From Calothrix sp. MO_192.B10 (GTDB lineage Bacteria; Cyanobacteriota; Cyanobacteriia; Cyanobacteriales; Nostocaceae), in the NCBI GenBank assembly GCA_030065055.1, contig JASJDS010000056.1:1-52908 (forward strand): DNA of 52,908 nucleotides, given 5' to 3'. Below are positions 1-52,908 of this stretch, in pieces; within the stretch, counting starts at the first letter, position 1, and every line of letters begins with the position of its first letter. The notes below the pieces were generated by a model, which was not told the DNA's origin, did not search any database, and saw only the letters and a program-made list of their open reading frames with translations. The translations under genes and the position numbers were made by a program.

Positions 1-203
1 CTTGATTTCCTAAACTTTACCCATCCTAATTGTGGTAATTTTATTTGATTACCTTTAACACAATCTTTGAGCATTTGAGGGGCAAAAATTCATCTCACCG
101 CTCTCGCGCAGCGTGCGGGAAGCGCGTAACCTAGCGGTGTAGCGGGAGTCCTCTTTTTGCATTTAAGATAGATCGGGATAGATTAACCTTAATATTACTC
201 GGA

Positions 204-890
204 ATGAGCCAAACCGCCCTCAATTTAATTGCAATCTCTGTCTTTTTGATGACTTTTTCTACCCTATTGGGTCCGTTGATTCATTTATCCCCCATAGTAC
301 CTGCACTTGCTACCTTTACTGTTTTAGGCATCGCCACTGTTGATCGGTTTAGCTGGCAAAATAAAGGCGGCAGACTGATGTTAGATTGGATCGCTAATTT
401 TTCCCCCCAGCACAGAGAAAGGATTATTCACCATGAAGCTGGTCACTTTCTTGTGGCTCATATCTTAGAATTTGAAGTGATAAATTATACGCTGAATGCT
501 TGGGAGGCGCTCAAGCAAAATCAATCTGGACAGGGGGGAGTTACCGTTGACGATCGCCACTGTACTTCTCAATTGGAGGGGGGTAGTTTGAATACCCACA
601 TTTTAGATCGCTACTGTACTATTTGGATGGCAGGTATTGCGGCAGAAAAGCTAGTTTTTAATGATACTGTTGGTGGGCTAGATGATCGGCAGAAGCTATC
701 AGCCATTTTGCAAGGTTTAGGTTTTTCGGAATTGGCTTACGCACAAAAGCAAAGATTCCATGCCCTACAAGCCCAAAACCTGCTCCAAGAGAATTGGTCA
801 GCATATCAAGCCTTAGTAAATGCCATGCGCCAACGTCAATCTGTGTCAGACTGTGTGCGAGCTATTGAGATGTGCCGCTCGCCACAATAG
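204..890 (+). CDS. FtsH-like M41 peptidase domain protein without AAA module
   Basis: The 228-residue product has two N-terminal hydrophobic segments (about 7-24 and 29-46) and then a zinc-peptidase signature HEAGH at residues 77-81, the motif that opens the M41 (FtsH) peptidase domain. Full FtsH is about 600-650 residues with an AAA ATPase between membrane anchor and peptidase; that module is absent, so this is a membrane-anchored M41-like protein rather than FtsH itself. Such stand-alone relatives occur in cyanobacteria, but their role is not established. The third zinc ligand, usually an Asp in the C-terminal half, is not obvious to me; the segment around GGLDDRQ (residues 157-163) is a candidate. 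The gene converges on the diguanylate cyclase gene downstream. Confidence 0.65.
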   Translation: MSQTALNLIAISVFLMTFSTLLGPLIHLSPIVPALATFTVLGIATVDRFSWQNKGGRLMLDWIANFSPQHRERIIHHEAGHFLVAHILEFEVINYTLNAWEALKQNQSGQGGVTVDDRHCTSQLEGGSLNTHILDRYCTIWMAGIAAEKLVFNDTVGGLDDRQKLSAILQGLGFSELAYAQKQRFHALQAQNLLQENWSAYQALVNAMRQRQSVSDCVRAIEMCRSPQ

Positions 891-911
891 GGTTGTCGGC
901 GATCCGCCCAC

Positions 912-929
912 AACCAAAGCTTTTTGGTT
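912..929. terminator. Small hairpin between convergent genes
   Basis: AACCAAA and TTTGGTT pair over 7 bp around a 4-nt GCTT loop, 22 bp after the M41-like stop and 18 bp before the end of the convergent GGDEF gene. It could serve as a weak bidirectional terminator. There is no long U-tract, so the call is tentative. Confidence 0.3.
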
Positions 930-946
930 TAACTCATCTGTTTTGG

Positions 947-1957
947 TTACGAAGAAAGCACCTGTAGATGGGTGCTTCTAGATAATTGACTCTGACAATC
1001 GCAACCAATTACGCGATTGCGTCCGCTAGATTTTGCTTGTAGTAAGTATTTATCGGCACGTCCTAAGAGGCTAGTACCTTTAAGATCATCTTCAGCTTGC
1101 AAACAAGCTGTTCCTAGACTAATGGTGACGTTGATTGCCAATGTATGATTAATTGCAAATGGCTGCTCGCTGACTATGCGATTGAGACGATGTGCTACCA
1201 CCATTGCTTCCTGGCAACTAGTATTGCTCAGAAGAATGACAAATTCTTCACCACCATAGCGGAAAGGGGTATCTTGGAAGCGCAGATTGTGGCGAATGCG
1301 GGTACACAACAACTGCAGGAGGCGATCGCCTACCAAATGCCCGTAGGTATCGTTCACCCTTTTAAAGTAGTCTACATCCAAAATAATCAAGCTCAAGGGA
1401 TTGTTCTTATTACGAGCCTTGTTTATTTGTCGGGGTAAATCCCATTCTAAAGCACGGCGATTATTTAGTTCCGTTAAGGAATCTGCTAAAGCGATCGCTG
1501 ATAATAGATCGTTGGTACGAATCAAATCCCGATACTTTTGTGCTTTGCGTACTCCTACGGTTAATTGAGCCAACAATAGGCGGTGACGGATGGTGGTATG
1601 ACCTGGTAGTTGCCAAATATAGGCATCTGCTCCTTGTTGGAGGGCAGAGGCATTCATCTCTAGTTCCCACTCCCAATCATTTTGGTTCCTCAGAGTAATC
1701 AATTCGGGACGATCCTCCAACAAAATGCAGTGTATCCAAGACAGCTTGATTTGCTCCTTTAGCCAGTTGCATAGCTCCATACTGCCATCTAAGCTAGCCT
1801 GCACCAGGATGATATCTGGCGGCTTCACTTGAATCTGTGATACCGCTTGATTGAGATTAGCGATCGCTTCTACCTTAAAAGTGCTTGCATCATGGATCTG
1901 ATCTGGAAGTGTAGTCAGAAAATGTTCACTTCCAAAGACCAGAATAGAAATATTCAT
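947..1957 (-). CDS. Diguanylate cyclase with degenerate receiver-like N terminus
   Basis: This 336-residue protein has a C-terminal GGDEF domain (about residues 150-320) with an active-site GGEEF at 235-239, metal-binding Asp in ILDVDYFK (194 and 196), and an RFQD inhibitory I-site at 226-229, exactly five residues before the active site. It should therefore make cyclic di-GMP from two GTP and be feedback inhibited. The N-terminal 130 residues look like a receiver fold (starting ISILVFGS), but the usual acidic pair and phospho-acceptor Asp are not clearly in place, so phosphorylation control is uncertain. No kinase gene is adjacent. It appears to be monocistronic on the minus strand. Confidence 0.9.
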   Translation of the reverse strand: MNISILVFGSEHFLTTLPDQIHDASTFKVEAIANLNQAVSQIQVKPPDIILVQASLDGSMELCNWLKEQIKLSWIHCILLEDRPELITLRNQNDWEWELEMNASALQQGADAYIWQLPGHTTIRHRLLLAQLTVGVRKAQKYRDLIRTNDLLSAIALADSLTELNNRRALEWDLPRQINKARNKNNPLSLIILDVDYFKRVNDTYGHLVGDRLLQLLCTRIRHNLRFQDTPFRYGGEEFVILLSNTSCQEAMVVAHRLNRIVSEQPFAINHTLAINVTISLGTACLQAEDDLKGTSLLGRADKYLLQAKSSGRNRVIGCDCQSQLSRSTHLQVLSS

Positions 1958-2728
1958 TGTTTTATTTTTTGCCTTCTTTCAACTGTTTTGGGTATAACCC
2001 TCAATAAAATATTTAGACGCTCCCGATTAACACTGAATGTGTAAAATACGCACGTACTCTTCCTTAGAAGTTATGTATCTACACCCACCAGGGAGCTGTT
2101 TACCCACCAAAAAATGAATTACAAGTCTCTGCATTTGAGTTTTGATCATTTTCCATCACCTCTCAAGAATTAATTTGATTACAGTAGTTACCTATACAAT
2201 TTCTGATACCTAATGTCTGTCCTGACATTATTTATTTAAAACAGTAGAAATACTGAATATTCTGCCTAAGTATAAAAGTATTACTGTAATTTCCAGGGGT
2301 TCTTTTTATGGGATTACTACCGGATTAGCTTGTTCTGAATACAGGATCATATTCACAGGGAAACTCGTTTCACCTTTGGTTCTAGCAAATATTTTGAAGC
2401 TTATCTACACCTTAAAGATTCTATACTCAGTATAATCCGAAATCGGTTTGAATTATTACAATCTTTACATAAAAATAAAGTATTCATATACATATGCGTA
2501 ACATCTATTCACATTTTGGAAAATTTACCCGTCCTAATTTTCCACCCTGACAAATATACTGGGTCAACTAGGGAACAGACAGTATGTTGCAGGTTAATTT
2601 TACTTAGATACTTGCTTTTTTAAAGATGTTTACCGTCTTTAAATTCCAGTGAATTTACTTAAATTAAACCTAGGGGATAAGTTGTATATTAATTAATGGT
2701 TTAGTTCTTAATGATTTTCACTTTACAA
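1958..2728. other. Intergenic region, no gene seen
   Basis: About 770 bp of AT-rich sequence upstream of the diguanylate cyclase gene and downstream of the metal chaperone gene. I see only short reading frames without family resemblance. The one notable structure is an 8-bp inverted repeat, TTTAAAGA at 2619-2626 with TCTTTAAA at 2636-2643. Confidence 0.5.
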
Positions 2729-2923
2729 CTATTCAATGGTGTATCCAGCATTAATTATTGCCTGTTTAATATTTTCCAGCGGTACTGTGGATTCTACGGT
2801 AACAATCTTAGTAGACACATCTACCTCAACCTTAGCGTTAGGTTCTAGGGTCAGGAGGGATTCAGTAATTGTGTCAGCACACCCCTGACAGGCAATATCA
2901 GGAACTTTTAATTTGAAGGTCAT
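2729..2923 (-). CDS. Heavy-metal-associated (HMA) domain protein, copper-chaperone-like
   Basis: The 64-residue protein is a single ferredoxin-like HMA domain of normal length. The metal site is CQGC at residues 12-15 (CxxC) in the first loop, and the beta-strand pattern VEVDVSTKIVTVES (residues 33-46) is typical of Atx1/CopZ. The family binds Cu(I) or a related soft metal and delivers it to P-type ATPases. No such ATPase is in the window, so the partner is unknown. The loop reads ACQGCAD where copper chaperones typically have MxCxxC; the Met is absent, which leaves metal preference open. Confidence 0.85.
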   Translation of the reverse strand: MTFKLKVPDIACQGCADTITESLLTLEPNAKVEVDVSTKIVTVESTVPLENIKQAIINAGYTIE

Positions 2924-3091
2924 AGATTTGCTGTTTGTCCTTATTTTTCGTTAGTCTACCCAGAGCAAAAACTCGGTATCTTTATGGAAAGTGTAATCGC
3001 TTATCTTAGTCCACAAAGGGAATTGTGCCACTATATAAAGCTACACATATTAATTGTGTAAAGTTAATTTCATCATAACTTCACATAAAGG

Positions 3092-3245
3092 AGGTGAAAT
3101 CTGCCTGTAGGATTATAAATCCGGGATAATGCTCATTATCTTCAACTACCTAGCCCTTTCAGGGCGACTGCGCCAACGGGAGAGGTAACAGGGAACTCTT
3201 AACAGGCAACAGTGAAGATTTTTGTCTCAGCTCAGGCACTCACCT
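3092..3245 (+). ncRNA. Candidate structured RNA or leader upstream of alaS
   Basis: Nested complementary segments can enclose about 150 nt: AGGTGA (3092-3097) with TCACCT (3240-3245), and TGCCTGT (3102-3108) with ACAGGCA (3202-3208). Inside lie three short hairpins: GGATT/AATCC (3110-3122), GATAAT/ATTATC (3125-3140) and GCCCT/AGGGC (3153-3165). This looks like a multi-branched RNA, but no known riboswitch signature was recognised, and part of it (3187-3206) belongs to a short dispersed repeat that recurs inverted near 26280. The rest of the 2924-3500 gap holds nothing else except the heptamer array next to alaS. Confidence 0.2.
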
Positions 3246-3466
3246 ATGAGTACAGAAGCTCCATCCACCTGTGCGATGGGATAGTTCACGAGTTATTACC
3301 TATTTTGTGGCACAGATATGCGATTGTACGGCATACTTTTTGTGTAAGGATTCGTAGCTGGTGGTTCATGACCAAAAAATAAACTGGATACAAGCCCCCA
3401 GATTTATCCGTGGAGAGGAAAAATATTTTCCTTATTTCATTAGCCCTTCGATTCATCGATGGGGAA

Positions 3467-3498
3467 ACTGATAACTGATAACTGATAACTGATAACTG
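3467..3498 (+). repeat. Heptamer array (ACTGATA)4 directly before alaS
   Basis: Four perfect ACTGATA units plus ACTG end two bases before the alaS start codon, so they occupy the position where a Shine-Dalgarno sequence would be. This is the STRR class of heptanucleotide repeats common in heterocystous cyanobacteria. Confidence 0.85.
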
Positions 3499-3500
3499 AA

Positions 3501-6146
3501 ATGACCGATTGTCCCCCAAAACTCAGCGGTAACGAAATTCGTCAAAAGTTCCTCGACTTCTATGCCCAACAAGGACACCAAGTTGTCAAGAGTGCGTCCC
3601 TGGTACCAGAAGATCCAACTGTGCTGCTGACCATCGCGGGGATGCTACCATTTAAACCGATCTTTCTGGGACAGCGTACCCCTGATTTCCCTAGGGCGAC
3701 TTCTTCTCAAAAGTGTATCCGTACTAATGATATTGAAAATGTGGGACGGACGAAACGCCATCATACGTTCTTTGAGATGTTGGGTAATTTCAGCTTTGGG
3801 GATTATTTCAAGGAACAGGCTATAGCCTGGGGTTGGGAAATCTCTACGCAATTGTTCGAGTTACCAAAAGAGCACCTAGTTGTCAGTGTTTATCAGGAGG
3901 ATGACGAAGCCTATGCAATTTGGCGTGACAAGATTGGTGTGCCAGAGAAGCGGATTCAGCGCATGGGGGCGGATGATAACTTTTGGGCTTCCGGTGCCAC
4001 TGGTCCTTGTGGTCCCTGTTCGGAAATATACTATGATTTTCACCCAGAATTAGGGGATGACAATATTGATTTAGAAGACGATTCCCGGTTTATCGAGTTC
4101 TACAACTTGGTATTTATGGAATCTAACCGGGATGGGGATGGTAATTTAACTCCCTTAGCCAATAAAAATATTGATACGGGGATGGGTTTGGAGAGAATGG
4201 CGCAAATTCTCCAGCAGGTTCCCAATAATTATGAAACGGATTTAATTTTCCCCATAATTAAAACAGCAGCAGAGATTGGGGGGATTGATTACGCCACCAG
4301 TGATGAGAAAACTAAAGTTTCCCTGAAGGTAATTGGCGATCATATCCGGGCTGTGGTACATATGATAGCCGATCAAATCCGCGCTTCTAATGTGGGGCGG
4401 GGTTATGTATTGCGGCGTTTAATTCGCCGGGTGGTGCGTCATGGTAGATTAATTGGTATTGAAGGAGAGTTTACCACCAAAGTTGCCGAAACTGCTATTA
4501 GTCTAGGTGAATCTGCTTACCCCAATTTGCGTCAACGGGAAAATGCCATTAAAGCAGAGTTGCAACGGGAAGAGTCTCGCTTCCTAAAGACATTGGAACG
4601 GGGTGAGAAAATGCTAGCAGAGATTATCACCCAGTTAAAACAGCAAGGTAAAACAGTTATTAGTGGTGAGTCAGCATTTAAACTCTACGATACCTATGGC
4701 TTCCCCTTAGAATTAACCCAGGAAATCGCTGAGGAACAGAGTTTAACCGTGGATGGCGATGGTTTTGGTGTGGAAATGCAAAAGCAAATCGAACGGGCTA
4801 AATCCGCTCACGAAACCATTGATTTAACGGTACAGGGTTCCCTGGATAAGTTAGCAGAACACATCCACGCGACGGAATTCCTTGGTTATACTCAAGCAAG
4901 TGCATCCGCCCAGGTGGAAGTACTGTTAGTGGATGGTATTTCCCAAGAAGAAGCAGAAGCAGGAACAGAAGTACAAATAGTCCTCAACCAAACCCCATTC
5001 TATGCCGAATCCGGGGGGCAAATTGGGGATAAGGGTTATTTATCCGGTGATGGCTTTGTTGTCACCATTGATGATGTGAAGAAAGAATCTGACTTCTTCG
5101 TTCACTTTGGACGCATTGAACGGGGTACAATCAGGGTAGGAGATACAATCACCGCTCAAATCGATCGCAGTTGTCGTCGTCGCGCCCAAGCAAATCATAC
5201 TGCCACCCATTTATTACAAGCGGCGTTAAAGAAAATTATTGATGATGGCATTTCCCAAGCAGGTTCCTTGGTATCCTTCGACAGATTGCGCTTTGACTTT
5301 AACTGTCCCCGTGGTTTAACTCTAGAGGAACTTACCCAAATAGAAGAATTGGTAAATACTTGGATTGGGGAAGCACACACCGCTAAAATAGAAAGTATGC
5401 CCCTAGAACAAGCTAAAGCCAAAGGTGCGATCGCAATGTTTGGGGAAAAATACGCTGAGGTGGTACGGGTAATTGATTTCCCTGGGGTGTCGATGGAATT
5501 GTGCGGCGGAACCCATGTCAGTAATACTGCGGAGATTGGTGTATTTAAAATTATCTCTGAAGGTGGTATTGCTTCCGGGGTACGGCGGATAGAAGCGGTG
5601 TCTGGTCCGGCAATCCTAGATTATCTCAATGTTCGGGACGTGGTAGTTAAAGATTTGAGCGATAGGTTTAAAGTCAAACCAGAGGAAATACCAGAAAGAA
5701 TTACTACCCTGCAAACAGAGCTGAAAAATAGCCAGAAGGAAATAGAGAGCTTGAAATCCCAGCTGGCGATCGCAAAATCTGATAGTTTAATATCAACGGT
5801 GGAAACTGTGGGTGAGTTTAAGATATTAGTCGCCCAAATGGAAGATGTTGATGCTGCTTCCTTGCAAACCGCAGCGGAAAGGTTACAGCAGAAGATTGGT
5901 AGTGGTGCTGCGGTGGTGTTGGGTTCTATTCCGCAAGCAGGGAAAGTTAGTTTGGTGGCTGCATTTTCCTCAGAGGTGAACAAGAAAGGGTTACAAGCGG
6001 GTAAATTTATCGGTGCTGTTGCTAAGATTTGTGGCGGTGGCGGCGGTGGAAGACCTAATTTAGCCCAAGCTGGGGGAAGGGATGAGAGTAAGTTACCGGA
6101 GGCGTTGGAGAAAGCGCGGGGTGATTTGCAAGCTGGTTTGGGGTGA
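3501..6146 (+). CDS. alaS: Alanyl-tRNA synthetase
   Basis: This 881-residue protein has the full-length domain order of bacterial AlaRS. The class II catalytic core contains the motif around [17 protein letters not shown] (residues 87-103), a tRNA-recognition helical region follows, then the editing domain with zinc ligands in NHTATHLL and CGGTHVSN, and the C-terminal C-Ala domain ends with the glycine-rich [15 protein letters not shown]. It charges tRNA-Ala with alanine and hydrolyses mischarged Ser or Gly. The start is the ATG right after a heptamer repeat array; no Shine-Dalgarno is visible, which is tolerated in cyanobacteria. The gene appears monocistronic and is followed by a strong hairpin. 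Confidence 0.98.
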
Positions 6147-6162
6147 TGTTTATTTCGCGCAT

Positions 6163-6204
6163 TAGACACGAAGTGGCTTCTGTTAAGTAGCCACTTCGTG
6201 TCTA
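6163..6204. terminator. Perfect 16-bp hairpin after alaS (dispersed repeat)
   Basis: TAGACACGAAGTGGCT (6163-6178) and AGCCACTTCGTGTCTA (6189-6204) form a perfect 16-bp stem with a 10-nt loop, 17 bp after the alaS stop. The same arm recurs near 48960, so this is a dispersed palindromic repeat that may also terminate alaS. The following stretch to 6630 has no gene: it contains a polypyrimidine run around 6475-6512 and otherwise nothing I recognise. Confidence 0.6.
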
Positions 6205-6630
6205 CGGTGCAGGGTAGACGCAAAGGCGCAAAGGAAGTTTTTAGGGAGAGTTAGGCGAATGTCTAACCCATCTTTTTGAGGTTATTTGTCGAGATTGCCT
6301 TGACACGATTACAAAAAATAGGGGGAAGTTTGAAAGCCCTCCAGTAGCAAGCAGGAAATTCTTGATTTTCTGCAAGAATCCCCTCGCCTTTAGGATGCTG
6401 CTGGCGAATAGTGGGTATGACCCCTTACTAGGTTAAAAACTAGGGATTATTGGCATAATTTGGACTTGTTTTTTCTACCCCCCACTCCCCCACTCTCCCG
6501 CTCCCCCACTCCAAAGAGGGTGATACCCCTGATTCGCCATTGGTATCCTTTAGGCAGGGGAGTGTCAAATTCCCAATTTTGTATATGAGGGCTATATTTG
6601 GAGCTTTGTAACTGCCTACCGCAAAAAAAT

Positions 6631-6685
6631 GTGTAACCTTGGTCGTTACACTGTGCTACGATGGGTGTAACCCCAAGCGTTACAC
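6631..6685. promoter_or_regulatory. Two operator-like palindromes before higB
   Basis: Two copies of GTGTAAC-N7-GTTACAC lie at 6631-6651 and 6665-6685. Both have perfect 7-bp arms and differ in the 7-bp spacer. Their centres are 34 bp apart, close to three helical turns, and the second ends 14 bp before the higB start. HigA-type antitoxins are helix-turn-helix autorepressors, so these are most simply the HigA or HigBA operators. Confidence 0.75.
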
Positions 6686-6699
6686 TTATAATTTTGCCT

Positions 6700-6978
6700 A
6701 TGATAAGAACATTTAAGCATAAAGAGTTAAAGAAGCTTTTCTATGATGATGATAAAAGTGGTATTAATCCGGATCATATACAAAAACTCTTAGACGTACT
6801 TGACACGCTTGATTCTGCTGTGGATATCAAAGATATGAAATACCCAGGCTCTGGCTTGCATCAACTTCGAGGTTCGAGGCAAGATGAGTGGTCTGTAAAG
6901 GTCTCTGGAAACTGGCGTGTAGTTTTTGTGTTTAAGGATGGAGATGCTTATGATGTGAACTACGAAGATTACCATTAG
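6700..6978 (+). CDS. higB: HigB-type RelE-superfamily mRNA interferase toxin
   Basis: The product is 92 residues from the ATG at 6700, the normal HigB length; an upstream in-frame ATG at 6661 is rejected because it would translate through the second operator palindrome. Family features include the N-terminal IRTFKHKELKKLFY, the central LHQLRGSRQDEWSVKVSGNWRV segment (split across residues 53-75) and the C-terminal VNYEDYH. HigB toxins cut mRNA on the ribosome until bound by HigA. Toxin-first gene order is typical of hig loci. The antitoxin gene follows after 203 bp, unusually far for this pair, with a hairpin in the gap. Confidence 0.9.
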   Translation: MIRTFKHKELKKLFYDDDKSGINPDHIQKLLDVLDTLDSAVDIKDMKYPGSGLHQLRGSRQDEWSVKVSGNWRVVFVFKDGDAYDVNYEDYH

Positions 6979-6995
6979 ATTCTATTTTTAACTTT

Positions 6996-7033
6996 CCGTA
7001 GATTGAGTCAAGCTTCCATGTCTCAATCTGCGG
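6996..7033 (+). terminator. 12-bp hairpin between higB and higA
   Basis: CCGTAGATTGAG (6996-7007) and CTCAATCTGCGG (7022-7033) pair along all 12 positions as RNA, with one G-U pair, around a 14-nt loop. It begins 17 bp after the higB stop. No U-tract follows, so it may be an mRNA-processing or stability element rather than a terminator. Confidence 0.4.
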
Positions 7034-7181
7034 TTTACCAAGAAACATTGCTTGATTAAATTTTCTTAGCTTGATCTTTGGCTTAATGCATTTATGGAAT
7101 TTTTGACTAGGTTTTAGGCGGTGTAAAGGTAACAGCAAGGGTTTCAAAATTAGAGAAACAACAAAGGGGATAAAGATAATA

Positions 7182-7481
7182 ATGATATCGAAAAGAAAAC
7201 CTACACATCCTGGCGGCTTGCTCAAGCGTCAGTACCTTGAGCCTTTAGGTATAACCATTACTGAATTTGCTCAGGCAATTGACGTTTCTCGTAAAACTGT
7301 GTCTGAAATAGTTAATGAGAAATGCTCGATTACCCCTAATATGGCGCTTCGTTTAGCCACCGCTTTTGATACCACTCCGCAATTCTGGCTAAATCTTCAG
7401 CAAAGATATGATTTGTGGGTAGAATCCAACAAATCTTCTGATTGGCAGAAAATACAGCCAATTAATTTGCAAGCTAGTTAG
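7182..7481 (+). CDS. higA: HigA-type XRE-family antitoxin
   Basis: The 99-residue protein begins with the HigA signature HPGGLLKRQYLEPLGI and continues with a helix-turn-helix, TITEFAQAIDVSRKTVSEIVN (split about residues 26-46), then the family-typical ATAFDTTPQFWLNLQQRYDL. It should neutralise HigB and repress the operon through the palindromes upstream of higB. A purine-rich AAAGGGG sequence lies upstream of the ATG. The 203-bp distance from higB raises the chance that higA also has its own promoter, which would keep antitoxin in excess. Confidence 0.92.
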   Translation: MISKRKPTHPGGLLKRQYLEPLGITITEFAQAIDVSRKTVSEIVNEKCSITPNMALRLATAFDTTPQFWLNLQQRYDLWVESNKSSDWQKIQPINLQAS

Positions 7482-7647
7482 GCTGGTAACAAAATTAGAA
7501 TGCAAATAAGGTTATGATTCTATGAAATCATAACCTTGTATTTTGAGTAGCGATCGCATATTAAAAAATAATAGTACAAAAATACTATGTATTCCCAGAA
7601 TAGATTATAATAATATAGTGAATAGTACTTGGAAGGCGGGTCTGAGT

Positions 7648-8238
7648 ATGATTGACTGCCTAGATGTGGCTCGCTACTTTATTGTCAGAGCATACGAGGA
7701 TGGGATAGAAGCTGAAATGACCAACATGAAGGTTCAAAAGCTTCTATATTATGCACAAAGCTTACATTTAGCACTTTACGATGAGCCATTGTTTGATGAA
7801 GAAATTCAAGCATGGCGATATGGTCCAGTGTGCCCTCCTGCTTACAAATTTTACAGTAATTTTGAAGCGAATCAATTACCTATCCCTAATAAAGAAGAAT
7901 CTTTACGAAGCATATCTGATGAAAATAAAGAATTGCTAGAAGAAGTTTGGGGATATTTTGGTGGTTATCATGCTTATCGGCTCAGTGATATGACTCACGG
8001 TGAATTTCCCTGGAAAAAAGCTAGGAAGGGATTACCACCTCAAGCAAGTTCCACTGAACCAATCCAACGTCAAGATATGAAAGCGTTGGGTGAGCAAAAA
8101 CTGGATGTGATGGAACGTGAAAATCCTGCTTATGAACCAGTGATGTCGGAAGTCTTGAATGATGCTTTAAACTCGGAATCTTCAACTCGTGTTGGTAAAG
8201 GAGAAGTGCGTGACTGGCTCAACTCCCTTCTTGATTGA
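7648..8238 (+). CDS. Panacea-domain (DUF4065, SocA-like) antitoxin
   Basis: I place the start at the ATG at 7648, preceded by GGAAGG; upstream TTG codons add a stretch with no family resemblance. The 196-residue product begins CLDVARYFIVRAYEDGIE and has the hallmark MTNMKVQKLLYYAQSLHLAL and AWRYGPVCPPAYKFY segments of the DUF4065/GepA/SocA family, now called Panacea. Published work on this family shows it neutralises many unrelated toxin folds when encoded next to them. Here the C terminus overlaps a RelE/ParE-like gene by 29 bp, so the pair is best read as a toxin-antitoxin operon. It sits right after higBA. Confidence 0.85.
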   Translation: MIDCLDVARYFIVRAYEDGIEAEMTNMKVQKLLYYAQSLHLALYDEPLFDEEIQAWRYGPVCPPAYKFYSNFEANQLPIPNKEESLRSISDENKELLEEVWGYFGGYHAYRLSDMTHGEFPWKKARKGLPPQASSTEPIQRQDMKALGEQKLDVMERENPAYEPVMSEVLNDALNSESSTRVGKGEVRDWLNSLLD

Positions 8239-8584
8239 GGAATCTGATAATTTTAGACGTTCGTTCAAGAAACTTGCCAAGGTTCATGGGAATGATTTTG
8301 TTGAGTTGATTGCTGAAGTACTGGAAAATTTGCTCGAAGAGCAGTATCCCATAAATTCCCGTCAAGAACCTTTACCTAGTAAGATTAATTTACCAGAATG
8401 GACGTTTCACAAGCTGGAATTAAAGGTTGGCAGAGGAGCATCAGGACAAATTCGATTGATGTATTTAGTCAATACCAATGATTGCATCATCAAACTTGTT
8501 TGGATTTACAGTCACGAACAGTTTAGCAAACGTCCTGCGGATAAAGATTTAAAGAGTGTTATTCAGGAAATTTTAGATTTTTAA
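8210..8584 (+). CDS. RelE/ParE-like toxin paired with Panacea antitoxin
   Basis: The frame is open from 8189. I choose GTG at 8210 because GGAG sits six bases upstream; this gives 124 residues and a 29-bp overlap with the antitoxin. The sequence shows FRRSFKKLAKVHG near the N terminus and the pattern FHKLELKVGRGASGQIRLMYLV (split about residues 67-88) followed by IIKLVWIYSHEQF, which fits the RelE/ParE fold (basic helix, then strands with a central Arg, then a short C-terminal strand). The target, ribosome or gyrase, cannot be told from sequence. TTG at 8231 is an alternative start. Confidence 0.65.
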   Translation: MTGSTPFLIEESDNFRRSFKKLAKVHGNDFVELIAEVLENLLEEQYPINSRQEPLPSKINLPEWTFHKLELKVGRGASGQIRLMYLVNTNDCIIKLVWIYSHEQFSKRPADKDLKSVIQEILDF

Positions 8585-9042
8585 CTTTGAGGATTTTTGT
8601 AAATAGACTTAAGCAGATAATTTTAACCCTTATACTAGTACTCCACCACATTAATTCATCAGGCTAGGTAAAAGATCCCCGATTTCTGAATAAATATCCG
8701 CACATGGTAGCAATTCATAGGATAGAAGTCGGGGATCGCTCATACCCGCGACTCATCAAAGAATTCCATAAGGATAAAAGTTTTCATTTAAGTCTCTTAA
8801 CTTTTCGCACTTCATCAAAAAACCTGCATTAATAGTACCAATGGTACCAAAAAATTGATGATTGTTAAGTGAAGTATCACGATTTGTAAATTTATTTATA
8901 TTTGCGATGCACTTCTCTAAAAAATGGGCGTATTATTACTGTACTTTAAAATTCCAGCTTGTTTGATTTTTTCAAATTTTTGGAAAAGACTTTTGTCGAT
9001 TTACATCCTTATCTATAAAAACATGATTAGGGGTTAAAAACC
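8585..9042. other. Intergenic region with a dispersed hairpin repeat
   Basis: No gene is seen. The region carries GATCCCCGATTTCT (8674-8687) opposite AGAAGTCGGGGATC (8724-8737), one of four copies of this palindrome in the window (also at 10802, 34965 and 39285). It also carries ACTAGTACTCCACCACATTAAT at about 8634, whose inverted copy lies at about 35174. The last 150 bp are AT-rich and probably hold the promoter of the peptide gene that follows. Confidence 0.55.
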
Positions 9043-9249
9043 ATGAGCAACATAAAACTTGAAAATCTAGATAATAGTCCAATTGATTTCGATTTAAGTG
9101 AAGAAGACCTTACGAGTATTAAAGGTGGAATGAATTCCCCATTTCAATTAAAATATAAAGAATATTTTGATGATAAGATTATTATTATTAAAATCGAATG
9201 TTATTGCCCTGATGAAGATTGGTTAAAGCCACCATTACTAGAACCATAA
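9043..9249 (+). CDS. Putative double-glycine leader peptide (bacteriocin/RiPP precursor-like)
   Basis: The 68-residue product has LSEEDLTSIKGG at residues 18-29, an exact fit to the LSxxELxxIxGG consensus of leaders cut after Gly-Gly by C39 peptidase-containing ABC transporters (Leu at -12 and -7, Ile at -4, Gly at -2 and -1). The predicted core of 39 residues starts MNSPFQLK, is rich in Ile, Lys and aromatic residues, has a CYC pair at core positions 24-26, and ends LKPPLLEP. AGGGG lies about ten bases before the ATG. No C39 transporter or LanM-type enzyme is adjacent; the next gene, about 700 bp on, encodes a di-iron protein. The function of the core is unknown. Confidence 0.6.
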   Translation: MSNIKLENLDNSPIDFDLSEEDLTSIKGGMNSPFQLKYKEYFDDKIIIIKIECYCPDEDWLKPPLLEP

Positions 9250-9267
9250 GCTGAGTTTATTAAATGT

Positions 9268-9435
9268 AGAGACGTTAATATATAGGAATCCGGTTTGATT
9301 GTTGAATAAAATTAGGTACTTTTAGCCATATTACCAGATGGTGCGTTACGCTGCGCGATAACACACCCTACGTATTTTAAGCGCAAGCGCAGGCTACGCC
9401 AACAAAAATCAAATAGTAATCCTATACAACGTCTC
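9268..9435. repeat. MITE-like element with imperfect inverted ends
   Basis: The left end AGAGACGTT...TATAGGAATCC...TTTGATT (9268-9300) is mirrored at the right end (about 9404-9435) as AATCAAATAGTAATCCTATA then AACGTCTCT. The interior holds a palindrome around GGTGCGTTACGCTGCGCG and ACACACCCTACG. A related right end lies at about 9885-9908 just before the di-iron gene. No transposase is encoded, so it is a non-autonomous repeat. Confidence 0.6.
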
Positions 9436-9667
9436 TGTATAACGTCTCTGTATGATGAAAATATTATCTTCATACATATAGTGTTTTTCGGTTGAGTTAG
9501 ATACACAATCAAACCTCAACCGGGCTAAAGCCACCCCTCTCCTTAGTAAGAAGAGGGGAAGGGAGTGAGGTAAGAGTCTGTATTGCATCCAAGTGAAAAC
9601 CGCTATATATGCTTAACGCCAAACTGAACTAAGTGGCAAAGTCTTTTATTGGTGTTTAATAACTATC

Positions 9668-9931
9668 ATATTAAAACAATTTTTACAGCCAGTATCTGTA
9701 GGGTGTGTTATGACGCTAGTCTTTAGCGAAGCCATGCCCGTAGACGCGCAGCGGCTTGCCGCAGGCTAGGGCTATACGCACCGAAACCCTTATAGAATGG
9801 TGCGTTGCGCTTCGCGACAACACAACGCCAGTCGCCTTATGTCGGGAAACCCGCCAACAGCGCTGGCTCCCCTACGTATATTTCAAAAATCAATTAGGAT
9901 TCCTATATTAAAACAATTTTTACAGCCAGTA
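9668..9931 (+). repeat. 27-bp direct repeats around a 210-bp palindromic insertion
   Basis: An identical 27-bp sequence beginning ATATTAAAACAATTTTTAC and ending CAGCCAGTA occurs at 9668-9694 and 9905-9931. The 210 bp between them consist of GC-rich dispersed palindromes (GTAGGGTGTGTTAT..., GGTGCGTTGCGCTTCGCG...). The second copy ends 14 bp before the di-iron gene start, so the leader of that gene was duplicated or interrupted. The remainder of 9250-9945 holds the MITE-like element and no gene. Confidence 0.75.
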
Positions 9932-9945
9932 AGGAAGAAAAAATA

Positions 9946-10761
9946 ATGAATAATGTGAGTGAATTGGCAATTAGTTATCTTCAACGTTATGGCTGTCAAA
10001 TTGATGAAGACTATAAAACTTTTTTAAGAGAGGCTTGTAAGATTCATCCACCGCCACATGGCATGGCATGGTATGGTAATTTTTATCGTCAGCGTGCCCG
10101 TGAAGCTGAATGGTTTGCTAACTCCCTGATTGCGAATGCTGCTGAAGAAGGAAATGGTTCTAGGAAAGTTTGGCAATTCTCGCAGTGCATCTCGGAGCCG
10201 GAATATGCAGAGTTAGTTCGCAAACACTCCATTGATGAATCTCGCCACTCAAAAATGTTTGTTGCCTTAGTGAATATATTGTTTCCTACCCAATTAGAAG
10301 CAGATTTTCGGGTACAGTTGCAAGGCTTGTCACCAGAGTACTATCATCATAAACATCCTACAACAGAACCGCCACTGGTGAGCGATCGCTCCTTGGATAA
10401 CTCTTCTTCTGGGCATCTCATCCTAGACACAGAAAAGGTTATGGATGAGATTATCAAAATTAATTTACTAGAAATTCGGGCATTAATTCTGCAACTTTTA
10501 CTGCGTCCGGTATTACAAGCCTATGCCACACCTGAAAATTTGGCAAAGGTGACGACTATGTCTGATGTATTCATTTATGATGAAACCAAGCATATAGACT
10601 ATTCTGCTTATTGTATTGGCAAGTACATTCAGCAAGGTAATCAAGAATGGGTGCGGGGAATGATTATTTCCCGTCAACAAAGTATCAATGAAATGTTCCT
10701 CACAGATGTAGAGTTGGAAAATTCTGTTGGTACAACTGTTTTGAGTACGCCAAATACATAG
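9946..10761 (+). CDS. Ferritin-like di-iron carboxylate protein
   Basis: The 271-residue protein shows the four-helix di-iron ligand pattern: Glu in AREAEWF (53 or 55), ExxH in DESRH (Glu98, His101), Glu176 in NLLEIRAL, and ExxH in DETKH (Glu213, His216). This is the E, ExxH, E, ExxH arrangement of ferritin-like oxidases and oxygenases. A loop insertion of about 35 residues (134-168) separates the two halves. The substrate is unknown. The context, a Gly-Gly leader peptide upstream and a subtilisin downstream, would suit a tailoring oxidase for a peptide, but that is inference. GGAAGAAAAA lies just upstream of the ATG. Confidence 0.7.
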   Translation: MNNVSELAISYLQRYGCQIDEDYKTFLREACKIHPPPHGMAWYGNFYRQRAREAEWFANSLIANAAEEGNGSRKVWQFSQCISEPEYAELVRKHSIDESRHSKMFVALVNILFPTQLEADFRVQLQGLSPEYYHHKHPTTEPPLVSDRSLDNSSSGHLILDTEKVMDEIIKINLLEIRALILQLLLRPVLQAYATPENLAKVTTMSDVFIYDETKHIDYSAYCIGKYIQQGNQEWVRGMIISRQQSINEMFLTDVELENSVGTTVLSTPNT

Positions 10762-10801
10762 TAAATTTTTGGCATTAATTTTGACGAGTCGCAGGTGTTT
10801 A

Positions 10802-10832
10802 GATCCCCAACTTCTTAAAGAAGTCGGGGATC
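10802..10832 (+). terminator. Strong hairpin after the di-iron gene (dispersed repeat)
   Basis: GATCCCCAACTTCTT (10802-10816) and AAGAAGTCGGGGATC (10818-10832) form a near-perfect stem. It is a compact copy of the GATCCCC...GGGGATC palindrome also found at 8674, 34965 and 39285. It could separate the di-iron gene from the protease gene transcriptionally. Confidence 0.55.
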
Positions 10833-10937
10833 TGTCCGCCTAGGGGTAATGGTTGAATTTTTATCTGTAATTGCTACAATTGAGACTGTAATTATACTTA
10901 AGTACTCAAACTTAATGTTTTCAAATACAGGTATTAC

Positions 10938-12737
10938 ATGAAACTACAATTTGAATCAACAGATATATTTACTGATATTGATCCTGGACTGCAAAGAATA
11001 CTGGAACGGAAAAGTTTGGGAATAACTACTCCCGCAACCGCTTCAACTGAGGAGGGAGAGATTGCAGTTATTGCCAAAGTGAATAATATTGAGGAATGGT
11101 TGGCGATGAACGAAGTATACCCAGGTGCAGATATGGGTAGTACGCCCACTGGTGAGCGAATTGTCACAGCCAGAGTGCCAGTTGCCAGATTAGAGCAAAT
11201 AAAGCAGTCGCCATGGGTTGTCAGCTTAAAGTCAGCGCAACCACTCCAACCGACACTCAGCCATACCCTAGAAGAAATGAGTGTTAGTGAAAATCTTTTA
11301 CCTGAAAATATTCCTGGAAGTCAGGGAGATGGTGTGGTAATTGGTATTATTGATGGTGGTTGTGATTTTGCCCACAAAAATTTTCGTTATCCTGATGGTT
11401 CTACAAGGTTGCTGGCTTTCTGGAACCAGGATGGTAGCCCCAGTCATCACAGCCCCTATGATTATGGCAAAGAATACAAGCAGGATGAGATTAATCAAGC
11501 TCTCCAAGCCAGCGATCCCTATGCGGCTCTCGGATATAAACCAGTACACAAGGCTCACGGAACCCATGTGATGGATATTGCTGCTGGTAATGGACAAGGT
11601 AGCGGTATCCCTGGTGTAGCTCCCGCAGCAGATATTGTATTTGTCCACCTCTCTGAGACTGAAATAGTTTCATCTTTAGAGGACGGTGAAAGAGCTGTGC
11701 AGGAGTCCTTTGGTGATACAGTTGCACTGCTGGAAGCAATGGCGTATATCTTTGATATTGCTGGCGATCGCCCCTGTGTAGTTAATATTAGTTTGGGGCT
11801 ATATGGTGGTCCCCATGATGGTACAACTTTAATTGAACAAAGTATTGATGCTCTAGTAACCGCAAAGCCTAACCGAGCCATAGTCATCGCTGCTGGTAAC
11901 GAATATGATTCAGGGATTCATGCTTCTGGAACTGTGCCACAGGGTAGTTACTTTGACTTAAAGTGGAAAATCCCCCATAAACATCCGAAACAGACAGAAA
12001 TTGAGATATGGTACAGTAAAGATGACCAATTTCAGCTAGAAATCCTCTCTCCAGATGGGAGCAGTCTTGGTGTAATCAATCTGGGAAGTAATGGCAAAGT
12101 GGTAGACAGTGAGAATGAAAGTTTAATGTTCTTTGCCCACCGCCAAGGCGATCCTAACAATGGAGATAATGTAATTTGTATCTTCATGGAACCTGATTTA
12201 CCAGAGGGAGGGGGTGTCTGGAAACTGCGCCTCCACGGAGTGAAAGTAAATAATGGCAAGTTCCACGCTTGGATTGAGCGCGATACAATACAAACCACTT
12301 TCCTTCCTCCCCACCACAAGACTTACACCCTCAATACCATTGCTTGTGGGTATAAGAGCATTGTGGTTGGCTCCTATGATGCGAAAAAACGGAATAAGCC
12401 ATTATCTTATTTTACCAGTTCTGGCCCCACCAGAGATGGGCGGCAAAAACCAGATTTCATAGCTCCTGGCCATCACGTTCGAGCCGCAAACTCCCTTACG
12501 GGTACTGGAATCATCCGTAAGTCTGGTACAAGCATGGCTGCACCTGCGGTAACAGGAGTGATTGCATTAATGCTTGCCGAAGCCTGTGCCCGTAACTTGC
12601 AACTCACTATTGACCAAATTCATGATATCCTGGCAGCTAGTACCAAGGAGAATTTTCCCCAGCCTAGGGAGCAGGAACGCTATGGCTATGGGGCAATTGA
12701 TGCTTTTGCAGCTATCTCGCGAATTCGACAATCGTGA
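10938..12737 (+). CDS. Subtilisin-like serine protease (S8) with N-terminal prodomain
   Basis: The 599-residue protein carries an intact catalytic triad: Asp139 in IIDGGCDF, His207 in HGTHV and Ser532 in GTSMAAP. Residues 38-105 (VIAKV...TARVPVARLEQIKQ..VVSL) look like an inhibitor-I9-type prodomain ahead of the catalytic domain. An insertion of about 150 residues between the His and Ser parts (roughly 330-480) resembles a beta-rich accessory domain. There is no signal peptide, so the protein acts in the cytoplasm or leaves by another route. The next gene encodes a small protein similar to this prodomain. Such proteases mature peptides in some cyanobacterial clusters; its substrate here is unknown. 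Confidence 0.92.
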   Translation: MKLQFESTDIFTDIDPGLQRILERKSLGITTPATASTEEGEIAVIAKVNNIEEWLAMNEVYPGADMGSTPTGERIVTARVPVARLEQIKQSPWVVSLKSAQPLQPTLSHTLEEMSVSENLLPENIPGSQGDGVVIGIIDGGCDFAHKNFRYPDGSTRLLAFWNQDGSPSHHSPYDYGKEYKQDEINQALQASDPYAALGYKPVHKAHGTHVMDIAAGNGQGSGIPGVAPAADIVFVHLSETEIVSSLEDGERAVQESFGDTVALLEAMAYIFDIAGDRPCVVNISLGLYGGPHDGTTLIEQSIDALVTAKPNRAIVIAAGNEYDSGIHASGTVPQGSYFDLKWKIPHKHPKQTEIEIWYSKDDQFQLEILSPDGSSLGVINLGSNGKVVDSENESLMFFAHRQGDPNNGDNVICIFMEPDLPEGGGVWKLRLHGVKVNNGKFHAWIERDTIQTTFLPPHHKTYTLNTIACGYKSIVVGSYDAKKRNKPLSYFTSSGPTRDGRQKPDFIAPGHHVRAANSLTGTGIIRKSGTSMAAPAVTGVIALMLAEACARNLQLTIDQIHDILAASTKENFPQPREQERYGYGAIDAFAAISRIRQS

Positions 12738-12788
12738 TATGATGAATGTAGACTTAATTGTATTATTATAGCTCATGTAAGGAAAATA

Positions 12789-13109
12789 ATGCGATCGCAA
12801 AGCATTAGTCTGAAAAAAATTATGAAACACACAACCTTAACTCTAGTGGAAAATCGAGGTCGTGGATTCAATAAAATAGAATCAAACTCGATGGATTTGT
12901 CACAGTGTAGACAAGGTGGCGACAGTCCAATGGCAGTCACAATCAAAGTGTCTGAAGCTGGTTATGTACCCAGTTTTATTAATGTTCGCACCAAAATTTC
13001 ACCTAATCTTTTTACAGCAAAGGTTACAGCAAAAGATTTGTACTTACTGGAAAAGGATACAAAGGTTGTATCTTTCGGTACCCCCAAGCATTTGCATCAA
13101 GCAAGCTAA
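12789..13109 (+). CDS. Stand-alone protease prodomain-like small protein
   Basis: The 106-residue product starts at the ATG at 12789, with AAGGA five bases upstream and 51 bp after the S8 stop, so co-transcription is likely. Residues 47-104 (AVTIKV...FTAKVTAKDLYLLEKDTKVVSF) follow the same pattern as residues 41-105 of the neighbouring protease (VIAKV...VTARVPVARLEQIKQSPWVVS), which is its predicted prodomain. By analogy with I9-type inhibitors it may fold or inhibit the protease in trans. The N-terminal 45 residues have no recognisable motif and are enriched in polar residues. Confidence 0.6.
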   Translation: MRSQSISLKKIMKHTTLTLVENRGRGFNKIESNSMDLSQCRQGGDSPMAVTIKVSEAGYVPSFINVRTKISPNLFTAKVTAKDLYLLEKDTKVVSFGTPKHLHQAS

Positions 13110-13340
13110 TTTCTCATTGTTTAGACAATTGTGTCTAGCTGGGTTATTGAGTAGCCCAAAAAGCTATGTCAAATTTAAATATTTTACCGAACGGAAGAAA
13201 CACAAAGTTAATTTGGTGAGGATGGGTATATTACCTATCCTCATTTATTTTGATTGGTGATAAAATCTCACCCGCCTAGGTTACCCTCTCCTGATTAAGG
13301 CTACCGCGTACACACATTTCTCCAATTCATGAAATCATCA

Positions 13341-13420
13341 CCTCACCCTCGCTTTTTGCGATGCAAAAATCTTTCCCTCTCCTTGTTAAGGAGAGGGATG
13401 TCCGTTAGGACAGGGTGAGG
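13341..13420. repeat. 80-bp dispersed repeat with CCTCACCCT ends
   Basis: CCTCACCCT (13341-13349) and AGGGTGAGG (13412-13420) form the ends; CCCTCTCCTT/AAGGAGAGGG pair inside. A second copy lies at 34871-34951 with the same architecture. No coding capacity. It sits in the 13110-13805 gap, which has no gene. Confidence 0.75.
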
Positions 13421-13555
13421 TTTGCCTTCTTACTATTGGGAATTCCATAACTTGTGTATACACCGTAGCCTTATTAAGGAGAGGGTAAAAGTTAAGAAGA
13501 ATGGTAGGTTGGGTTGAGGTACGAAACCCAACAAACCTTTGATAACGTTGGGTTA

Positions 13556-13731
13556 CATTGCTGAATCAAGATATGAATTTGTCTCACGCAGAGAGTAAGA
13601 GTTTTAATTACTTCGTATTGGGCGTTGCTGATCGAAAGTATGAATTAGCCTCACGCAAAGGCGCAAAGACGCAAAGAATTGTTGTTTATTCATACCCAAA
13701 ATGTAAATTCATACTCCAATTCAGCAACGCC
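13556..13731. repeat. Inverted-repeat element GGCGTTGCTGA...AGTATGAATT
   Basis: GGCGTTGCTGA-N5-AGTATGAATT at 13621-13646 is repeated inverted at 13706-13731. A degenerate direct copy, TTGCTGAATCAAGATATGAATT, precedes it at about 13558. Each is followed by CTCACGCA(G/A)AG-like sequence. This is a non-autonomous element of a type widespread in Nostocales intergenic DNA. Confidence 0.65.
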
Positions 13732-13805
13732 TCATATTGTCCTTGGTTAGCACAGACGTATATATTTAAAGCACCAACCCCAAGGACACCTAGATATTCA
13801 TAGTT

Positions 13806-14918
13806 TTGAATAACCTCATTGACATAGCCAACCAATTTAAACCAAAGGATGCCACTCAAGGAGCAGTCGCTAACATCCAGGAGTTTGGACATGGTAATAT
13901 TAATCATACCTTCCTCGTGACTCTGGATAACTCCACTGTCAAGCACTTTATCCTCCAACGCATCAATACCCAGGTTTTCCGTCAACCGGAACTGGTGATG
14001 CAGAATATGAGTATCTTTACCAACCACGTTGCCCAGCGCTTACATCATTTTCCCCTACCTGAGGTCAGACGGTGGGAAGTACCGCGAGTACTCCTAACTC
14101 AAAATGATCAAAACCATTTTATCGACAGTGATGGCTCATTTTGGCGAGCGATCGCATTTATTGAAGGGGCACAAACCTTTGATACAATTCAAAATGATAA
14201 CCATGCCCGTGAAGTTGGTTATGCCTTGGGTATGTTCCATAACTTAATTAGTGATTTGCCCGTAGAGCAACTGGCTGATACCCTTCCTGGCTTCCACATT
14301 ACACCAACCTACCTCCAGCAGTATGCCGATATCAAAGCAAGATATACCATACCTACAAAGTCCCCAGAATTAGATTATTGCTTAAAATTTGTCCGCGATC
14401 GCACAACCTGGGCACATATCCTAGAAAATGCTGTCAAAAAGGGATATCTGCATTTGCGTCCCATCCACGGCGATCCGAAAATTAATAATGTGATGATAGA
14501 CACCGCTACAGGACAAGGTATCAGTATTATTGACTTAGACACTGTAAAACCAGGATTGATTCATTACGATATTGGTGACTGCTTGCGTTCTAGCTGCAAT
14601 CCCATGGGAGAAGAAACCCAAAGATGGGAACAAGTTAGTTTTAATACTAGTATTTGTCAATTAGTCTTAGGGGGATATCTCTCAGTAGCTAGAGATTTTC
14701 TCACAGAGAGGGACTATGAATATATATACGAAGCTATCCGCCTGATTGCCTTTGAATTAGGATTACGATTTTTTAGCGATTATTTAGCAGGTAACATCTA
14801 TTTTAAAGTTAAATATCCCGAACATAATCTAGCTAGGGCATTGGTGCAATTTAAACTGACTGAAAGTATTGAATCTCAGGAGGTGAGCATTCGTACCATG
14901 ATTGAGAAAATGCGATGA
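13806..14918 (+). CDS. APH-fold kinase, N-acetylhexosamine-kinase-like
   Basis: The 370-residue protein has the aminoglycoside-phosphotransferase fold signature: catalytic HGDPKINN at 221-228 with Asp223 as base, and the magnesium-binding IIDLDTV at 241-247. The N terminus (FGHGNINHTFLV) is the nucleotide loop typical of homoserine kinase II and N-acetylhexosamine 1-kinase relatives, and overall length matches the latter. It likely phosphorylates a sugar or small alcohol; the substrate is not determined. The start is TTG at 13806, the first codon that preserves the conserved N terminus. Its stop overlaps the next start as ATGA, so the two genes form an operon. Confidence 0.75.
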   Translation: MNNLIDIANQFKPKDATQGAVANIQEFGHGNINHTFLVTLDNSTVKHFILQRINTQVFRQPELVMQNMSIFTNHVAQRLHHFPLPEVRRWEVPRVLLTQNDQNHFIDSDGSFWRAIAFIEGAQTFDTIQNDNHAREVGYALGMFHNLISDLPVEQLADTLPGFHITPTYLQQYADIKARYTIPTKSPELDYCLKFVRDRTTWAHILENAVKKGYLHLRPIHGDPKINNVMIDTATGQGISIIDLDTVKPGLIHYDIGDCLRSSCNPMGEETQRWEQVSFNTSICQLVLGGYLSVARDFLTERDYEYIYEAIRLIAFELGLRFFSDYLAGNIYFKVKYPEHNLARALVQFKLTESIESQEVSIRTMIEKMR

Positions 14919-15463
14919 ATCAACAACAATTCAGTTTACAACCATTTACACCCATTCCCCACCTAGATTTACAGATTTATGGCAAAATTGCCCGCAACCA
15001 TAATACCCTAGGGATTAACTATATATTTCAAGGTGACTTAGAAAAAATAGATATTCCTACCCCAGCAGACATACCAACTCGCCAACATGAATTATGGCAA
15101 GCAACTTGTTTTGAGTTCTTCCTCGGAATTAAGCATAGTCCCCGTTATTGGGAATTTAACCTTTCCCCCACAGGAGATTGGAATATCTATCATTTTGATG
15201 ATTATCGCCAAGGAATGCAGGAGGAAACAGCTATTCCCTCACTTCCATTTACTCTTCACCGTCAACCCGAAACTTTGCAACTAACTTTACAACTAGATTT
15301 GCATAAATTCATCGCCCCAGAAATGAATTTAGATGTTGGTATTACTACCGTAGTTAAAGATGTAAATGGTGTTATTACTTATTGGGCATTAAAGCATAGT
15401 GGGGCAGAGGCTGATTTTCACCTGCGGGATAGTTTTACCATCGATTTGATGGGAATAAGTTAA
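14915..15463 (+). CDS. DOMON-like domain protein
   Basis: The 182-residue product matches the cyanobacterial DOMON-like family: a beta-sandwich pattern with ELWQATCFEFFLG (residues 58-70), YWEFNLSPTGDWNIYHFDDYR (split about residues 76-96) and the ending YWALKHSGAEADFHLRDSF (158-176). Such folds bind haem or sugars in other proteins, but no ligand has been assigned to this family as far as I know. The 4-bp ATGA overlap with the upstream sugar-kinase-like gene suggests translational coupling and a shared pathway. Confidence 0.75.
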   Translation: MNQQQFSLQPFTPIPHLDLQIYGKIARNHNTLGINYIFQGDLEKIDIPTPADIPTRQHELWQATCFEFFLGIKHSPRYWEFNLSPTGDWNIYHFDDYRQGMQEETAIPSLPFTLHRQPETLQLTLQLDLHKFIAPEMNLDVGITTVVKDVNGVITYWALKHSGAEADFHLRDSFTIDLMGIS

Positions 15464-15690
15464 TACGCAGCTAAATTGAAGTATGAAATTCAAAAATGGG
15501 ATACTTAAAACTCTTATTCTCTGCGCCTCTGCGCCTCTGCGTGAGATAAATACACTGCGCTACACGAACAGCAAGCCCTAAGTAAAAAGGTAAAAAGCAA
15601 AAGTAGCGGGAAGGGCTTTTAACTTTTACCTTTTACCTTATGTATTTTCCTTGCATTGGATATAGGTTATAAAGGCTACCACACATTCCC

Positions 15691-16713
15691 ATGAGTATCA
15701 AGCGCCGAGAATTGCTGAAAATATTGAGTATATCTGCCGTATCCACTCCCTTACTATCATTTTCTGCCCAAGGGCAGCATTCGCCAAATACCATCATCAA
15801 ACCACCACATTTACGCAGAGGCGATACAGTAGGATTAATTAGTCCTGCGGGTATGGTTGATACTGAGGATGTGGAACAAGCCAAGCAAGCACTAACTAAT
15901 TTAGGCTTAAAAGTTAAGCTAGGCAAACATATTTTAGACCGTTATGGCTATTTAGCGGGTAAAGATATTGACAGAGCAGCAGATGTGAACAATATGTTTG
16001 CTGATAAATCTGTCACAGCCATAATTACCATGCGCGGTGGTTGGGGTTGTAATCGGATTTTACCTTTACTGAAGTATCCTTTGATTCGTTCCCACCCCAA
16101 AATCATTATGGGGTATAGCGATATTACTTCCCTATTATTGGCAATTAATGCCCGTAGCCGCATTGTAACCTTTCATGGTCCTGTGGGGATTTCTAGTTGG
16201 AATCAATTTACTTTAGACTATCTCCAACCAATGCTTTTTCAAGGGAAAATGCTCACCATGAGAAATCCCCTGACAACAGAAGTTCGTCGGCGAATAATTC
16301 ACCCAGGAACAGCAACGGGTAAGTTAGTGGGTGGTAATTTATCCGTATTATGTGCCATGTTAGGTTCACCTTATCTACCATCTTGGAATCGCCGTATTTT
16401 GTTTGTGGAAGACATTGGCGAGGATATTTACCGTATAGATAGAATGCTTACCCAATTAAAAAATGCTGGTATTCTGACTCGATTGTCAGGCTTTATTTTT
16501 GGAAAATGTACTAGGTGCAGTACGGGAGATGATCCTTCCTTAACATTAATGGAAGTATTGAAAGACCATATTAAACCTTTAGGAATTCCCGCTTGGTATG
16601 CATCTATGATTGGTCATATTCGGGATAAATTTACCATGCCTATTGGTGTGGATGTTGAGATTGATGCAGAAAAAGGGACAATACGAATGTTAGAACCAGC
16701 AGTCAACCGCTGA
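15691..16713 (+). CDS. LD-carboxypeptidase, peptidase family S66
   Basis: The 340-residue protein begins with a twin-arginine-like signal (KRRELLKILSISAVSTPLLS, residues 4-23), which would place it in the periplasm, unusual for the mainly cytoplasmic LdcA. The catalytic core is clear: GDTVGLISPAG at 44-54, the nucleophile Ser143 in MGYSDITSL, the glutamate region FVEDIGEDIYRIDRML, and the His in MIGHIRDKF. The enzyme removes the terminal D-Ala from tetrapeptide muropeptides in wall recycling. It is followed immediately by an unrelated nuclease-like gene on the same strand. Confidence 0.93.
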   Translation: MSIKRRELLKILSISAVSTPLLSFSAQGQHSPNTIIKPPHLRRGDTVGLISPAGMVDTEDVEQAKQALTNLGLKVKLGKHILDRYGYLAGKDIDRAADVNNMFADKSVTAIITMRGGWGCNRILPLLKYPLIRSHPKIIMGYSDITSLLLAINARSRIVTFHGPVGISSWNQFTLDYLQPMLFQGKMLTMRNPLTTEVRRRIIHPGTATGKLVGGNLSVLCAMLGSPYLPSWNRRILFVEDIGEDIYRIDRMLTQLKNAGILTRLSGFIFGKCTRCSTGDDPSLTLMEVLKDHIKPLGIPAWYASMIGHIRDKFTMPIGVDVEIDAEKGTIRMLEPAVNR

Positions 16714-16752
16714 ATGTCAGTATTTTTATGGTTAAGAAAACAAGAAATAATT

Positions 16753-17400
16753 ATGACTATTCTTAATGCTCGCAACTTATCCTTAGCAGAAGTTCAGCGT
16801 TTATTTGGCTTACAAAAACAGTATGTTGATTCATTCTCTCCTCTATTATCCCTCGAACCACTCACAGAAACAGAACAACAGGAACTCATAGAAATACGGG
16901 ATGACTTTGATAGATATCTTACAGCAGGTAAAGTTTCCGAAGGCCAAGTTAAATTTCTGGTACTTGCTCCCTTAATGCGACTAGCTGGATTTTATCGCTA
17001 TCCTATTGAGATTATTTTAGAAGAAGATATTGCTGATATTGAAGTTGAAGATGAAGATTTAACAATTAAAGGTAGGTTTGATATTTTAGCTGTTACCAAG
17101 GCTAAACAGACAAAAGGGAATGCATTTTTCTGGGTATTATTAATTGAAGCGAAAAACAGTCAAATTGATGTCATAACAGGTTTACCACAACTTTTAACTT
17201 ACGCTTATCAAAGTCTGGAAAGACAAGCATCAGTTTGGGGGTTGGTAACTAATGGGAGGAGTTATCAGTTTGTGTATATTCAGCAGGGAAATCCTTCCAT
17301 TTATCAAATTATGCCAGAATTAAATTTGATGGAATCTCAGCGAATGATTGAATTACTACAAGTTTTAAAAGCTATTTGTCAGTTAAGTCGGTCAAATTAA
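16753..17400 (+). CDS. Solitary PD-(D/E)XK protein, type I restriction HsdR-N-like
   Basis: I place the start at the ATG at 16753 (215 residues); an ATG at 16714 that abuts the upstream stop would add 13 residues without similarity. The nuclease core is readable: Asp110 in GRFDILAV and Glu132/Lys134 in LLIEAKNS, then PQLLTYAYQSL and WGLVTNGRSYQFVYI. This is the HsdR N-terminal-like pattern found in many single-gene cyanobacterial proteins. No methylase, specificity subunit or helicase is nearby, so it is not part of a standard restriction system; whether it cuts DNA is unknown. Confidence 0.75.
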   Translation: MTILNARNLSLAEVQRLFGLQKQYVDSFSPLLSLEPLTETEQQELIEIRDDFDRYLTAGKVSEGQVKFLVLAPLMRLAGFYRYPIEIILEEDIADIEVEDEDLTIKGRFDILAVTKAKQTKGNAFFWVLLIEAKNSQIDVITGLPQLLTYAYQSLERQASVWGLVTNGRSYQFVYIQQGNPSIYQIMPELNLMESQRMIELLQVLKAICQLSRSN

Positions 17401-17519
17401 TTACTCCCTTTATACTATTAAATTACCAAAAAATTGTAGTGCGATCGCACTGCGGTAATGATTGAGATGAGAAGCAAACTAAAATTGAGAAAGATATTGC
17501 TGCTATTGATACTGATAAG

Positions 17520-18107
17520 ATGAACACTAATACCGTCAGTTTACCTGCTACCCTCGAATTAAATATTGACTTAACAGATGAGCAATTTTTTCAGCTTTGT
17601 CAAAATAACCGTGACCTGAGATTCGAGCGTACAGCCAGAGGGGAATTAATTATTATGCCACCTACGGGAAGCGAAACTGGTAACCGCAATGCCGAGCTAA
17701 CTTATCAATTAAGAGCTTGGAGTCGCCAAAACAAGCTAGGAAAATCCTTTGACTCTTCTAGTGGTTTCAAACTTCCTAACGGTGCAGAGCGTTCCCCAGA
17801 TGCGTCTTGGGTGAAAATGGAACGGTGGAATGCTTTAACTCAAGCGGAAAAAGAAAGATTTGCTCCTTTGTGTCCCGATTTTGTGGTTGAATTAATGTCT
17901 CCCAGTGATTCCCTAGAAAAAACACGCGTCAAAATGAGGGAATATATGGATAATGGCGCGAGACTGGGATGGTTGATTAATCGCCAACAGCAGCAGGTAG
18001 AAATTTATCGTCCCAATCGAGAAATTGAAGTTTTGCAAAGTCCACAAACTTTATCGGGTGAGGATGTTTTACCAGGGTTTGTTTTGGATTTGGCAGAAAT
18101 TTGGTGA
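17520..18107 (+). CDS. Uma2-family (DUF820) endonuclease-like protein
   Basis: This 195-residue protein is a typical full-length Uma2 member. The PD-(D/E)XK-type residues lie in ERSPDASWV (Asp94) and CPDFVVELMSPSD (Glu124), followed by EYMDNGARLGWLINRQQQ and the terminal LPGFVLDLAEIW. Uma2 proteins are highly multiplied in filamentous cyanobacteria and their biological task is unsettled. A second, more divergent member is at 42104-42718. The 119-bp gap upstream contains a HIP1 site. Confidence 0.92.
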   Translation: MNTNTVSLPATLELNIDLTDEQFFQLCQNNRDLRFERTARGELIIMPPTGSETGNRNAELTYQLRAWSRQNKLGKSFDSSSGFKLPNGAERSPDASWVKMERWNALTQAEKERFAPLCPDFVVELMSPSDSLEKTRVKMREYMDNGARLGWLINRQQQQVEIYRPNREIEVLQSPQTLSGEDVLPGFVLDLAEIW

Positions 18108-18156
18108 CTGTCGCTTTGCTCCAATTCAAGTTTACCCGGATTTCATATAAGAGGTA

Positions 18157-18386
18157 CTTTCAAACGGGTGCATCCCAGTTTTTATTTTGCTATTAGATAA
18201 AAATGAACCTGTCATTGCGAGGAGGAACGACGAAGCAATCGCATAGACTATTCTTGCTTCGAGATTTTGCGTTCGCGTTCAGTGTGTCCGAAGGACTTAT
18301 GTTTCGCTTCACTTCGTTGCGTGAGCGCTTCGCGCACGCTACGCGAACACAATGACGTACAAAAGTGGGATGCTCCCCTTTCAAAC
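18157..18386. mobile_element. MITE, 212 bp, with 9-bp target-site duplication
   Basis: The element spans 18166-18377. Its 17-bp ends, GGGTGCATCCCAGTTTT and AAAAGTGGGATGCTCCC, are inverted repeats matching at 15 of 17 positions. It is flanked by a perfect 9-bp direct repeat CTTTCAAAC at 18157-18165 and 18378-18386, as expected for a target-site duplication. The interior is palindromic (GTCATTGCG...CACAATGAC) and has no gene. This fills the gap between the Uma2 gene and the end of the tpsA-like gene. Confidence 0.85.
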
Positions 18387-18427
18387 TGATAACTTGCAGC
18401 AATGTCATTTAGCCCGGTAACAATGCC

Positions 18428-21337
18428 TTACTTCGCTCTACAAAGCCCTTTATGAGCAGTGCGTTGAACACCTATCTGATTAGGGTCATAGGCTGTAAGT
18501 ACTATTTGACCTTTGCTGTTAAACACCCATCCTTGGGCTGGTACAAGCTTTTTCTTTGTGGGAGTAGATTTTGGTTGACTGGCAGTTGTATTAGTAGCAG
18601 TAGTTTTACTGATTACTGGTGTTGCTAAACTTACCCGCACCGCACCACTACTTAAGTCTTGAGTGGGGTTAGGTGGTAAACCACCCCGTCCAGTAGCTGT
18701 AAATGTGCTACCAATGCCTTGTTGACATGGGTTTTGAGCGATTTGGCTATCCGGATCGATAACAGTTTCTGGTAATTCTACTAACCCTGGAATAGGATCT
18801 ACTTCTGGGTTATTTATGTCAATTTCTGCTCTAGCAGTAATGTCACTAAAATCTGTGAGGAAATCACGGCGAACAATGCCGAAAATACCTTGAGCAAATA
18901 TCTCAACTCCACCTGCGTTGGCACTGATATCGCTATTTTCTTTAGGGAAAGCTACCAATATCCCTGTATTAATTTTGATATTACTGATATTATCATTATC
19001 TTGAGCGGATAGTGTAGAAATTTTAGCTCCACGACGCAAGAGTAAGAGTTCATCTACTTGTATATCAATACTTCCAGGGTTTCCAATTCCGCGACTCTCT
19101 GCTGAGATGATGGCACTATCCAGTATTTCTACAGTTTTAGGATCGATGGATATGCTACCACCATCTCCGGTAGATGCTTCCGTAGTATTGGCGAATATTC
19201 CGCTTTGAGGTCCATTAATACCTATATTAATATCTACATTTTCCAACTGTTGACCCGATTGTCTTAATTGTTCTAGTCGCTGACTAAAATTAGGATCAAT
19301 TCCAGAAATTGTGATGCGATCAGAAATATTTAGCTTAATGCTTCCAGCGTTTCCGCTATTGGAGGTAGTGGTAGATATTTGCCCGCCATTAGTAGCTGCA
19401 AAGTTATTAGCATTAATAGTTATTTGACCTCCATCACCTGCATTGGCAGTAGATGCTCGTATTACTGCACCATCTGACAGACGAAAGTCACCTGTTGTAA
19501 CGGTAATATCTCCCGCAGCTTTAGACTCAGTTGCAGTACTTCCTCTTGCTGCACTTGCAAATAATCCACTGGAAAATCCTGTATCAGCAGCACCAGATAT
19601 ATTAATGAAATCAGTCATATTTATATCAATATTTCCTGCTGTGCCTATTCCACCTGGTTGATTGTTAAATTGACGAAAAACAAAAGCACCTATCTGAGAA
19701 CCATTTGTTAGGGTGAGCGATCGCCCCGTAAGATTGATATCACCACCAAAGCCTTCGCCTCCGGCACCTACAAAGCTGCTAATAAAACTATTGTTGGCAA
19801 GGTTTATGGAGTCAGTAACCCTTACCGATATGTTTCCCGCATTTCCTTTTCCAAAAGTACTGGAATTTATCTGAGAATTGTCTGTTAAGGTGAGCGATCG
19901 CCCCGTAAGATTGATATTACCACCATTGCCTTCGCCTCCGGCACCTACAAAGCTGCTAATAAAACTATTGTTGGCAAGGTTTATGGAGTCAGTAACCCTT
20001 ACCGATATGTTTCCCGCATTTCCTTTTCCAAAAGTACTGGAATTTATCTGAGAATCGTCTGTTAAGGTGAGCGATTTCCCTAAGATATTGATATCTCCTC
20101 CATTACCTAAACCTCCAATACCTATGGAACTGTTAATGGAGCTACTACTAGCAATGTTTATGGAGTCATCAACTGTTACCCTTATGTTTCCTGCATTTCC
20201 TCTTCCAAAGGTACTAGCAGAAATCTGGGCACCATCAAATAAAATAAGGGAACCTGTAACAATGGATATATCCCCAGCATTGCCATCTGTTAATGGTTCA
20301 GCATCGTTAAATTGCACTCCCACAGCGCTAAATGCCCCACTAGGAAATTGACTGTTATTAATGCCACCAAAAACAACCGAATCAGTGGCATTAATAACAA
20401 TATCCCCTGCTTGAGCCTCTGGTGAACCAAAACCTGGAAATATCCCAGCAATAAGACTACTTCCTCTCAGAACATTTAAGTTTCTTGCATTAACAATAAT
20501 ACTACCTTTATCTATACCCCTTACATCAACTCTGGCATCATCATTAAAAGATACATCTGCTCGCGCTACACCCTCTGGAAAACTTAAACTGAAATCATTA
20601 TTAATTCCAACAATCCCCTCTGCTGCCAATCCCCCTATTTCAACCCTTGCTCCTGGTGCAGTAATCCTTCCACCATTATTAAACACTTCACCACCGACTA
20701 ATGCCAAGGTTGTATCAGATAGAATACCTGATGTGAACAAAAGACCAGAAGGATTATTATTATTAGCATCTACCACTACAGACTGATTCGTAATACTCCC
20801 CGGATTATCCCGAAACCGTAACCCAACAGGCATATTCACCGTCAATAAGGGTGGTGCTTGGGGATTGCTGGCACTAAACTCAAACCCATTGTCAAAAGTG
20901 AAACTATCTGATGTACTAGCAAAAAAGGAACCAGATACATCCAAACGAGCATTCGGTCCAAATATAATCCCATTGGGATTGGCAAAAAACAAGTTAGCAT
21001 TGCCTAAAATCCCTAAGGTTCCCAAAATATTAGAAGCATTACTCCCTGTTACCCGACTAATAATATTTTCAATCCCTGCTGGATTGGAGAAATAAGCTCC
21101 CCTTCCTTCATTAATATTGAATTCACTAAAACTATGGAAGAGGTTTTTACCGCGAGTTGCACCACCATCAATTCTGTCACTGAGAATACCCCTAATCAAA
21201 ACATCGCGAATCACCTGGGAATTTTCATTTCCCAAAGTGGTATCCTCGGTAATTGATTGCGCTCTCACACTGCTGACAGTTACCAAAGTTGCTAGGGGAA
21301 AAGTGAGGTAGAAAAGATATCTGCACAGTGGTTTCAT
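18428..21337 (-). CDS. TpsA-type two-partner secretion exoprotein (filamentous haemagglutinin N-domain)
   Basis: The 969-residue protein has a signal peptide ending VRA|Q at residue 26 and an N-terminal TPS domain (about 27-290) with the hallmark NPNGIIFGPNARLDVSGSF segment. The rest is right-handed beta-helix made of imperfect repeats of the type LTLTDNSQINSSTFGKGNAG; residues about 366-542 are three 59-residue units of which two are almost identical at DNA level. The C terminus contains the cyanobacterial-type NPCQQG motif and ends with a short Cys-containing tail. Such proteins cross the outer membrane through a TpsB pore and act in adhesion. No tpsB gene lies in the window. A MITE borders its 3' end and a palindromic element its 5' side. 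Confidence 0.92.
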   Translation of the reverse strand: MKPLCRYLFYLTFPLATLVTVSSVRAQSITEDTTLGNENSQVIRDVLIRGILSDRIDGGATRGKNLFHSFSEFNINEGRGAYFSNPAGIENIISRVTGSNASNILGTLGILGNANLFFANPNGIIFGPNARLDVSGSFFASTSDSFTFDNGFEFSASNPQAPPLLTVNMPVGLRFRDNPGSITNQSVVVDANNNNPSGLLFTSGILSDTTLALVGGEVFNNGGRITAPGARVEIGGLAAEGIVGINNDFSLSFPEGVARADVSFNDDARVDVRGIDKGSIIVNARNLNVLRGSSLIAGIFPGFGSPEAQAGDIVINATDSVVFGGINNSQFPSGAFSAVGVQFNDAEPLTDGNAGDISIVTGSLILFDGAQISASTFGRGNAGNIRVTVDDSINIASSSSINSSIGIGGLGNGGDINILGKSLTLTDDSQINSSTFGKGNAGNISVRVTDSINLANNSFISSFVGAGGEGNGGNINLTGRSLTLTDNSQINSSTFGKGNAGNISVRVTDSINLANNSFISSFVGAGGEGFGGDINLTGRSLTLTNGSQIGAFVFRQFNNQPGGIGTAGNIDINMTDFINISGAADTGFSSGLFASAARGSTATESKAAGDITVTTGDFRLSDGAVIRASTANAGDGGQITINANNFAATNGGQISTTTSNSGNAGSIKLNISDRITISGIDPNFSQRLEQLRQSGQQLENVDINIGINGPQSGIFANTTEASTGDGGSISIDPKTVEILDSAIISAESRGIGNPGSIDIQVDELLLLRRGAKISTLSAQDNDNISNIKINTGILVAFPKENSDISANAGGVEIFAQGIFGIVRRDFLTDFSDITARAEIDINNPEVDPIPGLVELPETVIDPDSQIAQNPCQQGIGSTFTATGRGGLPPNPTQDLSSGAVRVSLATPVISKTTATNTTASQPKSTPTKKKLVPAQGWVFNSKGQIVLTAYDPNQIGVQRTAHKGLCRAK
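19713..20243 (-). repeat. Three 177-bp coding repeats within the TpsA gene
   Basis: Units at 19713-19889, 19890-20066 and 20067-20243 are each exactly 177 bp (59 codons). The first two differ at only about four positions, while the third is clearly diverged. This points to a recent duplication or gene conversion within the beta-helix. Confidence 0.9.
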
Positions 21338-21475
21338 CGAAAACTCCTCAATAGGTTCGGAAACTGCGTATTTTTTCAGTCGCGGAGGAAAAAATAACGT
21401 ATTGTATTACACAACTTAAGTATTAAACCACCAATGGTCTTTGTTTTCCACCAAAAATACTTTTTTCCGCATTTC

Positions 21476-21673
21476 TTAACTGATAACTTGCAGCATTCTC
21501 AATTAGCCCAAATGTCCGCCTAGGAATAAATTCCCACAGCTCATATACAAAGTCTGATAAATCAGACTGGGTAAGGCTTTGAGCGCGTTTCAACGTGCTT
21601 AGTTTATTAGCCTTGAAATAAATTTCAAGGTGGGAATGTGGGCTAAACGACATTAGTGCAAGTTATCAGTTAA
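21476..21673. repeat. 198-bp palindromic element with nested TAAA-loop hairpins
   Basis: The ends are perfect 17-bp inverted repeats (TTAACTGATAACTTGCA at 21476-21492, mirrored at 21657-21673), extended inward by TTAGCCCA/TGGGCTAA. Inside are three palindromes that all share a TAAA loop: GGAA-TAAA-TTCC (21523-21534), AGTCTGA-TAAA-TCAGACT (21551-21568) and CCTTGAAA-TAAA-TTTCAAGG (21611-21630). A related 31-bp end sequence also occurs at 18385-18415 on the other side of the TpsA gene. No transposase. The rest of 21338-21778 has no gene. Confidence 0.7.
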
Positions 21674-21778
21674 AGGACTGACAAATAAAAAATATTCCAA
21701 AATCTCATAGTGGTACAGGCATTCTTGCCTGTATAAGAAGGGGCAGGCAGGGATGCCCACCCCACAATATGGGATAAT

Positions 21779-23296
21779 TTATTTCTTGGTATTCCCTAAC
21801 AACTCCCCTATTTGTCTCACATCTACTAAAGTATTGGCACACATTATCCCTGACGCAGCCACCGCCGGTACGCCAATCCCCGGCATGGTGCTATCTCCCA
21901 CGCGGTACAATCCTTTGATGGGTGTATGGGTACCTGGAAACGTTCCCTTACCCGCAGCGATCGCAGGACCATAGGTTCCATGATAACGTCGTAGATAATG
22001 GGCATGGGTCAAGGGTGTACCAATCATTTCTAATACCACCCGTTCCCTAATATCAGGTATTACCCGTGATAATGCGCGGTATAAAGTTTCAGCTTTTTCC
22101 CGTTTCTTCTCCTCATATCCTTGATTCCTCTCCCATCCGGCATATGGTTCTAAGGTGTAGGTATGCACCACATGATGTCCTGGTGGTGCCAAATTCCCAT
22201 CCCAAACGCTAGGAATGGAAATCATACAGGTGTTTCCCGGTACTGTAATATCTTGCTGGTTATTATGAACCACCACATGATGCCCGGTTAAATCTTCCAA
22301 CCCATCTGCTTTAATACCTAAGTGTAAATGCATAAAGCTTTCCACTGCTGGTGTAGCTAATGCTGCTTGATAGAAAGAAGGGGGTAAATCTTCAGGAGCT
22401 AACAACTTGGTGTAGGTATCCCACATAGAAGCATTGGAAATAACTATGGGTGCTTTGAGCATCTCACCATTTTGCAATTTCACCCCCACAGCCTTGCCAG
22501 ATTCGACGAGAATTTCCTCCACATGGCATCCCAAACGTAACTTACCACCCCACCGCTCTAATCCCCTCACCAAAGCCTTAATAATCGCCCCACTACCACC
22601 CACGGGATATTCTACCCCCACACGGGAACGTTCCCCCAGCATAAAAGCTACCTCTGGGGCAATAGTGCCATGTGCCTTTAACCCAGATAAAAGAAAACAT
22701 TCCAAGTCAATTAACCGCCGTACCCAAGGGTCTTGCACAGTACTATCCATCACACTACCCACAGAGCCTTGCACTAGGGGTAAGTTAGGTAACATTTTCA
22801 GCAAAGATGGTAAATAACGCCCTACAAGTAAAGGAATCACCTGCCAATCTGCCCTTAAAGCCAAGGATGGAATACCTTTCATGGCGTGGTATAGGGGTAG
22901 CAAGCGTTGCTCAAACTGCTGAAATTCTTTAGCACCTTGGGGGGTAATTTTTGCTAATTCTTGACGATAACGTTCAGCATTACTATAAACAGGCAAAGAA
23001 CCTTCAGGAAAGTGATAATGTCCTAAGGGATCGTAACTAACAGTTGCTAACGATTCCCCCAATACATCTAAAACCTGTTTGACAGGATTTAAACTACTGG
23101 CTGACCGATTATCGCCAGTTAAACCACAATAGAATGAAGGACCAGAATCAAATTCAAATCCCCGTCGTCGAAAACTATGGGCAGCACCACCAGCAATGGT
23201 ATGACTTTCACAAACAATTACCCGTTTGCCGTAACGAGCCAGCAATGCAGCCGCAGTTAGTCCACCGATACCGCTACCAATAACTATGATATCCAT
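21779..23296 (-). CDS. FAD-dependent oxidoreductase, carotenoid isomerase (CrtISO/CrtH) family
   Basis: The 505-residue protein starts with a Rossmann dinucleotide motif (VIGSGIGGLTAAALLARYG, residues 5-23), continues with the Glu that binds the ribose (VIVCES), and ends with the family's GLYRVGDSTMPGIGVPAVAASG. Length and sequence fit the CrtISO/retinol-saturase branch of phytoene-desaturase-like flavoproteins; cyanobacterial CrtH isomerises poly-cis lycopene to the all-trans form. Several paralogues exist per genome, so I give no symbol. It is alone on its strand, with a repeat cluster upstream. Confidence 0.8.
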   Translation of the reverse strand: MDIIVIGSGIGGLTAAALLARYGKRVIVCESHTIAGGAAHSFRRRGFEFDSGPSFYCGLTGDNRSASSLNPVKQVLDVLGESLATVSYDPLGHYHFPEGSLPVYSNAERYRQELAKITPQGAKEFQQFEQRLLPLYHAMKGIPSLALRADWQVIPLLVGRYLPSLLKMLPNLPLVQGSVGSVMDSTVQDPWVRRLIDLECFLLSGLKAHGTIAPEVAFMLGERSRVGVEYPVGGSGAIIKALVRGLERWGGKLRLGCHVEEILVESGKAVGVKLQNGEMLKAPIVISNASMWDTYTKLLAPEDLPPSFYQAALATPAVESFMHLHLGIKADGLEDLTGHHVVVHNNQQDITVPGNTCMISIPSVWDGNLAPPGHHVVHTYTLEPYAGWERNQGYEEKKREKAETLYRALSRVIPDIRERVVLEMIGTPLTHAHYLRRYHGTYGPAIAAGKGTFPGTHTPIKGLYRVGDSTMPGIGVPAVAASGIMCANTLVDVRQIGELLGNTKK

Positions 23297-23404
23297 AAGA
23301 TGATTAATAACCTGTAATTCCTTGATGGTAAACTTTCCCCCATATTTAAACCACGTCTATGTTGAAAACCATAGTTTTTGCTTACAAGTATTCAATCGGA
23401 TGAT

Positions 23405-23682
23405 GTGGGCACGGCATGATTAAGGTTAGGGAGCAATGCAAGAATATTGTGGGTGCCGTGCCCCTACAGGGGAATTTCTTGTTTGGTATTTCCTAGAGGT
23501 GGGCACGGCATGATTAAGGTTGGGGAGCAATGCAAGAATATTGTGGGTGTTCCCTACAGGGGAATTTCTTGTTTGGTATTTCCTAGAGGTGGGCACGGCA
23601 TGATTAAGGTTGGGGAGCAATGCAAGAATATTGTGGGTGCCGTGCCCCTACAGGAGAATTTCTTGTTTGGTATTTCCTAGAG
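23405..23682. repeat. Three tandem copies of a 90-94-bp hairpin-bearing repeat
   Basis: Units begin at 23405, 23499 and 23589 (94, 90 and 94 bp). Each contains GGGCACGGCA; units 1 and 3 also carry its complement TGCCGTGCCC, giving a long-range 10-bp stem with about 28 nt between the arms. Unit 2 has lost four bases in the second arm, which breaks its stem. The rest of the 23297-23754 gap contains only the heptamer array below. Confidence 0.9.
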
Positions 23683-23727
23683 GAAAAACTCCAGTTTTCA
23701 AGATGGATGAGGTTTATCTCTAGGGTC

Positions 23728-23750
23728 AATCTAAAATCTAAAATCTAAAA
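23728..23750 (+). repeat. Heptamer array (ATCTAAA)3 next to the ABC gene start
   Basis: Three ATCTAAA units and a partial one end four bases before the ATG at 23755, again taking the place of a Shine-Dalgarno sequence, as at alaS. Confidence 0.75.
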
Positions 23751-23754
23751 TTAT

Positions 23755-24537
23755 ATGGCTGAACCAATAATTGAATTAAAAGGCATTTCCAAAAGTTTTG
23801 GTAGTAATAAAGTATTAGATAATATCGATTTGCAGATTTATCGGGGTGAAGCGCTGGGAATTATTGGTCCTAGTGGTACGGGGAAATCCACAATTTTAAG
23901 GGTGATTGCTGGGTTAATGGAGCCGGATACAGGGGAAGTTTATATTGAGGGAGTGAAGCGAGAAGGGTTAATTGAGGATAGTAAGGATGCCCTGGGTATT
24001 GGTATGGTGTTTCAACAGGCGGCATTGTTTGATTCCCTGACGGTGGAAGAGAATGTGGGGTTCTTACTGTATCAACATTCTAAGTTAAAGCGATCGCGTA
24101 TTCGGGATTTGGTAAATGAAAAATTAGATATGGTAGGTTTGCCAGGAACGGGAGATCTCTACCCTGCGGAACTTTCGGGGGGGATGCGAAAAAGGGTAAG
24201 CTTTGCCCGAGCGATTATGTCTAACCCAGATAATCCCCAACAAGGAACGGAAGTTTTGCTATACGATGAACCTACCGCCGGATTAGACCCCATTGCTTCT
24301 ACGGTCATCGAAGATTTAATCCGTCATTTACAATCTACTCAAGGAGCCTGTAGTACCTATGCAATTGTTACCCACCAAGATAGTACCATTCGCCGTACAA
24401 CCGATAGAATAGTATTTCTCTATCAAGGTAAAGTGCAATGGCAAGGTAAAGCAAGTGAAATCGATCGCACAAACCATCCTTTGATTCGACAATTTATGAG
24501 TGGGAATGTATCGGGACCAATTCAGATGGTAGGTTAG
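23755..24537 (+). CDS. ABC transporter ATPase, Mla/MCE-type lipid transport
   Basis: The 260-residue ATPase has Walker A GPSGTGKST (about residues 38-46), signature LSGGMRKRVSFARA, Walker B VLLYDEPTAGLDP and the switch His in IVTHQD. Sequence and the directly following MCE gene place it with the MlaF-type ATPases that power lipid movement between envelope membranes (chloroplast counterpart TGD3). The stop codon abuts the next start, so the two are translationally linked. The MlaE-like permease is not in the window and must be encoded elsewhere, as is usual in cyanobacteria. Confidence 0.9.
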   Translation: MAEPIIELKGISKSFGSNKVLDNIDLQIYRGEALGIIGPSGTGKSTILRVIAGLMEPDTGEVYIEGVKREGLIEDSKDALGIGMVFQQAALFDSLTVEENVGFLLYQHSKLKRSRIRDLVNEKLDMVGLPGTGDLYPAELSGGMRKRVSFARAIMSNPDNPQQGTEVLLYDEPTAGLDPIASTVIEDLIRHLQSTQGACSTYAIVTHQDSTIRRTTDRIVFLYQGKVQWQGKASEIDRTNHPLIRQFMSGNVSGPIQMVG

Positions 24538-26001
24538 ATGGCAGAAGAAGAAAAGGTAAACAGTCCAAAAAGAAAAATCCCCTTTGTGTCTGGACGCACA
24601 TTGCGGGAAGGTTCTGTGGGTTTATTGCTGTTAGTAGGACTAGGTGTACTAGGGATGATTGTCCTGTGGTTAAATCGATTTACCGCATCTGGTAAGTCTT
24701 ATACAGCGATTGTGGAATTTGCCAATGCTGGGGGGATGCAAAAGGGAGCAGTTGTCCGCTATCGGGGTGTTAAGGTGGGTAGGATTAATTCCATTCGACC
24801 AGGACCCAATAATGTGGATGTGGAAATCGAAATTTTCCAACCCGAACTAATTATTCCTAAGGATTCCACCGTGGAAGCAAACCAATCCGGGTTAATTAGC
24901 GAAAGTGTGATTGATATCACCCCCAAAAAACCCTTTCCCCCTGGGGTGGAAGTTGCTGGTCCTGTAGATCCTAATTGCGATCGCAATTTGGTTGTTTGTA
25001 ATGGTTCTCGCCTCAAGGGTGCGATCGGTATTAGTATGGATGAGTTAATCCGTACCACCAGCCGTTTAGCTACTGTGTACACCGAACCCAGATTTTATGC
25101 CAATGTTAATGATGCTTTAAAAAATACTTCTGTTGCAGCATCGCAAATAGCTAAACTGAGTGGTGAACTTACCAAGCTAACTAGAACCTCCCAGCGACAA
25201 TTGGGTAGCTTTTCCACCGCTGCTGAATCAGTGTCACAGGCCGCAGATAAAATTAGTGCATCTAGCTCGGAAGCAGTGGATAAATTAGGGAGTACAGCTA
25301 ATCAATTTGGTGCTACTGCCAAGGATGTTAGTTTAACTGTTACCCAAGCCAATCAGTTGTTAAAAAACTTGGATAATTTGGTAACATCCAATCGTTCTTC
25401 CCTAGTTACAACTTTAAACAACATCACTGCAACCAGCAATCAACTGCGTGTCAGCGTGGATCAGTTATCTCCCGCAGTCAGCCGATTGTCTCAAGGAGAA
25501 TTAATCAAAAACTTAGAAAACCTTTCTGCAAACGCTGCCCAAGCTTCAGCAAATTTACGGGATGCGAGTAAGACCCTTAACGACCCTAATAATTTAATAG
25601 TTTTGCAAAAAACTTTAGACTCCGCACGGGTGACTTTTGAGAATACCCAAAAAATCACTTCTGATTTGGATGAATTAACGGGCAATCCCAAATTTCGCCA
25701 GAATTTACAACAGTTAGTCAATGGTCTAAGTAGCTTAGTATCTTCCACCAAACAAATAGAACAGAAGGTGCAATTTGCTACTACTTTAGAGTCAGTAAAA
25801 ACCTCTGTTAATAGTTCAAATACCCCAGGCAAAAAGACTGTTGCTAATCAACCAGAGATTAAGTTGCAAATTCCCGATACGGTGTTAAAAAACGTCACTA
25901 AACAACCCATATCCAATGTGAAAACACCAACAGCTAAATCATCTCAAGAAAACCTATTGAAAAAATTGAGAAAATATAGACGGGAGAATTCCAAACTTTA
26001 A
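24538..26001 (+). CDS. MCE/MlaD-family lipid-binding protein
   Basis: The 487-residue protein has a single membrane anchor (about residues 27-47) followed by an MCE domain (about 50-130) with AIVEFANAGGMQKGAVVRYRG and VRGVKVGRI-like features, then a long helical, coiled-coil-rich tail full of Ser, Asn and Gln to about residue 430. This is the periplasmic substrate-binding part of a lipid transporter (chloroplast TGD2 is the counterpart). It begins with the base after the ATPase stop codon. The lysine-rich C terminus (LLKKLRKYRR) is disordered-looking. Confidence 0.92.
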   Translation: MAEEEKVNSPKRKIPFVSGRTLREGSVGLLLLVGLGVLGMIVLWLNRFTASGKSYTAIVEFANAGGMQKGAVVRYRGVKVGRINSIRPGPNNVDVEIEIFQPELIIPKDSTVEANQSGLISESVIDITPKKPFPPGVEVAGPVDPNCDRNLVVCNGSRLKGAIGISMDELIRTTSRLATVYTEPRFYANVNDALKNTSVAASQIAKLSGELTKLTRTSQRQLGSFSTAAESVSQAADKISASSSEAVDKLGSTANQFGATAKDVSLTVTQANQLLKNLDNLVTSNRSSLVTTLNNITATSNQLRVSVDQLSPAVSRLSQGELIKNLENLSANAAQASANLRDASKTLNDPNNLIVLQKTLDSARVTFENTQKITSDLDELTGNPKFRQNLQQLVNGLSSLVSSTKQIEQKVQFATTLESVKTSVNSSNTPGKKTVANQPEIKLQIPDTVLKNVTKQPISNVKTPTAKSSQENLLKKLRKYRRENSKL

Positions 26002-26004
26002 CCA

Positions 26005-26092
26005 TTGAAGAAGGAAGAAGGAAGAAGGTTCAATGTTCCTGGGGGATTCTCACCCCCAGTAATTGTAGACCAGTAAATCTATGATTTACTGG
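26005..26092 (+). terminator. Purine repeat and two hairpins after the MCE operon
   Basis: A GAAGAAG-type purine repeat (26005-26030; an identical 26-bp copy lies at 52443-52468, also just after a stop codon) is followed by CTGGGGG/CCCCCAG (26039-26059) and CCAGTAAATC/GATTTACTGG (26070-26092, perfect 10 bp, 3-nt loop). The second is the stronger terminator candidate. The remaining gap to 26342 holds short heptamer repeats (TCTAAAT, 26190-26214) and a dispersed GGGAACTCTTAACAG-type repeat, no gene. Confidence 0.55.
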
Positions 26093-26342
26093 GGTTCTTA
26101 AACCCAGGTTGGGCAAGGCATCCACAAGATTTTGGTGTATCAAATTATCACTCTGATGTTCCCTACCCATCTATTAATCTATTATTTTTTCTAAATTCTA
26201 AATTCTAAATTCTATAGCACTACGCCTCCGCGGTTAGGACATTTCTAAATCCGGAAACCCTTTGATAGCTTACTATTCCCTGTTAAGAGTTCCCTGTTCC
26301 CTAGCACGTAGTGCTTATAAATTCTAAATTTTGCTCACCTTA

Positions 26343-26801
26343 CTATTCCGTGAGACGGTTTAAATATCTTTCAATTAATAGAATCGCCACAATATCATCT
26401 ATAGGTCTAGGTGGATTCCGCATACCCTTTGGCAATAATTTAAACAATCCTTGAGGCGGGTACATTTGCCAGTAACGATCGCGCGCCTCTAAGGTAGTAT
26501 AACGCTCATCCACCATGATGATATTTAAGGGTTGCAGCAGTTGTTCTTTTAACTGCTTTTGCCAGGTTTTAGAGGTAGTTTGATCCCCCATTACCATTAA
26601 AGAAATGGGAAACTTTTTTCTCAGATCATCTATGGTAGCGATCGCACTTTCAGCAGGTATAACTTGATGGTAATAAAGTTGTCGATCCAATCCCATGACA
26701 GCGACACCACATTTATCCCGCCCTGGATCGAAGCCTAAAATAGTTGGCTGTGTTGGGGAAAATTCAGGATGGTCATTTGTCATTTGTTGTTCGTTCCCCA
26801 T
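26343..26801 (-). CDS. YqgF/RuvX-like RNase H-fold nuclease
   Basis: The 152-residue protein has the RNase H-fold signatures FDPGRDKCGVAV (Asp in strand 1), VMGDQTTSK, VDERYTT and the C-terminal DDIVAILLIERYL. This is the cyanobacterial branch of the YqgF family, whose best known role is maturation of the 16S rRNA 5' end; older annotation calls it a Holliday-junction resolvase. An in-frame ATG six codons later gives an alternative start. It lies 45 bp downstream of the DUF3084 gene on the same strand, probably one operon. Confidence 0.85.
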   Translation of the reverse strand: MGNEQQMTNDHPEFSPTQPTILGFDPGRDKCGVAVMGLDRQLYYHQVIPAESAIATIDDLRKKFPISLMVMGDQTTSKTWQKQLKEQLLQPLNIIMVDERYTTLEARDRYWQMYPPQGLFKLLPKGMRNPPRPIDDIVAILLIERYLNRLTE

Positions 26802-26846
26802 TATCCATTACCTATCCACCTATTACTTGTTAACTATTCTAATTTT

Positions 26847-28286
26847 TTAAGTACTAAAAATCACTTGTCCATTTTGTAGAGCAATTAACTTGACTTTTAA
26901 AGGCCCTGCTGTATAGGTATTCTCAGCTGCAACTGCTCTAATCTCTATAGCTTGCTCTAACCTCCCTATTTGAGCCACAAATTGCAAGAAGGTACTTTCT
27001 AGTTCAATATTTTCTAAAATACCGGCATTGCGAGCGCGAAATTGGGAAGCGGAAATCAGTAGTTCCAACCGTTGTCGCAGTTGATAGGATGTCATCTTTT
27101 GAGGATCGGCGGTGGTTGTAGCCAATACTTCCCCTTGTGAGAACACCAATTCGTTTAATGCTGCATCGCCAAAAAATTCAATTTGGTTTTCTCCCCTGAC
27201 ATAATTACCAGCCGAGAAAATTCTCATCACATATAGTCGCCCATCTTGGATTTTTTGGCTTAATTGCTCAATCTGACCTTTGGTAATTTGTAGTATCTGT
27301 TTATTCCCTGGAGCTTCACCCGGTTCAGCTACTCGAATATTGGCATTGCGATTAGCTTGTTGCAGCAGTTGAATCACCCTCTGGCGAGCAGCAAACCTTC
27401 CTTTAGCACTAACTATAGCCCCGGCGAGGACTTGGCCGCGAATCAGAGCCAGTTTACCCAAACGTAAATCACGGTATGATTGGTAATATTTCTCTAACCT
27501 AGCTACTTCCTGTTGTAATAAACTTCTTTGTTTCTCTAATTGTTTCAGGCTAGATTCCTTTTGAGCGATCGCTTGCTCACGTTGAGTAATTTCTAGGTTA
27601 CGCTCTTGAATCATACTATCAAGTTGGGCAATTTTGCGATCGCGTTGTTCGATAATTTCTCGCCGTTTGTCTAATTCAGTTTCCCGTTGAGCGATGGCTG
27701 CTTGGGCTTCATCGTAAAGTTTTTGCCTCTCAGCCTTCCGCAATTCAATTTCCCGCAATAGTGCCCGTCTTTCATCGTAAACACTTTGAATTTCAGCGAT
27801 GGCTTTTCTGAGTTGAGCTTGGGTTTGTGCCTGTCTTTTCAATGCTGACTTTAAAAAAGCATTAATTTTTTGTAACTCCTGCTTCTTTTCTCGTTTCGTT
27901 TTTTCTAACTGAGCTGCTACCTGTTTCTTCTCTTTTCTTGCAGTGTTGAGATTTTCAGAGGTGGTATTTAACTTTTGATTGGTAGCTTCTAATTTTTGAG
28001 TTGTAGTTTGTAATTGTTCCCGCTTCTTTCTCAGATCCCTTTGAATATCATCTAGTTCAAAAACACCTTTACGCAAACCTTCATCAGCAGCAAATAAAAT
28101 CCCTAAAGTAGATGCGGAAACCAAACTACCAGTCAGAATAGTCACCAATACCGCCGTGTTTTTGGGACGCATCTTAAACAGTGACAGACGAGCCTTACCA
28201 ACACGCGTGCCAATGCGATCGCCTGCGGTGGCGATTGCACCTCCCAAAATTAAAATTGCCACAATCAGGATGTACCCGGCGTCCAT
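26847..28286 (-). CDS. DUF3084 membrane-anchored coiled-coil protein
   Basis: The 479-residue protein matches the cyanobacterial DUF3084 family. Two N-terminal membrane segments (about 3-21 and 45-67) with a basic linker RLSLFKMRPKNTAV are followed by a long coiled coil (about 75-270, rich in Gln, Lys, Glu and Arg) and a globular C-terminal domain (about 280-479). Its function is not known; the architecture suggests a structural or scaffold role at the membrane. It is co-oriented with the YqgF gene downstream and with ntcA upstream. Confidence 0.9.
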   Translation of the reverse strand: MDAGYILIVAILILGGAIATAGDRIGTRVGKARLSLFKMRPKNTAVLVTILTGSLVSASTLGILFAADEGLRKGVFELDDIQRDLRKKREQLQTTTQKLEATNQKLNTTSENLNTARKEKKQVAAQLEKTKREKKQELQKINAFLKSALKRQAQTQAQLRKAIAEIQSVYDERRALLREIELRKAERQKLYDEAQAAIAQRETELDKRREIIEQRDRKIAQLDSMIQERNLEITQREQAIAQKESSLKQLEKQRSLLQQEVARLEKYYQSYRDLRLGKLALIRGQVLAGAIVSAKGRFAARQRVIQLLQQANRNANIRVAEPGEAPGNKQILQITKGQIEQLSQKIQDGRLYVMRIFSAGNYVRGENQIEFFGDAALNELVFSQGEVLATTTADPQKMTSYQLRQRLELLISASQFRARNAGILENIELESTFLQFVAQIGRLEQAIEIRAVAAENTYTAGPLKVKLIALQNGQVIFST

Positions 28287-28453
28287 TTTATCTTACTAAC
28301 GAAATCCCTCCAGATACAGCCTACTTCTAAAAATTGTGTGTGGGGAATGGAGCCAGACATAGTTTACCATGAGTCAATGTGTGAATTGTTTATCAGTTCT
28401 GAATCACTCATTAGACAACAAAAAACTTATGGACTCCAATCCCCTAGTTATTA

Positions 28454-29125
28454 CTAAGTAAATTGTCTACTTAGGGTCACAGGTTTGTGTACGGTAATCT
28501 TCTTCTTATGTATGGAAATCATCTTTTTCTCACGTAAATCACCTAGTAACCTAGTGACAGTTACCCTTGTAGAGCCAATTGCCTCTGCGATCGCTTGATG
28601 AGATAACTTGAGATCAATTGTGATTCCATCAGCACAAGGAACTCCAAAATCGCGACAGAGAATTAACAAAAAACTCACCAATCTCGAACCCATATCTCGG
28701 TGAGCCAGAGTTTCAATCATCATCTCTGTCTGGAGAATCCGCGAAGAAAGACCCCGCAGCATTAACATAGACAATTCAGGATTTTCCTTCAGCGCTTGTT
28801 CCACCTGCTCAATTGGAGCTGAGAGCAATTCAACAGGTGTAAAAGCAACTGCATGGTAAAACCTATCCGACTTATTTCCCGTTAGCAGGGACAAAACCCC
28901 AAACACGCTATTTTCACGTAATAGCGCCACAGTTATTTCTTCTCCTGCTTCGTACACCCTGGATAGTTTCACTGCACCTTTTAAAAGGAAATAAACCCGT
29001 TCAGCAGGATCGCCGGGAAAAAAGATCGTCTTATTACGTTCAAACGTCTCCACAACTGGAGGAAATGCGCCAGTTGCCATCTGGCGAAAAACATTTGCTA
29101 GGGCTTTATCTTGTGTCACGATCAT
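28454..29125 (-). CDS. ntcA: Global nitrogen-control transcription factor NtcA
   Basis: From the ATG at 29125 the protein has 223 residues, exactly the NtcA length, starting [15 protein letters not shown]; an ATG 18 bp upstream adds six unrelated residues. It has a CRP-like effector domain (2-oxoglutarate site), a dimerisation helix and the C-terminal helix-turn-helix [20 protein letters not shown] (residues 172-191), in which recognition-helix residues SxRVTVTR are the NtcA hallmark. It activates nitrogen-assimilation and heterocyst genes when fixed nitrogen is scarce. GGGGAAGGGAG lies just upstream. It is divergent from fabI-hisB, an arrangement I recall as conserved in Nostocales. Confidence 0.98.
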
Positions 29126-29580
29126 CTCCCTTCCCCTACCCAATGCCGGAACAACTAAAACTGATTTCCTCAGAACATACCCGACAATTCAAAAACACAT
29201 TGTCAAAGTTTTTATACTTTTCTATACTTAACCTCACTTTTTGTTAGCTATTGGTTCATGATGACATATTATTTTTCATAATTCCATACACTACTTTTTA
29301 CTAGGTTCTTACAATAGCTGTAATTTCTAGCTTTTATTAAGAATAATCTAAGATGTCTTGAGCAGATATTAAGGAAGTATAGTTAAGAGTTGATGGTTGT
29401 TGGTTGTTGGTTGTTGGTTGTTGGTTGTTGGTTGACGGTTGACAGTCTTTAATTCATCACTCCCTCACTCCTTCACTCCCTCACTCCCTCACTCCTTCCC
29501 TCCCTCACTCCTTCCCTCCTTCCCTCCTTCCCTCATCTTCTAGTATGCTCCTATATTGAGCGTTCATCTGAGAAATTTAT
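29126..29580. promoter_or_regulatory. Divergent ntcA-fabI intergenic region
   Basis: This 455-bp region must contain the ntcA and fabI promoters. No canonical GTA-N8-TAC NtcA site was found by eye. It contains a heptamer array (GGTTGTT, 29395-29434) and a CT-rich run (about 29459-29532) close to the fabI start. No gene. Confidence 0.6.
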
Positions 29581-30357
29581 ATGCTGGATTTGACTGGAAA
29601 AAATGCCCTAGTAACGGGTATCGCTAATAACCGCTCTATTGCCTGGGGTATTGCCCAACAGTTGCACAAAGCTGGAGCTAACCTAGGAATTACCTACCTA
29701 CCCGATGACAAGGGTAAAATGGAGAAAAAAGTTGCTAGCCTGGTAGAGCCACTCAATCCCAGTTTATTTTTACCTTGCAATGTCCAGGATGATGAGCAGG
29801 TGCAATCAACCTTCGCCACCATTGGGGATAAGTGGGGCAAAATAGACATCCTTATCCACTGTCTAGCCTTTGCCCAGAAAGAAGATTTGAGCGGAGGTTT
29901 TAGCCAAACTTCCCGTTCTGGTTTCCAAACTGCTTTAGAGGTCAGTACTTACTCTTTAGCACAGTTAGCTGGTGCAGCTAAACCATTGATGAGTTCGGGG
30001 GGTAGTATCCTTACCCTCAGTTATTTAGGCAGTGTGAGGGCAATACCCAATTATAACGTCATGGGTGTTGCCAAAGCAGGACTAGAAGCGAGCGTGCGTT
30101 ACTTAGCAGCAGAACTCGGTCCAGAAAATATTCGCGTCAATGCCATTTCCGCAGGCCCAATTCGCACATTAGCTTCCAGTGCGGTAGGTGGTATTCTGGA
30201 CATGATGCATCATGTAGAAAAAGTAGCTCCCTTGCGGCGTACTGTTACCCAGTTAGAAGTGGGTAATACTGCGGCATTTTTGTGTAGTGATTTAGCTAGC
30301 GGTATTACAGGGCAAGTTCTGTATGTAGATGCAGGATATGAAATTATGGGAATGTAA
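29581..30357 (+). CDS. fabI: Enoyl-[acyl-carrier-protein] reductase (NADH)
   Basis: The 258-residue protein is a full-length FabI. The atypical nucleotide motif VTGIANNRSIAWGIA (residues 11-25) and the Tyr148 / Tyr158-x6-Lys165 catalytic set (LSYLGSVRAIPNYNVMGVAK) are those of the InhA/FabI branch of short-chain dehydrogenases. It performs the last reduction of each fatty-acid elongation cycle in the cytoplasm. The C terminus ends GQVLYVDAGYEIMGM as is typical. hisB follows after 91 bp on the same strand. Confidence 0.97.
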   Translation: MLDLTGKNALVTGIANNRSIAWGIAQQLHKAGANLGITYLPDDKGKMEKKVASLVEPLNPSLFLPCNVQDDEQVQSTFATIGDKWGKIDILIHCLAFAQKEDLSGGFSQTSRSGFQTALEVSTYSLAQLAGAAKPLMSSGGSILTLSYLGSVRAIPNYNVMGVAKAGLEASVRYLAAELGPENIRVNAISAGPIRTLASSAVGGILDMMHHVEKVAPLRRTVTQLEVGNTAAFLCSDLASGITGQVLYVDAGYEIMGM

Positions 30358-30448
30358 GCTATTAGTTAGGAGTTGTTAGTTGTTAGTTGTTAGTTCTTGG
30401 TTGCAACTAACTACCAACTCTACATTACTGACTACCAAGCAATATAAT

Positions 30449-31117
30449 ATGCAAATTAGCGATACCTCCGGTAAGGACTCTGCTCTAGACCAAATCATCA
30501 CCACCCAAGATGAGCAAATCAATCTCCCCCCTCGTGTAGCTTCTGTGAGCCGTAAAACTGGGGAAACAGATGTGCAAGTAACTGTTAATTTCGACGGTAC
30601 AGGGGTTTGTCATGCCGCCACAGGTATCCCATTTTTGGATCATATGCTACATCAAATTGCTTCCCACGGCTTAATTGATTTGGACATCCGCGCCCAAGGA
30701 GACTGGGAAATTGATGACCACCATACCAACGAAGATGTGGGTATCACCTTGGGACAAGCTATGGCAAAAGCACTGGGAGATAAGAAGGGCATTGCCCGCT
30801 TTGGTAATTTTTTGGCTCCTTTAGATGAAGCATTAGTACAAGTAGCTTTAGACTTTTCTGGACGACCCCATCTCAGTTATGGCTTAAATATTCCTACCCA
30901 GAGAGTAGGTAATTATGATACTCAACTGGTACGGGAATTTTTTGTAGCACTGGTAAACCACAGTCAGATGACATTACACATTCGCCAATTAGACGGAATT
31001 AATTCCCATCATATTATTGAAGCAACATTTAAAGCCTTTGCTCGCGCTACCCGGATGGCAGTGGCAATTGACCCCAGACGTGCTGCCACAATTCCCAGTT
31101 CTAAGGGAGTGTTGTGA
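30449..31117 (+). CDS. hisB: Imidazoleglycerol-phosphate dehydratase
   Basis: The 222-residue product from the ATG at 30449 has the IGPD fold: [20 protein letters not shown], the metal-binding HHTNEDVGI and the second repeat [16 protein letters not shown]. Both His-rich motifs are intact, so it is a functional monofunctional dehydratase in histidine biosynthesis. The first 25 residues after the start are polar and less conserved. In-frame upstream starts would translate a TTGTTAG heptamer array and are rejected. Confidence 0.97.
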
Positions 31118-31127
31118 GGAGTGATGA

Positions 31128-31173
31128 TTGTTAGTTGTTAGTTGTTAGTTGTTAGTTGTTAGTTGATAGTTGA
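31128..31173 (+). repeat. Heptamer array (TTGTTAG)n after hisB
   Basis: About five TTGTTAG units start 10 bp after the hisB stop and are followed by a drifting array of TTGATAG, and then near 31223-31279 by complementary GTCAACTGTCAACC-type units, so the transcript could fold back. Shorter arrays of the same unit lie at 30372-30395, 51317-51343 and 51470-51493. The 31118-31427 gap holds no gene. Confidence 0.8.
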
Positions 31174-31427
31174 TGGAGGGAAGGAGTGAGGGAGGATTAA
31201 ATTTATCTTCTTCGGTAATCCCAACTGTCAACTGTCAACCAACAACCAACAACCACCAACCGTCAACTGTCAACTCCTAACTCTTGTCAAGATGGTGACA
31301 AAATACTTGGTAATCAGTTATCCTTTTGGACATAATTTACACACTTATACTGTTCTTTGGAATGTTTAAGTGTGTAATATTTTTAACATTCTATTTGGTA
31401 CTGTTACCAACATCAAATCAAACAAAA

Positions 31428-32390
31428 ATGAAGTCTGTCGCAGACGCACCCGATACTACCTTGAATAGTCAAGAACCACCAGTGGTGCTGACTACCGAAT
31501 TGCGAAAAATATATCGTACCGGCTTTTGGCTCAATCAAAAAGTCGTATCTTTGAAAAGCTGTTCCTTACAAGTTTACCAAGGGGAAACCTTTGGACTGCT
31601 GGGACCCAACGGTGCTGGCAAAACCACATTGTTTAAATTATTGCTAGGAATTATCCGTCCCACTGCTGGTAAAGGATTATTATTGGGTAAACCAATTGGC
31701 GATCGCAGTGTAAAACAACGCATCGGCTACCTACCAGAAAACCCTTACTTATATGACTATCTCACCGGGTGGGAATTTTTACAGCTAGCGGCGGGTATAT
31801 TTCAGATTCCCGCCAGTTTACAACGCCAACGCATTCCCCAATTATTAGATTTGGTGGGTTTATCAAAAGTGGATGCCCGCAAAAAGCAAATGCGCCGCTA
31901 CTCTAAGGGAATGTTACAACGGGTAGGCATGGCGCAGGCTTTAATCAACGATCCCGATTTAGTATTTTTGGACGAACCCATGTCTGGACTCGATCCCGTG
32001 GGACGCTACCAAATGCGATCGATTATTTTGATCCTCAAGGAACAAGGGAAGACTATTTTTTTCAACAGTCATATTCTCAGTGATGTGGAAAAAATTTGCG
32101 ATCGCGTTGCCATTTTAGCCCAAGGAGAATTGATTTGTTGCGGTTCCCTCAACCAACTGTTAGGCACAGCCGATACTTATCATGTAGTTGGTACTGGTGG
32201 TGACTGGGAAATTCTGCAAAAATGGCTACCAAATATAGAATCGAGGTCCGATGGTTCTTGGCAAGGAGAAGTACAAGGAGATTACTATGATTTTCTGGCT
32301 AGTCTGCGGTTAATGGGTGGACAAATTATAAATATGAAATTATTTCGCCCTTCCCTGGAAGAATTTTTTATCCAAAATTTGCAAAAGTAG
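31428..32390 (+). CDS. ABC transporter ATP-binding protein (CcmA/NatA-like)
   Basis: I start at the ATG at 31428 (320 residues); an upstream TTG at 31326 adds a hydrophobic stretch not seen in this family. Walker A is GPNGAGKTT, the signature region YSKGMLQRVGMAQAL deviates from LSGGQ, and Walker B is LVFLDEPMSGLDP, with IFFNSHILSD as the switch. The C-terminal 100 residues follow the drug/Na+ exporter-type ATPases (DrrA, NatA, CcmA) found with two-component ABC-2 exporters. No permease gene is adjacent, so the partner is unknown. Confidence 0.88.
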   Translation: MKSVADAPDTTLNSQEPPVVLTTELRKIYRTGFWLNQKVVSLKSCSLQVYQGETFGLLGPNGAGKTTLFKLLLGIIRPTAGKGLLLGKPIGDRSVKQRIGYLPENPYLYDYLTGWEFLQLAAGIFQIPASLQRQRIPQLLDLVGLSKVDARKKQMRRYSKGMLQRVGMAQALINDPDLVFLDEPMSGLDPVGRYQMRSIILILKEQGKTIFFNSHILSDVEKICDRVAILAQGELICCGSLNQLLGTADTYHVVGTGGDWEILQKWLPNIESRSDGSWQGEVQGDYYDFLASLRLMGGQIINMKLFRPSLEEFFIQNLQK

Positions 32391-33309
32391 CCATATAGCG
32401 CTACGCGCAAGTCAAAAGTCAAAAGTCAAAAGTCACGCATTGGACTGCTCATGGGTTCCAGCGTTCAAGGATGTCCTAACCTAATTGTGTAGCACTATAC
32501 TTAATAATTCTCCCATACTCCTTGTATGAAAGCAGACAATCATATGATAATATTACATAAACAAGGAGATCAAATTGCTGACCAAAAAATAAACTGGATA
32601 CAAACCCCTGGATTCATTTCAGTTATCAATGATCAGTTGCGGTGGACGATCAAAAAAGAGGCAGGGGTGCCAGCTACGCTTGGGAGTAGGGAGCAGAGGA
32701 GAAACGGTATCCTCCCCCTGCCCCCTGTTCCCCTGCATGGTTTGTTCAATCCACAATTGAATAACAGACGCTCTGCCATATCTGTCTCATCAGACATTGT
32801 CAATTAAAAAAATATAAAATTTGGGTCGTATCAGCCATAGAAAAATTAATGATTGTGTAATCTAAAAAACACTGTTTAACTTGATTTACGTAATTCGTTG
32901 AGGTTAAAAAATACTATGATTACACTAACCAGTAGCATCGGTGTTATAAATATATTTGCATCGAATTAATCTCGCGATCGTTGGTCAAATTACTTCCAAC
33001 GGTAAATCTACATTTACTATTATGTATTTGTTGATAATGCATATTCAAGATTACATTGATTATATTGTATGCTTGACCAACTAAGGAAAGTAAAAATGGT
33101 TATCTTTCCATTGTTAAGTCACTCTAACTTTTGCATCAGAGTTATCTCAACTTTAAATTTCCTTCACCAAAAATTCAAAATATATCTATGTTTTTTAGGC
33201 GGAAAATACAGGAAATTGCTGATAATAAGATTAGGGAACTTGAATACCTAAGTATAGTCAAGATGAGAATGTTCGGGCACCACTTTATGTTTGTTAGTTT
33301 CGGGTAAAT
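32391..33309. other. Long intergenic region with repeats, no convincing gene
   Basis: This 919-bp region starts with a GTCAAAA heptamer array (32409-32435). At 32579-32603 it carries TGACCAAAAAATAAACTGGA followed by TACAA, also present at about 3368-3392, so that is a dispersed repeat. Open frames of 60-93 codons are present but show no family features and one runs through the repeat. The 300 bp before 33310 are AT-rich and probably hold the promoter of the export gene. Confidence 0.5.
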
Positions 33310-34800
33310 ATGCTTAATACAAGTTTATTGAAATTTCTCACCCAGCCAGTTGCAAGGGTAGTTGTGTTAATTTCTATATTAGTTTATCCCTCTGCCAGCT
33401 TGGCTCAAATCAAAGCCGTACCCCTTAATGCCCAACTGAACAGATTGACAGAAGGTACGCAGCCCCAAGCACTAGATAGAACTTATACTTTGGGTGGTGG
33501 CGATCGCATACGTGTGAATGTATTCGAGGTTCCCGAATATACAGGTGAGTATCAAATTCCACCAGGTGGAGCCATTAATATGCCTTTAATTGGCAGCGTT
33601 CCTTTGGAAGGACTGACAACAGAACAGGCGGCTGATGAAATTGCCAAAAGATATGCTCGCTTTCTCAAGCGTCCCTTGATTTCAGTCAATTTGTTATCCC
33701 CTCGTCCCCTGAATATCTTCGTCTCTGGGGAGATAACACGTCCGGGAGCTTATACTCTTAGTTTGGCAAGTGGTGGTGGAGATAATCCGGGTGTACAATA
33801 CCCAACAGTACTGGGGGCAATTACCAGGGCTCAGGGAGTGACTATGGCTGCGGATATTACTCAAGTCAGGGTAAGGCGGCTTGTCAAAGGAGGACGACAG
33901 CAAGAGGTTACTATTAATCTCAAGGAATGGATCACCACAGGTAAGGTACCCCAGGATATTACCTTACGAGATGGAGACACTATTTTTATCCCCACAGCCA
34001 GGGAACTCAACTTGGCAGAAGCCCGAAATTTAGCTACAGTTAGCTTTGCTGCTAGTTCCAGCGCTCCACGGACGGTGGCTGTGATTGGTGAAGTAGATCG
34101 TCCTGGTGCTTATCTGGTGAATACTGGTGCTACTACTACTACTGATAATCAAGCTGCTCAACCAGGAGGTGGTAATAACGTCGCTAATTTACCGACATTA
34201 ACTAGGGTAATTCAGCAAGCTGGCGGCATTACACCACAAGCAAATATTCGCCAAGTAACTATCCGAAGAGCGACTAAAACTGGTAGCGAACAAAATATTA
34301 ATGTTAATCTTTGGCAACTCTTGCAAAGTGGTGATATCAGTCAAGATGTTATTCTCCAGGATGGAGATACCATTGTTGTTCCCACTGCCACCGAAATTAA
34401 CTCTGCGGAAGCGACTCAATTAGCTACAACGACTTTATCTCCCGCCCAGATTCAAGTTGGTGTGGTAGGGGAAGTGAAAAACCCTGGAAGAGTACAAATT
34501 AAGCCTAATAGTCCTTTAAATGATGCATTGCTGGCAGCTGGAGGATTTAATGATGCCAGGGCGAAGAGAAAAAGGGTGACTTTGGTTCGTCTCAACCCCA
34601 ATGGTTCTGTAACTAGACGTAAAATCAAAGTAGATTTGGCAGCAGGAATTAATGAGCAGACCAATCCCATTCTCCGTAAGGATGATGTTATACTTGTTGG
34701 CCGTTCTAGGATTGCCAAGGTTGCCGATCCTCTAGGTGTAATATTAAGTCCTGTAAGTGGAGCTATCAATATACTTAGATTCCTATTTAATGGGTTTTAG
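33310..34800 (+). CDS. Polysaccharide export protein with SLBB domains (Wza-like)
   Basis: The 496-residue protein has a signal peptide cut after SLA (residue 32), a Poly_export domain (about 57-130: YTLGGGDRIRVNVFEVPEYTGEYQIPPGG, split) and three SLBB-type repeats beginning LNIFVSGEITRPGAYTL, TVAVIGEVDRPGAYLV and IQVGVVGEVKNPGRVQI, each ending in a DGDTI- or KDDVI-type strand. It is the periplasmic/outer-membrane channel component for capsule or exopolysaccharide export. There is no lipobox cysteine, unlike Wza of enterobacteria. Polymerase and copolymerase genes are not in the window. Confidence 0.93.
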   Translation: MLNTSLLKFLTQPVARVVVLISILVYPSASLAQIKAVPLNAQLNRLTEGTQPQALDRTYTLGGGDRIRVNVFEVPEYTGEYQIPPGGAINMPLIGSVPLEGLTTEQAADEIAKRYARFLKRPLISVNLLSPRPLNIFVSGEITRPGAYTLSLASGGGDNPGVQYPTVLGAITRAQGVTMAADITQVRVRRLVKGGRQQEVTINLKEWITTGKVPQDITLRDGDTIFIPTARELNLAEARNLATVSFAASSSAPRTVAVIGEVDRPGAYLVNTGATTTTDNQAAQPGGGNNVANLPTLTRVIQQAGGITPQANIRQVTIRRATKTGSEQNINVNLWQLLQSGDISQDVILQDGDTIVVPTATEINSAEATQLATTTLSPAQIQVGVVGEVKNPGRVQIKPNSPLNDALLAAGGFNDARAKRKRVTLVRLNPNGSVTRRKIKVDLAAGINEQTNPILRKDDVILVGRSRIAKVADPLGVILSPVSGAINILRFLFNGF

Positions 34801-34870
34801 AGCAAATTAATGCAGTGAACAATTTGCCTTTAGAAAGGTAGATTAAATAACAGGCAAATCTATAATTAAA

Positions 34871-35064
34871 CCTTACCCTCGCTTTTTACTGCGTAAAAAT
34901 CTTTCCCTCTCCTTATTAAGGAGAGGGATGTCTGCTCTTGTCAGGGTGAGGTTTTGTATTCACAGATCCCCGACTTCTTGTAGACGCGTTAGCGGCTTCG
35001 GTGTAGGGTAGAAGTCGGGGATCGCTCACACCGCGACTTATCAAAATTAATGGGACAAAGCACT
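34871..35064. repeat. Cluster of dispersed palindromic repeats
   Basis: A second copy of the CCTCACCCT-type element (34871-34951, compare 13341) is followed by the GATCCCCGACTTCT...AGAAGTCGGGGATC palindrome (34965-35023) with a GTAGACGCGTTAGCGGCTTC core, then a segment shared with 39343-39385. Further on, 35174-35195 is the inverted copy of 8634-8655. The whole 34801-35199 gap is repeat-derived and carries no gene. Confidence 0.75.
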
Positions 35065-35199
35065 AGTGGTCTACCACATTAGTTCTGAGGGGTAGAGTCA
35101 GAAACCGCAGAGGCGCAGAGAGCGCAGAGTCAGAGGAGGAGAGGAGAAGTCTAGAAGTTGGTTTGCCCATCAAAATTAATGTGGTGGAGTACTAGTCCA

Positions 35200-37302
35200 C
35201 TAACTTGTTAAGCGTTCTAAAATGAGATGATTACGCTCAGTTAATTTTGCTTCCCATTCTGGCTCAACTATAATAGTGCTAATTTGCTCCACAATAATTG
35301 CAGCACCTTTAATAGTATCTCCCGGTTGCAAATCTTCCCGGCGATACACCGGAGTATTATTCCATTGTTCAGCGGCGAACATTTGTACTGTTTCAACGGC
35401 TTGAGGTGCTATGTTTTCAGAACGAGTACGAATCATTAAAGGTTCTTCGGGAGTATCCATTTTTTGAATTACTTCCACCGATACCGACTCCACAATTAAT
35501 GCTTTTTCTGATTGAATGAAACCATAGCGAGATTTATGCTCAATTTCAAATTCTGTTTGCATCTTGCTTATATCTGATGCAAAATCAATAGTCAAAGTAG
35601 AGTCAGTACCTTGATATTTTAAATTTACTTTTGGCACAACTTCTTGGGCAAGAGTTGCTACATTATTATTTAATTCACTTTTGCCTTGAGCTTCTAGGGA
35701 TGTCATTAACTGCTTTAATTGAGGAATTAATGCTTGATTTAATTCCTGTTCTACTCCTCTAACTTTAGTCGCTCTCACATCAGCTAAACCCATACCATAA
35801 GCAGAAAGAGTGCCAGCATAAGGATGAAGAAATATCTTTTTCATCCCTAAAGTATTAGCAATTAAACAAGCAACTTGTCCACCTGCACCACCAAAGCAAC
35901 AAAGAGCATATTCGCTGACATCATAACCCCTTTGCAAACTGATTTTTTTAATTGCGTTTGCCATATTTTCCACAGCAATAGAAATAAATCCAGCAGCTAC
36001 CTCTTCGGGAGGGCGATGATTTTCTGCCACATCGGCAATATCTTGTGCTAATTGGGTAAATTTTTGCATGACAATATCTTTATCTAAGGGTAAATTTCCA
36101 TCAACTCCAAAAACAGCAGGAAAATATTGGGGATGAATTTTACCTAACATGATATTGGCATCTGTAACCGTTAATGGGCCACTCCGTCGGTAACTAGCGG
36201 GGCCAGGATTTGCACCCGCAGATTCTGGCCCCACACGATAACTGGAACCATCAAAATAGAGAATAGAACCGCCGCCCGCAGCAATGGTGTGTATTGCTAA
36301 TACGGGAACTCGCATTCGCGCACCAGCAATTTCCGTATTTAACTGGCGTTCGTACTCACCTTTAAAATGGGCAACATCCGTACTTGTTCCTCCCATATCA
36401 AAGGTAATTACTTTCTCAAAACCAGCCCTTTTACTAGTTTGTACTGCACCAACAATACCCCCAGCAGGACCACTTAAAATACTATCTTTTCCTTGAAATT
36501 GTTCGGCATCAGTTAACCCACCATCAGACTTCATAAACATTAGTCTGACATTAGGTAATTGACTGGTTACTTGGTTAATATAGTGACGTAAAATAGGAGT
36601 TAAATAGGCATCTACAACTGTTGTATCCCCCCTACTTACTAACTTCATTAAAGGACTAACTTGATGGGATACAGATATTTGGGTAAAGCCAATTTCTTTC
36701 GCAATTGTAGCAACTTGTTGTTCGTGATGATGATAGCGATCGCTATGCATTAAAACAATAGCACAGCTACGAATTCCGGTATGATAAACTGTTTCTAAAT
36801 CTTGTGTAACTTGCTCAATATTTACCGGGGTTAATTCATTTCCCTGTGCATCATATCGCTCTTCTACCTCAACAACTTGTTCGTAAAGCATGGTAGGTAA
36901 AATGATATGGCGAGCAAAGATATTAGGGCGGTTTTGGTAGCCAATTCTCAACGCATCTTTAAACCCTTTAGTAATTAGGAGTACAACCCGTTCCCCTTGT
37001 CTTTCTAACAATGCATTGGTTGCTACCGTTGTCCCCATTTTGACTACTTCTATAGCTTCAGTGGGGATAGGTTGATTGCTGGAAATACCAATTACATCCC
37101 TAATACCCTGAATCACCGCATCTTGGTATTGTTCGGGATTTTCTGACAGTAATTTATAGACTATTATCCATTGTTGGTTGGGAAGAGGAACAATTAAAAA
37201 ACGTTCTCTATGCTGGTAAAGTTTGTTTACAATTGAGCGATCGCTTGTAACAGCAATAATATCTGTAAATGTACCACCCCGGTCAGCAAAAAATTTAAAC
37301 AC
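35200..37302 (-). CDS. Hydantoinase/oxoprolinase family protein, HyuA type
   Basis: The 700-residue protein corresponds to the HyuA half of ATP-dependent 5-oxoprolinases and hydantoinases: N-terminal FFADRGGTFTDI, central FDMGGTSTDVAHF (the phosphate-binding motif of the actin-like fold), GGGSILYF and GGAGGQVACLIANTLGM. Complete oxoprolinases fuse this to a HyuB part of over 500 residues; no hyuB gene is visible next to it, so HyuB must be elsewhere. The expected activity is ATP-driven opening of a cyclic amide such as 5-oxoproline. It is transcribed toward the repeat cluster. Confidence 0.9.
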   Translation of the reverse strand: MFKFFADRGGTFTDIIAVTSDRSIVNKLYQHRERFLIVPLPNQQWIIVYKLLSENPEQYQDAVIQGIRDVIGISSNQPIPTEAIEVVKMGTTVATNALLERQGERVVLLITKGFKDALRIGYQNRPNIFARHIILPTMLYEQVVEVEERYDAQGNELTPVNIEQVTQDLETVYHTGIRSCAIVLMHSDRYHHHEQQVATIAKEIGFTQISVSHQVSPLMKLVSRGDTTVVDAYLTPILRHYINQVTSQLPNVRLMFMKSDGGLTDAEQFQGKDSILSGPAGGIVGAVQTSKRAGFEKVITFDMGGTSTDVAHFKGEYERQLNTEIAGARMRVPVLAIHTIAAGGGSILYFDGSSYRVGPESAGANPGPASYRRSGPLTVTDANIMLGKIHPQYFPAVFGVDGNLPLDKDIVMQKFTQLAQDIADVAENHRPPEEVAAGFISIAVENMANAIKKISLQRGYDVSEYALCCFGGAGGQVACLIANTLGMKKIFLHPYAGTLSAYGMGLADVRATKVRGVEQELNQALIPQLKQLMTSLEAQGKSELNNNVATLAQEVVPKVNLKYQGTDSTLTIDFASDISKMQTEFEIEHKSRYGFIQSEKALIVESVSVEVIQKMDTPEEPLMIRTRSENIAPQAVETVQMFAAEQWNNTPVYRREDLQPGDTIKGAAIIVEQISTIIVEPEWEAKLTERNHLILERLTS

Positions 37303-37527
37303 TTTTCAAACAACGATCACGGATTATACGGATTAAACTGATTACACGGATGCAGAGGAGATGAGGAGATGAGGAGATAAGGAGATTATGAACTACAACA
37401 CATCATCACATCACTCCTTCACTCCAGGGCGCAAGCCGCAGCACCCTTACTCCTACTCTGCGAGAAGCCGCTACCGCGTCTACACTCCTTCACTCCTTCA
37501 CTCCCTCACTCCTTCACTCCTTCCCTC

Positions 37528-38946
37528 TCAAGCAACATCCACTGATTCTGGTGTTGGTTCTTCTTCCTCTTCTGGTAAACCTAAAACAGACCTATACATT
37601 CTCACATACTCCTTGGCAGATTTATACCAACTAAAGTCCTCTTTCATACCTCGTTGTTGTAAACTCTGCCATTTATCTTTGTAGCGGAAGCCTTCCCATG
37701 CCCGAATCATACAGGTAAATAAATCCAGGGGTTCGTATCTGTCAAAACAATAACCAGTACCTGCTTCAGCCATAGGTTCGTGGTGAGATACCGTATCTAC
37801 CAATCCCCCCGTTCGTCTAACAATAGGTACACAACCGTAGCGCATGGCCATCATTTGACTAATACCACAAGGCTCAAACCGGCTAGGCATGAGGAAGACA
37901 TCAGAACCTGCATAAATACGCCGGGATAGAGCATCATTGTAGAGCAAATAAGTCGCCATGCGTCCAGGGTAACGGGATGACATTTGCCACAACTGACTTT
38001 CATAATAGCGATCGCCCGTACCTAAAATGATAAACTGGGCATCAGTATATGCCAAAAAGCGATCGAGTATTTGCAGGGCTAAGTCAATACCTTTTTGCTC
38101 TACTAACCGCGTTACCATCCCTACTAAAAGGGAATTAGAGTTCACTTCTAACCCTACTTCTTCCTGTAATGCGATTTTATTCGCCTTACGTTTATCTAAA
38201 GTATCTGGAGTGAAGGTTTGGGCAATATATTTATCATTAGTCGGGTCATAAACATCGGTATCAATACCGTTGAGAATACCAGACATTTTACCACTGACAA
38301 AAGATAACAAGCCTTCTAATTGTTCGCCATAAGTAGCTGTCTGAATTTGGGCAGCATAAGTAGGAGAAACAGTATTTACCCTATCTGCATATTGCACCGC
38401 CGCCGCCATAGTATTATGTCCTTGCATATACCAAGGACACCAAGTAATTTGATCTAAATACCAACGCCAAGGCCCTTGATACGCCAGATTGTGAATGGTA
38501 AATACCGTACTAATATCTGGGGATTGGTGCATCCATACAGGAATCATACCCGTGTGCCAATCATGACAGTGAATTATCTCTGGTTTCCAATAATTCCAAC
38601 AAAATTCAGCCGCTCCATTGGCAAAAAAAGTAAAACGCCAAGGCTCATCCTCTCCAGAATAAATCCGCCGGGGATTAAAGGCAGGATGCCCGAATAAATA
38701 CAGAGGCACATCAGTACCAGGCAACACCGTTTCATAAACAGCAAAGTCCTGAAACATGGCATATCCCCACCAAATTGGTTCTTCGGGAATTTCCATTTTG
38801 TCTGCCAGAAAACCATAATAGGGTATGAAGATACGCACATCATGACCCATTTTTCTCAGAACCTTGGGTAGTGCTCCCACTACATCGCCCATACCACCCA
38901 CTTTTGCAATGGGAGCAGCCTCTGCTGCCACAAATAGAATCTGCAT
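37528..38946 (-). CDS. glgA: Glycogen synthase (ADP-glucose)
   Basis: From the ATG at 38946 the protein has 472 residues, close to the usual GlgA length, beginning [21 protein letters not shown] with the ADP-glucose-binding KVGG (Lys15); an upstream in-frame ATG adds 34 unrelated residues. The C-terminal GT5/GT-B half contains [12 protein letters not shown] and [19 protein letters not shown] with the catalytic Glu. It elongates alpha-1,4-glucan in the cytoplasm. The last residues ([16 protein letters not shown]) form an acidic tail. Its 3' side has a CT-rich run and dispersed palindromes (37303-37527). Confidence 0.97.
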
Positions 38947-39114
38947 GATAACCTGTGTTCCCCGATTATGCCTATGTATTTTAGTTGACTTCGCACCATT
39001 TTTGATATGGGAAGTATAGTTGCTGGCAGAACTGCTGTGCAACAGCAATTTCCTTAAATTTGGCTCGCATTAGCTAACTATTAAGGAATTAGGTGATTTA
39101 TGAACATAATTTAA

Positions 39115-39202
39115 GGAGTAGGGGCGGGGTTTCCCCGCCCGGAGTGTAGACGCGTATCCCTCACGGGACGCTTTGCGACTCAGCGGCTTCGGTGTAGGGT
39201 AG
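39115..39202. repeat. Left copy of near-identical inverted repeats around hemC
   Basis: About 88 bp starting GGAGTAGGGGCGGGG and continuing through GTGTAGACGCGTATCCCTC and GCGACTCAGCGGCTTC. The inverse, nearly identical sequence lies at about 40489-40573. The pair brackets hemC. The stretch 38947-39381 has no gene. Confidence 0.85.
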
Positions 39203-39284
39203 CAGGGAAGGAGTGAATATGAGCCAAAACACATCATCTCATCACCTAGCATTACTGAATCGGTGTTCCCAAAGCTAGAGAATA

Positions 39285-39342
39285 GATCCCCGACTTCTTG
39301 TAGACGCGTTAGCGGCTTCCCGTAGGGTAGAAGTCGGGGATC
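39285..39342. repeat. GATCCCC...GGGGATC palindrome after hemC
   Basis: GATCCCCGACTTCT and AGAAGTCGGGGATC bracket the same GTAGACGCGTTAGCGGCTTC core as at 34965-35023. It lies 39 bp beyond the hemC stop and may act as its terminator. Confidence 0.75.
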
Positions 39343-39381
39343 GCTCACACCGCGACTCATCAAAATTAATGGGACAGAACA

Positions 39382-40353
39382 CTAGGAATCTCTCCCAACC
39401 TCAGCCAAGATTTCGTCCAAAATCTCTTGAGCACCCTGTTGGCGTAAACTTTCTGCTAACTGACTACCCAGTTGCTCGGCATCCTTTGCCGCACCAGTGA
39501 TAGTATCTTTAACTAACCTTTGTCCATCCACACTAGCAACTATACCTTTTAGTGTTAATGTATCACCATTAATCTCAGTATTTACACCGATAGGAACTTG
39601 ACAACCGCCTTCCAAAACTCGTAGAAAAGCGCGTTCTGCCAAACAGCGATCGCGGGTTTGGGGGTGTTCGATGGCTTTTAGGAGGGATATTAATTCCGTA
39701 TCATCTGCACGGCATTCAATGCCCAAAGCCCCTTGTCCGACGGCGTGGAGAGAAATATCACTGGGTATGACTTGATGGATGCGATCGCTCATTTCTAACC
39801 GTTCTAAGCCAGCTACTGCCAAAATAATGGCATCATATTCTCCAGCATCCAGCTTTGCCATACGAGTATTTAAATTACCACGTACATCTTTAAAAGTAAA
39901 GTGGGGATACTTATGACGTAGTTGTGCCAACCTTCTTAAGGAAGATGTACCGATAACAGCACCAGCAGGTAAAGTATCAATTTGCTTATCCTTGTGTTTT
40001 TCGCTTACAACTAAAGCATCTGCTGGATTTTCCCGTTCAGTAATTGCGGCTAAAGCCAAACCTTCTGGCAAATTAGTCGGCAAATCCTTGAGAGAATGGA
40101 CTGCAAAATCAACCTCCTGATTAATCATTCCCAGTTCTAACTCTTTGGTAAACAGTCCTTTATCGCCAATTTTAGCTAAGGCAACATCCAAAATTTTGTC
40201 ACCTTGAGTAGACATGGTATGGACTTCAAAAGTGATATCAGGAAAGGATTTCTGGAGTTCTTCTCTTACCCAATGGGTTTGAACCAGAGCTAATTGGCTT
40301 TTACGGGAACCAATACGAATAGTGCGGTTAGAACCGGAAACAACAGATGTCAT
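39382..40353 (-). CDS. hemC: Porphobilinogen deaminase (hydroxymethylbilane synthase)
   Basis: The 323-residue protein is a complete Hem[16 protein letters not shown] at the N terminus, catalytic Asp90 in [24 protein letters not shown], and Cys251 in [10 protein letters not shown], to which the dipyrromethane cofactor is attached. It joins four porphobilinogen units to hydroxymethylbilane on the way to haem and chlorophyll. It is monocistronic in this view and lies between two long inverted repeats. Confidence 0.98.
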
Positions 40354-40433
40354 AAACTAAGATGTCAAATCAGGAGATTAATTCACTTTCATCTAGACTA
40401 CCGCAGTGGGTGACAGATTCGGTCATCTGTTAA

Positions 40434-40573
40434 CAGTTATCAGTGATCAGTTATCAGTTATCAGTTATCAGTTATTTCCTTCACTCCTACCCTACGGGAA
40501 GCCGCTGAGTCGCAAAGCGTCCCGTGAGGGATACGCGTCTACACACCGGGCGGGGAAACCCCGCCCCTACTCC
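40434..40573. repeat. Heptamer array (CAGTTAT)6 and right copy of the hemC-flanking inverted repeat
   Basis: Six heptamers (one variant, CAGTGAT) occupy 40434-40475. The inverted partner of the 39115-39202 repeat follows at about 40489-40573. Beyond it, to the pentapeptide gene, lie CT-rich runs (about 40606-40645). The 40354-40729 gap has no gene. Confidence 0.85.
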
Positions 40574-40729
40574 TACTCTGCTCCAAGCCGCTACCGCGTC
40601 TACACTCCCTCACTCCTTCCCTCCTTCCCTCCTTCCTTCCCTCCGAACTAGAATTAGATTGCGATTCTTTATTCTTTAGGCGGGAAGGGAGTAACTCCGA
40701 ACTCCGAACTCCTTCCCTCTCCCTCAACC

Positions 40730-41233
40730 ATGTCAAAGCAAAATCAACGTCAATTATTATTATTTTCCCTTGCATCTGTGCTTACAGGGGCAACCATGCT
40801 CGTGGGAGTAGGTATTTACTTGGCATTGAGAGCTGTAGATACATCATCAACAAAAGAATATTCTTCAACACCACCAGTGGAAACTTCAGCACCATCATTA
40901 ACAACTCCAAATACACCCATAGTTCCCATACAGGTAAAACCATCCCCAAAAAATCTCGGTGGTGTTGATTGGCGAGGTAAAGATTTGCGAAGAATGGATT
41001 TACAAAATGCCAATTTAGGGGGAGCCAATTTAGAAAAGGCGAATTTAAGCGGTGTCAACTTGCGCGGAGCTAATCTCAGTGGAGCGAACCTGAATCATGC
41101 CAACCTTAGCAATGCGGATTTGAGGGGAGCAGATTTGAGGGGTGCAAATCTCAGTCATACCCAACTTCAAGGTGCTAATTTCCATGAAGCACTCTTAGAT
41201 GGCGCTAACTTCACTGGTGCAATTATGCCGTGA
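40730..41233 (+). CDS. Membrane-anchored pentapeptide-repeat protein
   Basis: The 167-residue protein has one transmembrane segment (about 9-33), a Thr/Ser/Pro-rich linker (about 37-75) and about 17 tandem pentapeptides of the A(D/N)LxX kind (about 82-165, e.g. ANLSGANLNHANLSNADLRG), which fold as a right-handed quadrilateral beta-helix. These proteins are abundant in cyanobacteria; most have no known role. Orientation of the repeat domain, lumenal or periplasmic, is inferred from the short basic N terminus. Confidence 0.92.
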   Translation: MSKQNQRQLLLFSLASVLTGATMLVGVGIYLALRAVDTSSTKEYSSTPPVETSAPSLTTPNTPIVPIQVKPSPKNLGGVDWRGKDLRRMDLQNANLGGANLEKANLSGVNLRGANLSGANLNHANLSNADLRGADLRGANLSHTQLQGANFHEALLDGANFTGAIMP

Positions 41234-41237
41234 CACT

Positions 41238-41266
41238 CCTACACTTCTCTTCTTTGTAAGTGTAGG
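41238..41266 (+). terminator. 9-bp hairpin after the pentapeptide gene
   Basis: CCTACACTT (41238-41246) and AAGTGTAGG (41258-41266) pair perfectly with an 11-nt loop, five bases after the stop. No U-tract follows. Confidence 0.4.
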
Positions 41267-41907
41267 CTTCTGGCGGATTACTCCTGCCAAAAATTCGTTT
41301 GTGGTACTCCAATTATTTCCCACTACCGCAGTTTTAAGTCAGGCGCGTGCCCCTCCCGACTTGAATGATTAAAACATTCTCCTAGGTTCCTTGAAAATTT
41401 TACATACTGGAGGCAGTAGTCGGCTGTTTGACAGCATATTTAAGACCGCATTCGAGAGTAAAACCCTCTATCTTCAGTTGTCTAGGTACATCGTGTGGAC
41501 AGCATTTTCGGCTTGACCAGCACTCCTTTATGATAGCAGGAGGTGTGACAACACGCTCGGGTAGTAAGATCAAGACAACAAGACCAAACACAAGAATTGG
41601 TAATCAACTCGCACCTCCCCACTCCCTCTTCCCTCAGAGAGGGAAGTTGCTCCCAGGACGCAACCTGATTACCCCAAAATTCATCTCATCACTCCCCTTA
41701 CGGATGAGTGAGAGGCTTCTTTTGGTTTTAGCTAAATTTTAACGATCATGCAGGGTATTGAAACCTACATAGTTACCAATTAGCAATTATTTAGTCAGTG
41801 ACACCAATCACAGCAATACCTATTTAATATCACTCCTCCCCAGCTGTGGTTATCACTGGGATAAAGCCCAAAATCCGCCATATATATTTATAGGGATAGT
41901 TTTTATC
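41267..41907. other. Intergenic region, no convincing gene
   Basis: Short open frames exist on both strands (about 60-105 codons), but none has recognisable features. A minus-strand frame at 41400-41591 with a CC...EC cysteine pattern could be a decayed zinc-ribbon fragment; the support is too weak to call. Confidence 0.4.
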
Positions 41908-42072
41908 ATGGTGTGGGAGAAAGAGATTATGGGGGAAAAACTATTATTAGCGATCGCATTAACCTTTGCTGTTAGCTTATTTGCCAATGCTGGTCTATCT
42001 TCATCGACTGAATCATCGAGAAATATGACTTGGGAAAGCTTGCCAATTTCTAATTTTATTCTGAAACACTAA
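41908..42072 (+). CDS. Tiny predicted secreted peptide
   Basis: A 54-codon frame runs from the ATG at 41908 to TAA at 42070. From the inner ATG at 41929 it reads MGEKLLLAIALTFAVSLFANA, a good signal peptide with an ANA|G cleavage site, leaving about 25 residues (GLSSST... to FILKH). The frame contains a HIP1 site. Composition is that of a real exported peptide, but nothing identifies its role and no neighbour is co-oriented. It is the only plausible gene between the pentapeptide and Uma2 genes. Confidence 0.4.
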   Translation: MVWEKEIMGEKLLLAIALTFAVSLFANAGLSSSTESSRNMTWESLPISNFILKH

Positions 42073-42103
42073 TCAAGTTATCTTAAAAAAGGCGATCGAT
42101 CAT

Positions 42104-42718
42104 TTATTCTTTATCTTGTTGACGAACGTCCGATTCTATCCCTTCAAATTCAACTTTATCGTAAATATCTGCCAAGACAATCTCAAAGGGAAACGAATTT
42201 AAAGATATTACTGTATCAGATCCATCATATTCGGAAAAAGTCCAGTTTTTGTTACCAGTCTTAAAATATTGCTCCACATGCATGGCATACTGGTCAATGA
42301 GAAGATATTCTTGAAAACTGTCAATGGTTCGATAGGCTGCAAACTTTTTATCTTTGTCGTAGCTTCTGGTAGACTCAGACAGAACCTCAGTAATCATTAA
42401 TGGATTAGTAATTGTGTCTCGTCTTCCTTGTTGTAGCTCTAATTCTCCTTGAACCACCATCACATCAGGATAAGTATAAATACGCTGGTTCGGAATCCAT
42501 AGCCTTTGATCTGTGACAAAGACTCGATAGGGTTGACGTTTAAGTGCAAAGTTGAGAGTACCACTTAAATTGAGAGCAATTTGATTATGATTTGGGGTTC
42601 CACCAGTCATGAGGACAACCTCACCGTTGATGTATTCATGGCGTTCTGGGGAATTAACTTCATACTCCAGGTATTCTTCGGGTGTGTAAATCTTTTTGTC
42701 TTCAGCTTGCATAATCAT
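42104..42718 (-). CDS. Uma2-family (DUF820) endonuclease-like protein
   Basis: The 204-residue protein starts IYTPEEYLEYEVNSPERHEYINGEVVLM and contains YPDVMVV, then PLMITEVLSESTRSYDKDKKF with Glu and Lys of the PD-(D/E)XK-like core, and LLIDQ near the expected strand. It differs from the copy at 17520-18107 and belongs to another Uma2 subgroup. A GGGGG run lies ten bases before the first ATG; an ATG two codons later is an alternative. Confidence 0.9.
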   Translation of the reverse strand: MIMQAEDKKIYTPEEYLEYEVNSPERHEYINGEVVLMTGGTPNHNQIALNLSGTLNFALKRQPYRVFVTDQRLWIPNQRIYTYPDVMVVQGELELQQGRRDTITNPLMITEVLSESTRSYDKDKKFAAYRTIDSFQEYLLIDQYAMHVEQYFKTGNKNWTFSEYDGSDTVISLNSFPFEIVLADIYDKVEFEGIESDVRQQDKE

Positions 42719-42800
42719 ACAATTTCAACCCCCTAATTTGATGATGAATACACAGTGGAACAGGTGGTCATATCACCATTATGAAAAAATATGGCTCTTT

Positions 42801-42830
42801 ATAATTCATAATTCATAATTCATAATTCAT
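42801..42830 (+). repeat. Heptamer array (ATAATTC)4 before aguA
   Basis: Four ATAATTC units lie 31 bp before the aguA start, followed by TTACTTA-type repeats. Confidence 0.7.
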
Positions 42831-42860
42831 AAATTACTTATTACTTAATGAGGTTGGTCG

Positions 42861-43952
42861 ATGCAAAGGCTGAATTATAATCCTAAGGAAAAGGGTTTTT
42901 ATATGCCAGCTCAGTGGGCGCCCCATGAATTGACAATTTTAGCCTGGCCTTTCGGAGAAAGTGAGTGGCAAGGAGCATTGGCTGAGGTGCGGCGTGAGTT
43001 CATGGCTTTTCTCCGAAGTATTATGGAAGATGAACCAGTGCTATTGCTTTTGGCTCCTGGAGAAGAGGAGAGTTTTGCAGAGGCACAGCGTAATGAGTTT
43101 CTTAGTTCCTCCGGTTGGGCTAATCTTCGTCTGGCAACGGTAGCCCTTGATGATATCTGGATGCGTGACATTGCTCCCATTCAACTGATACAGAACGGTT
43201 CGGATCATCTGATACCCGTAAAGTGGCAGTTTAATGGCTGGGGTGGAAAGTTTGCCCATAACCGGGATTGTGCAGCAGGCTATAAACTCCTGGAGCTTAT
43301 GGGGGTAGATAATTTTTTTGATGTGCCTGTGATTTTGGAGGGGGGAGCAGTTGAGGTGGATGGGGAGGGAACTGGGCTGACAACTCGCTCCTGCTTGTTG
43401 AACCCGAATCGTTCGGGATTAGATGAAGGGCAACTAAGCCAAATAATCAAAGATTATTTTGGACTAGAAAGGCTAATCTGGTTGGATAATGGTTTGGTGG
43501 GAGATCATACGGATGGACACATCGATATGGTTGCCCGTTTCACACCAAGTGGTAACATCTTGATTAATCACACAGAGTATAGGTGCAACCCTCATTTTCA
43601 TGTGCTTCGAGACAATTATGAGCAGCTAAGTAAATATTTCGGTGCAAATCGCCTCATTTTTCTCCCATTGCCCCAGCAGACGATTGAGAGGGCTGTTACT
43701 GAGGATTTAGCTGATATTAGCAGAATAGAAGGGCTAGTTTGTGCAAACTATGCTAATTTTTATGTTACAACACACAGTGTAATTGTACCCGCCTTTGAAG
43801 ACCCAGCAGATGAAGTGGCGCGTACTATTGTGGCAAACTGCTTTCCTCAGCATAAAGTAGTGAGTTTGGCAGCCAGAGCTATCTTGCAACACGGAGGAGG
43901 TATCTTCAACTGTTTGGCGCAGCAGTTACCGAAAAAGACTGTGGTCAAATAA
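42861..43952 (+). CDS. aguA: Agmatine deiminase
   Basis: The 363-residue protein is a full-length AguA of the guanidine-modifying fold: MPAQWAPHELTILAWP, the substrate Asp in DDIWMRDIAP, catalytic His in GDHTDGHIDM, and nucleophile Cys351 in HGGGIFNCLAQQ. It converts agmatine to N-carbamoylputrescine and ammonia. The C-terminal motif has IFNC where GNIHC is common, but the Cys is retained. aguB follows 35 bp later, so the two form an operon leading from arginine-derived agmatine to putrescine. Confidence 0.96.
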   Translation: MQRLNYNPKEKGFYMPAQWAPHELTILAWPFGESEWQGALAEVRREFMAFLRSIMEDEPVLLLLAPGEEESFAEAQRNEFLSSSGWANLRLATVALDDIWMRDIAPIQLIQNGSDHLIPVKWQFNGWGGKFAHNRDCAAGYKLLELMGVDNFFDVPVILEGGAVEVDGEGTGLTTRSCLLNPNRSGLDEGQLSQIIKDYFGLERLIWLDNGLVGDHTDGHIDMVARFTPSGNILINHTEYRCNPHFHVLRDNYEQLSKYFGANRLIFLPLPQQTIERAVTEDLADISRIEGLVCANYANFYVTTHSVIVPAFEDPADEVARTIVANCFPQHKVVSLAARAILQHGGGIFNCLAQQLPKKTVVK

Positions 43953-43987
43953 TAACTAACAAGTAATAAGTAATAAGTATTTTGCCT

Positions 43988-44827
43988 ATGAAATTAGGAG
44001 TATTGCAAAGCTCGTTTTCGGAAAATGCTGAGGTTAATGTCATCAAAATGACCGATGCTATCAAAAAAGCTGCCCAGGAAGGCGCCCAGGTGATTTTGAT
44101 GCCTGAACTCTTTGCTCACCATTATTTTCCCCAAAATGAACAAGGGGAGAGCTTTGCGCTGGCTCAACCCAGGGATAAGCATCCTTTCCTGGGAGTGTTC
44201 CAGCAATTAGCTGCCGATTTGAAGGTTGTGTTGCCGGTGAGTTTTTTTGAACGGGATCGTACCTCCTATTTTAATAGTGTGGTGGTTTTTGACGCGGATG
44301 GCAGGGATCTTGGGCTTTACCGTAAGGCACATATTCCCGATGGTCCCTGGTATGAGGAGAAGTATTATTTTACTCCAGGGGATACGGGGTTTCGCTGTTA
44401 TGACACTATCTACGGAAAAATCGGGGTTGGGATATGTTGGGACCAATGGTTCCCAGAGTGTGCCAGGGCAATGGCATTGCTGGGAGCGGGTGTACTCTTG
44501 TATCCTTCGGCTATCGGTTCCGAGCCTCAGCAGGCGGGTTCTCTTGATACCAGTGCCATGTGGCGGCGAGCTATGGTGGGCCATGCGGTAAGTAATTCGG
44601 TATATATAGCCGCTGCTAATCGAGTAGGACGAGAGGGGGAGATGGACTTTTACGGTACCTCGTTTATTGCTGATTACAGGGGAGAGGTGATAGCTGATGC
44701 AGGTGGGAATGATAACCGTTTAATTGTAAGTGAGTTGGATTTTACCGCCCAGAGAACATTTCAGGCTGAAATGGGCTTTTTCCGGGATCGTCGCCCAGAA
44801 TTGTATGGTTCACTTCTTAGTCGTTAG
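43988..44827 (+). CDS. aguB: N-carbamoylputrescine amidohydrolase
   Basis: From the ATG at 43988 the protein has 279 residues with the nitrilase catalytic triad Glu40 (MPELFAHHYF), Lys113 (YRKAHIPD) and Cys150 (GVGICWDQWFPE). The segment GPWYEEKYYFTPGDTGF is the AguB hallmark. It releases putrescine, CO2 and ammonia from the AguA product. The gene starts after a TAATAAG repeat run, which replaces a clear ribosome-binding site. No HIP1 site occurs in the 2 kb of aguAB, weakly hinting at a different history from neighbours. Confidence 0.96.
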   Translation: MKLGVLQSSFSENAEVNVIKMTDAIKKAAQEGAQVILMPELFAHHYFPQNEQGESFALAQPRDKHPFLGVFQQLAADLKVVLPVSFFERDRTSYFNSVVVFDADGRDLGLYRKAHIPDGPWYEEKYYFTPGDTGFRCYDTIYGKIGVGICWDQWFPECARAMALLGAGVLLYPSAIGSEPQQAGSLDTSAMWRRAMVGHAVSNSVYIAAANRVGREGEMDFYGTSFIADYRGEVIADAGGNDNRLIVSELDFTAQRTFQAEMGFFRDRRPELYGSLLSR

Positions 44828-44828
44828 C

Positions 44829-44918
44829 TATCACACCTTTGGACTAATTACAGGTTTAGCTTGGGGATTATTTACCATGCCAATTTTACATGGCGATCGC
44901 CCTCTCTTCAATCCATAG
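44829..44918 (+). pseudogene. Possible C-terminal gene remnant after aguB
   Basis: The frame reads YHTFGLITGLAWGLFTMPIL and then HGDRPLFNP-stop without a start codon. It looks like the end of a membrane protein rather than random sequence. It directly follows the aguB stop, and no upstream part is present. Low confidence. Confidence 0.25.
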
Positions 44919-44949
44919 TAATGGTAGCTATTCATATTAACTTAAAAGG

Positions 44950-45252
44950 TGATTATCAAGTAGAAAATTTCAGGCATCATCAATACTTAAATATGTCAAA
45001 AAATAAGCTTACTAAAATCATTAATGCGCTGAAAGTCAATATTTTATAAACTTTTCCAACAATCCCCCAACCTCTTATTTGCACTCTTGACAAATCCTCC
45101 TGCAAATGCAGAATCATACCGTTTTGATTCCGTTGATGTGATACTCAGAGCGTAAAATACTTGTTAGAACGCAAACATTTACCAGTTTCAATAAAAGAGC
45201 GTTAGCGGAGCTTACCGCAGGTATAGCAAAAAATTTCCGGGTTATGATAAAC
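44950..45252 (+). pseudogene. Decayed tandem copy of the Rpn-family gene
   Basis: 44950-45132 matches 45286-45467 (upstream flank plus the first ~110 bp of the next gene), then the sequence jumps at about 45133 to a match with the region after that gene (46269-46392). So the copy kept both ends but lost about 800 bp of coding sequence. In addition its third codon is TGA (CGA in the intact copy). Coding is therefore abolished. Confidence 0.85.
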
Positions 45253-45358
45253 GTATTAGCCGAGCTTACTAGTTACGAGAGATTGTGATTATCAAATAGC
45301 AATTTTCCGGCATAATAAATATTTAAATAAATCAAAAATCAACTGACTAAAATTATTA

Positions 45359-46249
45359 ATGCGTCGAGATTCAATATTTTATAAACTTTTCCAACAATCT
45401 CCCAACCTCTTATTCGCACTCTTGACAAATCCTCCTGCAAATGCAGAGGCATATCGTTTTGATTCCGTAGCAGTCAAAGAACCAAAATTTGAAATCGATG
45501 GCGTATTTTTACCACCAGAAAGTGAAAATACAGGTGCAGTATATTTCTGCGAGGTGCAATTTCAACGGGATGAAAGATTATATGAAAGAATATTTGCAGA
45601 ATCTGGTTTGTACTTTTATCGTAACCGAGACAGGTTCAGTGATTGGCAAGTAGTGGTAATTTATCCATCCCGCAACATCGAACAAAGTGAGACATATCCC
45701 CATCGTTCATTTCTCAATGGCGACCAAGTTCATCGGATATATTTAGATGAATTAGGTGATATTCGCTCCTTACCTGTATGGGTAGCACTGATGGTATTAA
45801 CTACACTTGATGATGAGCAAGTAACCGAGGAAGCAAGATATTTATTAACTAGAAGTCAACAGGAAATACCTCAACCATCAAGTCGCGCCATAATGGAATT
45901 AATTGTAACGATAATGGTGTACAAATTTGAAGATAAAAGCCAACGGGAGGTAGAACAAATGTTAGGAATTACTTTGAAGGAAACACGAGTTTATCGAGAA
46001 ATTAAAGAAGAAGGACGGGAAGAGGGACGGGAACAAGGACGGGAAGAGGGACGGGAAGAGGGACGGGAACAAGGAGAGCGATCGCTTGTTTTACGTCAAC
46101 TAACTCGACGGGTGGGGGAATTACCCCAACCAGTGATTCAGCAGGTAGAATCTCTCGATTTGGAACGTTTGGAAAATTTGGGTGAAGCGTTACTTGATTT
46201 TACTAGTATGGCTGATTTGCAAGCTTGGTTAGAAGCTACTGGTATTTAG
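45359..46249 (+). CDS. Rpn-type PD-(D/E)XK nuclease (DUF2887) with DUF4351-like tail
   Basis: The 296-residue protein starts FYKLFQQSPNLLFALL and has the nuclease core Asp47 (FEIDGVFLP) and Glu65-x-Gln67 (CEVQFQRDERLYERIF), as in the recombination-promoting nuclease (Rpn) / PDDEXK transposase-like group, where Gln often replaces Lys. Residues about 220-242 are a charged REEGREQG repeat linker typical of this family, and the end (LEALLDFTSMADLQAWL-like) resembles DUF4351. Relatives cut DNA and stimulate RecA-independent recombination in E. coli; this one is untested. A truncated tandem copy lies just upstream. Confidence 0.85.
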   Translation: MRRDSIFYKLFQQSPNLLFALLTNPPANAEAYRFDSVAVKEPKFEIDGVFLPPESENTGAVYFCEVQFQRDERLYERIFAESGLYFYRNRDRFSDWQVVVIYPSRNIEQSETYPHRSFLNGDQVHRIYLDELGDIRSLPVWVALMVLTTLDDEQVTEEARYLLTRSQQEIPQPSSRAIMELIVTIMVYKFEDKSQREVEQMLGITLKETRVYREIKEEGREEGREQGREEGREEGREQGERSLVLRQLTRRVGELPQPVIQQVESLDLERLENLGEALLDFTSMADLQAWLEATGI

Positions 46250-46441
46250 GTTTTGTAGAAGAAATAATTGATGTGATACTCAGAGCGTAAAATCCTTGGT
46301 TGATTGCATACAATTACCAGCTTCGATAAAAGAGCTTGAGCGGAGCTTACCGGAAGTATCGCATGAAATTTCCGAGCATATTTTGATAATATAAAATAAG
46401 CAATACTTGACTTCATACTAGCTTTAGCATAAACAAAGATT

Positions 46442-46666
46442 ATGAATATTGAGCAAGCAGTCTTGGAAAAATTGCGTCACCTACCCATAGATAAGCAGCG
46501 AGAATTATTGAATTTTGCCGAATTTTTGTATCACAAAAACACTACTAAAGCTCCCTTGCGTAGCGTTAGAGGCTTATGTAATGATTTGAAAGTTGATATT
46601 ACAGACGAAGATATTGTCAAAGCACGGCAAGAAATGTGGGGTAATTTTCCTAGGGATATTGTTTGA
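46442..46666 (+). CDS. DUF2281 VapB-like antitoxin
   Basis: The 74-residue protein starts EQAVLEKLRHLPIDKQRELLNFAEFLY, the characteristic DUF2281 segment, and ends with DEDIVKARQEMWGNF, which likely wraps the toxin. Its TGA stop shares one base with the ATG of the PIN-domain gene (TGATG), a standard antitoxin-toxin overlap. It should bind and silence the downstream RNase and repress its own operon. Confidence 0.88.
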   Translation: MNIEQAVLEKLRHLPIDKQRELLNFAEFLYHKNTTKAPLRSVRGLCNDLKVDITDEDIVKARQEMWGNFPRDIV

Positions 46667-47070
46667 TGACATCAGTGGTTGCAGATACACACACTTTAAT
46701 TTGGTATCTTTTTGATTTAGAGAGATTATCAGCAACAGCATTCACAACTTTAGAGCAAACAGTTAATTCTGGTAATCCTATTTATATATCTGCTATAACA
46801 TTAGTCGAAATAGTTTATCTTGTTGAAAAAAAACGCTTTTCGGAAGAGGTATTAACTAGACTTGTTAATGCTTTAGATGACCCAAATACGGGTATTTCAT
46901 TAGTACCTTTAGATCAAAACATTTCTGGAGCAATTCGACAAATAGATCGAGAAACTGTTCCTGATATGCCAGATAGGATTATAGCAGCTACTGCTTTTTA
47001 TTTAGGTATTTCCCTAGTTACCCGCGATTTACGGATTCAAGCATTAACGAATATTGAAACTATTTGGTGA
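46666..47070 (+). CDS. vapC: VapC-type PIN-domain RNase toxin
   Basis: The 134-residue PIN domain has the acidic active-site residues in place: Asp in VADTHTLIWYL, Glu in ITLVEIVYL, and Asp pairs in VPDMPDRIIAATA and LVTRDLRIQ. VapC toxins cleave tRNA or rRNA at specific sites. Start is the ATG at 46666 that overlaps the antitoxin stop. Sequences after the stop (about 47080-47110) resemble the flank of the Rpn gene, so the locus sits in repeat-rich DNA. Confidence 0.92.
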   Translation: MTSVVADTHTLIWYLFDLERLSATAFTTLEQTVNSGNPIYISAITLVEIVYLVEKKRFSEEVLTRLVNALDDPNTGISLVPLDQNISGAIRQIDRETVPDMPDRIIAATAFYLGISLVTRDLRIQALTNIETIW

Positions 47071-47165
47071 TGTAGAGCAGGAGCACACAATTACCAGCTG
47101 CAATAGTTGCCCAGATTTTAGGTGTACGCGTTGGCAAAGCCTGCCGTAAGGCATAAGTAGGTAGT

Positions 47166-47588
47166 TCACTTATTTCCATCGGGATACACTAAGTAACTAC
47201 GCCATACCCGATTAGATGTTTGATTATTACTGTCCGGAATTATCAGTTTCCATGTTTTACCTTCAGGTTGAATTTGCATATAAATATCAAAAGGTTTTTG
47301 TGGTTGTTTTAAGTCGTGTTGGGGAATATTAAATTTGAGATCATACACTCCTTGTAGGTGGTAAGCCGGTAAATGCTCCATCATCAAAGGTATTTTTTTG
47401 GTAATCGTCAGATGATTAATCTCAAACCCTTGAAAATCCAAATCTAGTTGTTCCCTGAGTTGCTGCTGGGTTTGTTCTAACTGAATTGCGATCGCTTGTT
47501 TGATTAAATTGCGATTGGGAGGTAATACACCGTTACCACAAGCTGTTAATAACAACAATAAAACAGCAACTACAATGAGCCTAAGCAT
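47166..47588 (-). CDS. Small lipoprotein of unknown function
   Basis: The 140-residue product has a lipoprotein signal with lipobox LTAC (Cys17) and would be anchored in a membrane facing the periplasm. The mature part has a helical Gln-rich stretch (about 28-48) and then a beta-rich domain. I do not recognise the family. Its start codon is only 12 bp from that of the divergent L,D-transpeptidase gene, so a functional link in the cell wall is plausible. Confidence 0.75.
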   Translation of the reverse strand: MLRLIVVAVLLLLLTACGNGVLPPNRNLIKQAIAIQLEQTQQQLREQLDLDFQGFEINHLTITKKIPLMMEHLPAYHLQGVYDLKFNIPQHDLKQPQKPFDIYMQIQPEGKTWKLIIPDSNNQTSNRVWRSYLVYPDGNK

Positions 47589-47600
47589 AAAATTTTTTGT

Positions 47601-48284
47601 ATGAAATTAAAACTACTCTATACTAAAAAATCTTTGACATTCTTCCTAATTGTAATTGGTGGTTCTCTGCTATATTTAGTCCTGGTTCGCAGAGGATTCC
47701 TCATTCCCCTTACAGATATTCCTGAAGTACTATGTCTCAATGGTTGCCCATCACCCCAGAAAATTCACAACCCTACCCCAGAAAATGGATTGTTGAATTA
47801 TAATCAACCCCTAAACAAACTAATTACACCAACAATAGATCAGGATAAAACCTCAATTTTAATTGAAAAATCAAAACATAAATTGACCCTTTATTACAAT
47901 CAAAAACCAATCAAATCTTACCCCGTTGTCTTTGGTAGTAACCCCAAAGGAGATAAACTTAGAGAAGGCGATAACAAAACACCAGAGGGTATCCTCCGCA
48001 TCAAAGACTTATACCCCCATCCCCAATGGTCAAAATTCATCTGGTTGGATTATCCCAACCCCCCATCATGGCGCAACCATTTTCAGGCAAAAATGCAAGG
48101 TAAACTCCCTTGGTATCATTCTATCGGCGGTCAAGTAGGTATTCACGGCGTACCCCCAGGGACAAATGGTATGATCGATAACCGTACCAATTGGACTTGG
48201 GGTTGTCCCTCCCTGAAAAATCAAGACGTAAATGAAATATATCAAGTCGTGAAAATAGGTACTCTAGTAGAAATACTGCCTTAG
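47601..48284 (+). CDS. L,D-transpeptidase (YkuD domain)
   Basis: The 227-residue protein has an N-terminal membrane anchor (about 12-29) and a C-terminal YkuD domain (about 85-227): VVFGSNPKGDKLREGDNKTPEG, His182 in GIHGVPPG, and the nucleophile Cys202 in TWGCPSL. Typical members have S(R/W)GCIR; here the Arg after Cys is replaced, a variant also found in the ErfK-like group. Expected role: 3-3 peptidoglycan cross-linking or anchoring of surface proteins in the periplasm. It is divergent from a lipoprotein gene 12 bp away. Confidence 0.88.
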   Translation: MKLKLLYTKKSLTFFLIVIGGSLLYLVLVRRGFLIPLTDIPEVLCLNGCPSPQKIHNPTPENGLLNYNQPLNKLITPTIDQDKTSILIEKSKHKLTLYYNQKPIKSYPVVFGSNPKGDKLREGDNKTPEGILRIKDLYPHPQWSKFIWLDYPNPPSWRNHFQAKMQGKLPWYHSIGGQVGIHGVPPGTNGMIDNRTNWTWGCPSLKNQDVNEIYQVVKIGTLVEILP

Positions 48285-48317
48285 CTACTGCTTTATGGTA
48301 ATTAAATTATACTTATT

Positions 48318-48704
48318 TTACTCAGAAGACTGACCATCTCTACGTCCCAACTCATATACACCACAACCCATACAGGCAAGTATAGCGGTGCTAATTGCCC
48401 AACTGCGCCCTAAGCTGACTTCCACACCCCAGTTACAAAAAATACCTACCACCAGAAAAGGTACAATGCTGAACAACGAAGCATAAAAAGCATTTTGGGA
48501 TTCCCTTGCCTTACGAGTTCGCTCAAATTCCGCTTCGCTAGTATACAGCGATCGCTCGGCAAAATTAAACCAACGGTTGAGTTGATGCATCACCCACTCA
48601 CTGACTGGGGAAAAACCTAAATATAAGGCTAAAGACCATAAACTAATTCCGGTAAGGGTAGTCCCATCTAAATTCAGCCGGAATGGTAGCATCTCAGTCA
48701 GCAT
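48318..48704 (-). CDS. Three-pass membrane protein of unknown function
   Basis: The 128-residue protein has three predicted membrane segments (about 17-33, 72-92 and 101-118) and a charged cytoplasmic loop with ERSLYTSEAEFERTRKARES (split about 49-68). I do not recognise a named family. It ends 33 bp from the convergent L,D-transpeptidase gene. Codon usage and a HIP1 site fit the host genome. Confidence 0.65.
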   Translation of the reverse strand: MLTEMLPFRLNLDGTTLTGISLWSLALYLGFSPVSEWVMHQLNRWFNFAERSLYTSEAEFERTRKARESQNAFYASLFSIVPFLVVGIFCNWGVEVSLGRSWAISTAILACMGCGVYELGRRDGQSSE

Positions 48705-49513
48705 GGTATTAATTTCCTGGAAGTATATAAATTTTTCTATTCTTCTACCAAATTATGATAATTGAAATTATCACAAGATTTTAAACCTTGATTCTACAAC
48801 ATTTTTGTTCGCGATTAACTTTAACTCGCTACGCGAGAAGGAAAAAGCAAGAGAGTTTCAGGGGAAGATGTGATATCAAATCCGTTTGCATCGGAATTAT
48901 TACCTCCTTTCTCTTCTCTTAGCGTTCTACCCTACTCTTCGAGAAGCCACTGCGTGTCTACGGGAAGCCACTTCGTGTCTAATGCGCCTTTGCGGTTTTA
49001 TTATTCCAATGTCAACGGAAACGATATGATTTGTAAGTCTAATTGTGAGCCATCCATTTATCTATGCTAATCATGTGCAATATAAATACCTAATTATCAA
49101 CTTCCACAAATCTACTCTCACATATATTTGACAGGATTTTCGAGCATTAAATATAGATTTTATGGATACATTTATTTTATTTATCCAACCTTGATTAACT
49201 CTGATTAAAGTAAATTAAAGCCAGAACTATGGTAAATGATACTGGCTTTAAAAATCAGTGTATATACTGAAAAAATAGATATCTTTATATCATTAACAAT
49301 TATTTAATTATTTGATTTTTGAGCTGATGATTATCTGAATTAGAAAGTGGGAAACATTGTATAAGACAGGTTTCATCATTAATGAAATTATATATTTTCG
49401 AGCGAGCTGGCAATGTAAGTAAGATGACTAAGAAATTATAAATATTCATCCTTGGTATCCCATGAAAGTTGACAAGAGTTAGTGAATAACGGTATTAGTT
49501 TGAGGCAGACAAA
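48705..49513. other. Long AT-rich intergenic region, no gene seen
   Basis: 809 bp. Around 48935-48982 lies a repeat (GAAGCCACTGCGTGTCTACGGGAAGCCACTTCG, split, ending GTGTCTAATGCGCC) whose inverse flanks alaS at 6157-6178. The remainder is very AT-rich and may include the promoter of the M23 gene; no ORF with family features. Confidence 0.5.
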
Positions 49514-50218
49514 ATGAAAAAGTGGCAACAGCAAAAAATACTATCAAGATTTATGGTATTTTTATTAGGACTAACCATTGTCAGCGCAATGACTGTGTTG
49601 CCTGATTTCAAAGAAGTTAAAGCTGTTGACTTTAACTCCAAACAGTTGGCAAAAACTAGCAGTTGGGTATCCGCGTCTTTCCCTGTGGAAAACTTTCAAG
49701 CGTATACTTCACCCTTTGGCTATCGAAGATCTGCCACAGGTGGAAGAAACTGGGAATTTCACGGTGGTTTAGATATTGCTGCGCCTCAAGGTAGCTACAT
49801 ACGTAACTGGTGGGCAGGAAAAGTAATTAAAGTTGGCGATCGCGGTCGCTGTGGTACTTATATAGTTATGCAATCCGGAAAATGGCAACATACCTATTGC
49901 CATATGCAAGGGAAGGTAGAAACTATTCAAGGTCGTCGCCATTTGGTTGATCGCACTGGAGGTATCCAAATCCCAGTAGGTCAAAATATACCTACAGGAT
50001 ATAGGATTGGTCGGGTAGGCATGACTGGAAGGACAACAGGTCCCCATCTTCACTGGGGTCTTAAATTCAGCAACAAGCACGTAGATCCAGCTTCGGTTTT
50101 GCGGGAAATGTTCTCTCAACAACAAATAGCTAGTCGCTCCCCATCTACCATGAATCCTCAAAAATCCCAGGTAGTTATTGAAGAATCGAAATTGATTAAC
50201 AACTCTGGTGGTAATTGA
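49514..50218 (+). CDS. Secreted M23-family peptidoglycan endopeptidase
   Basis: The 234-residue protein has a signal peptide or anchor (about 9-29) and one M23 (LytM) domain. The zinc ligands are present: His83 and Asp87 in HGGLDIAAP, and His178/His180 in GPHLHWGL. YTSPFGYRRSATGG precedes the first motif as in active enzymes. It should cut peptide cross-links in the periplasm. No LysM domain is attached. The last 40 residues are low-complexity and polar. Confidence 0.93.
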   Translation: MKKWQQQKILSRFMVFLLGLTIVSAMTVLPDFKEVKAVDFNSKQLAKTSSWVSASFPVENFQAYTSPFGYRRSATGGRNWEFHGGLDIAAPQGSYIRNWWAGKVIKVGDRGRCGTYIVMQSGKWQHTYCHMQGKVETIQGRRHLVDRTGGIQIPVGQNIPTGYRIGRVGMTGRTTGPHLHWGLKFSNKHVDPASVLREMFSQQQIASRSPSTMNPQKSQVVIEESKLINNSGGN

Positions 50219-50317
50219 AACACATATTTTGTAGGGGTTTAGCAATGCTAAACCCCTGCGTTCTATTTATCTGAAAATCGCTGTAAATAAGTGCTATGTG
50301 ACTCATCTACAGATTCC

Positions 50318-51280
50318 CTAGATTATTTTTAAATCTGCATACTCTGCCAACAAATCATCACTGGTGAGGGTATCCCCTTCTGCTTGAGGAGTCCAGAGAA
50401 CTTCGATCGCCAACAGTCTATCAGCTGGAAAACTACCTATTTGACTCAAAGCTTGACGCAAATCATCAGTATTATTAATGGCTGGAATCGCCATTTTACC
50501 AAGGGTAGCCGCCAATAAGGTGACGATAATATATTCCCCAGGACCTTCTTTAATTAAGTTGGTGGGGTTATCACTTTCCTTGGTTGATGGTAAAGCATCC
50601 TCCGCTAGAACTGCTTTTAGCTGGTTATTAACATTACTCAGAGTCTCCTCAGTAAATTTACTCCGTTCTGCCAATGCCAACCGGTTAAATTCAGTTTCAG
50701 CAGCATTTAGCCGTGCTTGCTTTGTACTACCACCTGCATATACCCAGTATTCTGGATGGCGGAGTAAAGCGAGGCTAGCTTCTTGTAAAATTTCTGCTCT
50801 TCCCTGTGGGGTGTTGGTATCAGCTTTTTCAGCAATTTGGTTCAGTTCTGGTTGCAATGAACGAGCACCAGCTAACAAACCTACCTGTAAGCGGCTTACA
50901 GATACCGATGGATTGCTATCATAACCAACTTCTTCCCCTTCTCCACTGGCGAAATTGCGGAAAGCTTGCATCATGAAATTTGCGATCGCAATAAAAATCA
51001 AGATGCTAAACAAACCACCAAAGCCACCGCCAATTCCCCAGAAGGGAAGTAAGAAGGGAAAACCAAAACCACCACCAGGGTAGTAACCACCGGGAGCGCG
51101 AGTGCGAGGGGTATAGGTACGGCTACTGGGCATTCTTCTGAAAGAGCCACCGCCAATCCTACCACCACTACGAGCTGCTAGAGCCGTATCTGCTTGGCTA
51201 AGTGCCAATACCACCACTAGGCAGAGGAGAAAAAGAGGTTTTAAAATTGATTTAATTGTCTGTTGTATTTTTTTACTCAT
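50318..51280 (-). CDS. DUF1517 membrane protein
   Basis: The 320-residue protein has a signal peptide or first membrane segment (about 15-35, ending ALA), an Arg/Gly/Tyr-rich stretch (about 36-70), a second hydrophobic segment rich in Gly and Phe (about 72-108), and a C-terminal globular DUF1517 domain (about 125-320, with SRLQVGLLAGARSLQ). The family is conserved in cyanobacteria and plastids; its molecular role is not known to me. Convergent with the M23 gene. Confidence 0.88.
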   Translation of the reverse strand: MSKKIQQTIKSILKPLFLLCLVVVLALSQADTALAARSGGRIGGGSFRRMPSSRTYTPRTRAPGGYYPGGGFGFPFLLPFWGIGGGFGGLFSILIFIAIANFMMQAFRNFASGEGEEVGYDSNPSVSVSRLQVGLLAGARSLQPELNQIAEKADTNTPQGRAEILQEASLALLRHPEYWVYAGGSTKQARLNAAETEFNRLALAERSKFTEETLSNVNNQLKAVLAEDALPSTKESDNPTNLIKEGPGEYIIVTLLAATLGKMAIPAINNTDDLRQALSQIGSFPADRLLAIEVLWTPQAEGDTLTSDDLLAEYADLKII

Positions 51281-51301
51281 AATCCATCGATTGGTATAAG
51301 T

Positions 51302-51513
51302 ACTAGTTTGGAAATGGTTGTTAGTTGTTAGTTGTTAGTTGATAGTTGACAGCTTAGGTGTAGGAGCCGCAGTAGGGGCGCATTGCGTGCGCCCTTGACG
51401 AGTTATTCACAAAGCATTTTCAGATCCGCAGGTTGTGTACAAACGTTTATGAGGGACTAGCTTGAAAATGGTTGTTAGTTGTTAGTTGTTAGTTGACAGC
51501 TGACAGTTGACAG
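51302..51513. repeat. Duplicated TTGTTAG heptamer segment upstream of the DUF1517 gene
   Basis: ACTAG(T/C)TTG(G/A)AAATGGTTGTTAG-type segments occur twice, at about 51302-51353 and 51456-51513, each with two to three TTGTTAG units followed by TTGACAG-like units. The 51281-51837 gap otherwise holds the small remnant at 51601 and AT-rich promoter sequence of the peptidase gene. Confidence 0.65.
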
Positions 51514-51600
51514 TTTAGGAGCTGTGAAGAACATTCTTCATAGTTGGTTGTGAGATGTGAGATTTTCTCGTGGTTAACTGACTTATATCTTTCAATGTAA

Positions 51601-51699
51601 CGTCGATCGCAAGTAAAAGGCGGAATAGAAATAGACGTTATATGTGCTGATAACCGTACTGCAAGACAAAAATATGCTCTTCCAGAACTAGCAGTTTAA
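51601..51699 (+). pseudogene. Possible C-terminal gene remnant
   Basis: Between an in-frame TAA and the TAA at 51697 the frame reads RRSQVKGGIEIDVICADN and then RTARQKYALPELAV-stop. The composition looks like the end of a real soluble protein, but there is no start codon and no recognised family. Tentative. Confidence 0.25.
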
Positions 51700-51837
51700 C
51701 CACAGCAAATAACACTTTATTAATATAAAAAATTAAATCTTAAGTATATTTTACTAATTCTTTAATATTTTTTTCCGAAACTTACCCGGTATCTATGTGA
51801 TTTTAAAAATAGACACCATTGTTTCGGAATCTCCTCC

Positions 51838-52434
51838 ATGAAGATATTCAAGGCATTAACCACAGTTGCGATTGGCGTAGGAACTCTTTTGGGAACTTTA
51901 CCAGCCCATGCAAGGGAATGGACTCCTCGTGCGGTTGTAGATGGGGTATATTCTGGTATCCAAAAGATTCATGGCTACAAAGCAACTCCTCAATTGATTT
52001 GGGGTGTACCTCAAGGTAGGCGTGGTGCTTGCGGACCAATTCGTAGCAGCCATTACTGTACTAGAAACCATACCGTCTACATTCCCAGCCGAGATATCCG
52101 TATGGCTTATCAACATGGAGATGCGGCACTAGCTTATATTATTGCCCATGAATATGCCCATGCTATGCAAACTGCCTATGGTTTTAGACCAGGGGTTGGA
52201 CATATCACAGAACTACAAGCTGACTGTTTAGCAGGTGCTTATTTAGGACTGATTCCAAATATTGTATTGGATAACAAAGATATTCGAGAAATTGCTACCT
52301 TTGCCCATCGGATCGGTGATTATGCTTGGGGTAGCGCCCATCATCACGGTACGCCCAGACAACGAGTTAAAGCAGTTATCAGGGGAATGAATGGTTCTAT
52401 CAATGGTAAAGGAATTTCTGCTTGTCGTGTTTAA
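51838..52434 (+). CDS. Secreted zinc metallopeptidase (HExxH)
   Basis: The 198-residue protein has a signal peptide ending AHA|R (residue 25). The zinc motif HEYAH is at 104-108 and a likely third ligand Glu125 in ITELQADCLAGAY follows 17 residues later, as in the neutral zinc metallopeptidase (YpfJ-like) group. Four Cys (65, 74, 130, 196) could form disulphides in the periplasm. The start is the ATG after CGGAATCTCCTCC. The substrate is unknown. A purine repeat identical to one at 26005 follows the stop. Confidence 0.88.
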   Translation: MKIFKALTTVAIGVGTLLGTLPAHAREWTPRAVVDGVYSGIQKIHGYKATPQLIWGVPQGRRGACGPIRSSHYCTRNHTVYIPSRDIRMAYQHGDAALAYIIAHEYAHAMQTAYGFRPGVGHITELQADCLAGAYLGLIPNIVLDNKDIREIATFAHRIGDYAWGSAHHHGTPRQRVKAVIRGMNGSINGKGISACRV

Positions 52435-52536
52435 CCGTTCTGTTGAAGAAGGAAGAAGGAAGAAGGTTTGAGCGGGGTTTTGAGATGGGGACAAAGGAAC
52501 CCAACTCAAAACTGACAACCGCTTTCATCAAATCCG

Positions 52537-52674
52537 GAAAAATCTGCCAGCCTCATCAGCAGTTTATTGGTTTAGTGGCATATATCTTGGCGGAAAAATC
52601 GCCCTTTACCAGAAATTACCAGGTTTGATGTGTGGTACACTGGGGCGATTTTTCCGGAGGCTGGCAGATTTTTC
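52537..52674. repeat. Nested long palindromes upstream of tnpB
   Basis: Outer arms GAAAAATCTGCCAGCCTC (52537-52554) and its perfect complement (52657-52674) enclose inner arms GGAAAAATCGCCC (52592-52604) and GGGCGATTTTTCC (52643-52655). The outer and inner right arms are practically fused, so two alternative cruciforms share the sequence TTTTTCCGGAGG. No gene lies in 52435-52793. Confidence 0.85.
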
Positions 52675-52692
52675 TAGTTTTTTACCCAACCC

Positions 52693-52772
52693 ATAGGGGA
52701 TCGGGTTTTTGACCCCTATAGTCAGAAGTTTGAACAACAGGACGCTCAAACTTCCTGACTTCAAACTTCTGA
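52693..52772. mobile_element. Candidate left end of an IS200/IS605-type element
   Basis: Two hairpins precede tnpB: ATAGGGG/CCCCTAT (52693-52719) and TCAGAAGTTTGAA (52722-52734) with TTCAAACTTCTGA (52760-52772). Subterminal hairpins of this kind mark IS200/IS605 ends, but the actual cleavage site cannot be fixed without the right end, which is beyond the window. Confidence 0.45.
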
Positions 52773-52793
52773 TTTCGATTTATAGCATTAACT

Positions 52794-52908
52794 ATGAAAG
52801 CTAGGTATCAGTATCGTTTCTACCCGACCGACCAACAACAGCAGCTTTTGGCTCAGTTGTTTGGTTGTGTTCGCGTAGTTTGGAATGATGCACTGGCTAT
52901 TTGCAAAA
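52794..52908 (+). CDS. tnpB: TnpB-family RNA-guided endonuclease, N-terminal part
   Basis: The frame opens at the ATG at 52794 and runs off the window end (38 codons). It reads MKARYQYRFYPTDQQQQLLA then QLFGCVRVVWNDALAIC, the canonical TnpB start (YR(F/L)YPT...Q...L...FGC.R.VWN.AL). TnpB is an omega-RNA-guided nuclease of IS200/IS605 elements and ancestor of Cas12. No tnpA gene is visible on the upstream side, so the element may be a tnpB-only (IS1341-type) form. The omega-RNA and right end would be downstream, outside the window. Confidence 0.9.
   Translation, partial: MKARYQYRFYPTDQQQQLLAQLFGCVRVVWNDALAICK

Follow-up and report, generated by a model that had tools for sequence, protein, structure and literature searches.

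A conserved peptide and di-iron gene pair in scattered cyanobacteria, adjacent to an independent subtilase module in Calothrix sp. MO_192.B10

Introduction

The classes of ribosomally made, modified peptides (RiPPs) are defined by their modifying enzymes. In some routes, such as the pearlin-type and 3-thiaglutamate pathways, the peptide is a scaffold from which a residue departs as a small molecule. Oxidising iron enzymes are represented by the MNIO/DUF692 proteins, where the DUF692 fold is a TIM barrel, and by the HDOs of thioamidated RiPPs. These enzymes go together with a leader-core peptide, as an iron enzyme seems to do in the locus described here (PMC10214503 and PMC13108848, available parts), and HDOs are described as heme-oxygenase-like proteins with 3H/3C or 3H/4C ligands (PMC13108848, same part). 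The pairing of a ferritin-like di-iron enzyme with a leader-core peptide was not found in the open-licence literature, among the matches listed.

This work deals with a stretch of 52,908 nucleotides from Calothrix sp. MO_192.B10 (the window), in which the original prediction had read four consecutive same-strand genes as a self-contained RiPP-like route composed of precursor, oxidising enzyme, processing protease and protease control. The four ORFs were indeed found on the plus strand (Table 1). The locus is, however, made up of two adjacent, independent two-gene modules and not of one four-gene system: the first contains the peptide and the putative di-iron protein, and the second, with another distribution, the S8 subtilase and a small protein. 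The first pair has the look of a RiPP route that has yet to be described.

Table 1. Features of the two-module locus (positions in the window)
Feature	Positions	Strand	Description
Peptide ORF	9043-9249	+	68 aa, precursor-type; leader ends in DLSEEDLTSIKGG
Double-glycine leader MSNIKLENLDNSPIDFDLSEEDLTSIKGG	9043-9129	+	29 codons
Core region MNSPFQLKYKEYFDDKIIIIKIECYCPDEDWLKPPLLEP	9130-9246	+	IIIIKIE stretch, related to the hydrophobic-x-I-x-I/V motif
Spacer with repeats	9250-9945	+	696 bp, from peptide gene to di-iron gene
Di-iron ORF	9946-10761	+	271 aa, predicted ferritin-like
Inverted repeat GATCCCCAACTTCTT...AAGAAGTCGGGGATC	10802-10832	none	separates the gene pairs; further copies occur in the window
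S8 subtilase ORF	10938-12737	+	599 aa; module separate from the first pair
Small-protein ORF	12789-13109	+	106 aa; forms a pair with the S8 gene; weak likeness to a prodomain

The peptide and its pairing with the di-iron gene

Peptide and di-iron genes are a conserved gene pair in scattered cyanobacteria. In all 15 intact loci whose upstream DNA exceeds 1 kb, a same-strand GG-type peptide precedes the di-iron gene by 35-808 bp; L080 and L081, both intact, are outside this count because only 110 and 222 bp precede the gene, and in one of these two genomes the peptides are on another contig. A strict leader pattern was present upstream of 14 of the 15 di-iron genes versus none of 124 other ORFs of at least 200 aa in the same loci (P 2.6e-18, which overstates independence because the tested loci are related, with a pattern that favours this family because it was written after the leaders had been inspected, and that misses other GG peptides, several of them in L079). 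Reciprocally, peptide matches reaching the core (E <= 1.1e-18) occur in 14/217 genomes of the family, and all 14 have an intact di-iron gene. The candidate enzyme is thus tied to the precursor, in the sense of linkage and not of activity, by all testable loci and by reciprocal presence, and the first half of the original prediction emerges as a strongly supported genetic pair, on firmer ground than had been thought.

The repeat-filled gap of some 700 bp that had been raised against the pairing is real, but its length (696 bp in the window, 808 bp in L009, a close relative) is lineage-specific, since the other 12 GG loci of cyanobacteria have gaps of 35-415 bp. It was therefore rejected as a refutation, gaps being shorter elsewhere, although at this distance co-transcription of the two window genes is only putative.

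Leader positions L9, I14, F16, L18, E21, I26 and G28 are invariant in the alignment of 16 peptides (A6), in which, as in RiPP precursors, the GG leader is conserved and the core variable. The dN/dS of the window leader with respect to its closest relative is 0.06 (29 codons, so the value is rough), and this value, together with the recurrence of such leaders upstream of the di-iron genes at every testable locus, places the leader beyond chance; the LSxxELxxIxGG-type leader noticed at first is genuine. Nine chosen pairs, drawn from 12 of the 14 GG-peptide loci (all except L012 and L079; the nearer peptide taken at loci with two), gave leader values of 0.06-0.50, core values of 1.46-2.53 in four pairs and of 0.17-0.67 in the other five, where there is no fast evolution, and di-iron values of 0.11-0.17 in eight, with 0.45 for window and L009.

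Most cores share an Ile-x-Ile/Val motif, observed 36 times versus 9.1 in shuffles and, in a one-per-genus set, 22 versus 5.8, with a pattern that was defined after the cores had been inspected. L022 is excluded from the motif and dN/dS sets, and a second GG ORF of L079 (6072-6284, gap 1716 bp) from the core alignment and counts. The wider motif is missing from 2 of the 16 cores, and the motif is absent, by eye, from the Dolichospermum, L013 and Rhizobium peptides; therefore, no single target motif is common to the whole enzyme family.

The di-iron protein

Six ferritin-type ligand positions are invariant in the 19 homologues (19/19). These candidate ligands, four Glu and two His, fall into two E...ExxH halves, E68/E98/H101 and E176/E213/H216, the arrangement of ferritin-like di-iron oxygenases, and would bind the metal. 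The window protein reaches 20 bits against Ribonuc_red_sm (PF00268; cut-off 33.6), and such sub-threshold matches are seen in 12/19 members (best of the 19, E 4.3e-6). The AurF profile matches one of the 19 weakly, the best of the solved structures is an R2-like oxidase (7qbk, E 0.035, others weaker), and the NCBIfam profiles gave no relevant match to the window protein. Because no curated Pfam or NCBIfam cut-off is passed, the protein is placed in no named family, and it is expected to work like a ferritin-like oxygenase. The AlphaFold model (5-row alignment) is all-helical with a mean pLDDT of only 39.7, so the fold assignment depends on motifs and sub-threshold matches. The original reading as a ferritin-like di-iron enzyme agrees with the invariant ligand positions and with the Ribonuc_red_sm matches.

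Cyanobacterial GG peptides with extracellular roles are known (PMC4997328, available part), and the peptide could likewise be secreted unmodified, as a bacteriocin or a biofilm peptide of the EbfG kind, with the di-iron protein as its immunity, sensing or stress partner. This explanation is unlikely in view of the invariance of six catalytic-type positions and of the biosynthetic settings in which related enzymes are found: the L022 copy adjoins a JmjC-domain protein, the L024 copy is in a phosphonate cluster, and the pair of L079 is flanked by a Nif11 precursor on one side and a nif11-class radical SAM maturase on the other, within a RiPP island. Besides, we know of no ferritin-like immunity protein.

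Distribution of the di-iron family

The family was detected in 6 of 291 genomes in an order-level search, once a MiaE-like match had been set aside, and in 16/217 genomes in a family-level search, 15 of these copies being full-length and free of stops. The match set aside (L018, genome G270) aligns with only part of the protein, at 26% identity, and its reading frame probably encodes the tRNA hydroxylase MiaE, which it resembles; G620 was also dropped, as a 30-position match with a stop. A phylum-wide 7-row profile recovered, among 386 genomes, the home genome and a short remnant in G042 only. An order-wide 19-row profile matched 7/388 genomes, with three intact copies (G000, G730, G091) and four broken or short ones (G160, G185, G042, G084). 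Owing to these few matches the family is considered patchy. Within the genus g52, L014-L017 are degraded copies, and the frame of L013 is interrupted by a stop. No relative was found in viral contigs (two scans) or in phage records.

In Rhizobium, the enzyme is adjoined by a 71-aa peptide whose end consists of a shared SPFDPVSQC and one more residue; it was recovered from the three Rhizobium records, with weak matches (E 0.06 and 0.4) in a further two, and that of R. leguminosarum is located in a phosphonate cluster. Such a fixed end is what would be expected if the peptide were a carrier or sacrificial scaffold, from which a residue, cut or oxidised by the enzyme, is released as a small molecule. 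Nevertheless, the cyanobacterial cores are variable and repetitive, which does not suit a fixed carrier end, and no further gene is kept beside the pair across lineages in the loci examined, which makes this explanation quite improbable.

The S8 protease and its small partner

The S8 ORF matches PF00082 (E 1.3e-31, 110.5 bits) and contains, by eye, the IIDGG, HGTHV and GTSMAAP segments of an Asp-His-Ser subtilase, so its identity as an S8 protease was right. It is nearest in sequence to the Csp germination proteases, and PADLOC reported subtilase and IetS models only, both on this protein. With a limit of E <= 1e-60, which drops distant subtilases, the family occurs in 6/291 genomes of the order. 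S8 protease and small protein are a gene pair of their own, present in 3 of the 5 further S8 loci examined. The likeness between the small protein and the prodomain of the protease is weak (hhalign probability 22%, 34 columns), although the match is placed on the prodomain region; no Pfam match was obtained up to E 1.

The self-contained route, with the S8 protein as leader protease and the prodomain-like protein as its regulator, has in its favour that S8 proteins define group VI of the cyanobacterial bacteriocin clusters (PMC3140520, available part), and that the window and L009 agree in the order and strand of the four genes. However, these are the only two loci in which the four genes were seen together, and the co-occurrence expected for one system thus fails. 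Among the 291 genomes, the di-iron and S8 (E <= 1e-60) families overlap in the home genome alone, the two samples being taken as one set since settings are equal and listed genomes agree. In L048-L050, from three other genera, neither this GG peptide nor a di-iron gene accompanies the S8 pair. By tblastn, no S8 homologue was found beside the di-iron gene in L010-L012 and L013-L018, nor in the 13 family loci that remain when L072, the copy of L009, is set apart (L022-L025 are outside this test). In addition, an inverted repeat separates the two gene pairs, whose facing genes (di-iron and S8) are 176 bp apart. The four-gene route is largely refuted and has very little left to commend it: its precursor and di-iron pair holds, but there is no support for its protease and protease control as members of that route.

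The hairpin noted before the protease gene exists, as a copy of a dispersed inverted repeat, of whose half-sites the window contains 8 when up to 2 mismatches are allowed, versus 0.52 expected. It was rejected as a locus-specific terminator, and a terminator scan listed none at this position.

Proposed function of the first module

The preferred reading, to which we assign a probability of about 0.7, is that of two adjacent modules, the first being a minimal RiPP-type locus with a core-modifying ferritin-like di-iron oxygenase. The 68-aa peptide would be a double-glycine precursor, probably a small peptide of the secreted type that is oxidised by the iron enzyme: the 271-aa oxygenase would use O2 to modify its core, most likely by an oxidation (hydroxylation, desaturation or cross-linking) of the Ile-x-Ile/Val stretch that recurs in the cores. 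The leader would then be removed and the product exported in trans by a C39 transporter encoded elsewhere in the genome.

Related to export, the lack of a C39 exporter in view holds for the window, but not as an objection, because 13 C39 matches were found in other parts of the home genome, and these proteins could supply the function. With 11 of the 13 as tblastn queries, no such transporter was found in the loci tested, and the window matches were two general ABC ATPase genes only. The combination that marks group VI, a long C39 transporter in one cluster with an S8 gene, is likewise absent from the window, as judged on C39 alone with these 11 queries.

We think it somewhat better than an even chance that these loci represent a new RiPP class, in which a stand-alone ferritin-like di-iron oxygenase oxidises Ile-rich, often repeated double-glycine cores, and that the enzyme family has also been taken up for peptides of other designs, namely those with repeated cores in Dolichospermum (beside the JmjC-domain protein) and G160, and the nearly fixed 71-aa peptide of the Rhizobium phosphonate cluster. 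If so, this system of only two genes, whose cores are aliphatic, should be readily expressed, and it could demonstrate that unactivated residues of a ribosomal peptide undergo C-H oxidation. Such loci escape the Pfam and NCBIfam models used here and can be sought with profiles A5 and A6.

Comparison with known systems

The window S8 protein best matches structures of Csp-type subtilases (CspB/CspC; 4i0w, E 2.1e-34), but it lies far below the NCBIfam Csp cut-offs, is cyanobacterial and is followed by a separate small-protein gene. With the cyanobacterial double-glycine bacteriocin precursors (PMC3140520, available part) the peptide shares a typical GG leader and a genome that encodes C39 proteins; it differs in that no C39 transporter was found in the tested flanks. 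The terms ferritin, oxygenase and oxidase are absent from the main text of that source. MNIO/DUF692 proteins differ in fold, and HDOs in fold and ligands: the pattern here is ferritin-type, with two ExxH pairs and two Glu as candidates instead of the 3H/3C or 3H/4C set of HDOs.

A likeness in ligands is seen to the ferritin-like di-iron oxygenases and oxidases (FDO; ribonucleotide reductase R2, R2lox, AurF), with which the window protein shares two E...ExxH halves and weak profile matches to Ribonuc_red_sm, AurF and R2-like oxidase; its predicted four carboxylates and two histidines are within the range of FDO ligand sets (PMC13108848, available part). In contrast to these enzymes, the 271-aa protein is below every curated cut-off tested, and a small peptide gene adjoins it wherever the upstream DNA is readable.

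The four genes and their neighbourhood

The window forms contig C155 in a cyanobacterial draft genome of 7.76 Mb (330 contigs), and the four open reading frames that the original prediction had joined into one RiPP-like route were all confirmed at their positions (see the table of features). The peptide has a leader of the typical double-glycine (GG) kind and the third protein is a subtilase (S8) whose nearest relatives are the Csp germination proteases. Searches of Pfam and NCBIfam gave no family over the cut-off for the di-iron protein, and no match up to E 1 for the small fourth protein.

Features of the window and of related loci
Feature	Location	Remark
GG-leader peptide gene	window 9043-9249, + strand	
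Di-iron protein gene	window 9946-10761, + strand	
S8 protease gene	window 10938-12737, + strand	
Small protein gene	window 12789-13109, + strand	
Inverted repeat GATCCCCGACTTCTT	window 8674-8737, 10802-10832, 34965-35023, 39285-39342	dispersed
Antitoxin-like and possible toxin genes	window 7543-8584	overlapping
Small S8-partner proteins	L048 4786-5154; L049 4578-4946; L050 3927-4346	hydrophobic N-terminus
Rhizobium plasmid phosphonate cluster	L024 (NZ_CP090100.1) 5843-15800; also L025, L023	di-iron homologue, 71-aa peptide directly upstream
Dense RiPP island	L079 255-15517 (G649:C115)	holds the peptide/di-iron pair
Tandem Nif11-like peptides	L054 (G000:C174:2500-4500)	home genome
Tandem GG peptides	L053 (G000:C261:1-1500)	home genome

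Among 291 genomes of the order the di-iron protein matched 7, including genome G270, whose protein was removed as MiaE-like, a resemblance that we presume, and the S8 protein matched 6 (same draw settings, E <= 1e-60). The two lists overlap in the home genome only. The named di-iron homologues belong to Calothrix sp. MO_167.B12 (L009), Nostocaceae MO_167.B47 (L010), Richelia sp. UBA3308 (L011) and Microseira wollei (L012). A GG peptide lies upstream of the di-iron gene in all four, and the S8 and small genes are present in L009 only, which is collinear with the window. Since three of these four loci lack the latter two genes, the four-gene unit is the neighbourhood of one lineage: the idea of a single route is half right, probably holding for the peptide and its enzyme, a conserved pair, and finding no support for the S8 and small proteins.

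The S8 homologues of three genomes (G175, G244 and G214; 54-55% identical) have a small-protein homologue of 122-139 aa directly after them and there is no such match in G268 and G118, so that the pairing is found at 3 of 5 S8 loci. Judged by eye, the hydrophobic N-terminus of the three partners is absent from the small protein of the window. The S8 enzymes beside these partners show no obvious signal peptide, also by eye, and to visual inspection a 90-aa frame upstream of the S8 gene at locus L052 may be prodomain-like. The weak prodomain likeness proposed for the small protein is based on a 34-column profile match. Between the window and L009 dN/dS is 0.11 for the S8 gene and 0.24 for the small gene, and thus both look constrained. 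No tblastn match to the window GG peptide or di-iron protein (E <= 0.1) was found in the five S8 stretches (6.7-11 kb).

The inverted repeat has 8 half-sites in the window vs 0.52 expected. Upstream of the peptide, and conserved also in L009, a SocA/Panacea antitoxin-like gene overlaps a possible RelE-like toxin gene, the match of the latter being weak (E 0.011, under the cut-off).

Linkage of the peptide and the di-iron gene

A di-iron profile search over 217 genomes of the family matched 16, with 15 full-length genes without stops and a match of 30 positions only in G620. Surroundings were read for the 14 intact family loci besides the window, three of them being the genomes of L009-L011 again, and upstream peptides were located by pattern. 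Where over 1 kb of DNA precedes an intact di-iron gene (window, family loci, Microseira and a Dolichospermum plasmid, L022), a same-strand GG-type peptide lies 35-808 bp upstream, at 15/15 loci; the intact loci L080 and L081, with just 110 and 222 bp upstream, fall outside this count. Two peptides each are found in L082 and L083. For comparison, each non-overlapping frame of at least 200 aa at the same loci was searched up to 1 kb upstream with a strict leader pattern: it precedes 14/15 di-iron genes vs 0/124 other frames, the one missed being the Dolichospermum leader, which ends in LNGG. This pattern was devised after the leaders were known and overlooks other GG peptides, several of them in L079, and what this control shows therefore concerns leaders of this type.

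In the reverse test, a peptide profile matched 18 of the 217 genomes. Matches extend into the core in 14 (E <= 1.1e-18), and all 14 have an intact di-iron gene; in G732 the contig breaks at the di-iron locus and the peptides sit on another contig. The remaining four have leader-only matches (E 8e-6 to 7e-4), with no di-iron homologue in the surrounding stretches of about 3 kb. Of the genomes with an intact di-iron gene, G731 alone has no peptide match, and its contig ends 110 bp upstream of that gene. The pairing of the peptide with the di-iron enzyme is genuine and conserved, and the two most likely form a minimal system of predicted RiPP type; no description of this kind of enzyme for RiPPs was found among the matches listed from the open-licence PubMed Central literature.

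Peptide evolution

Over 9 chosen pairs, dN/dS of the di-iron gene is 0.11-0.17, the exception being the window and L009, which are very close to each other (0.45), and that of the leader is 0.06-0.50. Four pairs have core values of 1.93, 2.53, 1.50 and 1.46, the other five 0.17, 0.67, 0.48, 0.52 and 0.50. The cores being short, these values are rough, yet a leader that is conserved next to a core that changes faster is typical of precursor peptides. Both Ile (16.6%) and Pro (12.6%) are abundant in the 16 cores compared with the enzyme (7.3% and 4.3%), and every core holds I-x-I/V. The broader motif hydrophobic-x-I-x-I/V was counted 36 times vs 9.1 in shuffles; 14 of the cores hold it, and it stands twice within FPIRIVAIPPKRPFQILIVAIP of locus L076.

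Wider family, RiPP setting and export

The Dolichospermum enzyme (59% identical) is preceded by a peptide with a LSPNEMQQLNGG leader and RSSAQL repeats and followed by a JmjC-domain protein gene. In G160 (L013), a peptide with a VGG and with AAFTACN repeats precedes a gene 38% identical with one in-frame stop. Three Rhizobium plasmid records have a 71-aa peptide, ending in SPFDPVSQC plus one residue, directly before the enzyme. From these pairings, a small peptide gene adjoins the relatives with readable upstream DNA, even of non-GG type, the short remnants L016 and L017 lying outside the comparison. The end of the Rhizobium peptide is nearly fixed. PEP mutase and phosphonopyruvate decarboxylase are among the surrounding genes in the two annotated R. 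leguminosarum records, and the cluster product is possibly a peptide-scaffolded phosphonate. In genus g52 (L014-L017) the peptide/di-iron locus forms a decay series, from stop-bearing copies to short remnants; a GG-like leader is still upstream in the decayed L014 and L015.

In the RiPP island L079 the pair has on one side a Nif11 precursor, in which a PLYGVI stretch occurs twice, and on the other a nif11-class radical SAM maturase 3 gene (839 bits, cut-off 725). After the latter come an LxmK-like gene, which at 89.6 bits stays under its cut-off (315), a HopA1-family gene and one for a rotamase, with further GG peptides nearby; LxmK-like and HopA1 proteins are also known from class V lanthipeptides. 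The home genome itself holds three tandem Nif11-like peptides with YGV or YGI stretches (L054), which we take to be like spliceotide precursors, and, at L053, a tandem of two GG peptides whose cores are rich in Tyr-Pro, PYPKPYPKPYP being part of one of them.

The C39 peptidase transporter that the original prediction would have sought elsewhere in the genome was encountered there as 13 matches, all above the cut-off and two weak. Queries with 11 of these proteins found no similar transporter in the window or at 20 related loci and matched nothing but two genes for general ABC ATPases, both within the window; export of the peptide would accordingly be in trans.

The predicted di-iron enzyme

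Six candidate ligands (E68, E98, H101, E176, E213 and H216) are invariant across 19 homologues, including two Rhizobium proteins of 27 and 29% identity. A weak Ribonuc_red_sm match was obtained for 12 of the 19 (best E 4.3e-6). A review (PMC13108848) describes ferritin-like di-iron oxygenases with ligand sets from 4-carboxylate/2-histidine, kept apart from the heme-oxygenase-like ones. The predicted structure being too poor for use, the assignment rests on sequence: the ligands fall into two E...ExxH halves whose paired Glu are separated by 29 and 36 residues, an arrangement known from ferritin-like di-iron enzymes.
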